The position numbers and the translations under genes were made by a program. The notes under the pieces were generated by a model. That model saw only the letters and a list, made by a program, of their open reading frames with translations. It was not told where the DNA came from and ran no database searches. A stretch of 64,000 nucleotides of DNA from Hydractinia symbiolongicarpus. Its lineage: Eukaryota > Cnidaria > Hydrozoa > Anthoathecata > Hydractiniidae. The stretch lies in assembly GCF_029227915.1 (NCBI RefSeq), contig NC_079881.1, positions 20,931,501 to 20,995,500 of the forward strand, read 5' to 3'. This document shows positions 1 through 64,000 of the stretch, piece by piece; the stretch's first letter is position 1; every line of letters starts with the position of its first letter.

Positions 1-1092
1 CCGGTGAGTTGACAGGGGTGTTACGGTGAGTCATAAGAACGTTGACAGCGTTTTCATTGTCTAATTTCCCGTTTCTTGGATCAACATTGCCGAGGAGGAT
101 GCGCTTAGCTGATTTGACAACGGCTTTCGCTCTCCCGTTGCTTTGGGCATAGTAGGCTGACAATAAGCGTTGGCGGATCCTCCATTGTTTCAGGAAGACT
201 CTATAGTCGTGCAAGTCGAATGGTGGGCCTCCATCGGCAGCAATCTTTTCCGGTACTCCGAACAGGGCAAAGTACATCAGTAGGACTTTTTTGAGGGACC
301 GGAAGTGTTAGATTTGCAACTTCGACCCATCCAGAGTATGCGTCTACATAGATGAGGTAAGTGAATCCTGAGAGTTTGCATAGGTCTGTGGCGACGATTT
401 CGAACGGAACTTCTGGTGATCGTGACTCGATTGGTGGTTCTGTCGGCTGTGTTGGTGCTTGCTCGTTGCATTGGCGCCATTGAGGTCGGTACAATCTCAC
501 AGCTGCATCAAGTCCTGGCCAAAAGAATCTCTCACGAGCATTTTGCCATCATACTGCTGACTCCCTGGTGGGCTGCGTGTAGGCCTTCGAGGACGATGCG
601 ACGGAGATCTTTGGGGATGAGCATTTTGTGGCGTTTGAACGGCACGCCGCCGACAACATACAGTTCTTCTCGCATGTTCCAGTAGGGATGCAGGTCGGTA
701 TGCAGGTCGGCCTTCGTAGACGGGAATCCGTTAGTGATTACGTCAACAAGGGCGATGCACTCCTGGTCATGAGCTGCATGGCGTCGGACGATTTCCCAGT
801 CGACTGAGGAGGTACTATCTGCTTCTGATTGTGCGAATGATAGTGCTGCTGCTTCACAGGCTTCAGTCTCATTGGCTTCTTCGACGGGGTTACGGGATGT
901 GGTGTTGGCAAACTTCATCTTCTTGGACTTGCCTGGGATGTGGACGATCTTGAAACGGTACATGAGTGTTTTCTCCATGAGGTATAGTAACCGTGGGTTT
1001 GATATCGAACTTAGTTCTCTGTCGTTCAGTATCCTAGTCAGCGGTTTGTGGTCGACCGCTACCGTAAGATTTGGGGACCCCAACACGAACAT
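1..1092 (-). pseudogene. pol: Ty3/gypsy RNase H end and integrase, partial
   Basis: The stretch 1092-532 holds the end of RNase H (VDHKPLTRILND) and the integrase HHCC zinc finger (two His in LHAAHQG, with the Cys pair split by a frameshift near 530). The catalytic core follows: first Asp in IVATDLCKLSGF with YVDAYSGWVEV (500-300), second Asp in AADGGPPF (about 235). The third acidic residue should lie in the block SNGRAE, but bases 125-127 encode Lys (SNGRAK), so the core has lost its catalytic Glu in addition to its frameshifts. The window edge cuts the C-terminal part. Confidence 0.85.
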
Positions 1093-1191
1093 TTGACAAC
1101 GTTGTAGGCCGTGGACAACTGCTAGGGCTTCCCCCTTCGATTGGGGCGTATCTGCTCTCAGCGTCGTTCGTGAAACGGGAGCCAGCGAAGA

Positions 1192-2549
1192 CTAGTTTCC
1201 AATGGTCGTCTCCACAATCCGGTTTGGAGGATCCCTGACATCACAGTGCTTCTGTGTCAGATCGAAACCTATTCCTGTTTTTGACCAGTCTGTTGTCAAA
1301 CAGGTAGGGCGTTGTGGTTCAAATGTTCTCACACCGTCTTTAACTAGTTTGATAATCTTATTCTTGGAAGCTTCGAAAAGTTCATCTAACGTTTCGTCCC
1401 AAAAGAATGTCTTTGATGATAGTATTTGTCGAAACGGTTCCATGATCGGGGCCTGAGCAAAAGCGTATGCGAGTTGGTTGACTAGTCCAAACCAGGATCT
1501 CACGTCAGTGACACATTTTGGTGTTGGGAAGTCCTTGATGGCGGAGAGGATTTTCCTAAGCGGGCGGTATCCGTCTTCGAATAGCTCAAAACCAGCGAAT
1601 TCGACGACTGGTTGACAAAACTGAAATTTATCTTTGTTGAACACAATGCCGTTGTTGGCGCACAGAATTAGATAGTCTATTGTGTGCCAGAAAGAGTTTT
1701 CGATGCTGTTGTCCCAAAGAAGTGTATCGTCAATAATTCTTGCGGATCGTGGGAATCCTTGCGTGATGTCGTCGAATCTCCGAGTGTACGCGTCTCCGGA
1801 GACGTGGTATCCCATAGGGGCACGGCAGTATCGGTACCGGCCCCATTCTGTGATGAACTCTTGGTGGATTCGTGGAGCGGTAAGCTGTGATATCCGTTCC
1901 ATGCGTCTATTACGGTCCTGAGGGTTCTCACAGGGACAGTTGATACGACAATGAAGGGGCTTGGTGTGTGATGTGGTTCTCTGAGAGTGGCATCGTTGAG
2001 TTTTTGCAGATCGACGGTGCGGCGAGGGTCTCCGTTTTTCTTGGCGGTTACGACCATGCGTGCACACCATGGTGATGTTGTTCCTTGGGGAACCTTCTCG
2101 ATGATTCCTAAGCGGACGTCTCGATCCATGTCTTCTTTAACCTTCTGTTTCCAGTGATGTGGGACTGGGATGGGTGTATGAGCCGCGTAGGGGGTCGCGT
2201 CTTCTTTAAGGTGTAGTCGGACGGGTTCTCCTGTCATCGTAGGTAGTTCTTGATGAGGGCATTGATTGAAGGCGGAGGAGTTGAATGTGTTGAGGATCCA
2301 TTCTTTCAATTTCGGACTGTTCTCTGGTATGGGCTCGAAAGGGATGTCTTTCGGCCGTTCTGGTGGTGGCCTTCTCTTGAGGCAGTGGCACTCATCGGCT
2401 GGAGATTCGTCCGTAGTTAATGGGCCGTTCCTTTTACCAAATTTTGTGTGTGTTCGTTCGATGACGCTGATGGAGACGTCGATCTTGGGTGGCTTCTCAG
2501 GTTGGATTGGGGCGAAGGAGTCGCCCTTCCACTCCATGTGGGAGGGCAA
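1192..2549 (-). pseudogene. pol: Ty3/gypsy reverse transcriptase and start of RNase H
   Basis: The left part of the RT domain is in one frame (2549 to about 1870) with the fingers signature WCARMVVTAKKNGDPR and DLQKLND. The palm continues in another frame (about 1870-1192) with APMGYHVSGDAYTRR and the catalytic box, here IIDDTL where YIDDxL is usual. It is followed by the connection region and the first RNase H strand (CLTTDWSKTGIGF). A frameshift near 1870 divides fingers from palm. The neighbouring integrase lies downstream in the same transcript direction. Confidence 0.85.
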
Positions 2550-2560
2550 GGCTGCATTTG

Positions 2561-3695
2561 CTAGGGTCGGTTGTTCGGATGCGGGGCCAGACGAAAATCC
2601 TCAGCGTTTGCGAAGGCGAAGGATGATGCATCTTCCGGTTGGCTTGATTCACCTTGGTGTGGTTGGGCGGTTTCTACTCCTGTGGCGTGTGCTTGTGAGC
2701 GGTTGGATGTGTCTTTAATGCACACGGCACGGAAGTGCCCTCGAATACCGCAATGACCACAGTTCTTATTGAATGCTGGGCAGTCCTTCCGCGACATGGT
2801 TTTCCCTTCGTGTGACGTACGACCGCAGCCCTTACATGGGTGGATGGTTTTGCCTCCTTGTTGTTGTTGCTGTTGCGGGCGTTTGTTTTGGGTGCGTCTG
2901 TAGGTTGATTTTGATTGGTGCGCTGGTACAGTCGGTGGTGGGAGGGTTCGCCCTCATGAGATCAGTTGATTGTTCTGTTGACTCCAGTCATTGCAAGCGT
3001 TCTATTTTGTCTCTCAGCGTTGGTAAGGATGCTGTCTCGGAGAGGATTCGGGACTGGTGTTGTTGGTTTCTCAAACCGAACACTAGTTGATGGGTGATCA
3101 TTTCCTCTGCAAAGCTGACGTGGTGTGGTTCTTCATGGTTTTCGCATGCTACTTTAAATTTGCACAGGATAGCGTACGATCGCAGACGGGCGACGAATTG
3201 TGTAATGGTTTCGCCGTCCATTTGACAGAGTCTAAAAAATTTCATACGATGGACTTCTTTGTGAGTGCCTTTTACGGCAACACCTTTAATAAAGTCTAAC
3301 AATTGATCTTCTGTAGTAGTGTTCAATGTTTCCGTGGCGATGTATTCAAACAGCAGGCGGTTGCCGTCTTGGGAGCATGCTCTAAGTTCTAATCGAAGTA
3401 TATTAGCGTCAGTTATAGCTGTCATGGTCTTATATCTCTCCCAAGAGTCTTTGAAGAGTTCCCATTCTTGTTTGTCGGTGTCGGCGTTGATCACCGGTCA
3501 GTCAGGGGATTTCGTCTTTACCCTTGGTTGTTGGTGTTGGTGTTGTTGGGGTGGTGCAACGACATTGTTTCTTAGCTGTGCGTTTTCAGTTTGGAGAGTT
3601 GTGAGTTGGGTCATTTGTTGCTCCATAAGCATAAGCATACGTTGGATTTGTTCTTCGGTAGCCATGGTGGCGTCTGGTGAGCACGGCTGTTGCAA
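2561..3695 (-). pseudogene. gag: Ty3/gypsy gag with CCHC zinc knuckles
   Basis: This is the structural capsid/nucleocapsid protein of the element. The first 65 codons (3695-3498) are Gln-rich with a short coiled coil. After a frameshift, 3494-2988 encodes an all-helical capsid-like domain with WELFKDSWERY near the start and FVARLRSYA in the middle, as in retrotransposon gag proteins. A third frame at 2797-2561 holds the knuckle CGHCGIRGHFRAVC. The frame changes show decay, not programmed shifting, because there are more than one. The start at 3695 or at the second Met (3665) cannot be separated. Confidence 0.75.
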
Positions 3696-4187
3696 GCGAG
3701 AAATTTAGAATCAGCGCATGCGCCATTTTTAACCGTTTACGGGCTTTAAAAATGTCGCATTAAAATCAAAACAAACATAGCATAAAAGTTCACTGGATAC
3801 AAAATATGGTTGGTTTGTCTACGTGGAAGTTTGAATCCATAACTTTCATTATTTGTTTTCGAATTTAGCAGCAGTTTACCAGAAAAAACACAACTCAAAG
3901 ATGGATAACATTTTTGCTTGCATGGAGAGTATACCTAGCTTGATGGTTGAAATACACAAGTCAAGAGTTTTCCAAAGTTTGGATGAATTCTTATCGCACT
4001 CTACAATGTTGTCAGGAGGGATTTTGAAAATTTTGTGACCACTTCAATTTTTTTGGCTGAGAAATTTCAATTTCAAAATGCCCAAAGTTTCAGTTTTATG
4101 AAAAGATGTTAGACGTTACCAATTGGGCAAATTGAACTTTTTAGACAGGTACATAGCTATACAAGTAATATCTAGCTAAATATATAG
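3696..4187. other. No gene seen
   Basis: AT-rich sequence between the Ty3/gypsy gag and the next coding block. It should hold the 5' LTR and primer-binding site of the element on its left, but I could not find a repeat pair because the partner LTR is outside the window. Confidence 0.4.
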
Positions 4188-4532
4188 TTAAACATTCTTT
4201 AAAAAGTTCCTTTTCTTTACTTCTGGTTTTATTCCCTGTGCTTCTGGACTTGTTGTAAGCAAATGTTGGTTCATCAGATACCGCAAACGTTCTACCGGAT
4301 TTTTGACATTGCTGTATCGGATTTTCATGTGCTTAAAATCGTGATGCAAACTTTCCCCTCCTTGTTCACCATAAAATCCAAAGCCAGCTTTCCATTTTTT
4401 AAAAAAAGGTATCATGTGGTATTCCATCATGTGTAATTTTGGGCTGATGTTTGTATGTGGCCAAGTTATTCGTAGATAACCCAAGAAATTTTTGATCGAA
4501 ATATCTAAAATATAAGTTTCTAAATAAATTTG

Positions 4533-4563
<31 letters not shown>

Positions 4564-6640
4564 TCATCTAAATATGTTGTGATAAAATAACTAACCCAAA
4601 TTTGCTATTGTATCATCATCAAGGTGATGCGAAGAATTGTAAATATTGTGACAAGCCGCAAATTTTTGAAATAGAATTTCAAACTTTTCACATTCTTCTG
4701 TAGCCTTTCCATGAATTTGATTTTTTCCCACATAAGTCTCAACAACATCTGGAATGCTTCTACATAGGATTTTTATGTTTTCGTCCTAAGTGAATCAAAT
4801 TGAAATTTTTGCAAGTGTCCTCACAGACAAATCTCTAAAAAACTTATGTATATAATCTTTATATACCTTTAACATTTTGTGGCAATGATTTCCAATGAAG
4901 CTTTTGCCATGGTAAGCTTGACGTTGTACGCCCAATTTATTTAACGTAACATCTAATGAGGATGCACAAAGTCCAACATTATCAGGCATTTTAGTTTCAT
5001 TTCTCATGTTGTCTCTTCTAATTGTGTTTGTTGTTATTGTAGATTCAAGAATCTTCATTGTCATCGCTGGATACCACTGCCCAATGAATTTCTTCCTGAA
5101 GTGACTCCAAGTTTTCCTCAGCTTAAATAATTTTTTCTTTGATCGTCAATAGTTGCTTCAGATGTTCAATATAATCGCCATAATCAAGATCAAGAGAAAT
5201 GTTTGTTTTCGCAAGCTCAACAGCTATGTCTATGTCTATGGTGTTGCAAAAGTGTTCTAACATGTTAAAAATCTTCAAGTAGACGCCCAAAGTAACATGT
5301 AAACCAGGGATGGAAACCTAAATTTAAGTTATATATGTATATATAAATATCCTTTGAAAGAAAAGTGAGAAGTATATAATAATCCCAAAGACCAAAGATT
5401 TGTACCTGGTCGAGTGGTATACTGAAAAACATTTCTGCGATGACGTTGTTGCATTCTTTTGCTTTCAATGGATCTCGACCAGTTTCGTTAAAACGTTCCA
5501 AATCCTCTTTCAAATTGCTTAGTGTCCTGGGCCCATAACAAGTGTCTCGTGTGTTCATTTGTTCAGATGTAATTAAACACCAAAGACAGCTGTGACGACC
5601 TAACATTTAAAAAGTATTATGCATATAAATTTTGATTTATTCCACCTTTAGGGTAGAATTTTTTGCTGGTAATTAACTTCGCGAGTCGAAAAAAAAATGC
5701 ATTGTGCCAGTATTTTCGCGAATGGCAAACTCTCAAAATTATATAATTAAAATATTTACACTAAAGGTTGGATTCATACAATAAATTTTTTGTCATTATA
5801 TTGAAATGTTTGAATATATCTGATGTTTTTTAAAAAACTTTCTCAACCTACCATTTGCTCCTGTTAGCCCGTACATGGCACAAAGAAATTCATAATCCCC
5901 ATAGAGAAAAACACGCACACATTTTTTTCCCATTTCAGTGTTTGCAACATTCTTATCTGCGCTTTGAATCGATCCAAACAAAGTCGAAGGTTAAACAAGC
6001 GATCCTTAGCTTCGAAGGTGCTAAAAACAACAGTGTTTTCCTTTTTGTTTGGGTTTCTAACATTAGCTATTTGATATGCCATTTTAAATGTTGTATCGCC
6101 ATGATCACCACCAATTTTAAGATGAACCTCTCCTTCAGGAATAAAGCTAGGAGTAAATATTTGTTTGTGCATCTCTCTTAATCTCTGTAGTATATGACCA
6201 ACAACATTGTAAAGATAAACCCAAGGCTTTGGGACAATAGATATTCTCTTGCTGCCCTTGACCTTAACATGAAGTGGTGCTAACTCTGCTTGCAATCCTT
6301 TCTGTACCCAATTGTTTGCTGTTTCTCGTACAATTTTTTCGGATGCCATTTTGATGTCAAATGTTCGCAACCATCTTGAAATTTCTCTCATTTGGTTCCA
6401 GGGTAAATTGAGGGTTGACTTCATTGCAGCTACATGATCAGGTGATATTATAGTCCGATTTCCCCATTTTGTCATGATCTCTTGCCTACTTTCAGCTCCG
6501 ATTCCTTTTATAATTGAGGCTGTTTGAGCAACAAAAGCATCTTCAGTATTACCAGATACCAATTCAATTATATTTTTAGCTCTTTTGCTTCGGTAAAGCA
6601 AATTACGTTTGCATGTGACACTGGAATCTTTACGTGGCAT
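4188..6640 (-). pseudogene. Multi-exon transposase-like protein of unrecognised class
   Basis: At least six coding blocks on the minus strand join in one order: 6640 to about 5925 (265-codon N-terminal part), about 5925-5840 (frame changed, FLYGDYEFLCAMYGLTGANGR), 5600-5405 (HSCLWCLITSEQ), 5317-5130 (GLHVTLGVYLKIFNMLEHF), 5064-4590 (LGVQRQAYHGKSFIGNHC) and 4541-4188 (FYGEQGGESLHHDFKHM). The likely start is MPRKDSS at 6640. Conserved-looking acidic positions are the Asp in LKIGGDHGD, the Asp in YGDYEFLC and the Glu in GEQGGES, with a CxxC between the second and third. This resembles an RNase-H-fold transposase core interrupted by a helical, zinc-binding insert. I recall similar proteins in cnidarians but cannot name the family. 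A frameshift near 5920 shows decay. Confidence 0.6.
4540..4562. repeat. TA dinucleotide microsatellite
   Basis: A run of about eleven TA units lies inside an intron of the transposase-like gene, immediately upstream of its last coding block. Confidence 0.9.
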
Positions 6641-6661
6641 TGTTATTGGTGTTAGGGTCAA

Positions 6662-7480
6662 AGGCTAAAATATATAGATTTGTTATTTATGTGATTAAAC
6701 TTTTTGAGCCTAAAAATTTTGAGCTGACCTTTTGCAAATAGGCAAATTATTTAGGTTAAATCTTGACATGGATTTTCTGTTTTGCTTTGCTAAATTGTAT
6801 TTTTGATTATATAGGACGAACAGCCAATTACTAATATGAGAAATCGTAAGAACAATATCAAACGAAGATCCCTACAACGTGAATGTAAGTCCTTGATTTT
6901 TTATTATTTTAGCTTTCTCAAATAGAAATATGTGGACACACATCTTTTTAGAATACTATTAGACCTTTATGTGTTGTCTGCAAGTTCCGGAGAATTGCTT
7001 TAATCTTTTATTGCTTTGTATTCTTTATTTTGTTTTTTAGTGAAGAATGAAATCCACTGGCTGTTATTGTTATTGTTTATATGACCAAAGATTGCAGCAA
7101 GCTTTATTGACATTAAGATAAACAATAGGCGAATGCGTTAGCACAAGCAGAACAAGATTAACAAATATGTTCTTGCTTAATTAGTTTTCTTATTGACATT
7201 TGGTGTAGTATACTTATAAGATATACTTATATATGTATTATAAGATGGAATGTAAATATCTACGCAAATGTTTATCGTTGTCTTGTGTTTAATCCCCTTC
7301 TAGACTGCCTTTATTTCAGAAAAGCCAAAGATCTTTTGTTAAAATTATTCTTTTATTTGATTTTCGAGATAAATTGTTAGTCGCATTTGATGTGGTACTT
7401 TAATATCAGATTTTTATTTCATTAAGAGGCAGTAGAAATTTATATCTGTGGCTTTTACAAAACATTAAGAATTGGCAGGT
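6662..7480. other. No gene seen
   Basis: AT-rich sequence with no ORF of note in either strand and no repeat that I could detect. It separates the transposase-like gene from the tandem-repeat region. Confidence 0.5.
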
Positions 7481-7970
7481 CAGGAGCAATCCATACACAA
7501 AAAAAATTAGCTAACATTTGCGAAAGTACCTTATCAAAGTATTCAGGTGAGAATTCTCGATTTTAGAAGCAATCCATACATAAGAGATTCGGTTATTTCG
7601 GTAAAGCGGGTCTCTGATAAACATTTAGAAAAAAGAGCTCCTGTTTCAAAAAGTACTCCATACGTAAAAGATACGATTGTTTCGGTGAATTAGACTTTTG
7701 ATAAACATTCGGGAAAAGGGTCCTGTATCTAGAAGCAATCCATACACAAGACATACGATTGTTTCAGTAAATTAGACTTTTGATAAACATTCGGGAAAAG
7801 GGTCCTGTATCTAGAAGCAATCCATACATAAGACGTACGGGTGTTTCGTTAATTAGACTTTTGATAAACATTCGGGAAAAGGGTCCTGTTTCTAGAAGCA
7901 ATCCATACATAAGACGTACGGTTGTGTCGGTAAATTAGGCCTTTGATAAAAGTTTAGATAATGCTTTTGT
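7480..7970. repeat. Degenerate tandem repeat, unit about 80 bp
   Basis: Five to six diverged units share AAGCAATCCATACATAAGA, then a GGTTGTTTCGGTAAATTAGA-like block, then TTTTGATAAACATTCGGG. Unit starts are near 7567, 7658, 7732, 7815 and 7893. Divergence between copies is higher at the left edge and lower toward the right, so the array seems to have grown at its right side. Confidence 0.85.
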
Positions 7971-9850
7971 CGCGTTCAATATTGACAGGAAAATAAAATT
8001 TCAGAACAAAAATCACCAAATTCGGCACTTGTCCATAGCATTATCAGTTAAGCACTTCATATTTCTCTCGTTTCGTTCAATTTTGACAGAAAAATGAAAT
8101 TTCAGAACAAAAATCCCCAAATTCGGCACTTGTCCATAGCATTATCAGTTAAGCGCTTCATATTTCTCTCGTTTCGTTCAATTTTGGCCGGAAAATAAAA
8201 TTTCAGAACAAAAGTCAACAAATTCGGCACTTTTCTATGACAGTATCAGTCAAACGCCTCATATTTCTCTCGTTTCGTTCAATTTTGACAGAAAAATGAA
8301 ATTTCAGCACAAAAGTCAACAAATTCGGCACTTGTCCATAGCATTATCAGTCAAACGCCTCATATTTCTCTCGTTTCGTTCAATTTTGACAGAAAAATGA
8401 AATTTCAGAACAAAAATCACCAAATTCGGCACTTGTCCATAGCATTATCAGTTTAGCGCTTCATATTTCTCTCGTTTCGTTCAATTTTGACAGAAAAATG
8501 AAATTTCAGAACAAAAGTCAACAAATTCGGCACTTGTCCATAGCATTATCAGTTAAGCGCTCCAACTTTCTCTCGTTTCGCTAAATTTTGGCCGGAAAAT
8601 AAAATTTCAGAACAAAAGTCAACAAATTTGGCACTTGTCTATGACAGTATCAGTTAAACGCCTCATATTTCTCTCGTTTCGTTCAATTTTGACAGAAAAA
8701 TGAAATTTCAGAACAAAAATCACCAAATTCGGCACTTGCCCATAGCATTATCAGTTAATCTCTCGTTTCGCTAAATTTTGGCCGGAAAATAAAATTTCAG
8801 AACAAAAGTCAACAAATTCGACACTTGTCTATGACAGTATCAGTTGAATGCTTCATATTTCTCACTTGTTTATAGCATTATCAGTTAAGCGCTCCAGCTT
8901 TCTCTCGTTTCGCTAAATTTTGGCCGGAAAATAAAATTTCAGAACAAAAGTCAACAAATTCGGCACTTGTCCATAGCATTATCAGTTTAGCGCTTCATAT
9001 TTCTCTCGTTTCGTTCAATTTTGACAGAAAAATGAAATTTCAGAACAAAAGTCAACAAATTCGGCACTTGTCCATAGCATTATCAGTTAAGCGCTCCAAC
9101 TTTCTCTCGTTTCGCTAAATTTTGGCCGGAAAATAAAATTTCAGAACAAAAGTCAACAAATTTGGCACTTGTCTATGACAGTATCAGTTAAACGCCTCAT
9201 ATTTCTCTCGTTTCGTTCAATTTTGACAGAAAAATGAAATTTCAGAACAAAAATCACCAAATTCGGCACTTGCCCATAGCATTATCAGTTAATCTCTCGT
9301 TTCGCTAAATTTTGGCCGGAAAATAAAATTTCAGAACAAAAGTCAACAAATTCGACACTTGTCTATGACAGTATCAGTTGAATGCTTCATATTTCTCACT
9401 TGTTTATAGCATTATCAGTTAAGCGCTCCAGCTTTCTCTCGTTTCGCTAAATTTTGGCCGGAAAATAAAATTTCAGAACAAAAGTCAACAAATTCGGCAC
9501 TTGTCTATGACAGTATCAGTTAAACGCCTCATATTTCTCTCGTTTCGTTCAATTTTGACAGAAAAATGAAATTTCAGAACAAAAATCACCAAATTCGGCA
9601 CTTGCCCATAGCATTATCAGTTAATCTCTCGTTTCGCTAAATTTTGGCCGGAAAATAAAATTTCAGAACAAAAGTCAACAAATTCGACACTTGTCTATGA
9701 CAGTATCAGTTGAATGCTTCATATTTCTCACTTGTTTATAGCATTATCAGTTAAGCGCTCCAGCTTTCTCTCGTTTCGCTAAATTTTGGCCGGAAAATAA
9801 AATTTCAGAACAAAAGTCAACAAATTCGGCACTTGTTTATGGCATTATTA
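7970..9850. repeat. About 100-bp satellite with 534-bp higher-order repeat
   Basis: Units of 100-101 bp contain CTCTCGTTTCGTTCAATTTT, AAATTTCAGAACAAAA, AAATTCGGCACTTG and TAGCATTATCAGTTAAGCGC. Two subtypes alternate, one with TTTGACAGAAAAATG and one with TTTGGCCGGAAAATA. A composite block that includes a deleted junction (TCAGTTGAATGCTTCATATT) recurs at 8841, 9375 and 9707, that is at 534 bp and then 332 bp. The second interval is 202 bp shorter, equal to two basic units. No ORF of note is present. Confidence 0.9.
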
Positions 9851-9937
9851 ATTAAGCGGTCTAGGTTATTGCACAGCATTTAAAATAGGGTAATGTAGAC
9901 AATAAAGAGAAAACATTTTTTTAAAACATGCATTTCC

Positions 9938-12660
9938 TCAGTTATCGCCAGCTAATGCAATATTTTTCTTCTTAAGGAAAGAAACCTCTTTCTTTTTATT
10001 CCAAATATGTATAAAAAACTGTAAATAAGAAGTTAATTGCGTTTGTGACATCAGTTTCGCAGATGTCTTAATCTTCTGCATAAACGAGTTAAACTGTTCA
10101 CAGATAGAAGAGTTAACGGCTTCAAATCTAAGTAATCCATTGTAACGGAATGCTGATGAGCAACTATGCGTGTAGCCATGAAACACGTCATGAAAGAATG
10201 GGGATGTTTGCAATAAGCATACAATGGTGCTGCCGGATCTTTGCGCCCTTCAGATCCAGGAATAATATGAAAACCAAGGCAATGTCCATGTTTTGGGCAA
10301 AACCACAAAAAGAGATACGAAGTACCCTTTTTGCTAACTTGTAGAAATTGTTTTTGACAGATTTCATCTGACGTGTCGTCAAAATTTTGCCGATCTTTAG
10401 TGTCCACTGGGAAACTTCGTACTTCTCGCAGCTGCTTACCATGCTCTGTGAAATAGTAAGCACTCCAAACCGAGGTGGATTATAAGTATTTTCCAATGGA
10501 GCAGCAGCAACCGCGTCATTATTGTCTTCGTGTACTTTTTTTACTAGGGTGCAGCAATAAAAGAAAAGTTGGATAACATCTGTTCCCGGTTCAGTCACAG
10601 ACAGCAACGTAGCGATTTCGCAGTTGTAATGGCGCATTTTTTGTATAAAACTGATTTTTAATTCGTCCGTACTAGAATTTAGTTCACATAATTCTAGAAA
10701 TGCCATAAATTCGTCACAAATTTTTAACGGGATTAAGGCATCGATGCATGAATCGTAGGATAACAGTTTAAATACTGCCACATACGCTTGACGTAATCCA
10801 ATCGATATTTTCTTTTTTTTACATTTGTTGGTGCTTCCTTTGTTGCCTTTTCAATCGGTTCGACACATAAATTTTTGAATGTCAAACCAATCTTAGTGCC
10901 ATCACATGCTAGAAACGGGGAAGGCCCATCACATCCAGGACAAAGTTGACGAAAATCGATACGCATTCTGGATGCCCAGCCAAAAAACCAATTAATAAAT
11001 GTGTTAACATTCATGAAGTATGAGTCAAGTATTTTACATTTTTCTTGACAGCAGGAAACAAAACCGCTAAATGTCATTTTTGAATTGACAACACTGTCAA
11101 CAAACTGCCAACCTACACGCAAAGAAAAAAAAGCTCTATGAAATAACTTGTAAAATAAAATAGAAATTTCTTTTATACACAAATGCTCGCAAAACAAATA
11201 AAAAAATATGAATGCTACTTTGTACCTAACTCATATCCAGCACAGGTAGCATGTGACAATTGAAATATCGAATCACTCGCACCATCCCATCGCTTTGAAC
11301 AATTGTTGAGTAAACAAGTCCGACGGTAAATTTTACATTTTCGCACACCTCTGTCTGTAAATAGATTGCTATAGTGTGAAAATACAACAACACCGTTTTC
11401 ATTTTCAGAGGAAGTCCAACCAGCCTATATAAGAAAAATGATTATTAATGGAATAAACACATAAGTAGTAACATATCAGCACACAAATGAACACATGAAT
11501 ACTTAGCACATCAGATAAAATACTTACTTCACATTTGTTTGAACCTATGTCGGGAACAAACACCAGTTCTGTCAAACCTGTACTCCATCGTTTTCTTACG
11601 TCGTATATGTTTTTTTCGCTATAACGATTTACGTCGACTGTTTCTTGACTCGGAGAAGACGGTGCAAAATTCCACAGTCCAGTGTCAACATCAAATACCT
11701 TTCCCCACTGCAAATAAATAGAAAAATTAGACTGATTTATGACAGGAAAACAGAGTGATGTAACTGTATAGTTGCAAAATAACTGAATAAAAAACAATTC
11801 ATTTGGTTAATTTAATTTACAAACTTATGTTCAACAAGATGTCTTACATCGGCCTCCATGAGTGTGTAGTCCTCTTCGACATCTTCATGTAAATTATCCT
11901 CCTCTTCACTATTTACATCAAGCTCTTCGCAAGAGAGGCGTACTTGTTGAGTATAAAACGATCGAAACGCAGACAAATGAGGACAAAGTGCAGCATTGCT
12001 CGAGAGTCGCTTGATATCTCTACAAGAACCTTGCTCCCGTTGACATCTTGACGAATGACACCTTACGATAGTCTTTCCGGTTCGAGATACATGAAACAAT
12101 GTCACGAATTCAGTTTGAACACCATCAACCGCTACAGAGAACTTGTCAGTGCCGTCCTTTGAGGGAAGTTTTAACACTTTAACTTGATGTAATTGTTTCG
12201 CTTCTTTTAATTTTGACATATTGACGAAGGATGTTGAAACTTCGCCGACATGCAATTCCTTCAATAATTGGCAATGACAGCAGGTAGATGTTGTAGCATT
12301 TTCGTTTGGCGAGAGATTTGTTGAAAATGTTAGGCACGTACAACTAAAAGTGCATTCTTGTGCTATTACTTTGACAGATGCGTGAACAAACACAGTGGGC
12401 TAAACAAAATTTCAAATTAAATTTAATTTTTCGCAATTGTACAAGCATATGTGCAAGCATATTTACAAGCATATGTCTACATGATGAAACATGACATGTA
12501 TTTACCAAAAAGTCGCCAGATTCGCAATGATATGCATACATGGTAACGGTTGACTCAGTTTCTGTTAGCACACGCCAAGCGATTGTTCTTTGCCTAAATA
12601 ATTCCCCACAAAAATACGAGTACAGTGACGGTTTCGTCTGAACAACTGTACCAAATGCAA
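9938..12660 (-). pseudogene. KDZ-associated / HMGXB3-like cysteine-cluster protein, C-terminal exons
   Basis: Minus-strand coding blocks run 12660-12510, 12393-11815, 11710-11530, 11424-11219, 11113-10733 and 10790-9938, most ending at plausible GT/AG junctions. Key pieces are a SWIM-like or knuckle segment (CHSSRCQREQGSC), the phrase DTGLWNFAPSS, a Cys cluster (CKIYRRTCLLNNCSKRWDG), a second one with an Asp (CPGCDGPSPFLACDGTKIG), then FLWFCPKHGHCLGFH, GSEGRKDP, HDVFHGYTHSCSSAFR and ICEQFNSF. I recall these blocks from CxC5/CxC6 cysteine clusters linked with KDZ transposases and from HMGXB3-like proteins. Frameshifts lie near 10795, 10350 and 10210. The block between YAYCKHP and FHDVFHGYTH is about 28 residues shorter than I expect. 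It is probably dead. Confidence 0.6.
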
Positions 12661-12998
12661 TCTAAATTACAGAAAAAGAATACTTAAGTATTATTCAACT
12701 TATATATCAAAGGACTCTCTATATTACAAAAGCTCTCTATTTCTAACATTTTCTCTCTCTCGAACTTTATGTATTTGGAACAAATTTCCTTGTCCCTAGG
12801 AGACTTTACTGTAACAGTAAATATTTTTGTACTTACCTCTTTTTCAGACAAAATCTTGTTATTAAATCTTGAGAAGGTAAATGTGTAGGTACATCTAGCT
12901 ATAAACAATATAGCATAATCAGCAGTACTGAATTTTGGAAATAATTGAAAGAACATTTTTGGCACAGCTAAAAGATTGAAAGGGATATAATACATACC

Positions 12999-13435
12999 TG
13001 ACTATCATCGTCACAATCATTGAGTTGAGTGTCAGTATCGTCTTCAAACTAATGATTCAAAAAAGAATATAAAAATTGAGTAATAACATCATATAGAAAC
13101 ATTATTAATAATCGCTAGCATTTCAATTCATTGCTTGTAAATCTTTCTTGGACACAAATAATTATAAATTTGGGTCAACTAAATTAAATAAAACACTAAT
13201 TGAATTTACGGTTACAGTTCTGCCTTCGCTTTGTGTCTCCTTTGCCATAGCCTAATTTAAAAATAGAAAGTATTTATCTGCGTAGACATAACTACATTTA
13301 TTAACTTTAAATCAAAAAACAAAACAAATGATATAGTGTCATTTTTTTAATTTTTGTCCCACTAACCTTGCAAGGCAATTCAACAATTTCTCCACCCATT
13401 TCCTGCAAAATACCATTTAAAGTTGCCTGCACCTA
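12999..13435 (-). pseudogene. Short acidic exons of the same long minus-strand gene
   Basis: Three small blocks have good splice context on the minus strand: 13435-13370 (VQATLNGILQEMGGEIVELPCK, flanked by TTTTAG and GTTAGT), 13254-13215 (AMAKETQSEGRT) and 13049-12999 (FEDDTDTQLNDCDDDSQ, followed by GTATGT). They are spaced like the exons on both sides and I read them as internal exons that join the blocks at 15.0-17.2 kb with those at 9.9-12.7 kb. The evidence is splice signals and spacing only. Confidence 0.4.
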
Positions 13436-13513
13436 AAAACATTAAAAACAAACAATAACTTAAATATAAATATAGGACTAAGGTCAAATTCTTTGAATGC
13501 ATCAGAGATCCTT

Positions 13514-14902
13514 TACTTTAAAGGAAGAAATTTTCGCGAGAATAAACTTTCGCGAACGAAGACATTTTTGATTTTTTTATACGTACCTAATTTATAAAAA
13601 ACGTGTTTTTTATACAAAAAGCAGTTATATAAATGACAGCTGATTTGAGAATGTAAGTTTTTCTTTCGTTTGCACTTTTTCAAAACACAAAATAAACTAT
13701 ATATAAACAAGTTTTACAGGGTAAAGCTTTTCGTATTAACGAGTAACAAAAATATTTGTTCTAACAGTGTCATTGTTCATCTTCCATGCTTTCAAAAGCG
13801 TCAAAAGCAGATCTTTCCCACACAAAATCACAATCCTCATCTTCGTCGTCTTCACCGCTATCGTCATTTTCGTCGTCGTCGGCTCTTTGGATCGAATTTA
13901 GCAGACACCTCTTTTAGACAAAATCGAACGACAAATCATCTTTGTCATCACTTATGTGTACAACATTCTTGCATCATGTCTTCGACAGAAAAGATTTTAA
14001 AATTTTCTTCAGCTGTAAGAGGTTTCCATTATTATCAGAGATTATGGTTCCCAAGAGAAAAAGAAACACTTAATTGCTATTATGAACAAGACAACGCATT
14101 TGATCTGTTTGCTATAAAAACCGAACAGTGCGATTCTGGAACAACAGTGGGACACTTACCCAGAGAAATTTCTAGGATAACAAAGTTTATTCTAGACAGG
14201 GGTGCAACGATTACGGCTACTCTAACGTCAACAAATTATCGTCGATCTCCATTGGTTCAAGGAGGATTGGAGTGAGAATGCCAGCTACAATAAAAACCAC
14301 ATGATTTTGGATCGTTATAAAGAATTGCTGAATGATTATTATATCGAACCAAAAGATGAAGAAATTCTCGGAAATTTTCAAGCACTTTCAACTACTAATG
14401 CTTCTCCACCAGAAAAAGAAACTGCTCCGAAAAGAAAGAAGAAAAAAACCACAACAAACGTCAATGAGAATATCCCGGACATAAGGGTTATGTTCCGTCG
14501 CCAACAAAAAAATCACAATAAACAAAACAGGGACGACGCCAAAGCCGAAACAGTAATTGTAATAGATTAAACAAAACAAAAAGAAAATTTTTAAAAGATA
14601 TCGAAAAACTGTTTACGTTATTACTTCCTAATGCTTTCATTTTTTAGAGTGAGAAGTGCCATAAATAAAACCTTGCACATTTTTCTCAAACTTTTCCCTA
14701 ATAAGGTATTTGTTATGTTGCAAAAAAATTTTTTTCGCGGGAATTTATTTTCGCGAATCAAGCATACTTGAAAATTTCGCGGGAATTTATTTTCGCGAAC
14801 GACCCCTTTTGATTTTTTTCGCGGGACTTTATTTTCGCGATTTTGGCCAAAATTCGCGGAATTGCGAAAATTTCTTCCGCGAAAATTTCTTCCTTGAAAG
14901 TA
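13514..14902. mobile_element. 1.4-kb inverted-repeat element carrying a HIRAN ORF
   Basis: The left end reads TACTTTAAAGGAAGAAATTT and the right end is its imperfect reverse complement (AAATTTCTTCCTTGAAAGTA, ending 14902). Inner copies of TTCGCGGGAATTTATTTTCGCGAA occur several times at 14720-14880 and once, diverged, near 13535. No clear target duplication was found. The same end motif (TACTTTAAAGGAAGAAA) occurs at 50194-50210 at the edge of a Merlin relic, so a Merlin-mobilised element is possible. It sits in what would otherwise be a short intron (about 180 bp) of the long minus-strand gene. Confidence 0.55.
13966..14570 (+). pseudogene. HIRAN-domain ORF, probably broken
   Basis: HIRAN domains bind DNA 3' ends in fork-remodelling helicases such as HLTF and also occur alone. 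The plus-strand reading holds AVRGFHYYQRLWFPREKE, then DNAFDLFAIKTEQ, GTTVGHLPREISRITKFI and TSTNYRRSPLVQGGLE, which match the HIRAN order (beta strand, N-FD-A, VGHLP). The frame closes at a TGA at 14273; the downstream frame from 14301 continues with KELLNDYYIEPKDEE and a lysine-rich tail, and ends ETVIVID, which looks like a SUMO-interacting motif. The join is a frameshift or small deletion, so the ORF is probably inactive. No helicase domain is attached. Confidence 0.75.
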
Positions 14903-15004
14903 GCAGGAGCCTACTTGACAACAGCAGCAATAGGGTATTAATAAGCTATGCTGGGTAAATATTAATAATAAAAAATTACAGAATAAATAATTGTACAACA
15001 TTTT

Positions 15005-16180
15005 ACCTCTTCTGAAGAGTATCCAAGGGCCTCACACAATGCACTATCAGAGTTAGGTCTTTTTATACCAGTACTCTGACGCCTTGTTTTTGTTTTGTAA
15101 TCAAAACATACTTTTCACCAAGAATGGTTTTAAGACATGCAATGACAACGTTGTCTTGGCCATTATACGGCTTCTAGGTGAGCCAGGAAACCAACGTGAG
15201 CTAATTGAAAAACGCTGTTCAAATTTTATGGCGTTGTTATTTTTACCATACCAAATCCATTTATGAAAATTAGGGAACGAAGACAAAAACATTAGTTGTT
15301 CTTCTAAAGATAAAACTCTATCATCAGTTGAAGTAACTAAATCAAAGTTTGGTATAGCAAATGCTTCTTGAGGATTAGATCTATATAGTTTCAACTGCGA
15401 TTCCCAGTCTGTGATGCTATCAGTTGAAATAAAATACCTGTGCATAAAATTATAATTCATCTCAGTGTATTACACCAGAACTTCCAAAGGAAAAAATTAT
15501 TTTGCAAATAAAATTATATATATAACTATTGCAAGCTACTTACCTTTGTTTACTATGCCCACAAGAATCCAATTTATCTTCCCAATTTTGTCTTTTTTGT
15601 AACACCATACACACAACCAAATCACAATCCACTTTTCATTCACTTTTTCTTGGAGTAAGTTCGACATACATTGAGCAATACCAGTAGAAGTACGTTTATA
15701 AATTTTTCGAGAGAAGTTTTTGTATTCCTTCTTTGGCTTCTCTGAATACAAATAAAATGTGTAGATTTATTGTTGGAATAACAAACAAAGGCTAAAATAC
15801 ATAATAAAACATAATATTTAGAACTATATACTGAACTTATACCTATTCGTCGACTTGCGTATAGGCCACAAGCACGTTGTTTTTCCACAATAACGTCTTT
15901 TTCTGTATAAATATTGTATGGCAAAACATTCCATGCATATCTTTCCTTAATCATACTGCCCATGACATTTAGGTAAAATCCTGAAAATGCTCCAAATTCA
16001 AAATATCTTGCCATTGTTTGTAGCCAAAGAAAGAAGTGTGTCTTCAGCAGCTAACATACTGCAAAATGACTTGAAATATCCATTTCTCATTTTTTGTGTA
16101 AAGTCAATTTCCAAAGCAATACCATCTTGGCATTTTTTGAGACAATTTAAAGCATTTTTTATGTACTCATCGCCTAAAGT
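15005..16180 (-). pseudogene. Middle exons of the long minus-strand gene, function unknown
   Basis: Coding blocks on the minus strand: 16175-16010 (GDEYIKNALNCLKKCQDG...), 16014-15840 (FEFGAFSGFYLNVMGSMI), 15740-15545 (YKNFSRKIYKRTSTGIAQC) and 15460-15005 (DWESQLKLYRSNPQEAF, then SSRWFPGSPRSRIMAKTT). The last block ends SDSALCEALGYSSEE before GTAAAA, a usable donor. Frameshifts at about 16015 and 15090 indicate decay. I do not recognise the family. The blocks are on the same strand, with the same exon spacing, as those at 9.9-13.4 kb, and may be the middle of that gene. Confidence 0.45.
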
Positions 16181-16379
16181 ATAGGAATATAACGAAATAT
16201 TAAGCAGTTATATATTTTGATGAAATTCCTGAATGCCAACATGACAGTACGTAAGCATCTGAATTAACCCATGTAATATAACTCAAACAATAAGTACAAT
16301 TATAATACAATATCAATAGTTATAGTGAGTATTAAAGATAAAATATGAAAAGATAATCAGACATCATTTATAAATCATA

Positions 16380-17247
16380 CTTTGCTTTGAAGTCATATCC
16401 ATTGTTTCATCCTCAATATTCGATTGCTCAGCACTTTCATGATTCAATATAGTATTCTATTTTGTAAGAATATTAGACATACATGTACGCAATGTGATAC
16501 TGTAACTAGCTATACATAAAATAATAAAATTAAATTTTTAGCCACAAACCTGTTCATTTTATAATGAAATCATATTGCTTGTATTTTCAGCATTAACACT
16601 GACCTGAAATTAGGAAAATGTACCATTAGTTACTACTACAAAGTATGACAAAGGATAAACTCGATGACCAATAAGGATGGAAAAAGGCAGAAAGGGTCAA
16701 CGAGCAAATGCATAAAAAAGGCGACCATGTATAAGAAAAGTGACATGCTGTTAGTGACGTTGTGGATTGTACTACTACTACTTCTGCTTCAAGATCACAT
16801 GGGGGTGGAGAAGTTTGAAGATTATCCATCTGGCTAGATATAAAAAGCGAAAACAAACAATGCTACAATTTAGAAAAATTAGCTAGCTTTGTGTTTCTTC
16901 TTCTCCTTTTTAACTACCGTGTGGTTTAGGGGTCTAGGGCGAGCTAAATAAGATAAGTGAACTGCCAGACCAAAAATTCCTAGACCCTCGATAGTTGTAT
17001 AATTTTCTAATCAGTAAAGACATAATAGGCAAGAAGAAAGAGTTTACGTGGTGGGTGGTGGGAAAGTTTCTTTGGCATTTACAGATATTGCAAACAAAAA
17101 TATGTGGTATTTTGTGGTATCTATGGGACGTAGGACTACAGTGTTTCCTGAAGGACTAAATCCAACCTCTAGCTTAAAATACTTAGCTTTGTGTAACATC
17201 CATTCTTCGTTCTTGTTTTGTTCCAGCCAGCTAGCACTTGCGGCCAC
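16380..17247 (-). pseudogene. Candidate 5' exons of the long minus-strand gene
   Basis: The block 17247-17050 starts MAASASWLEQNKNEEWMLHK and ends PPPT immediately before GTAAAC, a good donor. Further blocks at 16834-16745 (MDNLQTSPPPCDLEAEVVV) and 16460-16380 (ILNHESAEQSNIEDETMD) have acidic, low-complexity character. I take 17247 as the likely gene start because it is the first ATG after a long gene-free stretch and leads straight into a splice donor. Function is not recognised. Confidence 0.4.
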
Positions 17248-17419
17248 TGTTGTTTACATTTTATGCTACCATTTTGATTGTATGATGTAATATTTTGTTC
17301 TAATTATAGCTATTTTATGTGGTATCAAGTGTATCATAGTCATAAGAAAAAAGATATTCTCGGTAATCATGTTGTCAAAATGGGGGTGGCCCGAGCGCCA
17401 ATACACTAAAATCAGCAAG

Positions 17420-18348
17420 ATGGCTGCCGCAGCCGAAGATTACGTTGGAGATGAAGATTTGGATGCTATTTTGTTGATACTTGAGGAGAATATTCTCGAA
17501 AATAATACAGATTTTACTGGAGAGTTCGAGGGAATAGTTGATGAAATCAATGATGAGGTTCCTGCCGCGGGATTTCAGTGTTCTGAGTGCGAAAAAGTAT
17601 GCAAAACTCAACGTGGTTTAACCAGGCATCGTAATGTAAAACACGCACCCACAAATACTGATTCTGCCATTGCTTCGACATCACAAAATGTGAAAAAGAC
17701 CCCTGAAGAGTTGCTACATCCTCTATACTTCAAGAAATATGTAAACGCTAGTGCATTGAAGCTAGCAAAGGATGAATGTTACTCTGAGAAAGCACGTGAA
17801 GAATTTGATGGCTACACAGTGACACTTGATGAGGCAAATGCATCATATGCTTATGTTCGTGACGTAATTGGTCAATTCAAGGGAAATGCTGAGAAATTTT
17901 ATCCAAAATTTTACAAATGTATATCAGCAGATGCAGTCATCTTTCAGAAATTATCACGGAAATGTTCAGTTCTACTTGGTTGTGAGGTAGCAAATCATGT
18001 CTTGGCTCATATCACAGGTTCTATTGTGAAAGAAAACACCGTTGAATTTCCGAAACCATGTTACAGTGCCGAGGAAATCAATATCATAAAATATTTGAGT
18101 GGTTATGTCTTTTCCACAATGTACAGGCGATTGAGACGTTCAAAAGCTACACAGAGTATGTTGGGTGTTCCATGTTTGAACATACTTATAGTTGGCAAGC
18201 AATCGGCCGATGAAAGTTGCGAAAGTGATGTCCTAATAAAAGCTAAGGATAGAGGCGGTCTATGGAGTGTTACCCCAGAAGTTCATGCAATATTTACCGA
18301 AGTCTAAACATCATTTCGCGAATCAACAGCCAATTTTGGTAGACAAAT
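17420..18348 (+). pseudogene. C2H2 zinc-finger protein of the P-like unit, N-terminal part
   Basis: Start chosen at the ATG in AAGATGG (17420), which begins MAAAAEDYVGDED. An acidic N-terminus leads to one C2H2 finger (CSECEKVCKTQRGLTRHRNVKH, about residues 53-74), then a long helical domain that ends with YLSGYVFSTMYRRLRRSKA and KDRGGLWSVTPEVHAIF. A TAA at 18305-18307 interrupts the frame, but the same frame goes on to 18348, where an IS4EU/ISL2EU element is inserted. The rest of the protein is at 22804-23074. I recall similar single-exon proteins in cnidarians but do not know a function; the position inside the inverted ends suggests an accessory protein of the transposon. Confidence 0.7.
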
Positions 18349-18553
18349 AGACGAATTTCAATGTTTACATTTTTCAGCACTTCTGCGCATGCGCGGCTTG
18401 CCGTTAAAATCGACAGGCAAAACATTAGCCGCGCCTTCGTTCTTTCATAAGGAAGTTATCGAAGAGGGAAGACGTGTTGTGATAGTTAGAGAGAAAAAAC
18501 TTAAAATTATTTAAAATATTCGTCGTAAACGTTGAAGTACTGATTGTGGAAGG

Positions 18554-20103
18554 ATGCCTGATAGTTGCTGTGTACCGAATTGTACGAACAGACGCAAGAA
18601 AGGCGATGGAAGTGGTGGTTTTTTTCGAATTCCTTCGAAGAAATACCCAGACGTCAGAAAAAGATGGTTGACTGCGATTGGCAGGGTGGATTGGCCAGAA
18701 CAGCTAATTGGAAATGCTAAAGTATGCCATCTGCATTTCACATCTGGTATGTATATTCATTTCTCTTGTCCATAAACGTTTGAAACTCCCTCTTCCCCCC
18801 TCTGGGTGAGGCCTCCCTGTCTCGTATTTACTACCGCACTGAGATTCTTTCACTCCCAGTAAGTCAATGTTTTGCACATCTAGTCACTGTGAATATATGG
18901 AATATTCTATTCTTTTTGTAGGAAAAAAATCAAAGGACCCACTGAGCCCTGATTTTGTGCCATCAGTTTTCCACCGAATTGGGAAAAAAATGAGTGAGGA
19001 AAAAAAGAAAGAGAAACAGGATCGATTCCAACGTGCACGTCTGAGAGTTAAGCAGCGCTCAAATCTTCCTGTTGTGGAAGAGCCCAGTGAAGTTTTGGAA
19101 CCAGAGGAGGAAGAGCTAAGCCCACAAGATATGGAGATTGAAAAATTAAAACAAAAAGTGACAGAAATAGAGAATGTTGTGAAAGAAAAAGAAAATAACA
19201 TCAAGGAAGTGACTCGAAAATACTGTAGCATCCAAAATGAACTTGTCAACAGGATGGCTGAAATCCATCAGTTAAAAAATAAAAACAATTTGTCAAGAAA
19301 ATTCCAACTAAATTATGGACATTTGAAAAGTCATTATCAAAAATAAAATGAAACGTATCAGCAGAATATTGACACCGAAAGATCACCTTGTTGTTGTCCT
19401 GGTAAAATTGAAACTTGGCTTGTATAACAAAGATATCGCTTTCAGGTTTGGAATTACATGCAAAATGGTCACCAAAATTTATCGAAGCTTGCTTAAAGTA
19501 TTATCAAAATCTTTACTTTTTTTAATTGTGTGGCCTGAGAAGGAAGCTATACGTAAGCATGTGCCGAAGTGTTTCAAAAAGTACTTAAGTTGTCGCTGCA
19601 TCATTGACTGCACTGAGATATTCATACAACGTCCATTAAATCTCAATGCCAGAGCACAGACATGGTCTAATTACAAGAATACTAATACCATCAAGTATTT
19701 GGTTGCATGTTCTCCAACAGGAAGTGTTAGTTTCCTATCAGAAGGATGGGGAGGTAGAGTCTCTGATAAGGAAATAACAATAAAAAGTGGTTTTTTGGAT
19801 TTAGTCGAAAATGGAGATCTTGTTTTGGCTGATCGAGGATTCCTTATCGAGCAAGAGTTGGCAACACGAGGCGTGGTATTAAAAATACCTGAATTTACCA
19901 TAGGGAAGGAACAAATGTCAGCAATGGATGTAGATCGATCTCGAAAAATAGCCAATGTTCGAATCCACATTGAGAGAGTTATTGGACGTTTGAGAAAGTT
20001 TGAAATTTTGAACACAACCATACCTATCACTCAAGTAGATTTATTGGACGATGTGTTTATCGTTATATGTGCTTTGGTGAACTTGAACAAAGGCATTATA
20101 TAA
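18554..20103 (+). pseudogene. THAP-DDE transposase of the IS4EU/ISL2EU element
   Basis: Exon 1 (18554-18746) encodes a THAP zinc finger, MPDSCCVPNCTNRRKKG with CxxxxC, then KVCHLHFTSG with CxxH. The donor GGTATGT and acceptor TTTTGTAG (exon 2 from 18922) join in phase to give SGKKSKDPLSPDFVPSVF. A coiled coil follows (about 19110-19250). After a frameshift at 19344 comes a DDE_4-like core with an HTH (KDIAFRFGITCKMVTKIY), first Asp in CRCIIDCTE, second Asp in VLADRGF and Glu in IHIERVIGRL. All three catalytic residues are present. The region just before the HTH looks short for the family. The frameshift makes this copy inactive unless it is a sequencing error. Confidence 0.85.
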
Positions 20104-20629
20104 CATACATTATTACAGAGAATTTGATACTTCGCACACAACTAACATATTGTTATATTATATTACATATATTACTTTGATATAATGTGACACACTATTT
20201 TTTTTTAATATTATTCTGACAGGTAGAACATAGCCAAGTTTTCGGTGCTCTTGTTATCTTCACACAAGAATAATGGAACCATTCTATGTCACATGAGCCT
20301 AAATTGTCACAACCAATCATAGGTGGGAAGGATGGTCTTCTGCATATGCAATACACCTTTTCTTATAACATACATTATTACAGAGAATTTGATACTTCGC
20401 ACACAACTAACATATTGTTATATTATATTACATATATTACTTTGATATAATGTGACACACTATTTTTTTTTAATATTATTCTGACAGGTAGAACATAGCC
20501 AAGTTTTCGGTGCTCTTGTTATCTTCACACAAGAATAATGGAACCATTCTATGTCACATGAGCCTAAATTGTCACAACCAATCATAGGTGGGAAGGATGG
20601 TCTTCTGCATATGCAATACACCTTTTCTT
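20101..20629. repeat. 265-bp tandem duplication over the 3' end of the YqaJ-PHD gene
   Basis: The segment starting TAACATACATTATTACAGAG at 20101 is repeated almost perfectly from 20366. Each copy contains the last 170 bp or so of the PHD-finger coding sequence in minus orientation. Only the right copy is joined to the gene; the left one is an orphan copy between the two convergent stop codons. Confidence 0.9.
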
Positions 20630-22468
20630 CATTTAGTAACTTGTGATCACTTTTCCGAGTGACAAGCTCTGGTAACAAAACCTTTTCGAATACAATGGCC
20701 AGTTTTTCACGAAGTTTCCGACAAAATGGTTCATTTTTTGTAACCCTGATCAGAAAAGTATCATTTTCTTGCTTTCCTTGTGAAAAAACAAAGAAGTCAC
20801 AATAATTCATTTTAGTTACTAACATTTGATGTTGTACTTGGAAGTAATAAGCATGATTTTTTTTGAATTTCCCAGCTTTATCAATGGGACAATTTTTATC
20901 GTTTCTCCATAGCTTCAAACTTTTTTTATATTTAAATGGGCATTTGATCTCAACTAAACTCTGACCATGACATTTGCACTTCACTAATCCATCAGGGCTT
21001 GCTGCAAGATATGGAAAGTTTGGATCAATATGAAGTCCAGTTGTGACAACTTGGAGATCAACATGGTGTTGTTTGACATGTTGTTCATATACTGAACGAG
21101 CTCTATTCTCCATTCTTTTCCCATATCTTGTTGCAACAACGTCAACAGGCTCTTTATATTGCATGATGGTCTCAATTAACGTTTTTGTTTTTTTCAAATC
21201 TGAAGTGAAGGCAAGTTTTGAAACTGAAGCTGTTATTCGCCCAGCTCGATGTAGCATCCATTTGTCGCTAAGGCTTTGAGCTTCTGTGAATTTTTTCAAG
21301 TTTTCAAACTGTATATCAAAGCACGAGGATTTGTATTGATTGTAATTTTTTTGAGCAATGTTATTTATTTCTATTTCATTTTTATTTATGGCAGCGGAGT
21401 CGTATATGTATGTCAATGGTTCAGGAAGAATGTTTTTTTCATTTTCATCCGCAGTTTCTGTTTCGCTATCATCATGGTGTGTTGTTTCACCTAAATCCAG
21501 ACTTATATTTTTAAGTACAACTGCATCTGGAGCAATTTGACTGAGTGAAATCCACTGTTGTTTTTCCTCTTCTGTTACGAATTTCAAGGGATCCACTGAT
21601 GTGAATCCTTTCAATTAACCTTCAAAAGGTTCGTCTATAGTAGGCAGGACTTCGCTTTTTTTTGGTCTTTTGAAGTTTATGTGCTTCAGAGGTGCAGGGT
21701 GTGCTCTTTTTCTAGATTTTTTCCATGAGCATAATTTGCTTGTGCAAGCTTTTTTGTTTAACTCCAATGTAGCACAAGCAACCAGTTTGAACAAAAGGGC
21801 AGCAACATGACTGCATGCCGAGCCAAGGCTAAAAGTAAAAATTTTATTAGTCACTTCAAAAAGAAAAAAAATTGTTAGTGAAGAAGGAAAGCTAATGTGA
21901 ATTTTTACCCAGCAACGCAGGTACAATTTGCTGAAAGTACCCATCCACTTGTGTGTAAAATGATCCATACATCATATAGTTTTTGCTTTTGTCCTTGTCT
22001 CTGACTAGGTAGTACGGAGGATTTAATGTAGCAAAATTCAACGTCTTTCAAGAGGTGGCAATAAACATCTTGAACATGCCCAGAAAGATAATAGTTGTAA
22101 GCTTCTAAGGATTTAGAAGCTTTCAAAGATTCATTTGTAAATTCACTGGGTGTATGGATGAGATAGACATACAAATCCATATGCGTAACATCGGGTAGCA
22201 ATGATACATCGTCGCTCCAATCTTCTCCCTTCAGTGAAAAAGGGTCGCGTAGGAGTGTTCCGTTGGCAAGCGTGAGTTTTTTTGAATAATGCTGTTTATC
22301 TTCACTTACTAATTTCGAGAAGTATTCGGTCGACATATTGGAAGTGAAGACCACGAGGCGGCCGCTTTCGTTTTGTCGCATTATACTCTGTACAACTCTT
22401 GGTCTGTGTTTATACCTCGCGTACATATTTTGGGCTGTATCAATTACCCACAAAAATTTCCAAGGCAA
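20460..22468 (-). pseudogene. SWIM-YqaJ nuclease-PHD protein of the IS4EU/ISL2EU element
   Basis: Exon 1 (22468-21909) ends with the SWIM start CTCVAG and exon 2 opens with LGSACSHVAALL; joining across the 77-bp intron gives a phase-consistent C-x-C...C-x-H finger. The gene continues to PIDEPFEG-like sequence and then meets a single in-frame TAA (21615-21617). The same frame resumes with GFTSVDPLKF and encodes a YqaJ-like recombinase nuclease (PD-(D/E)XK type: LHRAGRITAS, then YLAASPDGLV and LVEIKCPFKYK) and a C-terminal PHD finger (CICRRPSFPPMIGC, WFHYSCV, WLCSTC). Phage-type YqaJ nucleases act on DNA ends; here the protein is an accessory of the transposon. One nonsense codon is the only lesion I see. 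Confidence 0.88.
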
Positions 22469-22803
22469 GGATATAAAAACGTCGCAGTTTAAAGGCAGCT
22501 ATTTAGTCGAACACAATGCAGGACTTGCTTACTCGCGTACTCCTGGTGTGTAGGCTTGTAAAGCCGAAGTAATGGTCGAGAATAAAAGCCCGCGATGGAG
22601 AATATCATTAAAATCTTAGTAACGGAGTTCATAATGGTAGTGCAAGTTTCGATCGAAAGGTTTGTTTACTTTTTAAGCGATTTAAAACGATCGTTTAATA
22701 AGCAATTACCCTATTTGTTTACTATCTTGCCTGCCATTTTGCCTGTCGATTTGCGCAGAGGCTTGGGAACTGGTTATGTGACGTCACACGGAAATTCGTC
22801 TAT

Positions 22804-23074
22804 AGACAGCAAAAAAATGGTATCAAAACTTATGGAAAATTCATACATTTTGTGTAATTTCAATAAATTGAGAAATATTTCTGCTGAAAAAGTTGAAAAA
22901 GAAATAGCGTTGAATTTGTTGGATCACTTGATAACACTTTACATCCGTGTGCGAACGTTTTCTTTGGTGAAAGATAAAATTGAACTACATAAAATTGCCT
23001 CGAAAAAAAAGAAGACCAGATCACTTCGAACCGAGATAAAAAAATCATCTGTATCACTGGACAAAGGTCATTGA
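22804..23074 (+). pseudogene. C2H2 protein of the P-like unit, C-terminal part
   Basis: Downstream of the IS4EU/ISL2EU insertion the host frame resumes with DSKKMVSKLMENSYILCNF, then LLDHLITLYIRVRTFSLVKD and a basic tail (KIASKKKKTRSLRTEIKK), and stops at 23074. Its frame matches the one that ends at 18348 once the element and one AT are taken out. The basic helical tail suggests nucleic-acid contact, by inference only. Confidence 0.75.
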
Positions 23075-23086
23075 ACCTCTTATACA

Positions 23087-23643
23087 AACTAATTAAACGG
23101 CTATTTTTATAGCCACACACTTGAAAAAAGCATTATTATGGCAAATGGCATATAAACTTTATATTTTAGAAGGATACTGTATCCCAGAATTTCATATCTA
23201 TGGTAAGGCACTTATTTTTTATTGCTGTTGTATAGAAAAATATGTTGAACTTCATCCCTATATATAGCAGATTTCGTGAATTTTGATTCTTTTCGCTTAA
23301 AATTTGGGAAGGAAGAAAATAATTTTTTCAATACAATGTTTCGCAAATGTTTTGAAAAGTCAAAATAATTTTTGGGGTTTTTCAGCTCTTGAAAGTTTAT
23401 GTATCACACAAAAAAGATTTCTTTAATATTTTTCTAATTTTTCATTAATCGCTAAATTAAATCTCGTAAATTTCTGCCTAAGGTACTAAGATTACAGTAA
23501 AAAAGAAAATAAAGTAAGCTAATTTTATCATCGCCAAAAACCGTGAAACTGAAAAATTTAAAAATTTTTGAAAAAATACGTACCTTGTAAAAATAGTTCA
23601 CTTTTTTAAATGTGTGGCTATAAAAATAGCCGTTTAATTAGTT
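23087..23643. repeat. Inverted repeat pair between convergent stop codons
   Basis: Arms of about 43 bp lie at 23087-23130 and 23601-23643. Each contains AACTAATTAAACGGC, then the internal palindrome GGCTATTTTTATAGCC, then CACACA. The left arm begins 13 bp after the stop of the C2H2 ORF and the right arm lies 14 bp beyond the transposase stop. The 470 bp between the arms hold no gene. It is either a nested MITE or the element's own paired 3'-end signal. Confidence 0.8.
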
Positions 23644-23656
23644 CGTTGTGTACAAG

Positions 23657-26340
23657 TTAGTTCTTTTTGTTTCTTTTACGGCATGGAACAGTCTCAACAT
23701 CTATTGTAGCGAGTATAGGGTCATCATTGCGGCAGTTACCAGCTATCGGTCGAAATAATTTTGATGTACGAATTGTATTGTCGTTGTAACCAAAATCCCT
23801 AAGTGAAGGATTATCTTTACGGTGTCCAATTGACCGTTGCTGGCCAAAATAATTTTCAAGTGGATCTTGACAAAATCTTTCGGTAAATACATAAGGTACA
23901 TTTTGAGATAGCAAGTATTTTATGAGCTCAATACTGGAGTAAACGGTCAATTGAAGTCCCTCATAGGTTTACCAAGAAATAAACATATTCGCTCTAGCAT
24001 TATCAGTATACTGAGCATCATTTCGGTCAGCGATAGAAATTTTCCAGTCGGTGAAGTATTTTAAGAAGGTATCAATCAACCATGTGAAACGTTCATCATC
24101 AAGGTTTTCATATGGTTTTAGAAATGGTTTTTGTTTTCTGACACATTCCACAGAATTTCTGACATTAATACAGTCAAAAAATTTGTCCAACATCCTGCAA
24201 TATGTGGCCGTACCAATTGCATCCGGTGGACCATATGTCTGTAAAGCTTGAAATACAGATTCGCTCAACACTTGAGCTGAAAGTCGCACATTCATGACTG
24301 AAAAGGGTGTCAAAGAAATGTGTTCATTTGTAATTTTTGGTACCAAGTGTAACCCACAATCTAAATCATCATGAAAAAGCTTTGAGATATGATTCCATGT
24401 CAAATAATGACCGTCATTCCACATACTGCGAGTAGCACGGCCGGATAACGAATTAAGTTAACAGTTCCGGGATGTCTTAATCAAGTGCGGCGGGTCAGAT
24501 ATAAAATAAATAAAACGTTTCTCTTCTGCCATTATGTTCAGTGTACGGTATGTAACATCAATGTCAGGATTAAAATCTTCAACTCATTCCATGTGTTGAT
24601 GCATTCGATACATAGTACGGTTTGGCGAGGCACCATCACTAGTCACTCCGACAACTTTCATACCAACATTGTCCTCTAAAATACCAACAGCTTTCCAAAA
24701 CAACGGAAATAATTGTATTGAATTAGCATTTGATGTAGCAAAATTTGCTAAAGAAAATTTAAGAGGATTAACAATACTTTGGACCAGAAAAACCAAAACA
24801 TGACTGGCTATATCTTCTGATTTTGATTTTGGTAAGGTGGCATAATTCAGTTCTGTGTCTCCCAGGTCAACAAAGCCAATTAAATCACCTGTGTGCTTGT
24901 CCCACACTAAATTCTCTTGGATTTTCATTTCGTCCATCAAAATTATACAATACTTTTCTATTTCTTGAAATTTAGAAACAATATTTGCGAGCTCTTTGAT
25001 AACAGGTGGATTAAATCCTTGTTGAGGCCGGATGTAATTTATGTAATCTCTTAAGCGTCTACGACTTGGCAAAATTAAAAAACCTGTTTTATTTTTTTCA
25101 TCATATCTGATATCATCGTATACCGCGGGTGATTTTGCTGCCAAGGCAAGACAATATCGGATGATCATTGGATGATATCTCACTCCTTTTTTTGATGTTG
25201 ATAAATAATTTTGTTGTTCTGCCCAAAATTTTTTCATAAAAGGTGTAATTTTACTTTGGTCTGCACCAGACATGATAGTCGCAAGATCATCACCAAGAGT
25301 TTCAGGAACCGGTACAGATTTCTTATTTATTTCAACGCGCAGTTGCTTGTTTTCATGTCTCAACTCTTGAACATAAAGTTTTACACGTTGCGGAGATGTC
25401 AATGTTATCAGTGCTTTCGGCTTGGCAGGAATGTTCATATTTGCACTTTTTCTTTTTAAACTTAGATCTTCCTTCTTCTCCACAAGAATACATTCAGCAC
25501 ATTTTTCAATTCCATTTTGTATCAACAGGTAACAATTTGTCGGCCGATACCACTTTGTTTGGAATAAAGGCGAAGAGGTGAATGATCCCATAAAGATTTT
25601 TGGTACGGTATGTTCCAAACAGCTAGCAGAAAATTTTTCTGACAGTCCAGGGCATAATGTTAATGATGAAACCAAAGAACATAAATTAGAAATAGTAACA
25701 TTTTTCACAGATCTGTCATGATTTTCATATATTTCATGTTTCACGGGAACTGACCACAACAAAGTGCGTACTACAAAATCAAGGTGTTGATCAACATAAA
25801 TCTCAAACTTTGGTACGGAATGAGTTTGATCATGGTGAAAAAAAGACATGCAACTTGTCGACGGTGAAGATACTACCCAACTGTTCAACTTCAAAGAACT
25901 CACACGATTTTTAAAATCATCAAATGATTTGTAATATGATGATGAAGTCTGTGTAGTTGATGCATATAAAAAAAGTTCCCTTTTATTTATTATTGTGGAA
26001 GCAGAATCACGAGGTTTGGTGATGGTGGAAGATGAAGGATGACTTTTTGTTGGTAAATTCAGTGTTGGTAAAACTCCTGGATTAAGGGTTGCTTTTGTAT
26101 TATGTTTGTAGTACTCATCCTCCTTGAAATGACGTTGACAAATATGTAAATTACACTTTTCAATTTGACCACGAAGTGAATTATCGATCACGCGATCTTT
26201 AGTAATAATTGAGATTAGTTTATCCCTCCAATTCTTGTCAAAATGCTTTTTCCAGCTGGCACTTTGAACAACGATAAACCCTTATACTCTGGTCGACGTG
26301 AGACTGAACAGCCGTAAATAGAACAATTAGCACCAGGCAT
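23657..26340 (-). pseudogene. THAP-containing P-superfamily transposase, decayed
   Basis: From the ATG at 26340 the protein starts MPGANCSIYGCSVSRRPE, the first half of a THAP finger; after a one-base slip in a run of A near 26240 the second half follows (CNLHICQRHFKEDEYY). A linker, a coiled coil and the P-element RNase-H-like core come next: LILPSRRRLRDYINYIRP, YCIILMDEMKIQENLVWD with the first catalytic Asp, GVTSDGASPN with the second, then a GTP-binding-type insert and FISDPPHLIKTSRN. The C-terminus holds CQDPLENYFGQQRSIGHRKD. Further lesions are a frameshift near 24584 and in-frame stops near 24464 and at 23969-23971. The family acts by cut-and-paste with THAP binding at the ends. Confidence 0.88.
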
Positions 26341-26670
26341 AACAACTTTCAACGTATCAAATAACAATTTCGAAGTAAATTTCCAAAATAAAACCAATGT
26401 TAGCAAACAAAACTTTCGATTTCCCTAACGAACATGCTAGAAAACCGCCATTTTAGATTTTGATGCATTCGAGAGAATGGGCCCGAGTTTAGAAACGGCC
26501 ACAAAACGATAGAACAATGGCCTATTGTTCAAAGCTGATACATAATTATAAATAAATATAAATAAATACAATCTAAAAATTGTTACTTGAATACAAAAGC
26601 ATTTAACAAACATAATAAACAAAATAAATTAGATATAGATTTAACAGTTCATTAACTTGGTACAACCGAA
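26341..26670. other. Spacer between RT stop and transposase start
   Basis: About 330 bp without a gene. It includes AACAATGGCCTATTGTTC, a short palindrome near 26511-26528; the sequence ACAATAGGCCA occurs again, in the same minus-strand orientation, near 29880 just inside the right end of the P-like unit, with ATGGCGG nearby at both places. It may hold the transposase promoter, or the scar of an earlier end of the element. Confidence 0.4.
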
Positions 26671-29600
26671 CTACTTGATACAACTTGACAACTCACTCAA
26701 AACAATATCATCCCCCATTTCGATTCTTTTATAAATCCCTCTCGAACCTCTCAAACAAAGCAAACAAGCATGAATTAAAGCAAAACAAATCTTAGTTCTG
26801 ACCCAAGATGATGCAACAGAAATATTTATTTTACGTTTTTCGGCGATCATTTCTGAGAGACGCTTGTAAAAAGTCGCACACTCTCTTCCCATTCCTCCGT
26901 AAAGAGAAAATACCAGTGGCGTGAATGTCCCGTTATCAACTTTGTTGATGCGAGTGTTGTATTGCCTTTTCTTCTCCGCCTCATTCTTTGCATAGCATTG
27001 TTGGAGAGTATGCTGAAGGTGTCTCGAAGCGTTGGGATCAAAAACCCTTACGTCGAAAAATGCTTGTTGACCCTTCGTCCAAAATCCCCGAGCACGTACA
27101 TCCGTTCTTACATCATCCCCCTTTTTCACAGATTCTAAATCAAAAGTTTCGCCAGTCAACCCAATTAGCGAAGGCTCAATTGCCACATCCTTACAAACCT
27201 CACCTAACATGGATGCCGTTATGTCACGTATGTTGTTGTGTCGAAGCGTGACAAACCCACCTTTCTTACAACTCAAACAATGTTGAATGTCAAATGTCGA
27301 CCCACAAACACAATGCGTCGGTAATCCTTCAACAGGCCAGTTAAAACGGAGCTTTATTATTCCATCCCAAAACTGCTGCTTGTTGAGATCAAATCCGTGT
27401 TCAGCATATGGCAATACTGTCAACCAGTTGGAGCAACCTTTCTCACTGCATATGTCGTTTAATCGTAATCATTTTTCGTCTAAGTTTTTTTTAACATCTG
27501 TTAATCTGTCCTCATGACGTTTGTTGCGAGAGTCCTTGATTTGATTCTTCAAATGACGTTTTTCAATCTCGCAGATAGATTTGTCCACTTGCTCGTAAAT
27601 GGCTTTGGAAAGTGAAGCAGTGATGGAACGAGAGTTGTCATACTCAAAGTCGCTTTCATTCACGAAATTAGTGATTCCCAAGCCACCCAGACGAATCGGT
27701 AAGGATAGGAGATCCCTTTCAGCGTTTGAGCAGCAATGTCCTCCGGTAATTGCTGGAAGAAATTCGTTACGTATGATATCTTCGATTGGTTGTAAATTTT
27801 TCGAAATATTTGGTATAGTTCTCATCAAATACGTAAATTTCGATTTGAAACCAGCGTTGAAGGCAGTAAATGCAGACTGTGGTTCCATAACAGCAATCTG
27901 TGAAAGTAGCTGGAGTTGATTCGAAAGATCTTGAATTTTACTATTCACATATTGGTTTTTGTAATTGATATCTCCAATGACAGCTCCAAGGTGTCTTTGA
28001 CCCGATGACGTTATTTTCACATGCATCTCTTTAAAAATTTCGTTTGCGCTTTCTATATATCTTGCTTTGACAATCAAATAAGACTTGTCAGCCTTCGGAA
28101 AGTAACCAAATTTCGGCCCAATCGAAGTCAATTTTTCCCAATAGCTCTTTATCTCTGACAATTTACCAGCTACAGTGAAATCATCCGCAAATGCAACATG
28201 TTTTGCCGTATTGTTACCACTAGTGTTCATAAAATCAAGAAGAATTCTAAGAAGAGGCGAAACTCCAATTGCGTATGCCGCCATAGAGGTCGGATCACCT
28301 TGAGTAGTCCCTTCCTTTGATAACAGTTCTTTACCCCCAATAACAAACAAACGTGCCGGAACATTGCAACAATTTTCCATGAAAGTAGAAATAAGAGGAC
28401 AAAGGACTGCAATATTATGTAGCATCGCCTTCCGATTGATAGAATTAAATGCATTCTCAGCATCGATCAGTAGCACCGCTTCTGTTTCTTCATTCTCGTA
28501 AATATCATGCATAGCATGAATTGCCGCCTCTGCACCCGCGTCCTGTCCAGCACAGACTTGTAAAGACCCAGTTGATTCCATGATGTCCTTTTTAGCTACA
28601 CGCATAACTACCTTCCCAGCAATTCGTCTCAAAACCTCTCCTACCCCAATGGGCCTCAAACCAGGATTCTTATTCAAAGGGATCATACGCCATGCCACAA
28701 AAGCTTCCAAACAATCACCACCACCCTCTGAGTCAGTTATCTTCTCCGTGCACAATTTCTTTATCATATCAACAATAGCCTTCCGCAAATCTGAGTTCGT
28801 AGTACCAAACGAAGAAGAGCATAATATTCTCCTCCATCCATCGCCGTCTAGACCCGATGGTCCAGATCCTCCTTTCGTGTGAGCAGCAACATCCAATACA
28901 AGGTCTTCGTCAATGACGTCATAGGCAATGGGGTGTATTCTCTGTAACGGAAAATTGAGTAAGATTTCATCATCCCCACATACCTCTTGTGCATTCGGGT
29001 GCTTCTGTTCTAACAGCATCAAGGTCTCGTCATTTAACGGAAGAATTCCATTCTGCATACTATTAGATAATAATCGCATTGCTGAGTTGACGTCTCCTTT
29101 CTGCATGAATAGTTTAAACTTTTTAGATATCGCCGATATATCTCTCTTTGCATATGCGTTCGTCATACGGCTTTGTATAGTTAAATATTCTGTATAAAGT
29201 TCCAAGAAGTTTCCTTCGTGCCACATTTTCAATCGCTTTTCGAGAGCTAGTTGATGGTCTTTCGCTTTTGATTTTTTACTTGGTTTCTGTAGTAGCAAGG
29301 CTGGCATTACATGGATCGCTTTCATTGCAATACTGCGAAGAGGTGAACTATTGTTCCAAGCATTAACTAGACGAGTGAGTTCCCTAATATAAGACTTTCC
29401 AGCGTTACCTGATGGTAGTATAAACAAATTCTTTTTCCAAAACACAATCTCATTATAAATCATGTCGAGATCTTTGCTAACTTTTTCGCCTTCTACCTCA
29501 TTCCACTTGAATTTAAATAAAGTTTCTTCCTTCGGTGTTTGCGTCGGTGAGTTGTCTACTAATGATACCTCTTTTCTTTTGCAAGCTTTCAAATGAACCA

Positions 29601-29766
29601 AGAGTCCTTTGCTCGTCTTGAAAGTTCTTTTGCATCGTATACATGAATTTCTCATAGTTATCGTCAGATTGTTCATTTGCGCATCGTTCCCGGTGGCGTC
29701 TGTGTTCATCACTAACGGCGTATTTGTTGCAGCCATAACTTGTCCCAATGTGTTATCAATTCGCAA
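26671..29766 (-). pseudogene. Reverse transcriptase with C2H2 finger and restriction-like endonuclease
   Basis: A reading frame of about 1,030 codons is interrupted by a single in-frame TGA (27469-27471). An N-terminal C2H2 finger (CIRCKRTFKTSKGLLVHLKAC) is followed by a linker and an RT domain: GGSGPSGLDGDGWRRIL, LLIDAENAFNSINR with the first Asp, GTTQGDPTSMAAYA, and VAFADDFTVAG with the Asp pair. After the nonsense codon come a CCHC-like knuckle (CVCGSTFDIQHCLSCKKGG ... RHN) and a PD-(D/E)XK-like motif (RTDVRARGFW, then QQAFFDVRVFDP). This is the domain order of R2-type non-LTR elements. It lies between the inverted ends of the P-like unit, directly upstream of the transposase on the same strand. 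No poly(A) or own target duplication was seen. Confidence 0.85.
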
Positions 29767-29932
29767 AGTTCATATGTGATTCAACGTTTATAGACGTACA
29801 AATAACTTAAGAATGTAACTTTTGGTTTCGTGATTAGCTGTTTTCCGTTAGCGGAAAGACGTCCGCCATCTTTGGCCTATTGTTACTGTCCAGACTATCT
29901 TTTTTTCTTATGACTATGAGTGTATGTATGTA

Positions 29933-30880
29933 TCAGCTGTCTTCGCTTCTATCATCTACTGTAAGATTTTCTTCAGTATAAGTAGTTGCTTCAGCTGCAA
30001 TATATATGTGTCTTGAAAGGGACTTCCATGTATTTCGATCTTCAGCGATTACCCTTAAGACCTTTAGGTCATGTTTCGAAATCAATTGCGAGACGCCAAA
30101 TTTTATTGCAAAACTGTTATCAGATTCCACTGCTCTTCTCATATCATTGTTTAAACTGATTGGTAACGTAATTCGTTGACGACCTTTGAATTTTGATACT
30201 TGCGATTGTTCAAAATAGTGATTCATAGCAAGTTGAGCGGGTGTGTCTTTCTGTAATCTGAGAACATGCCCAAATAACCTCCATCGAGCTTGGATTATAT
30301 CCAATGTAATAGGTCTTGTTTTTGATATTTCGTACAACTTCTTGTTCCTTATTGTTACTGGGTATTTGATGTTTAATACTTGACGAAGTTGTCGACGATG
30401 GAAGGAATTCATGTTCTTTTCTTCATTTTTGTTCAAACCCCATGTACCACAGTTGTATAATAATATGGATTTGACTACAGTTTGATAGATTCTGATTTTT
30501 AGCTGAGTACTGATTTTATCTTTCTTAATCCACACATCACTTATTTTCTGTAGGGCAGCTGTTGACAATGCTTTTCTGTTAGCTATATCTTCATGGATAC
30601 CTAGCTTTGACCCCAATTTCTTGACATGTCTCCACGGTTCATTTGTTTCGTTGTTTACTTTTTTCTTTCTTTCTAGTAATGTGTGTTCTGTTTTTGTCTC
30701 GTTTACCAACAAATTATCCTTAGCTAAAGTTTCTTTTATGATGTTATTGAATTTCTTCTTTTTGTTGATGTCATCTGTGATGTGGTCGTAATCATCAGCG
30801 TATATCACTTCAGTCACTGGGAGTAATGATTCGTTTCTCTTTGAGTATGAATGTTCGTCAAGGATAACGTGTTAAGCGGC
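29933..30880 (-). pseudogene. C-terminal part of a non-LTR RT ORF
   Basis: The frame opens within the RT palm, LLPVTEVIYADDYDH, with the catalytic YADD box, and continues through the thumb and a tail typical of RTE-like or related LINE ORFs (GTWGLNKNEEKNMNSFHRRQ, ARWRLFGHVLR). It ends at a TGA at 29933-29935. The N-terminal endonuclease and RT fingers are missing, and the sequence upstream (30880-30977) is unrelated, so this is a truncated copy. The P-like unit is inserted 14 bp beyond its stop codon. Confidence 0.8.
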
Positions 30881-30977
30881 TAATATTTTGCTACACGATT
30901 TGTTTAATCAATGTAAATATGGATGAAGTTTTAGCAAGCCAGAACACCACTTTCTTTATCATAGAAACACAGCTTTT

Positions 30978-31306
30978 TCCGTGCGGTTCATCTCATTTTA
31001 CAGCTAAAACGTTTTGCCAGTGCCAACGGCCTTGTGTCAAAAATTGCCTCTCGTATTACTGCTTACCCTGGTACCCTTTCCATACCTTTAACCGTAGATG
31101 GAGAAGTGAAATTTCGTAAAAATTTTCAATTAAGGGCTATTATAAACCATTGCGGCAACTTAAATAATGGTCACTACACAACCATAGCCTTTGACCAAAT
31201 GGTACACAGGTGGATACATTGCAACGATAGAGCAGTAATTTTCTGTGATGACCGCCTTATTAACAGTCACGAGTCATATGTTTTCTTTTTAGAAGAGCTG
31301 AGATAA
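30978..31306 (+). pseudogene. USP-domain C-terminal fragment, 5'-truncated retroelement copy
   Basis: From GTGCGGTTC (30978) the sequence matches 53500-53824 closely and encodes the last third of a ubiquitin-specific protease domain: SKIASRITAYPGTL, NGHYTTIAFDQ with the catalytic His, and HCNDRAVIFCDDR with the Asp/Asn box, ending LEELR. The front of the domain, including the catalytic Cys, is absent. A one-base deletion near 30985 breaks the upstream frame. Its 3' UTR follows directly. Confidence 0.88.
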
Positions 31307-31781
31307 GAATATTTTAACCGGAATGAGTCAGCAAGGGGGCTTGACTACACTCAGTCTTGTCTTTGGAGAGTGGCGACTCCACTTATTACCCCAGTTAAAA
31401 AAAAAAATAATAAATAAAAAAAAATATTTGCAGGGGGGGTTGATCACACATGATCTTGTCCTTGGAGAGTAACGACTGCACTTATTACCTGAGTTAAAAA
31501 CAAAGAATAGCACAGTTGAACAGAAAGTGGTCAAAGTTAATTTTAGGAAGATAGGGATGTCTAGTTTCTGCTGATGACCGTCTGCGGACCTCTTCGAGGT
31601 GACTCAGCTAGACATCCAGGGTACTTAGTTCAGAAATATCCTACCTGCCCTTGGTTAAAGTTCGTTCATCTTTTCAAATGTGTTGTGTCGTTTTTATTTT
31701 ATTTTTTATATATATATATTTTTTTTAATTCCTTGTAAAAAGGGAGAATTGTGCTTTTAGAGGCATATTCTCTAGAGGAGT
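31307..31781 (+). repeat. 3' UTR of the USP retroelement, left part
   Basis: It matches 53825-54304. It contains two related copies of a motif with CTTGTCTTTGGAGAGT, then a GACTCCACTTATTACC-like block, ending CCCAGTT or CTGAGTT, a hairpin ACCTCTTCGAGGT near 31594, and a tail TCCTTGTAAAAAGGGAGAAT before AGAGGCATATTCTCTAGAGGAGT. An EnSpm transposon is inserted at 31781; the UTR resumes at 44738. Confidence 0.88.
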
Positions 31782-31792
31782 CCCAGTGGGCA

Positions 31793-32290
31793 CTTCAACG
31801 TTGAATCAACGTTGAAAAGACGTTGCTTGCGACGTTGAAAAGACGTTGATTTTACGTTGCAAATGAAAGTTTTTTTGACGTCTTTTTCCGACGTCTATTC
31901 AACGTCGGACATCAACGTCTTTTCAACGTTGAAACAACGTCTCGCAACGTCTTTTCAACGTTGAAACAACGTCTCGCAACGTCTTTTCAACGTTGAAACA
32001 ACGTTGCAGGACGTTGTTTCAACGTTGAAAAGACGTTGATGTCCGACGTTGAATAGACGTCGGAAAAAGACGTCAAAAAACTTTCATTTGCAACGTAAAA
32101 TCAACGTCTTTTCAACGTCGCAAGCTACGTTGAAACAACGTCCTGCAACGTCTCTTCAACGTTGAAACAACGTCTCGCTACGTCTTTTAAACATTGAAAT
32201 AACTTCTCGCAACGTCTTTTCAACGTTGAAAAAACGTCTAACAACGTCTAATCAACGTCGTTTGGAAATGCTCTCGCAACCGTTATTCAG
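31793..32290. repeat. Left subterminal ACGTTGAA array with a 300-bp palindrome
   Basis: Some thirty copies of CAACGTCTTTTCAACGTTGA-like words fill this stretch. The part from about 31810 to 31950 is inversely repeated at about 32010-32135 (for example GACGTCTTTTTCCGACGTC and its complement), so the strand can fold on itself around 31980. Subterminal repeats of this kind are transposase-binding sites in plant CACTA elements, which I extend here by inference. Confidence 0.85.
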
Positions 32291-32689
32291 CGTCTTTTCA
32301 ACCTTAAGAAACAGACAAACTTGACCGAATCAAATCATAATCGCCATTGTGGCTTCAGTTTTATATGTCCATAGTTTACATGTCCATGTATCTATTCCCT
32401 AGCATGATTCCGACGCTTATATTTGTGTTACGTTATTTGTACATGGTTATTGCGAAAAAGAAATAAAATCATTTCTACGATATGTCATTTTTTTATTATA
32501 AACATCGGCAGTATATACAACTTCTCCGCTGAAAACTTCCTAAATGAAACTTAACGGAGTTTTATAATACAAAATATAAAAACGATATTTCAAGTATTCA
32601 CAACTGGTACTATGTGAGAATCTCCAGCGTTCCAACCCAATGCAAAAAATGTAACGCAGCAATGACGAGGTTGTTAAACGTGCAGTATT

Positions 32690-32790
32690 TGCAAATTTAT
32701 AGCTGCGATTTCATGTGCCAGGCACGCCTCCTGATAAGGCAGCCTGTTAGTATGCTCAAATCACCTAAAGTGTCAAGCAAAACTGTTGCA
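32690..32790 (+). repeat. Diverged single copy of the 162-bp EnSpm repeat
   Basis: Contains TGCCAGGCACGCC, ATAAGGCAGCCTGTTAG and GTGTCAAGC, in the same order and spacing as the array at 36880-37420. Two small overlapping ORFs here are repeat by-products. Confidence 0.75.
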
Positions 32791-33254
32791 CCGAAGTCTT
32801 TAATCAAGCATTGGTTAGAGAAAAAGTATGTTTTCTTAATGAAGTCAGAGTTGAATACAAGGGTGTTTGTTAAGGATACCAGATGCGAATAAATACGATC
32901 ATGATGCTATACTTTATAAAAAGTGTGAAAAGCCACCGTCCTCACCAGGTGCAAGAAGTCCAGGAATCGAGGTTGAAAATTACAATAAAAATATAATGAA
33001 TATTATATTAGCACTGTATTTCCTTAAAAAAAGCACCCACTCATGCATATTCCATACTTTTACTAGTCACAAGTCCGATCTCTAGTAGAAACACTAAAAA
33101 TTGTTGAGCTAAAATCACTTTAACATTTTGCCATTCTAATTTTCTGCCACCCAATCAAAATTAATATAAGCTAGAAGAATTTATTACGGCGCTTGAAAAA
33201 TTTATAATCCTCTCTGATATAAAAGTTGTAAATTATTTAAAAATTAATCGATTT

Positions 33255-36188
33255 AATTTTCTTCGGCATTAGTTCTTCCCGCTCCTCCACATCTATCAGG
33301 TGCATATTTAAGGATTGATGCCGTACACGCACGAACTTCTCCTTCTGTCGCATTCTTTTGATGTTTGATAACAGTTTCTACAACGTAACAAAATTCTTAT
33401 CACATATTGATGGAGGTAGTTTACAGTACAACAGCTGGACAAATAGATTTCCTCAGATTAATGTGTATTTTTCCCCCTGAACGTCGACCCCTCGAAATGG
33501 CGGGAAAAACTTAATACAAACTTGTCGGTTTGGATTAGCACTTTAATAAGAGCTATTGTATTTATTTGTACATATTTTAACCGACAATAAATAAATTAAC
33601 AACAACAAACTAAAACGCTTACAAGCACATATATAAATTGAATATTAGGAATAGGATTTTTTTACTAACCGACAACAGCTTTATATAAGTTCATCCTTGC
33701 AAACCCAACCTTTTCACTTTTTCCCTTCCCTTTCATGTTGAGTGCCGACATTACTTCATTATTCATGATTCTATAATGAAAGTGGAATAAAAGTAAAACA
33801 ATCGACATCGTAAGCGCATTTAATATATAGTTGCGAGTCCATTAGGCTGCGGGGCCGCATTCCGTAAACTATTCATTCAATTAAATAATTCTTGGACCTC
33901 GTGCACGATTTTTTTATGGAGAAGATGAAACGAAGCATGTGGGCACAACAAAGTGATTTTCCACTACCACTGTAAACTACACAACAAAGGTTAGTACATT
34001 TTAAATTCTCTAAGGGGTACTTATGCTTTGACTCACTTTAACAGAACATTTTTCACATTTTCGCGAATTTTTGAGCCACCAACTCTTGATAACTGGGATA
34101 GCTGTAAAATGAAACATATATCAATAAATATATTTCTAGCTACAGGTGCACACAAACACAAAAGTAGAAAAGTAGTATTTAGCTAGCTATAGTTGTTTCC
34201 AGGAGGGACAACAAAGGCAGTTCTTTAAGCTGTGTTCACACTTCATTAGAAGTGTAAGAATTCTCAGATCCAGGTTAACATTATCAAATTTTGAAAAAGA
34301 AAACAAGGAACTTTTGAGAAAAATGAGTGGCATATTTGGATTTATCAGCAAAAATTATATAACATAGGAAATTTAGAATACCAAGAGATTATTAGAACAG
34401 GATTTATTGTAATTTAAAGTTTTTAAATTTTATAAGAGTTAAAAAATTTCACTGCAGTTAATTTGTGTGGTCATTTCTTCATACAACATCAAAAGTTTGG
34501 CAGTTGTACTTAGTGTATAAACTTGAAAATTTGCATGTTTCCATAAATTTTGATGCTGAATTTAAATATGTTGGTCATTTTTGTTAAAAATGATCAGAAA
34601 ATTCCAAGCATGTTAACCCGGATCCGAGAATAAGTGAACATGCTGTCAGGCTAAATAGTGTGTTTCATGTATCCTTTGGGAAAAAATGAATGTAAATGTT
34701 TAACTGACCAATCTATCATAGTTTGACTTGTCTTTTAATGTCTCCTCAAACTCTATTAGCTCTTGAACACTCTTTAGCAGTTCAAATGGCTCCTGTGGTT
34801 GAGCTGTGTCCGGCTCTGCTGCTTTTTCATTTTGTCTTCCCAACAAATTCCTGATATCGGTTAGGAGATACAATACCCTCTTCTGAAACTCTAAATCATA
34901 ATTGGATTTTTTATTTACTAAATATATATATACCATGTATTTCAGTGGGATATTTTAAACATATCTATTTTATTGAATCCTGCTTTGTAATTACAACTTA
35001 CTTCCTGTCGACATAGGAAAGGGATCGTTTCCAGAACTTCCACCTGCATTCTGTGATCCAGATGGTGTTTGTCTTACTGGACTGACATGCTTCCTCTTTA
35101 AACTATTTGGTGGTGTATGTGTTGGTGTTGTGTTTTGATGTTGTATCAATGGTCTGACTTCTGGTGACATGATGGATGAGTCTGTAAGCACATAAAAAAG
35201 GTATTTAATATCAATGTTGTATTAAGGGTATAAAAAAGTGCGAGAATAAAAGCGTGCAAAATAAAAAAGTGTGAAACTTGTTATCCCATGAAAACACTAA
35301 AATCGCACTTCCTAAAAATGTTGCCGATTAACACTAATTAATTCCGCCCTAATCTAAAAAAATTGAGGGACTAAAATTAATCCCACACTTTTTTTATTTT
35401 CACACTTTATACCCTTAAGGTATATAATATGCCTTATGTACTAATCTTTGTGCATATTAAATTCCACATATTTGTGCTTAAAGAATGTACATGTATATAC
35501 AAATAAGAAATCTGTTTTGAACATTTTGTAAAAAAATTATGTAAGCACTTACCAGAGTCTTGAGCATCATCTTCTATATGTCGATATGTCATTGGTGGTT
35601 CACTTGGTATTGGTTTTTCTAAAAGTTTTCATTTTTGCATAAAAAAATCATAGCAACAGTGCTTTTCAAAAATAAATGTTTGAAAACTTTGAACATTTCG
35701 AAATACACAAAGTAAAAACGTAACAAGCTTTTACGAATTGCATAAAAATTGCATAAAAATTTCTGGAATACAAAATTAATCATACTTTTTGTAAACAATA
35801 CATCACAAGACGGCGAGCTTTGTTTTTTTGTGATGACTTCTTCGTCATCCGTTTCTGCCTCCGTGAAATCAAACTCCTCACATAGTTTTCTATCTGTAAA
35901 GATAATATATAATGGTTCTGATACATGATTAGTTTTTTTTAAAGTTGTATTTGACTAATTAATTGAAGTAAAGCCACTTAGCATCGTACCTCCTGTAATT
36001 TTAACTCGGACTAGTGGAAATTTGTGCCATAATGCTGTAGGTTCTTTTAATTCTGCAGCTGCCTTCTCGACATTCAAAAAACTTGGCCAGTAGACTAAAT
36101 TATTTTTTATCCAAACTGTTGGTATTGTACCTTCTTCTTCTTGTTTGTTTTCCAACCATATTGCTCGGCTCCAACTCATTTTATTCAA
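33255..36188 (-). CDS. DUF4806-domain protein, about eight exons, EnSpm cargo
   Basis: The first exon (36188 to about 35990) starts MNKMSWSRAIWLENKQ and includes TIPTVWIKNNLVYWP, the N-terminal module usual in these proteins. Further exons: 35892-35795 (acidic, FDFTEAETDDEEVI), 35619-35556 (PSEPPMTYRHIEDDA), 35191-34998, 34936-34700 (LLKSVQELIEFEETLKD), 34100-34040 (SRVGGSKIRENVKNVLL), 33775-33680 and 33380-33258, which ends GGAGRTNAEEN. The stretch from ELIEFEETL to the end is the DUF4806 pattern (L..IGG..... V...L). Introns have GT/AG ends (for example GTGAGT after 34040). I saw no break. It is known as a companion gene of EnSpm-type transposons in animals; the function is unknown. Confidence 0.65.
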
Positions 36189-36879
36189 ATATAGCTAATA
36201 TAAAACAATGGTTACTCAAGGGAATTAAGGATTTAAATATTGACTTAACATGACAAGATCAAATACCGGATTGTAAGACTGTCGAATGAGGCATGAAGTT
36301 GGCTGATAGAAAATCTCAATCTTTTTCCAGCTCTTTGCAATAATTACAAGTTTAATAACTAAGTTTTAACCTAATTTGTATATATACATAATACTAGTGG
36401 TGTGTGCAGGTCTCTGGTATAAAGCAAGTAGTGATCACCAAGTTAATTTTCTTATTTTTGTTATAATTTTAGTGTAAGAATTGTAATTTATCAAGCAAGC
36501 AAGCACTCTATTTTTTAATAGAATTCCACAGGTGCACAAAATGTATTGAAGGAACCTTCAAGCAGACAATACAATCATAAGTTTTCAATCCTCTACGTTT
36601 ATTTATCAGCATTTTCACTTCTGCATAGTTATGAATGTCTTTCAAGTACTTAAATGTCACAATTTTTTGCGAATCGATCGAGTTCAGATATTTCGCGGGA
36701 TTAAATTTTAGTCAATATGCCTTTTTCATGAAAAGTTGGATTTTTTAAGTCAAAACAAATTAAAAGAATTTACATGGGCTTTGGAACAAAACATGCAGCT
36801 TTTTAAATATGATGATTTATAACTAAGAATTACTAAATACTTGATATTTAGCTTCAGCTATATATTTTTTTGTCACAAT

Positions 36880-37420
36880 GTTTTCGAATAGATTGCTATA
36901 AATGCTTGCATATGCCAGGCACGCCCTCTTATAAGGCAGCCTGTTAGCATGCTCCAACCACCTGTATGTGTCAAGCATAACTGGTGCACATGAAAGCAAA
37001 ATAGCAAAAATTTTAAATGGTTATTGAATCAAAAGTTATATCTTCAAATAGATTGCTATAAGTATGCTTGCATGTGCCAGGCACGCCCTCTTATAAGGCA
37101 GCCTGTCAGCATGCTCCAACCACCTGTATGTGTCAAGCATAACTGGTGCACATGAAAGCAAAATAGCAAAAATTTTAAATGGTTATTGAATCAAAAGTTA
37201 TATCTTCAAATAGATTGCTATAAGTATGCTTGCATGTGCCAGGCACGCCCTCTTATAAGGCAGCCTGTCAGCATGCTCCAACCACCTGTATGTGTCAAGC
37301 ATAACTGGTGCACATGAAAGCAAAATAGCAAAAAATTTAAATGGTTATTGAATCAAAAGTTATATCTTCAAATAAATTAGTAAACGTATGCTTGCATATG
37401 CCAGGCATGCATTAATTTCG
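36880..37420 (+). repeat. 162-bp tandem repeat, three full copies and a partial
   Basis: The word TGCCAGGCA starts at 36913, 37075, 37237 and about 37399, giving a strict period of 162 bp. Each unit has CAGGCACGCCCTCTTATAAG and GCAGCCTGT, which can pair as a stem (CAGGC with GCCTG), then CATAACTGGTGCACATGAAA. Single diverged copies are at 32690-32790 and 39585-39690. Confidence 0.92.
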
Positions 37421-37587
37421 CAAATCAGTCAATGAAAATTTTTGGGAGACTTAATTTCTCGAATGCAATGCAAATTCGCAAAAAATTCTGACAATAAATA
37501 TATATGTAGAATAAAATATAAATATTTTATTGTTTTGTTTTTACATAGAGTGCTCAATAAAAATCGAGCTGAATAATATATAAATTA

Positions 37588-38634
37588 TTATAATCTACTG
37601 AGTTGAATAAGCAATTGAGACAACAAAGGTCTCTCATGTGGTTTGTTTTTTAACATGTTTGTTGCAATCATCAAAAGCTTTTCTGATGCAACATGTTTAG
37701 CAATACTTTCAAAGTTGTATCCCAATGTATATACATCTGTTTCACAGGAGACATATGAGCCAGGTACATTGCGCAATTCGAATGCCAGGTGTCTGTGAAT
37801 GGTGTTGTATCTTTGATGCTTTGGAGTCCCGGGTTTTATAGAGTAACGGACTGGGTCTTCCACCAAGGTTGCTTTTCCAAAATCAATTATCTTAACATGC
37901 TTCAAATTGCGCAATAAGATGTTACGTGAATGGAGATCATTGTGTAATATCCCTTTGTTGTGTAAGTCATGTAAAGCATGTATTAAATCAATACATATTG
38001 GCTTCCAATATGGCAACTTAACACTATTTGATATAGTATCACCCAAAGTTGGGGCAGTCACATCATTGCCAATAAACTCTAAAATCAACCTATTCGGTTC
38101 ACACATACCAAATACAAAAGCAAAATTAGGATGACCAGACATCTCCAATGATATGGCACATTCTGCAAGCATTTCTGTCCTTCCAAGTTTTTCTGAAAAA
38201 ATCTTTACTGCCACCTTCTGTTGTATACTAGGTATAAAACCTTCTTTGACTGTACCAAACACACCAGAACCTAATATCTCCTGTTTCAGCATCAGGTCTG
38301 TTCGATTAAAAATCTGCAGCTTGCTGTTTAATTTCCTGAGAATATTGTGGCTTTTGTTTTGATGCAATTTAATCAAGGAGCCTGAATATGTGATTGGACC
38401 AGATTGTTTCAATGTGGTTACAGGTTTCCTTTTCTTTACCTCCCTTTTCAAAATTGAATTATTTTTTTCCAACTCCATTATCCTTTTCTCCTGGAGTAAG
38501 GATTTTTCAACCTCCACTTCAATCAATTGTTGTTTTTTCAATTTTAATTTTTCCCTCTTGTTTTGGTTCCTTCTTTTCCTTGATTCAGCAGAACGTGGAT
38601 GTTTCCTACATAAATATACCAAGAACAAATTCAT
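37588..38634 (-). CDS. Serine/threonine-type protein kinase carried by the EnSpm element
   Basis: The intact 348-codon ORF has a Lys-rich coiled coil in its first 75 residues and a kinase domain from about residue 115 to the end. Visible kinase features are the Gly loop GSGVFGTVKEG, the ATP-binding Lys in VAVKIFSEK, the catalytic loop LHNDLHSRNILL (HND replaces the usual HRD), the metal-binding DFG in IIDFGKA, and CETDVYTLGY as the F-helix Asp. The start Met at 38634 may be within an exon, because an acceptor-like site lies close by. It lies between the DUF4806 gene and the transposase on the same strand. Substrate and role are unknown; all catalytic residues are present, so activity is possible. 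Confidence 0.85.
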   Translation of the reverse strand: MNLFLVYLCRKHPRSAESRKRRNQNKREKLKLKKQQLIEVEVEKSLLQEKRIMELEKNNSILKREVKKRKPVTTLKQSGPITYSGSLIKLHQNKSHNILRKLNSKLQIFNRTDLMLKQEILGSGVFGTVKEGFIPSIQQKVAVKIFSEKLGRTEMLAECAISLEMSGHPNFAFVFGMCEPNRLILEFIGNDVTAPTLGDTISNSVKLPYWKPICIDLIHALHDLHNKGILHNDLHSRNILLRNLKHVKIIDFGKATLVEDPVRYSIKPGTPKHQRYNTIHRHLAFELRNVPGSYVSCETDVYTLGYNFESIAKHVASEKLLMIATNMLKNKPHERPLLSQLLIQLSRL

Positions 38635-38639
38635 TTTAG

Positions 38640-39584
38640 GAATACCTTGAGTGAACTGAACTTTTCGTTAGCTAAAACCCTAATAAATATGAAAATTGTA
38701 TAGAACAACACCTTGAAAGGGCTATGATTTGATTCAACAATAGTCATTTTGTTAATTCACGAAAAATGTCTGTCTACCTTACTACTAATACAAAAGCTGA
38801 CATTGCTAAAATTAGTTAGCTCGATTGTTATCAACTGTAATATTGTGTGTTTGGATAGTGGAATAAATGCATACCTTTTAATGCTATCTTTGGTAGCTAA
38901 ATTCTCCATGATTAAGTAAAGATGTTCTTGTAATGTAATATATTTAAAGTTCTAAAACATATAGAATGAAGATTTATTTTGTAAAGTATAAACGTGTGAA
39001 TTACGAAAACTATATTATACCTTATAGGGGAACAAACAGGAGGTCAAAATTTTGTTGTTGTTTTTTTCTGTTGAAATAAAATAGTACGATGAGACGATAA
39101 CAAAAATGTGTTTTTTATCAACTATTTTTCAATCTGATGTTGAATAAGAGCAATTTAAAATTTCAATGGTTATGAAGTCATAGTTGTGTTAGCAAAGCTA
39201 TCAGGTGACTGGAAGCTTTAACATGTTGACCCTGAGACACATCTCTCTATCTCTGAACGAAAAAAATTGAAGAAAAAAATTCAAAACCTCACGAAAATTA
39301 GTCAACTTAAGGTAACTCTTGAAATTAACTCTGTACTCTAGAAAGTTTGCCAGAAAATAAGAAATAAAAGAAATTGATCAACATAATCTTCTTTTTGCCT
39401 AATATAACACAATGGTATTATGCCTAGTTATATATTATAATACATGACTAATTTTATGTGACTGACATTGTGAGCAAAATGCAATCTATATTATGAAATA
39501 TAAAGTTAATTGAAGTTCACCGATTTATATATACAACTTCAAGTACTAAACACATCTTATGAGGCAGGTTTATTTTTCAAATAG
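38640..39584. other. No gene seen, EnSpm interior
   Basis: AT-rich sequence with no supported ORF. It may contain the kinase 5' UTR or a first exon on the minus strand, but nothing is convincing. Confidence 0.4.
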
Positions 39585-39690
39585 ATTTCTATAAGTATGC
39601 TTGAATGTGCCAGGCACGCCCTCTTATAAGGCAGCCTTTCAGCCTGCTCCAACCACCTGAAAGTGTCAAGCATAACTGGTGCACACCAAA
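39585..39690 (+). repeat. Single copy of the 162-bp EnSpm repeat
   Basis: Contains AATGTGCCAGGCACGCCCTC, TTATAAGGCAGCCT and CATAACTGGTGCACA, about 90 percent like the array at 36.9-37.4 kb. Confidence 0.85.
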
Positions 39691-39806
39691 GCAAAAAAGT
39701 GATGTTTGCTTCTAGTAAGTCGATGGAATTAGTTTAACTTAAATTTAAACTTAAAAATATATAAAGAGGTTTAACATTGAATATCAGTTATTAATAAATA
39801 TATATC

Positions 39807-41690
39807 CTAATTAACATCATGATGTAGTGGAAATAATGCTAAACCTTTCTCCGTTACAATATTTACCACTTTCCTTTTCAGCTCTGTCATTGGTATTTCC
39901 ATCCGTCTCAACAATCGCATTTTGTTTTGTGGAATAAGGCAAATATCTAATTTCATTGAGTCACAAGGTGAATGAAATAAGCTTTCAGTGATCTCGTTAG
40001 CTGCTACATCACATATTACACTTTCATTCATAATTTCCTTTATAAATATGTAACTACCATTTTTCAATAAAAAACAATTATCTCTATTTCGACTTGACAT
40101 CACTGTTTTTAGCACTTTTTTTGAATATTTTGTTCCACAATTTTCAAGCTCAGTAATACGTTTGACTACTTGTACTGTAGGATTTTGTGAATTACGAACA
40201 AATTTTTTTAGAATTTGCAAGTAATTTTCAAATGGAAAGCACGACATGGCATCTAAGGGCAAGTTGAATTTCTCGACGTCAGATGATAGATGAATTAAAT
40301 TATGCACGTTGTATGAGCAGAAATAATTTCCATAAAATTCTTGTGAATTTGTCACAAAATATTCCAGAAGTTGATGAGCATAATTCAAGTAAGCAGACCT
40401 GATACCACCATTAGATTCCAACATGATTTTGATAGCAATTGATAATGATAGGAAATGAGTAAAGGCTTCCTTTGACAATATACCTTTTAATACAATTGGC
40501 CCTGTGAATAGTAAGAATTGTCTAAATTCTGTGGCCTTCCATCTGCAGAATTCGTTCAGTGATCGTGGTTGACGAACAAATTCAGATGGAAGTGTACCAT
40601 TTAGCTGAACCAACTTGCTGGAAATTAACGTTATTTGATTTCTGGATAATTTGCATAGTCTTGGACCATCTTTAATCAGGAAATTCAGTAGACGTTTAAC
40701 GACCCCTAGACATACCAAATGCATGTAATCTAAAACAAAGTCTGTAACACAACATATGTTATACTGTATCAGGGGGCTTAATTTGAGCTGGTGTTTTTTG
40801 TACTCATATTTTAGAAAACCAGCGTCAGTACGGGGATTTTTATCAATGTCATTAAAGATTATCCGACCTTCGATATACTCTCCAGCAACAGTACAACGTT
40901 CACAACCGTCGTATCCTGTATGGCCTTTTATGCCTTTTAAAAATTGCCTTGCTGGGGCGTCGCAAGTGAAAAAGTGCAAAGCCACTCGTACATCAATATC
41001 ATTTACGATCATGGTATCACTTCGAAGTTTATGCAGCTCTTCCAGAAATTCATGGCAAAAGTATTCAACAGGTGTTGGTTTGCTATTGCCACAAAAAAGT
41101 GCTATCACAAATGGTGTTGCATATTCAAATTGACCTAGAATTGGCCAAAATTGGGTGCTTGATGACTTATATAAAGGTATTCCATCTATATTTATTGCAA
41201 GCTTGATATATTCTGTTACGGTGATGTTCGGATTGTTAAGAAGCATTCGTCTTATTCCATTTTCTATGCCCAAGTAAACATATTTTCCCGCACAGATTGA
41301 ATCTGTGTTCACGTTTCTTGGTGTCTTGAGAAGAGTGCGACTATCTTTTGGGAGAGTATGCCCATTTTTTCTCAAGATGTCCAAAAGTTCATTAACAGAA
41401 TTTCTTGTAACTCTATTTCGCACTGCCCATGACGCAAGTTCTTCCGATAATGTGATGTTTCCCATTGCATCACTTAACCACTCTTCATCACTACTACTGC
41501 CACTGTCATTTACAGTATCAGTTGAGTCAATATCACAGTCCATGCTACATGAATTGCTTTCAATGTAACACTCTTCAAAAATTTGATTTCCCCCTTCCCT
41601 GTGAGTTTCAACTGCATCATCGCTATCACTGCTTCTTGCAAGTTTGTTCACTTCAGCAATATTTTTTCTGTATCTTTTCAAATATGCCAT
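39807..41690 (-). CDS. EnSpm/CACTA Tnp2-like transposase
   Basis: An intact single-exon ORF of 627 codons. After an acidic Ser/Asp-rich N-terminus (residues 20-75) it shows LAINIDGIPLYKSS and FWPILGQF (first catalytic Asp region), HFFTCDAPARQFLKG (second), the zinc motif YDGCERC, VLDYMHLVCLGVVKRLL and WKATEFRQFLLFTGPIVL, followed by YNVHNLIHL. These are the marks of animal EnSpm transposases. Length fits a full-length protein. It is the left-most gene in transcription order of the three minus-strand genes and, with intact ends on the element, suggests a fairly recent insertion. Confidence 0.9.
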   Translation of the reverse strand: MAYLKRYRKNIAEVNKLARSSDSDDAVETHREGGNQIFEECYIESNSCSMDCDIDSTDTVNDSGSSSDEEWLSDAMGNITLSEELASWAVRNRVTRNSVNELLDILRKNGHTLPKDSRTLLKTPRNVNTDSICAGKYVYLGIENGIRRMLLNNPNITVTEYIKLAINIDGIPLYKSSSTQFWPILGQFEYATPFVIALFCGNSKPTPVEYFCHEFLEELHKLRSDTMIVNDIDVRVALHFFTCDAPARQFLKGIKGHTGYDGCERCTVAGEYIEGRIIFNDIDKNPRTDAGFLKYEYKKHQLKLSPLIQYNICCVTDFVLDYMHLVCLGVVKRLLNFLIKDGPRLCKLSRNQITLISSKLVQLNGTLPSEFVRQPRSLNEFCRWKATEFRQFLLFTGPIVLKGILSKEAFTHFLSLSIAIKIMLESNGGIRSAYLNYAHQLLEYFVTNSQEFYGNYFCSYNVHNLIHLSSDVEKFNLPLDAMSCFPFENYLQILKKFVRNSQNPTVQVVKRITELENCGTKYSKKVLKTVMSSRNRDNCFLLKNGSYIFIKEIMNESVICDVAANEITESLFHSPCDSMKLDICLIPQNKMRLLRRMEIPMTELKRKVVNIVTEKGLALFPLHHDVN

Positions 41691-41752
41691 GACACTAAAA
41701 AATATTTTATAATGATAAAACGTTTTTATATCATTTGATACCTAAGGGCAGA

Positions 41753-43026
41753 GATTTTGGTAGAATGAAAATTTGGCGGTGCCTGCCAAATTAAATTCCC
41801 CGCCAAAATTAACTTTTTCGCCATCCGCCAATTTTTTCGTGTTGCTACTGTACAAGAGGATTTCAATGGACATGCTTTTAGTATTGACGACGAATGACTT
41901 TTTTTTTATCTAAAGTTGATGGTTATTAATGTAAACAAGATGCAGGCGCTGCATAAACTATCTCGCTATTAAAAATGCACAACTATGAAACATCGACAAT
42001 GCGACCCAATTCTACAATTTCTGCTAACAAAAAATACAGCCTATCATTCATGGTTACAGTGGCGCGATTGAAACGTTTATGGTCTTAAACGGCATTTAGG
42101 TGACAAAAAATTAACACTTTGATGTCACTATCATGTTCAGTATACCTTTTTTGTTAACTGTGCCAAATGTTGTCGAAAATAAAGTAGTTTTAATTTTTGG
42201 GCTAATTTTGGCCTAAAATGACATTTAGGTGACAAAAAATCCAAATTTTGAAGTTACCATCATGTTCAGCATACTTTTCTTGTTAATTGAGCCAAATTTT
42301 GTCGAAAATAAAGTAGTTTTAATTTTTGGGCAAATTTTGGCCTAAAATGACATTTAGATGACAAGAAATCCAAATTTTGATGTCACCATCATGTTCAGCA
42401 TACTTTTCTTATTAACTGAGCCAAATTTTGTCGAAAGTAAAGTAGTTTTAATTTTCGGACCAATTTTGGCCTAAAATGACATTTAGGTGACAAAAAATCA
42501 AAATTTTGATGTCACCATTATGTTCAGCATACTTTATTTGTTAACTGTGCCAAATTTGGTCGAAAATGAAGTAGTTTTAATTTTCAGACCAATTTTGGCC
42601 TAAAATGACATTTAGGTGACAAAAAATCAAAATTTTGATGTCACCATTATGTTCAGCATACTTTTTTTGTTAACTGTGCCAAATTTTGTCGAAAACAAAT
42701 ACCAATTTTGGTCTGAAACGTCATTTAGATGACTTCTAAGTACTTAGAGAGTTTAGGTACGAAGTTTAAATCTGTGACGTTGCAATTGACCATTTGGGAC
42801 ATAGTTAGCCAGTTACGAGTTGGAAACCAATACTATCCTCGCAGGCGAGATAGTAAAAACTAATGTTGTCACATGATTTACAAAGAAACAAACAATCTTT
42901 CATATTTTTAATGAGTTTTACGTTATCCGTCAAATTAAATTCCCGCCAAAATTAATAAATTTTGTTCTCCGCCAAATTTAATTTTTTTTGTTATCTGCCA
43001 AATTTTCTTCCCGCCAAAATTTTTGG
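41753..43026. mobile_element. MITE-like inverted-repeat element with 129-bp internal satellite
   Basis: The left end (AGATTTTGGTAGAATGAAAA, then TTTGGCGG) and the reverse complement of the right end (near 43026) match at about 22 of 28 positions, and CCGCCAAATTAAATT-type words occur near both ends. The interior has a 129-bp tandem repeat with starts at 42092, 42221, 42350, 42479 and 42608, each with ACATTTAGGTGACAAAAAAT and GTTCAGCATACTTTT. No ORF. Confidence 0.65.
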
Positions 43027-43029
43027 ATT

Positions 43030-44254
43030 GCAAGTATGTGTAATGTACTGTAAAATAATAAAAAAAGCTGGAAATACAAAATAACAATACCAGGCTGGAA
43101 CATTAAAAAAGTAAGACCACCTCAGCCTGGGCATTATATCCATTAAATATTTTTTGAGAAATCTAGCTAGCATTGTTTTTTTAGAGATAAGTCTCTGGAA
43201 ATAAATTTTTCTTACATTCTGAAGAATCCCCATCTCTCTTGTACTGAAATGTCGACTTGTTGACATGCAGACAAATAACATCACTTCGGCAATTTTTTGC
43301 CGACATGGAAAAATTTGATTTAAAATAATTTAGGGTCAAACGATTTATTTCTAGAATGTGTCAAATAAATATGCGTGAAAATTTTAGCTAACTTTTTCTT
43401 TCTTTAGATTCTGCTACGAATGCTACCGAAGCAAAGTTTACGAATTAGCATATGCTGTACAGAAATACTTTACTCACGTCTGTGGTTCTTCGCCCTTTTC
43501 GCCTTGTGAGTTGATACGAACTTCTTAGGGGCTTAGGCGCGAATTTCCTCATCGAAAGTTTCCCGCCAATGACTAGGAGGGATATTACATGCGACAAAGT
43601 AAAGGTTTAAATATGTGAAAGCGAAGTAAATAAACAGTTATTATTGTATTATAAATTATAATTTGACAAAATGGATTGTATTTTAAATGTCTCACATCCA
43701 TAATACAAGTTGAAATATTTGTTTCTCTCAAAATACGAGGACAAAAACCCCCCTGATAAATATTACAAAAAATAAATCGAACGTTTGGTACGCTCTGTTG
43801 AAAAAAAATCCATTGAATGTTTTGTGTACATTTCATGTTTGTGTTCATTCATTCTCTGATGTTATGTCACAAAAGTTTTAACATAGCATAAGAGAATGAA
43901 TGCACATGTAAAAAAGTACATAGATGCGGCTGTAAAGTTGCAAACAAATGGTAATATTTTGAAGTAGTAAAACTGCAGTAAAATTAGCGATATATATGAA
44001 AAACAACATAACGTCGGCATTAATATATCCAATCGCTGACAAATTACAAAAAAATTAAGTAAAACGTGCGTTCTTTATTTCTAGTTTATGACGATCTTTA
44101 ACAAACACCGAGTACGCTTCGTTATTTTGTTGGACAGTTTGGAACACTTCTATGAACGTCTGTTTGAGATATAACTTTGCAGGCCAGTGTGAGACGAACT
44201 AAAACAAATAAGATTTGAACGGAACAGATTCTCGGTAAAAAGTTAATTTGGTGC
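43030..44254. other. No gene seen, EnSpm right interior
   Basis: Low-complexity AT-rich sequence. A 97-codon and an 87-codon minus-strand ORF have no recognisable features and I do not support them. It could hold 5' non-coding exons or the promoter of the transposase gene. Confidence 0.4.
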
Positions 44255-44730
44255 AACGTTGAATAAACGTCGATAAGACGTCGGTTGAATCAACGTTGCA
44301 GTGCAACGTTGAATAAACGTCGATAAGACGTCGGTTGAATCAACGTTGCGGGTGCGACGTTGAATAGACGTCGGTTGAATCAACGTTGCGGGAGTGACGT
44401 TGAATAAACGTCGATAAGACGTCGGTTGAATCAACGTTGCAATACGACGTTGAATAAACGTCGGTTTTACGATCGTTGAAACAACGTCTTTTTTCGACGC
44501 TGTATCAACGTTGATATCACGTCGGTTGAAACAACGTTGTGGAAACGACGTTGAAAAGACGTCGATGATGCGACGTTGTATTCATGTCGGAGGGCAACGT
44601 TGAAAAGACGTTGAATTTACGTCGGTTGCATCGACGTTGCAGACCCAACGTTGATTAGACGTTGAATGTTGGTTGCGACGTCGCGACCAGAATTCAACGT
44701 CTAATCAACGTTGAAAAGACGTCGTGTGCC
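44255..44730. repeat. Right subterminal ACGTTGAA array
   Basis: Direct repeats of AACGTTGAATAAACGTCGAT and GACGTCGGTTGAATCAACG alternate with a period near 60 bp in the left half and become irregular toward the end. The array mirrors the one at the left end but lacks its long palindrome. An apparent minus-strand ORF here is a by-product of the repeats. Confidence 0.88.
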
Positions 44731-44737
44731 CACTGGG

Positions 44738-44822
44738 GTACAACCTCTATCTTGTTTCCAAAGACCTAACAGGTTGAGTTCATCATTGCGGTGGCTTGCC
44801 ACCTCTTTGTAAATTATTTTCC
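44738..44822 (+). repeat. 3' end of the EnSpm-split USP retroelement
   Basis: GTACAACCTCTATCTTGTTT up to CACCTCTTTGTAAATTATTTT matches 54304-54386 and ends where both copies lose similarity, which marks the 3' terminus of the retroelement. A short pairing is possible between GTGGCTTGCCAC and its own complement. Confidence 0.85.
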
Positions 44823-45173
44823 TATCTTCCTCTTCTCTCTAAGATTATTTGTGCTATGTCAGCGGAAGTATATCGTTGGTGTGCTAAAATGATAAAAAAA
44901 AACTTATGTGAACATAAATTAACGTTAATCTAATAGGCCAAGCTTGGGAAATAATCAACAAAAATAGCACAAGGGTAATTGATTACAGTAGGAAACGATA
45001 AGCCAAGAAATGCACTGAGATGCTTAGTAAAAAAATAACTGTAAAAAAACGTAAAATTCTCACCTTTTTTACTCATTCTACCAAGTGCAAGCCAAATAAA
45101 AACCAAGGTATTTTTGTTTCTTTAAATTATGAAAGAAAACTCTAAAATAGACTGCAATGCGTTAAATTAAATG
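44823..45173. other. No gene seen
   Basis: AT-rich spacer between the USP element end and the DIRS integrase remnant. The missing part of the tyrosine recombinase would be expected here, but I found no match in any frame. Confidence 0.4.
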
Positions 45174-45922
45174 CAAAGAGTTTCCTTTAAAATTGTAGGA
45201 ATAGCCACCAGTGGAACAGTAATTGTGCGCTGTCCCAGTTGGATGGTCTTACTCCATCTAACTAGAACGAGAATATGGTCATCATGAAAAGTAAAATCAG
45301 ACCGAACTAGTTGTTTGAGCGGATTAAATATCGTAGAAGATGCCATCTATAAATGTGACTTACGTAACAGACCAAAAAATGAAACTAAACAAACAGCCCA
45401 AAATGAAGCATGAAAGCTACAATTTAGGTTAAGGCGTGAACGAATGCCAAAAAGAAGAGCAGTGGTAATAGGAAGACGTGGCTTGGCCAGAACACCAAGC
45501 ATACGCTTCATACCTTTTAAAACTGTGGATAGTGTCCAATTATTGGTTAGAGGATTAGCATATCCCATCTCAAGATGTAGAAGGCCAACAAAATTTAGAT
45601 ACATACAAACTGATTGTTGTAGTAAAAACCTAGCCAATTGGGCAATATATAGGCATAAAAATTCTGTGGAGGCAGGCACAAGTGGCGAAGACATCTGGCT
45701 ACAAAAATATTCATATGCCTTGCGATGCGTGCGATAGCTCTTTTTTGTATTCTCAGCATAGGTGGCCTGCCGAAAAAGGACAACGTCGTGCACCAACTCC
45801 GAAACGAAGGGGGGCAACTCTAGAGGAAGGAGAATACAAAAATTAGCTACCACAGATGGTATACTTACCAATGAGAAAATAATAAGAATAGGCAGACATA
45901 TGATTGATGGCAACCAAATCAC
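45174..45922 (-). pseudogene. DIRS tyrosine recombinase, truncated before the catalytic Tyr
   Basis: The N-terminal SAM-like domain is present (YAENTKKSYRTHRKAYEYFC) and the catalytic domain starts with FFGLLRKSHL, which carries the first catalytic Arg. A TAG follows at once, and the same frame then gives VRWSKTIQLGQRTITVPLVA, the beta-hairpin after box A. Nothing resembling the HxxR and Tyr boxes follows before the frame ends at 45174. The enzyme is therefore missing most of its active site. Confidence 0.72.
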
Positions 45923-47440
45923 AGACTGAAGTCAGTGAGTTGAGCTGCAAAAAGTGCAAAAATGATAATAAGTGTTGTCTTGAATGAAGACGTGATATGT
46001 CGTCAGCAAGGACATTCTGAGCACCAGCTACATGCAAAACCTTCAAAAGAAAATTGAAGGTAGCCGATGACCAAAACAACTGACGTAAATAGTCCATCAT
46101 AACAGGGTGATTGGTAGTTCCTTTATTAAGCATAGCAACGAAGACATGGATAGTTTTGTTCTTCCAAGTGGGAGCCCAGCGAATATCAAAAAGAACTACA
46201 CACAGGGCTTCCTTAAAATTAATATGCAGAGGCAAGAGGGGAATGGTCTACCCATAGATGAGAATAGAACCAATCACCCTCAAAAAAGGCACCAACAGCG
46301 TCAGAGCAAGCATCAGTTTGCAGGCTGGTAATAGGTCTTTGGTCATAGAAATCGCATTGTCCATTAAACACACCCAAGAACTGATCCCACCAAGCTATAT
46401 CCCTGTGAAATTCGAGCGTCAAGCGACACTTCGGGGCAGGGGAAGACAAGGTGTTCATCAGATCCAGGACACGTCTCAAGAACGTTCTACCACCATACAC
46501 GATTTTACAAGCCCAATTTAGGCGACCAGCAAGACGTTGCAACTCATTCTTAGAGGCTTTCTGCTTGGTTAAAAAATTTGAGACTACTTCCCTCAATGCA
46601 TCCAGTTTAGCAGGTGGAAGAGAAAGGGTAAGTGACAGTGTCAAGCAGAATTCCAAGAAAAGTAAGTTGCTGGCATGGAGGAACCAACATAGCAGGGCTA
46701 AGCTAAAACCCTAGTGCAACAAGTAATTTACAGAGTGTGTTATAGGCCTCATAACATTCAGTCTGTGTTCGGCCAATAACAAGAAAATCATCTAGGTAAA
46801 CAATAACGAGAGGAAAACCTCGTCTTAGCATCATACGATAAACAGATTGTGTAAGGCGATGAAATATTCCAGGAGCACTTCGACCTCCAAAAGGAAGTCG
46901 AAGTCGACAAGATATGAGTATCGAGTGCTTCCAGAAAACCGCCATTTTAGACCAAACGCAGCATAGTTTGATTGATGAACAGGTAGTGACCGATATGCAT
47001 GGCGTAGATCAACCTTGGCCAGAAAATATCCCTGTTTGATCATAGCACAGGCATCATCGATAGTTTGAAATTTTTGTTTTTCAATATCAATGTACGTATT
47101 GACACCCTTTCCAACTGGCATGGAACAGTCATGTATAATGCGTAACTCGTCAGAGTCAGGTTTGGGGACAGCCCTAAGAGCACTGACAATGGTAGGTTTA
47201 CATTGAGTAAGAATATAGTTACCAGTTTTAAGTTCATCCAGCAGAGTAGCTTCTACTTTCATATGAGCTGTAGGACTGGTAACAGAAAAGTAGTTATTCA
47301 TTTCGGCAGGCAATAAATCAGAGTCCTTAGGAAGAAGCTGAAAACCACAGTGAATTCCATTAAGGAGGAAGTCACGATCTGGGTCTTCAGCCAGTTCATT
47401 GGTCCATAAGTCAACATTAAGAGGAGTGCGAAATTCTGAG
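45843..47440 (-). pseudogene. pol: DIRS reverse transcriptase and RNase H
   Basis: RT begins near 47430 in one frame and is readable at 47313-46831: VPKPDSDELRIIHDCS, YFLAKVDLRHAYRSLPVH with the first Asp. The next frame (46945-46703) has FGGRSAPGIFHRLTQ and VIVYLDDFLVIGRT with the YLDD box. RNase H is at 46656-45843, split by a frameshift near 46225: LQTDACSDAVGAFFEG, then INFKEALCVVL and NVLADDISRL. At least three frameshifts make the copy inactive. Confidence 0.82.
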
Positions 47441-47445
47441 GGTAT

Positions 47446-48883
47446 TCAATTGTCAGAATTGTGGTTTTGTCCAGAATGAGGTTTGCCACAAGCCTGATTA
47501 CCAATTTTGCGGTTGCAGACGTGGGTGAATTTACATTCTGTTTTCTGGCAACCTTTTTGGCGGTTAAAATTACGACATATTTCCACACCGGAAGAAGTAT
47601 GTGTAGGAAACCCTGAAGACGATCCTGAGGCAGGTGAACCTGAATTTCCCTTACTTAAGGTACTGGAAGGGTTACAGACAGGAGGGGAGACCCAACGAGG
47701 TATAAGCATCACTTCATGCAAATGGCTATTGTCAAAGCTCCATGGATTGCCATAAGTGTGCTGAAGAATTCGATATTCATCGTCATACTTTAGCACAGAC
47801 TCCCAGGTGTACTTTCTAGCCAACTCTAAGATCTTAATGGAATAAGACAAATAGTCACGTAAATCGGACGAGGTTGGCAATCTGGCAGAAGACGATAATT
47901 CATAAAAAATTCTCAAATTAGCTATGTTATATTGTTCCATGGAAAGAGATTCCAGTCTTGGCTTCTTATTTCCAATGGCCAACATTAGCGTAGTTTGCGA
48001 ACCAGGATCAGTAGAAATAACTTTCTCCTGCTCCACAGGACGAAGACGAGACACAAAATCGACAATACGAAGTGGCTTACCATTTCCAGTGTTTGAAGAA
48101 AGTGCAGGGCACAGAAACAATGCTGAACTACGGTCTTCTTGCTGGCGAAAAACATCCGATAGGGAGCGTGTTTGTTGTTGTGACATGACAGTGCGATTGG
48201 TCAACAAATTGGCGGACTGTTGCGGAGCAAGCAAGGAAGCAAAACAAGATGGCGGTTGTACGTCAAGAGGTGAAGGGCGGAGATTGTCTTGGACACGATT
48301 GGTTGGATTTACAGTTTTGCTGCAACGGGGAAGTGCTTAAAATTTGTGCTGGGCGGGAATTTCTGGAAGAAGCTGAGCGAAGCCTAGCTAATTCTGATTG
48401 TCGAGCAGCAATCTGATTGAGAAGGTGTTGCTCTTCTGTTTGTAAACTTTCCCTTAGGGATAGCTCTTCCTGTTCTAAGACAGCCAGCTGATTTCGAAGA
48501 GCAGCTAGCTGAGACGCCGAAGAAGATTTGTTTGGGTTGTTTAGGTGAGACTGCAGAGGCGAAGATCTGTGGATTGAAGACATTGGGTTATTAGCGATAG
48601 TTGAGGAAAGTGTTGAAGTAGCTGATGTGACAGTGCTGGTAGCGCTAGAACGACGACCTGGACAGTGACGACTGGGAATACCAAAGTCGTGTAGAGCCAG
48701 AAGTTCCTTGCAGCCAGGACATTTTGGGATACGTTTCTTTTTGAGTGTGGACGATTCCTCAAGAGCGACAGACATTGCAGCAGATTGGAAGGTTTGTGAA
48801 GTTGAATCTTCATCTTCTGAGCCATCTGGCGTTTGAGTAGGTGAGATAAAATATAACAGCATCCCTATAGGTGATAAATTCAT
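47446..48883 (-). pseudogene. gag: DIRS gag-like ORFs with CCCH zinc finger
   Basis: Two overlapping frames. 48883-48263 has a cysteine motif (CPGCKELLALHDFG ... HCPG), Ser-rich linkers and a coiled coil that includes QLAALRNQLAVLEQEELSL. 48255-47446 has a helical domain (DYLSYSIKILELARKYTWES) and a CCCH finger (CRNFNRQKGCQKTECKFTH) with a second Cys/His group behind it. The frame change near 48250 is either decay or an overlap between two ORFs. CCCH-type gag proteins are usual in animal DIRS elements. Confidence 0.7.
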
Positions 48884-49394
48884 GTTTAATTAGCCAAAGA
48901 TTGGTTTGATTGCAAAATGATTGATTAGATATAAGTGGATTAATAAGCAGCAGACATAAGCATAAGAAAAACTGCTAGAACTGAAAAGGAAAACCATGAG
49001 GCAACTGCAGCTTAAATACTAGCAAGACTGCTGACCAAAATATATGCTGCTGACCAGAAAAGGCACATAGGTAAATGGTGAACTAACTATGGGCAATACA
49101 AACCAGAGTACTCTAGGAAGAAGATCTATATATGTGTGCATTTAAACACTCATAAATATATATTTATGAGCCACATACAACCTGCGATAGGAGAGATATA
49201 TTTTTTGATGCCACGATTCTATGCTATAATGCTACGATGGATACGATGCTATGATACGCTGCTACGATGGATACGATGCTGCAAGGCTACGATTTGCGCA
49301 AAGGAGAACGACTATTTATTATTTGCTCATCTCATGCGCTGTTATACGCTATGTATGCAGGAGGGAGACTGTCATTAGGCAGGTCCACAGCAAC
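48884..49394. repeat. Non-coding, with short imperfect repeats at 49226-49295
   Basis: No gene. Repeated words GCTACGATGGATACGATGCT appear about three times in 70 bp. The stretch leads into a 3' UTR fragment of a USP-type retroelement. Confidence 0.6.
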
Positions 49395-49765
49395 AATTAT
49401 CTGTGTAAGGCTGAGTGTTGGAGCTCCATAACACGTGGAAAGCTACATCCAGGGTCACAAGTCCTGGCGCGCAGATAGTTGGTTGCTTCTTAAACACATT
49501 CTCTAAAGAATAATTTTAAATTTATCCGTTTAAGGATATTCACGTTATGATAAGTTTTATTTATCTTATTTGTACCTATTCAATTCATTTTGAATTGCTT
49601 TAATATTTATTGTTTAGTGTTGCGTTCTGTCGCTGTTGTATTTTTCTGCCTTTTACGGTCAATGTTTTTAGGAAATCCTTGCAAAAAGGGGGATTTTGCT
49701 TTTTTGAAAAATCTCTAGAGGGTTGCAACCTCTAACTATAGGAGAACCAGCTGTCATTAGACAAG
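49395..49765 (+). repeat. Solo 3' UTR of the second USP-retroelement family
   Basis: It matches 55630-55945 in order: GTGTAAGGCTGAGTGTTGG, CCATAACACGTGGAAAGC, CACAAGTCCTGGCGC, then the tail TCCTTGCAAAAAGGGGGATT, CTCTAGAGGGTTGCAACCTC and GTCATTAGA. No coding sequence remains in front of it, so it is a strongly 5'-truncated copy, as usual for target-primed retroelements. Confidence 0.8.
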
Positions 49766-50193
49766 AAATATCATTACAGCTAGCTGTTTTGTCACCTCAT
49801 CATCTAATAAACTGGATGCAATGGTATGATGTAGCGATGGTTATGACGTGGATAATTCTTTTCACAAGTAAATAAAATTGTTAATTAGAACATAAACAAA
49901 AGGTTTAAACTGACCAACATTTGTATGCTGATAAAATTAAAGACCTATCTTGATGGAACACATATCTAGGTTTACAAGAAAGTGTTAATTTTTGTTAAGC
50001 TTTATACTTTGTGTATTGATTGAGATTAAACTTAATGTTCTTAATAATGAGAAGGTTTAACTAGTGCTAACATATATTAAAACTAATATAAACTAGTGTC
50101 ATAAATTTTTGTAATACACTGAACGAAGTCCGTGAATAAATCTTTGTCTTTGTTTATGTATTCGCCCAAATGAGATTTAAACTGTGCCTTTGT
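49766..50193. other. No gene seen
   Basis: AT-rich spacer between the retroelement 3' UTR and the Merlin relic; no repeats or ORFs that I can support. Confidence 0.4.
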
Positions 50194-51130
50194 TACTTTA
50201 AAGGAAGAAACTTACGCTGGAAGAAATTTTCGCGGTTTTTAGGGCCTTTCTGTGAAATTTTCTAAAAACGTGTTGTCCGCAAATTTTTCTAAAACGGAAG
50301 CGAAAGTTTCTTTGTTTAAAGTTCACCGAAACTTGCCATTTTTGAGTGGTTTACTTTAAAATGCAAATAGTCCTTTTCGCCTATGATATCGTACACTTTC
50401 CAACAATCCGAAATTATAATCGAACCAGTTAGAATATATTGTTCAATTAAAGGTAACAGTCTATTCCTATCTCTTTTGGCAACAGCGATCATAAAGATTT
50501 TTCGAGTTTTCTCTCCAATACCACCAAAAACCCATTGTCCATCCACATGATGGCCCAAATTAAATGTTCGAGGTTGAAAGTAATTCGTTATCTATCTTTT
50601 TTCTACAAAATAATAAGAAAACACATTTACCACAATGGTATTTTCTTTTACCAAACTTTGACTCATCGATCTGAACTCTAACACGACCACCTATAGGTGA
50701 AGAACTGTTCATCATAATTTCGTCGCAAACTTCTCTGCAAAAATTGTCTCAGTCTACTGCAGTCCATCAGGAAATTCCCATTTCACGTATTATCTTTTTT
50801 TGTTCTGTACAGTCATAAATATTTGTTAAGTTAAGTTTACAAAATTATGTATTTTCGGAAGAATACCTGTTGTCCACCAGTATGTTAATTCGATTATTTC
50901 TTCAATTGTCAAATTACTCTATTCAAACTACAAACCTTTTCTCATTGAAATGTCTTTGATGCGGTCATTTTTTTGACATCGCCACTTAAAACCACATGGA
51001 GAATATAGAGGTGCTTTTTTAATTCCATGGTAGAACCACAAACAGGGCATTGTCTGGACCTTATGGAGAATATAGAGGTGCTTTTTTAATTCCATGGTAG
51101 AACCACAAACAGGGCATTGTCTGGACCTCG
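50194..51130 (-). pseudogene. Merlin-type transposase (ISXO2-like), decayed
   Basis: Minus-strand blocks give the Merlin/IS1595 order. A zinc ribbon at 51125-50940 has CPVCGSTMELKK and SPCGFKWRCQKND, split by a one-base slip. LTIEEIIELTYWWTTG lies near 50890. A block at 50780-50630 has DESKFGKRKYHCG with the first catalytic Asp, and contains an in-frame TGA. The last block, 50558-50316, has GQWVFGGIGEKTRK, LTGSIIISDCWKVYD with the second Asp, and FKVNHSK. TACTTTAAAGGAAGAAA at 50194-50210 may be its left end. The right end was not found. The bacterial look of the motifs is normal for Merlin and no sign of contamination. Confidence 0.78.
50997..51130. repeat. 67-bp tandem duplication in the Merlin zinc ribbon
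   Basis: GGAGAATATAGAGGTGCTTT to GCATTGTCTGGACC occurs twice in direct succession with a 67-bp offset, duplicating the first half of the zinc-ribbon coding sequence. Confidence 0.9.
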
Positions 51131-51559
51131 CTATAACGTTATTTTCAAATGATCAACGAATGGATGTATCCTTATTACATATAACATCTCTTAACAGTTT
51201 TCTAAAATTGATATGGTGACTTCGTTTTTATTACTATTATAGCACCACCTCTATGTCTTTAGTTTCTGTAGACAGGTTAAATGTTTTCAAAGTCTGAGAT
51301 CCTCTTTCTCTTGTTTTTTTAGTAATTTAATTAGTAATAACGAAAATGAAAATTAAAACACGGTAATTAGATGAAAATAAAATAACACAAGTATTATAGC
51401 TAGTATAATTTTAAATTTTATGACATTTTTTAAACGTTTAATTGTTCTTTATTGATATACCCTTTTTGGTATAGGTGTTGTCTTATGCTCATACTAATCA
51501 GTTTGTTTATTTGATTTGAATCTGGTTTTGTATTTTAAACGATCCATATTTGTGGTGAT
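51131..51559. other. No gene seen
   Basis: AT-rich sequence upstream of the USP retroelement copy. The 5' truncation point of that copy should lie near 51500-51600. Confidence 0.4.
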
Positions 51560-53824
51560 ACCTGATGGGAAATTCTTAAGTTCATGTTCAATAAACACTA
51601 CTGATTCATTGACGGACCGATCTGTACGGAATCTCTCGATTTTACCAGCGTTGTTAGAATTGAGGTTTGTTATTACATCTTCAAATTCTGACTTAAGAAT
51701 GCCTCTAAATTTACTGTGCGTACCAGATTTAAAATCTGGAAATTGGAAAGTTGATGAGGCAGTTCTTTTGGCGGATAGTCAGCTCAATTTCAAAAGGATT
51801 TTAGGTTTGCATCAGACTGATCGAGCTGGCTTAGGGCTCTTAGACCACAAAAATATACCACCAAAAGGCAATTATGCTTACCGAAGCTTGTTTCCAATAT
51901 CATTGAAGAAAATAAAGAAGATATTTACCATGCCAGAGCTGTACAGTTGCATTTGCAAGGCAATTGGACGAAATGGTGCTCTTATGTGAAAAATGATTTA
52001 TCTTGGAGAACAATTCTTTCACTGCCACAATGTCTAACTTCCTTTTGTATAGGGGCAACCTACGACACCCTTCCCTTTCCAACCAATCTTGTGAGATGGG
52101 GAATTGAGAAAGACAAAAGTTGCACTCTGTGCAAGAAACCATCCTCAAATGTCTCTCACATATTGGGTGCCTGTAGGACCTCCCTTACGCAGGGTAGATA
52201 CACATACCGTTATGACTCGGTTTTAATAGTTTTGGTTAAGGCATTAAAAGAGTTTTTGGTATCATATGAACCTCTTAAGGTTTCCAAGTGCAACAAAATT
52301 AATTTCATTCCGGCCGGTCAATCACCATTTAAGATGAGGCATACAAAGTGTCCAGGCCTTCTTCACCTTGCTTCCGATTGGAAAATAATGTCAGATTTAG
52401 ATTCCGTTTTAGTTGTTCCACCATACATTGCAATAACACAACTACGCCCAGACGTGTTATTAATATCCAGTTCTTCCAAAACTGTAATTATGTTAGAACT
52501 GACTTGTCCATGTGAAGAGAACACGGAATATTGGCACAAACGAAAGCTTAGCAAATATTCTTTACTTTGTTATGCTATGAAAAACAATGAATGGATCGTG
52601 CATTTCTTTGCCATTGAGGTGGGTGCAAGGGGTTTCTGTTCAGAATCAATAAGGACCTGTTTTCGTCACCTTGGTTTCACTAACAAGCCTTTACGTTCCC
52701 TATTAAAATCCCTAACTTTTACCTCCATGAGTGCTTCTTTTTACATCTGGATGTCTCTAAATTCTGCCACTTGGGTTGAGCCTGAAAAGTCCCCAATCAT
52801 TCCTGAAGTTTCTTCTCTTACAAATATGGAATGTAAGAAATCAAAAACCCCTGAGAAATCTTCCGCAAATCACACAAAATCTTGTAAAATCAAAAAACCC
52901 GAAAAACTTGCTACAAGGTCGTCCAAAACAACAGTCGCATTGCCATCTAACCCTGATTTTAGGAATAGCGGTCTAAAAAACTTGGGAAACACATGTTATG
53001 CAAACTCCATCTTACAATGTTTTTTTAAACTTCCAAAAGTTAAAGAAGCCATTTCTATCAGCAAAACAACCTCAAAGTTAGGCGAAGCATTTGTAGGTGT
53101 TCTCCAAAGTTTGGCTGTTTCTAGAAGTCCAGTTGATTCCTCTTTGCGTGCTATGAAACATCATATCTCAGCTGCGAAGGGAAGTGCATTTAATATCTTT
53201 GCTCAGCACGACGTCCCCGAGGTTCTTGAATATCTCCTACCTGGTCTGTCATTAGACTTTCCATTTCTTGGAAGTCTTTTTAGTATTGGCATCAAGACAT
53301 CAACCACTTGCAATTCATGTCATATTACCAGCTCCTCAGAAGTTATAGCACCATGCATCCAACTTTCTCTGCACCCTACGTTACAATCTTCTTTAGATAA
53401 TTTCTTTGAAAGCGAGGAGTTGTCAGACACCAATGCCTACTTCTGCCATGTTTGCAACGCTCATCAAACTGCTCTAGTTGAAAAAGAGGTAGTGTCGTGC
53501 GGTTACCATCTCATTTTACAGCGAAAACGTTTTGCCAGTGCCAACGGCCTTGTGTCAAAAATTGCCTCTCGTATTACTGCTTACCCTGGTACCCTTTCCA
53601 TACCTTTAACCGTAGATGGAGAAGTGAAATTTCGTAAAAATTTTCAATTAAGGGCTATTATCAACCATTGCGGCAACTTAAATAATGGTCACTACACGAC
53701 CATAGCCTTCGACCAAATTGTACACAGGTGGATACATTGCAACGATAGAGCAGTAATTTTCTGTGATGACCGCCTTATTAACAGTCACGAATCATATGTT
53801 TTCTTTTTAGAAGAGCTGAGATAA
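51560..53824 (+). pseudogene. Non-LTR retroelement ORF end: CCHC knuckle, restriction-like endonuclease and USP domain
   Basis: The frame starts in the region after the RT domain (LKSGNWKVDEAVLLADSQLN, RAGLGLLDHK). After a frameshift near 51890 it runs open for over 600 codons. QGNWTKWCSYVKNDLSW and YDTLPFPTNLVRWGI precede the knuckle CTLCKKPSSNVSHILGAC, then the nuclease motif RPDVLLI ... VIMLELTCPCEE ... KRKLSKY, as in R2/NeSL/Hero-type elements. A 70-residue Lys/Ser/Pro linker leads in frame to a USP domain: GLKNLGNTCYANSILQC with the active Cys (codon 52994-52996), HDVPEVLEYLL, CNSCH and CHVCNA zinc pairs, NGHYTTIAF with the His (53690-53692), and HCNDRAV. The RT core is absent because the copy is 5'-truncated. 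The family cleaves ubiquitin from proteins; here a role in the host response is inference. Confidence 0.9.
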
Positions 53825-54386
53825 GAATATTTTAACCGGAATGCATCAGCAAGAGGGCTTGACTACACTCAGTCTTGTCTTTGGAGAGTGACGACTCCAC
53901 TTATTACCCCAGTTAAAAAAAAAAATAATAATAAAATAAAAAAATATTGGCAGGGGGGGGGGGGGGTTGATCACACATGATCTTGTCTTTGGAGAGTAAC
54001 GACTCCACTTATTACCTGAGTTAAAAACAAAGAATAGCACAGTTGAACAGAAAGTGGTCAAAGTTAATTTTAGGAAGATAGGGATGTCTAGTTTCTGCTG
54101 ATGACCTTCCGCGGACCTCTTCGAGGTGACCCAGCTAGACATCCAGGGTACTTAGGTTCAGAAATATGGGTCGAAACCTACCTGCCCTTGGTTAAAGTTC
54201 TGTTCATCTTTTCAAATGTGTTGTGTCCTTTTTTTTTTTTTTTATATTTTTTTAATTCCTTGTAAAAAGGGAGAATTGTGCTTTTAGAGGCATATTCTCT
54301 AGAGGAGTACAACCTCTAGCTTGTTTCCAAAGACCTAACAGGTTGAGTTCATCATTGCGGTGGCTTGCCACCTCTTTGTAAATTAT
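53825..54386 (+). repeat. 3' UTR of the USP retroelement, uninterrupted copy
   Basis: It corresponds to 31307-31781 plus 44738-44822 and thereby defines the empty EnSpm site at 54303. A run of 14 G lies near 53951-53964, and an A-rich tract with AATAATAATAAAATAAAAAA before it. Two direct copies of the CTTGTCTTTGGAGAGTGACG motif are about 110 bp apart. Confidence 0.88.
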
Positions 54387-55238
54387 TTTCTTCACGCAGG
54401 ATTAATAAATGAAAAAAACACCTGTTACGCCAATTCCATCCTGCAATCATTAACTGCAATTCCATCATTTTGGTTACAGTGTGCTTCGGAATCTTCTCTT
54501 GTTTCTCCTCTATTGAAGTCTGTTATGCTGAGTATGTCCATGCTGTCCCAGTCTTCCACAGCTGTTTACCCTTCCGCCTTCTTAAGAGCCTTGCTGCGTG
54601 AGATGTCCAGCATTAATACCCAGCAGGACGTGCCAGAAATACTGCCTCATGTCTTGGGTGAATTAACAGGCCCTTCAGTTATCGCAAATAATATCATCAC
54701 CAACATTATAACCACTACGACGTCATGTAATGCATGCTTCTTATCAACTAGCAGGAAAGAAAGTATGCCTATTGTGCCACTCCCTATCTCAAACAGCGTT
54801 ACATGTTCAATTAATTGTTTTTTGCAGCCCGAAAATTTGTCTGGAAATGACAGGTGACTTTGCCCGCAGTGCTCTTCTTATCAAGACAGTACAAGCGAAA
54901 CGGTTTTCACCCAGTGTGGAAATATTCTAATTATCCAACTGAAGAGGTTACTTGATGGAAGAACCCTAAAAAATAACAAATCTGTTACCTGCCTTGCTTC
55001 AAATGAGGACATTCGTTCGCTCTGAGCCAACGGATGACATATCATTCAACAACAAATAATCATTAGCTGCCACTATTAATCATTCGGGCACCCTAGGAGC
55101 AGGTCACTATTGTGCATTCATTAAAGATCGCAACTGTGGCTCATGGTTAAGATGTGACGTTAAAGCAGTTTTTAGAGTTGCACCATCCGATTTAAATAAC
55201 TCTTCTGCGTATGTGTTGTTTTTTGTGAAAATGTAAAA
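54387..55238 (+). pseudogene. Second, diverged USP-domain retroelement copy
   Basis: Directly behind the first element's 3' end, a USP domain restarts with GLINEKNTCYANSILQSL (active Cys present), then QQDVPEILPHVLGEL, SCNACF, LCPQCSSYQDS in a shifted frame, ILIIQLKRLLDG, and ATINHSGTLGAGHYCAFI with the His. It ends YVLFFVKM and a TAA at about 55236. Frameshifts near 54840 and 54870 and a TGA near 55024 disable it. Identity with the first USP is low, so it is from a separate family with its own 3' UTR. No nuclease part is present because of 5' truncation. Confidence 0.85.
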
Positions 55239-55960
55239 ATTGTATGATTAACATTCACATAAAAGGGGGAGGGTTATCTTTCCCTAGCGGTTTTGTATTA
55301 CCCGGCTGTTTCTGTCATAAGCAGTCTACCGTGAACCCAGAGTTTGCTCACTCTTCACTCTCTTATAGAGTTATCATAAGAAGCATAGCAAGGGGTTCGA
55401 CTTTGTCTTGTCTTTGGGTGCGACGACCGCACTTTTTACCCCAGTAGGGAGGCCAATTTTGCTCACTTGGTCTACAGGATTAACGATCCTGCTGTACCCA
55501 TAGTTATTCTTGTAAGAAGCTCTGCAAGGTGGTGTGAAATTTCTCTTTCATGTCTTCATGGTTTCACGCTCACGCATAGCACCCCAGTATCTTCAGGCTG
55601 GTCCTGACCAAGGCTGGTCCTAAGCATCAATCACCTGTGTAAGGCTGAGTGTTGGGATCCCGTAACACGTGTAAAGCTGCAGCCAGGTTCACAAGTCCTG
55701 GCGCATAGGTAGTTGTTTGCCCCCTTTTTTATTGTTTTTATTTATTTGTATATATATACGTTTTATGTCAATATATGTTTTTGTTTTTGTTTTGTTGTTG
55801 CAATATTTGTATTGTCCAGAGGGTTGCTTTTTCAGTTAACTTGGTTGTACAGACCATCCTTGTAAAAGGGAGATCTTGCTTTGCATAGAGATCTTTAGAG
55901 GGTTTAACCTCTACCACTTAAAAAAGAGTCATTAGAGTAGTCGAGTCACTACAGCTTGCA
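55239..55960 (+). repeat. 3' UTR of the second USP-retroelement family
   Basis: It contains CTTGTCTTTGGGTGCGACGA with CACTTTTTACCCCAGTA, a motif shared with the first family, then the block GTGTAAGGCTGAGTGTTGG to CACAAGTCCTGGCGC also seen at 49398, and the tail TCCTTGTAAAAGGGAGATCT, CTTTAGAGGGTTTAACCTCT and GTCATTAGAG. The order is the same as in the solo copy at 49395-49765. Confidence 0.82.
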
Positions 55961-56117
55961 ATTTAAGTGATTTTTCTTCCCAAAACACAGTGTGCTCATT
56001 AAAGGTAGGTCTGGTGATTGGCGAACATAGACCGAACACACTGCAAATTTTCAGCAATCCTCTTCTTTTTTTCTCAGCCATACGACTGGCTAGGACACTA
56101 AGTCTATTAATGTTGAA

Positions 56118-56430
56118 TTATTTTCCACTCTCCTGTACGGAAAACTTCGTTTCCAGACCTGCTCTATAATATTTAAGTTCGACTATATTGATGTCGCCAT
56201 GACTTTTCTTGTATACGCGAATATTAGTCATACAAATTTTCAACGAGTTCATTTTTAAAATCCAACGTGCAGGTGATGCATGTTCTGAGATTTCTTCTTC
56301 ACTGTCACCGTCGCTTATCAATGAAACATAAGGTAATGACTAGAACATAACGGAACAGAAGATGAATTAGTGGAATTAGATTTTTGTTCTATTCGTCCCT
56401 TTGCTGGTGAATCCATGGATTTTTTTCTGC
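56118..56430 (-). CDS. Small hypothetical two-exon ORF
   Basis: A first block may begin MDSPAKGRIEQKSNSTNSSS (near 56418). After an acceptor-like TTCTAG the second block reads SLPYVSLISDGDSEEEISE, KMNSLKICMTNIRVYKKSHG and ends VQESGK with a stop at 56118. The hydrophobic-acidic VSLISDGDSEEE resembles a SUMO-interacting motif. There is no family that I recognise. Support is splice-like signals and an open frame only, so it could be chance. Confidence 0.25.
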
Positions 56431-57152
56431 GTTTTTATTTTTCGAATTCAAATAAAGATTGTGACGATAGCTTGATACTTTGTAAATGAGATTACTTTCC
56501 ATGGTTATAAAGATGTTTTATTGTGACAATTCTCAGAGGGAAATATAATAAAGACAAAGATAATTGTTAATTCATTGCTCGATTTTTTTTTTATTTTTTT
56601 TTTTATGAAAGTTCCATTCATTTGCGAGACAACACCTCTTAAGTATGACACAGAAAGAGAGTCACAAAGATCATCACAGCGTTATTAGTGGGTAAACATA
56701 ACCAAACAAAATAAACAGAGATCCAGATGGAATTTTTAGAAAAAAATTATAATTTATCATAATTAAAAAGTTTAGTATATTTTGCCGTAATTTCACAAAG
56801 GAAAAAAAATAAACGAAAAAAAAGTCTTTTTTTTTCTTTACACTCGCCTTAAACAATTGCTAAATAAAACGTGGGCAATGTCATAAGAATAACAAATGCT
56901 GAGTAAAGAGGAAACAAAGTTAAAAATAACTGCGTAAACAAAATTTTGCAAAAAACGTTCAAAATTTATGATTGGCGGAAAGATGAAGTTACCGATTTGT
57001 TGCACTGGTGCAAGTTATTCACATATTTAAATGAAGAAATGGTGCAAAAATGTATGTGTACTAACACAAGATTGAGAAAGGCACTACTTTTCTTTAAAAA
57101 CATAAAACAATAAATCAATAACCAATAGAATTATAGCCTATATCATATATAC
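56431..57152. other. No gene seen
   Basis: Very AT-rich with long T and A runs (56585-56605, 56805-56840). No supported ORF. Confidence 0.5.
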
Positions 57153-57156
57153 TTAA

Positions 57157-57595
57157 AGGTTACCTCCCGTGAAAATTCAAGTTAAGCTCATGAATAAGCT
57201 TGAAAGGTTGTCTAGGAATTTGAATAATTTTTTTAAAATTCTTTATTGGTTCTTTAGAATTTGGACTAAAAGGTTCACTAATTATGCATGATGTCATGAG
57301 TATGCTCTGCAAGGTTGTTAATTTAACATTTTTGAAAAGCCATATAGACTTAAAAATGTTTTCTGGCCCTTTACTTTGACAAGTTTTAAACATTTTTCAT
57401 AATTTTGTTTATTTAGTTACCATAATTATGCTCAATGAATACTCATGACGTCACAATTTCGCATAATTAGCGCTACTTTTAAGACAAATATCTCCAGAAC
57501 AGATAAAGATTTTTAAAAAAAAATTAAAAAATTTCTAGACAACTTTCAAAGATGTGTCTTTTGAGCTCAACTTGATTTTTAGCGGGAGGTAACCT
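57157..57595. mobile_element. 439-bp MITE flanked by TTAA
   Basis: It starts AGGTTACCTCCCGTGAAAAT and ends with the imperfect complement AGCGGGAGGTAACCT. The tetranucleotide TTAA is present directly on both sides (57153-57156 and 57596-57599). The inverted ends extend to about 33 bp, including the GAGCTCAACTTGA-type inner part. TTAA duplications are typical of piggyBac and of Kolobok. The ORF across it is incidental. Confidence 0.82.
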
Positions 57596-57654
57596 TTAAA
57601 AAACCAGTTTAAAATTTCAAGCTTGTCTACTAAAGCAGACAGCTTGCTTATTGG

Positions 57655-58460
57655 TTCTGTCCACATTACGACAACTACTGTTTTGACTTTTCTCCATTTC
57701 ACTCTTCTTAAGGCTGAACTCTAACCTTCTAAGTTCAAATTCCTCTTTGTTTTTTTCTCTCAAGTTTCAGGCTCTGATCTTCTTCTTTTCCGTGGTACTT
57801 CTTCATCTGTGTTGGCTCGTTTCTTTGTTTCACCGAACGTCTCAAGGGATTGAAGTCGAAACTCTTCATCTTGATTCATCTCCAACTCTGCAGTCTCTTT
57901 CTGTTTTGATTTTTGTTTTTCGTGAAGCTCATCATGTCTTTAAATTGACATATGATGTCTGCTATTTTTTTCTCCCATTCTGTTTCTTCTTCTGGCGCTA
58001 TACCAGATACTTTGTTCTCGTCTGCTTTTTTTTTCAAGTATTTTTTTTCCAACAATTTGAATTGATCTCTTATTGATATTTCGTCTACTTTAAAATTGGA
58101 TCAGCTATTTGATTTAAACTCTCTGCAATTCGTTTCCATACGAGACCACGCTCTGGTGATCCTCTTTTTTGTTGCCATGGTGCGAAAAGAAGCATTTCTC
58201 AAATGAGAAGAACATCATGTCCTGGGGTCCAGCACATTGGTTTCCTAAAATGATAAAAAAAATTATTCAATTTGATCCCCAACTGATCAGCCAAAAAATT
58301 ATGCTTAAACAATAAAATGTTAACCTTGAAAAACACATTTGAAAGCTCTCTTATAACTGACTTATTCCCCTAGTGAAATGAGAAAGGAGACTCTTTCAGA
58401 GTATAAAAAGTCTCATGGCTATGTATGTTATGATTATAAACTTACGCTTTGGCAGCCATT
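57655..58460 (-). pseudogene. Myb/SANT-like DNA-binding protein, transposon-type, broken
   Basis: Exon 1 is only MAAKA (58460-58447) before GTAAGT. The acceptor at TTTTAG (58247) joins it in phase to KPMCWTPGHDVLLI. A premature TGA replaces a codon, then EMLLFAPWQQKRGSPERGLV, WKRIAESLNQIADP, a frameshift, then VDEISIRDQFKLLEKKYLKK and SGIAPEEETEWEKKIADI follow. I recall this WTP...RG..W..IA..LN pattern from Myb/SANT-like accessory proteins common in cnidarians. A long basic coiled coil ends the ORF near 57655. Two lesions make it a pseudogene. Confidence 0.6.
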
Positions 58461-59013
58461 TTCTTTGACGTTTTCACAAATTCATAGAAATGAAGTCGGT
58501 TTTCGCGGAACAGAACGCCAAATTGAGGATTCCTTTGCTATGCGCATGCGTACATCACGAAAAACATTGTTCTCCCGTTGGCGTTGCCGTTGCGGTCTTG
58601 TTTTCGGAAACTCGCTGATGACGTGTCACTGAAAGCTACATCTAATCAACATGAACTAGTACGTCCCATACATACATAGTTGGCGTTGCTTGTCGAAAAT
58701 AATTAGATAAACGATTCCCAATCGGGAAGCCATGGTTTTATATATTTTGATTAAATTGTTATAGTTAGTTTTTTGTCAAGATGTAAGATATCATCTTGAG
58801 GGGAGCAATGTTGGTGCTGCTGACACACAGGAATGCCAGCGTTTAGGCATCCCTTAAGATCGTGTTTATATTGCAGTGTGTTTATAGTTTTATTTCTGTT
58901 GTGTGTCTATAGCCTTAAGTTTTATGTTAAATGTTTCAAGTCATTAACTTTATGTTACATGTTAGTATTGTAATATATGTTATTGCTGTCTTGTCCCTGT
59001 GTTCTTATGTCTG
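58461..59013. other. No gene seen
   Basis: Non-coding. A stretch beginning TGTAAGATATCATCTTGAGG (58782) could be one end of a long terminal repeat, given the gag-like fragment to its right, but I found no second copy in the window. Confidence 0.3.
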
Positions 59014-59440
59014 TTAACGGCCCACTGTGTAAAGTTCTTTTGTTTCTTCTAATTCCGTATCTTCTGAGTATATCTTCAACTTAGCAGATGCTTTTGCCAT
59101 TTCAAGCTGAACTTGTATTTGCTTCTTTGTTAGTTCTGCCTCTTGCTGTTTTTTTAAGAAGTCTACTCCAATTTTTAACTCAGCAATCTTATCTTTTTCT
59201 TCTTTCACTTCAACCTCAATGGATCTTTTAGTTGATGATGATCTCATACTGCTGCGAGAACTTTTCTTTGAAGATTTTTGACTGGGAGCTTCCACAAGAT
59301 GTTCTTCCTCCATCCAACTCTATGCTCTTCTTCGTAGCGCATTCATTTTTCTATCAACCTCATCGATCTCATCGGGAACCACTATGAATTTTTCGCCTTG
59401 TTGTTGGAGATGTTGATGGTCTTGTTAATCTTAGATACAG
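59014..59440 (-). pseudogene. Coiled-coil fragment, gag-like of BEL/Pao type?
   Basis: The frame reads EKFIVVPDEIDEVDRKMNAL, then a TAG, then EEEHLVEAPSQKSSKKSSRS, a Ser/Lys stretch and a heptad-rich segment (KKQQEAELTKKQIQVQLEMA), ending near 59014. Ser-rich plus coiled-coil N-termini of this kind occur in BEL/Pao gag-like ORFs, but I saw no capsid or protease nearby. It may instead be a piece of another element. Confidence 0.3.
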
Positions 59441-59671
59441 CTTAATGACCTTCATATCTACTCACAACTTTCTGCAGACCTGAATTAGATTGGAAACGCG
59501 AATACCTTTTACGATAGCAAGACTCGTCATGAAATGATCTCAAAATTAGATACAAAGTTTATTATGTAATCCTTTAGCCATATTTTCTTGAATCTTCCTT
59601 AAATAAGAGACTTTATATTGCACGACTGCTTCCATAAGCAAAGAAGTGCTTTGGTGTTGATTTTCCTGATA

Positions 59672-60005
59672 TCAACATGTCTTTGATTCATGGGAAGACA
59701 ACCCTTTATACTCCCTTCCAGTAGGTGTTAACATACCAAAGTTTTTACATAACAACTTGATCAAGAAACCCAGTGCAGTAAGTCTGTATTGCACAGTACT
59801 AGCTTTCACGCCAAATCTTTTACCAATCATTTTAGGCGCTGGATAGTGATAAAAACACAAAATAGATAGATGTTCGTGAATGGATAGCTTGGAAACGTTT
59901 CCAAATCCTCTGGCAGTACACGCCATACTGTAGCAACCTGATTTCTATGTTGTTCCGATACATTTCTATTATGTGTGTCTTGATCTATTGAACAAGCCAT
60001 ACTTT
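59672..60005 (-). pseudogene. Unrecognised fragment with helix-turn-helix look
   Basis: Two overlapping frames: 60000-59860 (MACSIDQDTHNRNVSEQHRN, VATVWRVLPEDLE) and 59926-59672, which has MIGKRFGVKASTVQYRLTAL, a possible helix-turn-helix. Similar HTH segments precede integrase-like domains in some transposable elements. Nothing downstream supports a catalytic domain. Confidence 0.25.
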
Positions 60006-60139
60006 ACGAAAATGCTTTGAACAAATCTTTTTCATCAAAGATTATGGAATTGCATGACCGACTTTTGCAGTTATCGAATTCGATATAATCTCCTCTTTGT
60101 GAGGTTTTCCCATTCCATTATTTTGTTCAAATATGCAGT

Positions 60140-60290
60140 TATGTGGTTTTAGTACTCGTTTATGCGACTTTATCATTCGGTATGCGGTTTCGTCATTATA
60201 CAGTTTCGTCATTATGTGGTTTCATCATTATGCGGTTTCGTCATTATGAGGTTCTCGTATTATGGGGTTTCTTCATAATGCTTTTCATGT
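60140..60290 (+). repeat. Short tandem repeat, unit 15-16 bp
   Basis: About nine variants of TTATGCGGTTTCGTCA in direct succession. Two small ORFs over this stretch are repeat by-products. Confidence 0.85.
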
Positions 60291-60299
60291 GCCGTTTTT

Positions 60300-61059
60300 G
60301 CACTCTATGCCCCTCAGCGCCCAACACACTTTTGACCAGATGGTGTGTAAATATGTTTTTGTCTTTCCTGCAAAAATAATCAGCAAATCAAAAACAAAAG
60401 TGAGGGTTGAATTGGGCGTATATATATTATACCTTGACCAACCGTGCTTTTTAATTTCTCTCAGCGATACATATACACATTAGGTGATGTACTGAGGACC
60501 CAAAAATGAGATTTTCAGCTCACCTCTTGCGAATAAGGATTATATAAATTTTTAGTAACTTTAGGGTACATATTTTTAGAATTTCAGGGACAGGTTTGAC
60601 AAATCGGTAGCTTTTATACATTATGCACACACCTCAACAGCTCAAAACCTCCACATGTACTTTGTTAGGGATAACCAAAACTGTATAACTTGGCATGTTT
60701 TAGTGACTCCAATAGTAAAAGGCAAGAACAAAGACCAATTATTATGCCAGTATATTGAAGAGAGTACAAAAAGAAGCACAGAATCGATACAAAACTGTTC
60801 CAGTTAAAGCCATATAGAAAATTCCGCCACTTTGTTCATCACAAATACAAAACCGGAAATATTATTAACAACCAGCAACATGCAATCACCTGGTTTTAAT
60901 AATGACAACATTTTGTTATTTGAGATGGTCTGTTGGATTTTTGCAGTTAACGTTATGTAAGTTTCACAATTCAATTAATTAGTTTAGCCAATTAATAGCA
61001 GAATGTCAGAAATTTGCTTATCGTTTTTTATTGGTAAATAATAACACACAAAAAAAATT
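60300..61059. other. No gene seen
   Basis: AT-rich spacer with no supported ORF on either strand and no repeat I could detect. Confidence 0.4.
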
Positions 61060-61580
61060 TAAAAAATTACTTTCTCTCGTTCTCTCTTCTTTCATTTTAG
61101 CCAATTCAAGTTGTATCTTCTTGAAACCACTCTTATAATCTTCAACTAAAAAAGTTATTTAAGGTAATTTTACTAAAAAATATGATAAGAATCAATAAAA
61201 AGATGTTAAATTATTATTATTTAATCAACTTACTTTTTTTGTTATGTTCTTGTAAAGTTTTTATTTCCAAGTTTTAAATTGTTTCATTCTGTTCTGTAAC
61301 TAAGTCAAACACAAAAACTTAAATTATTCAATAAAAGGAACATAAATAAACAACTGTTTTAAACTATAAATCTTATAATATTACTGTTACCAAATAAAAT
61401 GCACTAACAATTTTTTGTGATATTATGTACCTGAAAGTATTAAGCTTTAAATTGGTTAAATGTGTTAATAAACAGTGATTGTCACACAAAAAAGTTGCTT
61501 ACTTTTCCTTTCCAGACTTGTATGAAGCAGCCCGTCTTCCTCCAACGCGTCAATTTCCATATCATGAGCATGTCATTGTA
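61060..61580 (-). CDS. Candidate coiled-coil exons of an unknown gene
   Basis: Three small minus-strand blocks have splice-like edges: 61580-61510 (EIDALEEDGLLHTSLERK), 61308-61235 (TEQNETI, a stop, then NLEIKTLQEHNKK) and 61148-61065 (VEDYKSGFKKIQLELAKMKE). All are charged and heptad-like, which suggests one coiled-coil protein. The internal stop and the lack of a start argue for a relic. Low support. Confidence 0.25.
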
Positions 61581-61599
61581 AGCTATGTTCAGCCATCTT

Positions 61600-62326
61600 A
61601 TATTTATATCTATATATATATATATATACCTTTTTTCCAACTACCACAGCCAAATGAAGGGTATAATAAGTGGTCTCACATATGAAACAAACTGTTTACT
61701 AACTCCACTAACTGTTACAGCACTTATGCTTGATAGCAGTTAGTGGAGATTGAAATGCAGTTTAGAAAAGATTATTATATATTATTAAAGTGAAATGTCA
61801 TTGCATAATTTTGGAGAAACTTTACATTTTTTTTTTGAACTTTTAACAGGTTTGATCATAATGTGAAATCTTATTATTTTAAAAATTATTTCAAAATCCA
61901 CCTGTGTGTGCAATTTTAAGAGATTTCCGCACTGAAATGATATTTTTTTATTTTTTGGAGAAAAAGTTATTTAAAGTCTAGGAACTTTTTAAGTAGTAAG
62001 TTCTTAAAATGTAATAATGAGTTTTAAATAAATTTTTAATTCTCATTAAATGTTTTCCACAGAACTGTGAAATAACATGATACTTTATTCGGAAAAGAAA
62101 CAATGTAAATTAAATTCTGTGCACAGTATTTTTATGAATTGGTATATTATATAACATTTTACATAAAATGATGTAAATGTTTTTATTTGTCACTCCAACT
62201 AAATTGAATTAATTGATTAATTATCAATAATTTTTTAAATTATTAAATTCTTTTCTAATCAAAGTATCAAAAAGGCACAAAGATATGAATATATCATATA
62301 ATTCTAACTGGATATGCAAACAAATA
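61600..62326. other. TA microsatellite and gene-free AT-rich sequence
   Basis: A TA/TATC run lies at 61600-61629. The rest has no ORF and no repeat that I could detect; it should contain the 3' end of the Helitron, whose CTRR end and hairpin I could not place. Confidence 0.4.
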
Positions 62327-63516
62327 TTACAGCACTTGACTGTAAACAATGTTTGGTGTATAACATTTATGCTGAACATAACCTTGAGCTTCTGTTTGAC
62401 GAATCTTTACCTTCACATCTTCAAAGGAACGTGGACGTGAAAATACAACATATAATTGTCCATGAGAAAAGCATGGTCTGTGAAAATAAATTCCAACTTT
62501 ACTAAATGTTTGTCCCTGAGATTTATTAATTGTCATAGCATAGGCCAAACGTATAGGAAGCTGACGTCTTCGTAGCTGAAAAGGAAGACCAGTGTCAGAA
62601 GGCGCCAATTGAATTCTAGGTATTACCACTTTTTTACCAGAAGCAACACCAGTAATGATTTCAGCATCGATTACATGTTGCTATAACTGTTGTCATATTA
62701 ATCTAGTGCCATTACATAATCCATGTTTTAAATCTAGATTTCGAAGAAGCATTATTACTGCACCTATTTTTAGTTGCAGGTTGTGTGGTGGCATACCAGA
62801 AGGTGTAATTGAATTGATAAACTCGACTGGATAAAGTGCAATTTCTTCAGGACCATCTGAAACTACAGAGTCAGCACTGTTATATAGTACTATTTGCCCT
62901 GGAATTTTATTTACTATCTTGTTATAAATATCAAGGGCACCATCATTTGTAGGGGTCAGAATAATCCTACTGGCAAAATCTGCCAAGTTACCATCAAACA
63001 CTGCATCAACATGTGATTGATCATTCTGCTCACGGATAATGCAAGTTTCTGGTATTTCTGGTATTAAGTTGTAAAAGCCAGTTTGCAAAATTCTGCTAAT
63101 TCTGTCCAGCTCTCACATTGTGTGTAAGCTTAAATACCTGAACAGCTGGCCAAATATAGGAGCTTTTAAGACATGTTTCTACAATTTTAGCAGGTCTGGC
63201 TCTCTTCATTACTGGCAAAGTTTGTGGAAAGTCCCCTCCTAGAAGAATGACTTTTCCTCTAAATAAGTTGTCAACATTAGAAATATCCCTAAACATGGTC
63301 TCGATAGGTTGAAGGGCATGCTTAGGGATCATTGATGCTTCATCAAAAATGTATAAGTCTTGTTGCATCAGGAATATGGCATGATTACTGGTAGAAGGAA
63401 CATTGCAAGTACTTGTCTTCACAAACGGTACAGACAATCTAAAAAGACTGTGGACAGTCCTCCCTCCATCTAAAAGTGTTGCCGCAATGCCGGTCCAGCT
63501 TTCATTCCTCTTCGCT
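62327..63516 (-). pseudogene. Helitron Pif1-like helicase, C-terminal part
   Basis: Blocks in order from 63516 down: SWTGIAATLLDGGRTVHSLF, LYIFDEASMIPKHALQPIE (motif II, DEAS), ILLGGDFPQTLPV (motif III), then after a frameshift near 63100 the segment FASRIILTPTNDGALDIYN and LRNLDLKHGLCNGTRL. A second break lies near 62690, then PIRLAYAMTINKSQGQTF (motif VI) and VVFSRPRSF. The Walker A motif and the Rep nuclease are missing because the gene is cut at 63516 by a USP retroelement fragment. Helitrons replicate by rolling circle. Confidence 0.85.
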
Positions 63517-64000
63517 TTGCAATTCATGTCATATTACCAGCTCCTCAGAAGTTATAGCACCATGCATCCAACTTTCTCTGCACCCTACGTTACAATCTTC
63601 CTTAGATATTTTCTTTGAAAGCGAGGAGTTGTCAGACACCAATGTCTACTTCTGCCATGTTTGCAACGCTCATCAAACTGCTCTAGTTGAAAAAGAGGTA
63701 GTGTCGTGCGGTTCCCATCTCATTTTACAGCTAAAACGTTTTGCCAGTGCCAACGGCCTTGTGTCAAAAATTGCCTCTCGTATTACTGCTTACCCTGGTA
63801 CCCTTTCCATACCTTTTACCGTAGATGGAGAAGTGAAATTTCGTAAAAATTTTCAATTAAGGGCTATTATCAACCATTGCGGAAACTTAAGTAATGGTCA
63901 CTACACAACCATAGCCTTCGACCAAATGGTACACAGGTGGATGCATTGCAACAATAGAGCAGTAATTTTCTGTGATGACCGCCTTATTAACACTCACGAG
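63517..64000 (+). pseudogene. USP-domain retroelement fragment running off the window
   Basis: From GCAATTCATGTCATATTACC it matches 53309-53800 at well over 95 percent. It holds the zinc pairs (CHVCNA), the SKIASRITAYPG stretch, SNGHYTTIAF with the catalytic His and HCNNRAV, where the other copies have HCND. The active Cys lies before the truncation point and is absent. It is joined abruptly to the Helitron helicase, consistent with a 5'-truncated insertion. Confidence 0.88.

What the first reader, a model, noticed from the sequence alone, without database searches (positions are those of the whole stretch)
51560..53824. Deubiquitinase (USP) domain fused to the endonuclease of a non-LTR retroelement
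One continuous frame links a CCHC knuckle and a PD-(D/E)XK nuclease of R2/NeSL/Hero type to a USP domain with Cys, His and Asp boxes and both zinc pairs all present. Known protease partners of this retroelement group are, to my knowledge, Ulp1-type (SUMO protease-like) and sit elsewhere in the ORF. A C-terminal ubiquitin protease would be a different solution, perhaps protecting the RT or RNP from degradation or acting on ubiquitinated chromatin at the target. The function is inference.
Basis: partly seen in the sequence, partly recalled or inferred. Interest (0 to 1): 0.93.

Follow-up and report, generated by a model that had tools for sequence, protein, structure and literature searches.

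The report
LINE retrotransposon carrying its own deubiquitinase
A family of jumping genes in the hydroid Hydractinia carries, fused to the end of its copying-and-cutting protein, a domain of the ubiquitin-removing enzyme family whose active-site residues are kept almost without exception among its relatives, and which it likely uses to shield its own machinery from destruction by the host.

The parts
51716..54391 (+). whole 5'-truncated copy of the window's family (F1): end of the RT-to-RLE connecting region, CCHC, RLE, USP, 3'UTR
   Evidence: homology to the longer copy L009 starts at 51716; 39 other scored 3'UTR loci end at query position 565-571, i.e. window 54389-54395
51821..53824 (+). 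continuous open frame of 667 aa, CCHC-RLE-USP
52121..52174 (+). CCHC knuckle C101-x2-C104-x8-H113-x4-C118
   Evidence: H113 and C118 invariant, C101 and C104 at least 90% in 35 sequences; all four invariant in 40
52406..52777 (+). restriction-like endonuclease (PD-(D/E)XK): RPD 52445-52453, E226 52496-52498, K242 52544-52546
52778..52969 (+). linker between RLE and USP
   Evidence: pLDDT < 50 at residues 325-377; highest pN of the segments compared between families
52970..53815 (+). USP (ubiquitin-specific protease, peptidase C19) domain
52994..52996 (+). USP catalytic Cys392
   Evidence: 123 of 123 USP domains
53309..53320 (+). first zinc pair Cys497, Cys500
   Evidence: 121 of 123 and 123 of 123
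53444..53455 (+). second zinc pair Cys542, Cys545
   Evidence: 123 of 123 each
53690..53692 (+). USP catalytic His624
   Evidence: 119 of 120
53744..53746 (+). USP third catalytic residue Asp642
   Evidence: 119 of 120
53825..54391 (+). 3'UTR of the element; no poly(A) tail at its 3' end
30980..31781 (+). second F1 copy: USP C-terminus and 3'UTR; lacks the last ~83 bases of the 3' end
   Evidence: 94% identical to 53496-54308
63517..64000 (+). third F1 copy, USP part, runs off the window
   Evidence: 97% identical to 53308-53790
44735..44821 (+). fourth F1 copy, 3' end only
   Evidence: 98% identical to 54304-54390
54392..55720 (+). relic of another USP family of the same lineage, directly 3' of the F1 copy: degenerate USP to 55233, then 3'UTR; F1 probably inserted into it, but the relic's upstream half was not found in the window
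   Evidence: 47-52% aa identity to F3, 40-52% to F2; 71% DNA identity to L053 over 55021-55720
49368..49809 (+). 3'-end fragment of family F3
   Evidence: 96% identical to L053

Best explanation
The feature is a truncated copy of a non-LTR retrotransposon whose protein ends in a USP domain with a complete set of catalytic and zinc residues, and the element likely uses this domain to strip ubiquitin from its own reverse transcriptase-endonuclease protein. Shown: the architecture RT-CCHC-RLE-USP in one frame, its copy number and recent copies in Hydractinia, one USP-bearing clade whose USP distances track the RT, and near-invariant active-site residues. Inferred: the USP folds and cleaves ubiquitin as USP2 does; it acts in cis on the RT-RLE protein or RNP (as the turnip yellow mosaic virus PRO/DUB does on its polymerase); and this lets the element escape host proteasomal turnover between translation and target-primed reverse transcription. 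That USP diverges faster than RT while keeping its active site fits a role facing a changing host factor, but does not prove it.
Against: No activity, expression or substrate was tested. Inside the clade 22 of 102 rows were scored USP-less; some are cut or mis-modelled (the DNA behind P0048 does hold USP remains), but two groups end consistently a few residues after the RLE, and the smaller tree needs four changes, so USP is dispensable in some hosts. USP is less conserved than RT (median identity 27% against 53%), which relaxed constraint would also give. Among young copies there is no sign of constraint on USP: F3 pair 9 nonsynonymous and 3 synonymous changes, pN 0.013 and pS 0.016; six F2 copies 2 and 1. 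Only 27 of 62 proteins have the same nearest neighbour by RT and by USP. One near-complete F1 copy (L009) has lost the Cys box. Most relatives are unnamed contigs, so the host range is unknown. Nothing here separates self-deubiquitination from action on chromatin.
Confidence: 0.55

Rival explanations
1. The USP acts on host chromatin or repair proteins at the insertion site (for instance mono-ubiquitinated H2A/H2B or PCNA), opening or protecting the target during target-primed reverse transcription, rather than on the element's own protein.
For: USP is tethered next to the endonuclease by a linker predicted to be disordered, which would place it at the cut DNA. The SAGA module DUB Ubp8, solved on a ubiquitinated nucleosome, is among the structural matches.
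Against: The best profile and fold matches (USP2, USP8, USP46/12, USP21) do not point to one chromatin subfamily. No histone-reader domain was found in the three full-length USP-bearing relatives scanned.
Confidence: 0.25
2. The USP blunts a host innate pathway in trans, by removing ubiquitin (or a ubiquitin-like modifier) from antiviral or piRNA-pathway factors, as many viral DUBs do (recalled).
For: USP diverges faster than RT, as expected of a host-facing domain; USP18 bound to ISG15 is among the structural matches.
Against: USP follows the nuclease in all 155 USP-bearing proteins; a pathway in trans would not need that fusion. (The search favoured proteins of similar length, so free forms were not looked for.) The USP18 match is to the fold, not to its specificity.
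Confidence: 0.15
3. The USP is a neutral passenger or a non-catalytic ubiquitin-binding module (for example to recruit the RNP).
For: Absent from some lineages inside the clade; least conserved of RT, nuclease and USP; no constraint visible among young copies.
Against: Catalytic Cys kept in 123/123, His and Asp in 119/120, zinc Cys in 121-123/123, at a median pairwise identity of 27% in 62 proteins. A passenger would lose these; a mere binder would not need the Cys.
Confidence: 0.05
4. Chance fusion of a host USP gene copy with one retrotransposon insertion, or an assembly artefact.
For: The window copy itself is truncated and lacks RT.
Against: The same junction in 54 of 80 own-genome matches, in several diverged families, and in 155 of 217 proteins from many contigs.
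Confidence: 0.01

Closest known systems
NeSL / Utopia non-LTR retrotransposons (PMC4640811, passages read)
   Same: Single-protein non-LTR element with RT, zinc finger and C-terminal restriction-like endonuclease; some carry a cysteine protease of the ubiquitin/SUMO-processing kind
   Different: There the protease is Ulp1-like and N-terminal, in nematode NeSL and in Utopia-1_TSP; here it is a USP (C19) placed C-terminal to the RLE, across a large clade
R2 retrotransposons (solved TPRT complexes 9nl3, 9nl2, 9dou, 8gh6)
   Different: No common target: 37 different 3' flanks among 48 matches read; R2 has no USP (recalled)
USP-less relatives in fish and scallops (NCBI 'uncharacterized protein' entries P0238, P0244, P0251, P0252, P0255, P0259)
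   Same: Same RT-CCHC-RLE protein, 34-36% identity to P0183
   Different: Protein stops 2-11 residues after the RLE match; no USP. A sea urchin relative (P0213) also shows no USP, but its nuclease match is partial and it was scored unknown
Cellular USPs (USP2, USP8, USP46/12, USP21)
   Same: USP fold, catalytic triad and two zinc pairs
   Different: About 25% identity; here fused to a retroelement RT-endonuclease
TYMV PRO/DUB (PMC3744425, abstract and passages read)
   Same: DUB encoded with a polymerase; removes ubiquitin from that polymerase and counters its degradation
   Different: OTU fold, plant RNA virus, also a processing protease; a functional analogy only

Membership tests
RLE-encoding non-LTR retrotransposons | RT and C-terminal PD-(D/E)XK endonuclease with preceding CCHC in one ORF | tested here: met
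   83 of 217 proteins RT-CCHC-NUC-USP; RVT_1 E 6e-19 to 3e-15 in P0121, P0144, P0191. The window copy lacks RT through 5' truncation
RLE-encoding non-LTR retrotransposons | R2-like endonuclease fold and catalytic residues | tested here: met
RLE-encoding non-LTR retrotransposons | copies 5'-truncated at different points with one fixed 3' end | tested here: met
   39 of 39 scored loci other than the window's own end at query 565-571; exceptions among other copies: L007 and window 30980-31781 lack the last part; varied 5' starts
R2 clade | insertion at one fixed target site (28S rDNA) | tested here: not met
   37 unique flanks among 48 matches read (some the same locus fetched twice); only a T/pyrimidine bias at +1 to +8
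NeSL clade | N-terminal Ulp1-like protease (in part of the clade) | tested here: not met
   No such Pfam match in P0121, P0144, P0191
NeSL, HERO, R4, CRE or R2 clade | place in the RT phylogeny | not testable with these tools
   No named reference RT sequences of these clades on hand; that the fish and mollusc relatives may be HERO-like is only my recollection
USP (peptidase C19) deubiquitinases | Cys, His and Asp/Asn boxes and zinc ribbon | tested here: met
USP (peptidase C19) deubiquitinases | USP fold | tested here: met
USP (peptidase C19) deubiquitinases | cleaves ubiquitin conjugates | not testable with these tools
   needs an assay
Penelope-like elements | tandem or partial-tandem copies giving pseudo-LTRs | tested here: met
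   7 of 8 fetched F2 loci, 0 of 2 F3 loci; definition from PMC11167929 passage; a shared trait only
Penelope-like elements | GIY-YIG endonuclease | tested here: not met
   the nuclease model matches R2; no GIY-YIG match in the proteins scanned

The most novel reading that the evidence does not exclude
An entire LINE clade captured a host deubiquitinase once, fused it behind its endonuclease and has used it ever since as built-in counter-defence: to my knowledge the first transposable elements that would de-ubiquitinate their own replication machinery, in a running arms race with the host ubiquitin system, with the domain lost again only in some lineages.
Probability: 0.45. Interest if true: 0.93.

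Novelty: new variant of a known kind. Interest (0 to 1): 0.83.

Why it matters
If the mechanism holds, retrotransposons carry an enzyme that reverses ubiquitination, which would make the ubiquitin-proteasome system a direct, testable front of host control over LINEs. Intact, nearly identical copies in a laboratory cnidarian, with USP-less sister lineages for comparison, make the test practical. It also warns annotators: NCBI labels one such element copy 'ubiquitin carboxyl-terminal hydrolase 51-like' (P0071), and at least 28 of the 150 USP-domain rows in this genome overlap matches to the window's element family, before the other families are counted.

Tried and rejected
Chance fusion: rejected by the copy counts. 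Target specificity: no common flank, only a pyrimidine bias. A structured 3'UTR element: the motif shared by families (CTTGTCTTTGG...GACGAC...TTACCCC) folds no better than shuffles (z -0.18 to -1.74, four sequences). No Rfam match at gathering threshold in the window. Direct dN/dS between families: synonymous sites are near saturation, so only pN and pS are given; one search was spoilt by wrong domain spans and is superseded. Rooting on the window's own distant LINE was unreliable (branch 6.24) and was replaced by fish rows. The Hydractinia gene model P0048 looked like a USP-less member; its genomic copy has USP remains downstream with a gap in them, so the model, not the element, lacks it. 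Host-USP phylogeny: only one host USP was taken (L056), as outgroup in one tree; the donor subfamily is not resolved. Host range: among the listed USP-bearing hits those with an organism name were two Hydractinia proteins and two 'Pseudomonadales bacterium MAG' records, which I take for contamination; the others bear none. Literature: of ten searches, six paired retrotransposon terms with USP, DUB or OTU terms: no paper in five, 13, judged from titles and abstract starts only and none on such an element; the other four covered NeSL/Ulp1, the Hydractinia genome, HERO/NeSL and Penelope. The library lacks most subscription papers; Repbase Reports were not searched.

Full report
WHERE IT IS. The window lies at G000:C7:20931501-20995500 of a 481-Mb assembly. 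Its contig lengths 33855397 (C6), 42572105 (C1), 24932500 (C14) and 28449500 (C13) equal those listed for proteins named Hydractinia symbiolongicarpus (P0048, P0205, P0058, P0071), so the host is that hydroid.

OBSERVATION. The frame 51821-53824 (+, 667 aa) is open. Pfam finds UCH (PF00443, E 2.4e-27, residues 384-662) and a zf-RVT below its cut-off. The CCHC (C101, C104, H113, C118), the nuclease signature (RPD 209-211, E226, K242), and the USP Cys392, His624, Asp642 and four zinc cysteines are all present and conserved in relatives.

COPIES IN THE GENOME. The ORF has 80 scored matches in its own genome (lower bound, 1783 candidates in the first look; some rows are pieces of one locus). 54 of the 80 run from the nuclease into the USP Cys box. 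Six end at residues 340-399; in four of these a USP match lies directly downstream, in one the distance to the 3'UTR fits, one (C13:23.739 Mb) is unresolved. The 3'UTR query gave 40 scored loci (907 candidates): apart from the window's own, 39 of 39 end at query position 565-571. Among 48 matches read, 37 flanks differ, with only a T/pyrimidine bias; some loci were fetched twice. Two copies lack the last part of the 3' end (L007; window 30980-31781). Fixed 3' end, varied 5' truncation and scattered flanks are what target-primed reverse transcription gives (established knowledge). Inside the window there are further copies at 30980-31781, 63517-64000 and 44735-44821, and remains of sister families at 54392-55720 and 49368-49809. 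The F1 copy ends where the 54392 relic begins; I read that as insertion into the relic, but did not find the relic's other half upstream.

INTACT RELATIVES. The USP family search of the genome (150 rows, 1015 candidates) showed near-identical frames of 1426 aa. Of ten loci fetched because of their long frames, six have 1426 aa, one 1423 and one 1345 (family F2); two are a third family F3 (1422 and 1379 aa). The other seven F2 copies are 99.4-99.7% identical to L046 over 4.8-5.9 kb, so they inserted recently. F2 against F3: USP 46% amino-acid identity, pN 0.371 and pS 0.77; linker pN 0.567 and pS 0.697; RT pN 0.196 and pS 0.778. Synonymous sites are near saturation. Against my reading: between the two young F3 copies pN and pS of USP are 0.013 and 0.016 (9 and 3 changes), and among six F2 copies USP has 2 nonsynonymous and 1 synonymous variants, so young copies show no constraint.

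DATABASE RELATIVES. Three protein searches gave 228, 323 and 220 hits, the best 120 listed each. Of the 216 proteins from the first two listings plus the window ORF, 83 are RT-CCHC-NUC-USP, 67 CCHC-NUC-USP, 5 NUC-USP, and 62 have no USP (many look cut by contig ends). USP, where present, always follows the nuclease there. In the 123 USP domains longer than 230 residues: Cys392 123/123, Asn387 121/123, Asp464 123/123, Cys497 121/123, Cys500, 542 and 545 123/123, His624 119/120, Asp642 119/120. Median pairwise identity in 62 full proteins: RT 53%, nuclease 45%, USP 27%.

ORIGIN. RT and USP distances correlate (Spearman 0.70, as high as RT-nuclease 0.67; 0 of 999 permutations reach it). RT and USP trees share 22 of 59 bipartitions against at most 2 in 200 label shuffles; only 27 of 62 proteins have the same nearest neighbour by both, which leaves room for some exchange. 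With USP-less fish elements as outgroup, all 75 USP-bearing rows of 137 lie in one clade of 102 rows (75 with USP, 22 without, 5 cut) with support 100 (FastTree; the outgroup was not clean, 2 rows on the wrong side of the best branch; 8 changes). With IQ-TREE on 73 rows chosen by me, all 40 USP-bearing rows lie in one clade of 50, SH-aLRT 100, and four changes are needed: one gain and three losses is the simplest reading. Some rows scored USP-less are not natural ends: the genomic copy of P0048 has USP remains downstream. Named relatives outside the clade are fish and scallop proteins without USP and a sea urchin protein scored unknown.

HOW IT WORKS. Shown: the fusion, its shared history with the RT and the preserved active site. 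Inferred: the USP is an active deubiquitinase, held near the RT-endonuclease by a flexible linker, so its nearest substrates are that protein and whatever lies at the cut DNA. I prefer self-deubiquitination because the domain follows the nuclease in every USP-bearing protein and because a viral precedent exists: TYMV PRO/DUB removes ubiquitin from the viral polymerase and counters its degradation (PMC3744425, abstract and passages). Action on chromatin or on host defence factors is not excluded. Losses inside the clade say that the domain is not needed everywhere.

KNOWN OR NEW. In PMC4640811 (passages) nematode NeSL families and Utopia-1_TSP carry an N-terminal Ulp1-like protease. Ten library searches found no report of a USP in such an element; six of them paired the two subjects. 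The Hydractinia genome paper (PMC11067881, passages) does not contain a word beginning with ubiquitin in its main text and leaves about 60% of its repeats unclassified. I therefore call it a new variant of a known kind: an RLE-type LINE with a new enzymatic module at a new position. Its clade within R2/R4/NeSL/HERO/CRE could not be tested.

A SECOND TRAIT. In 7 of 8 fetched F2 loci (and 0 of 2 F3 loci) the full unit is preceded head-to-tail by a 5'-truncated 3'-end fragment of 112 to at least 1228 nt, 98-100% identical to the unit's own 3' end; L047 is followed by a further unit. The loci were picked for long frames, so the share is not a genome-wide figure. This resembles the pseudo-LTR arrangement of Penelope-like elements (PMC11167929, passage) and suggests, as inference, a promoter in the 3' end of the upstream unit.

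Searches were added on re-reading. Mended: the count of matches ending at 340-400, the 3'-end count, the sea urchin row, the insertion into the relic, the P0048 model.

Noticed in passing
L046-L051, L054 (own genome, family F2): Full-length units sit head-to-tail behind a 5'-truncated 3'-end fragment (112 to at least 1228 nt), a pseudo-LTR-like layout known from Penelope-like elements; internal junction identical in all 7.
   Followed up: partly
window:53855-53923, 53963-54031, 55385-55446; L046:5990-6055: A 3'UTR motif (CTTGTCTTTGG..GACGAC..TTACCCC) shared by diverged families, duplicated in the window's family; perhaps an RT recognition site, but folding is no better than shuffles.
   Followed up: partly
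window:26671-29769 (-): Another, very distant RT element with its own nuclease-like C-terminal frame (by eye; branch 6.24); not classified.
   Followed up: no
window:45347-48889 (-): Frames reading like a DIRS or tyrosine-recombinase-type retroelement (by eye only).
   Followed up: no
window:62327-63533 (-): Helicase-like frames resembling a Helitron (by eye only), next to the start of an F1 copy at 63517.
   Followed up: no
database proteins P0191, P0180, P0185: Some relatives show N-terminal C2H2 zinc fingers (P0191 by scan; P0180 and P0185 by precomputed domains), and lengths reach 2,151 aa (P0229).
   Followed up: partly
NCBI gene models P0001, P0071, P0048: Copies of this lineage are annotated as host proteins, one as 'ubiquitin carboxyl-terminal hydrolase 51-like'; the model P0048 omits USP remains that its DNA holds.
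   Followed up: partly
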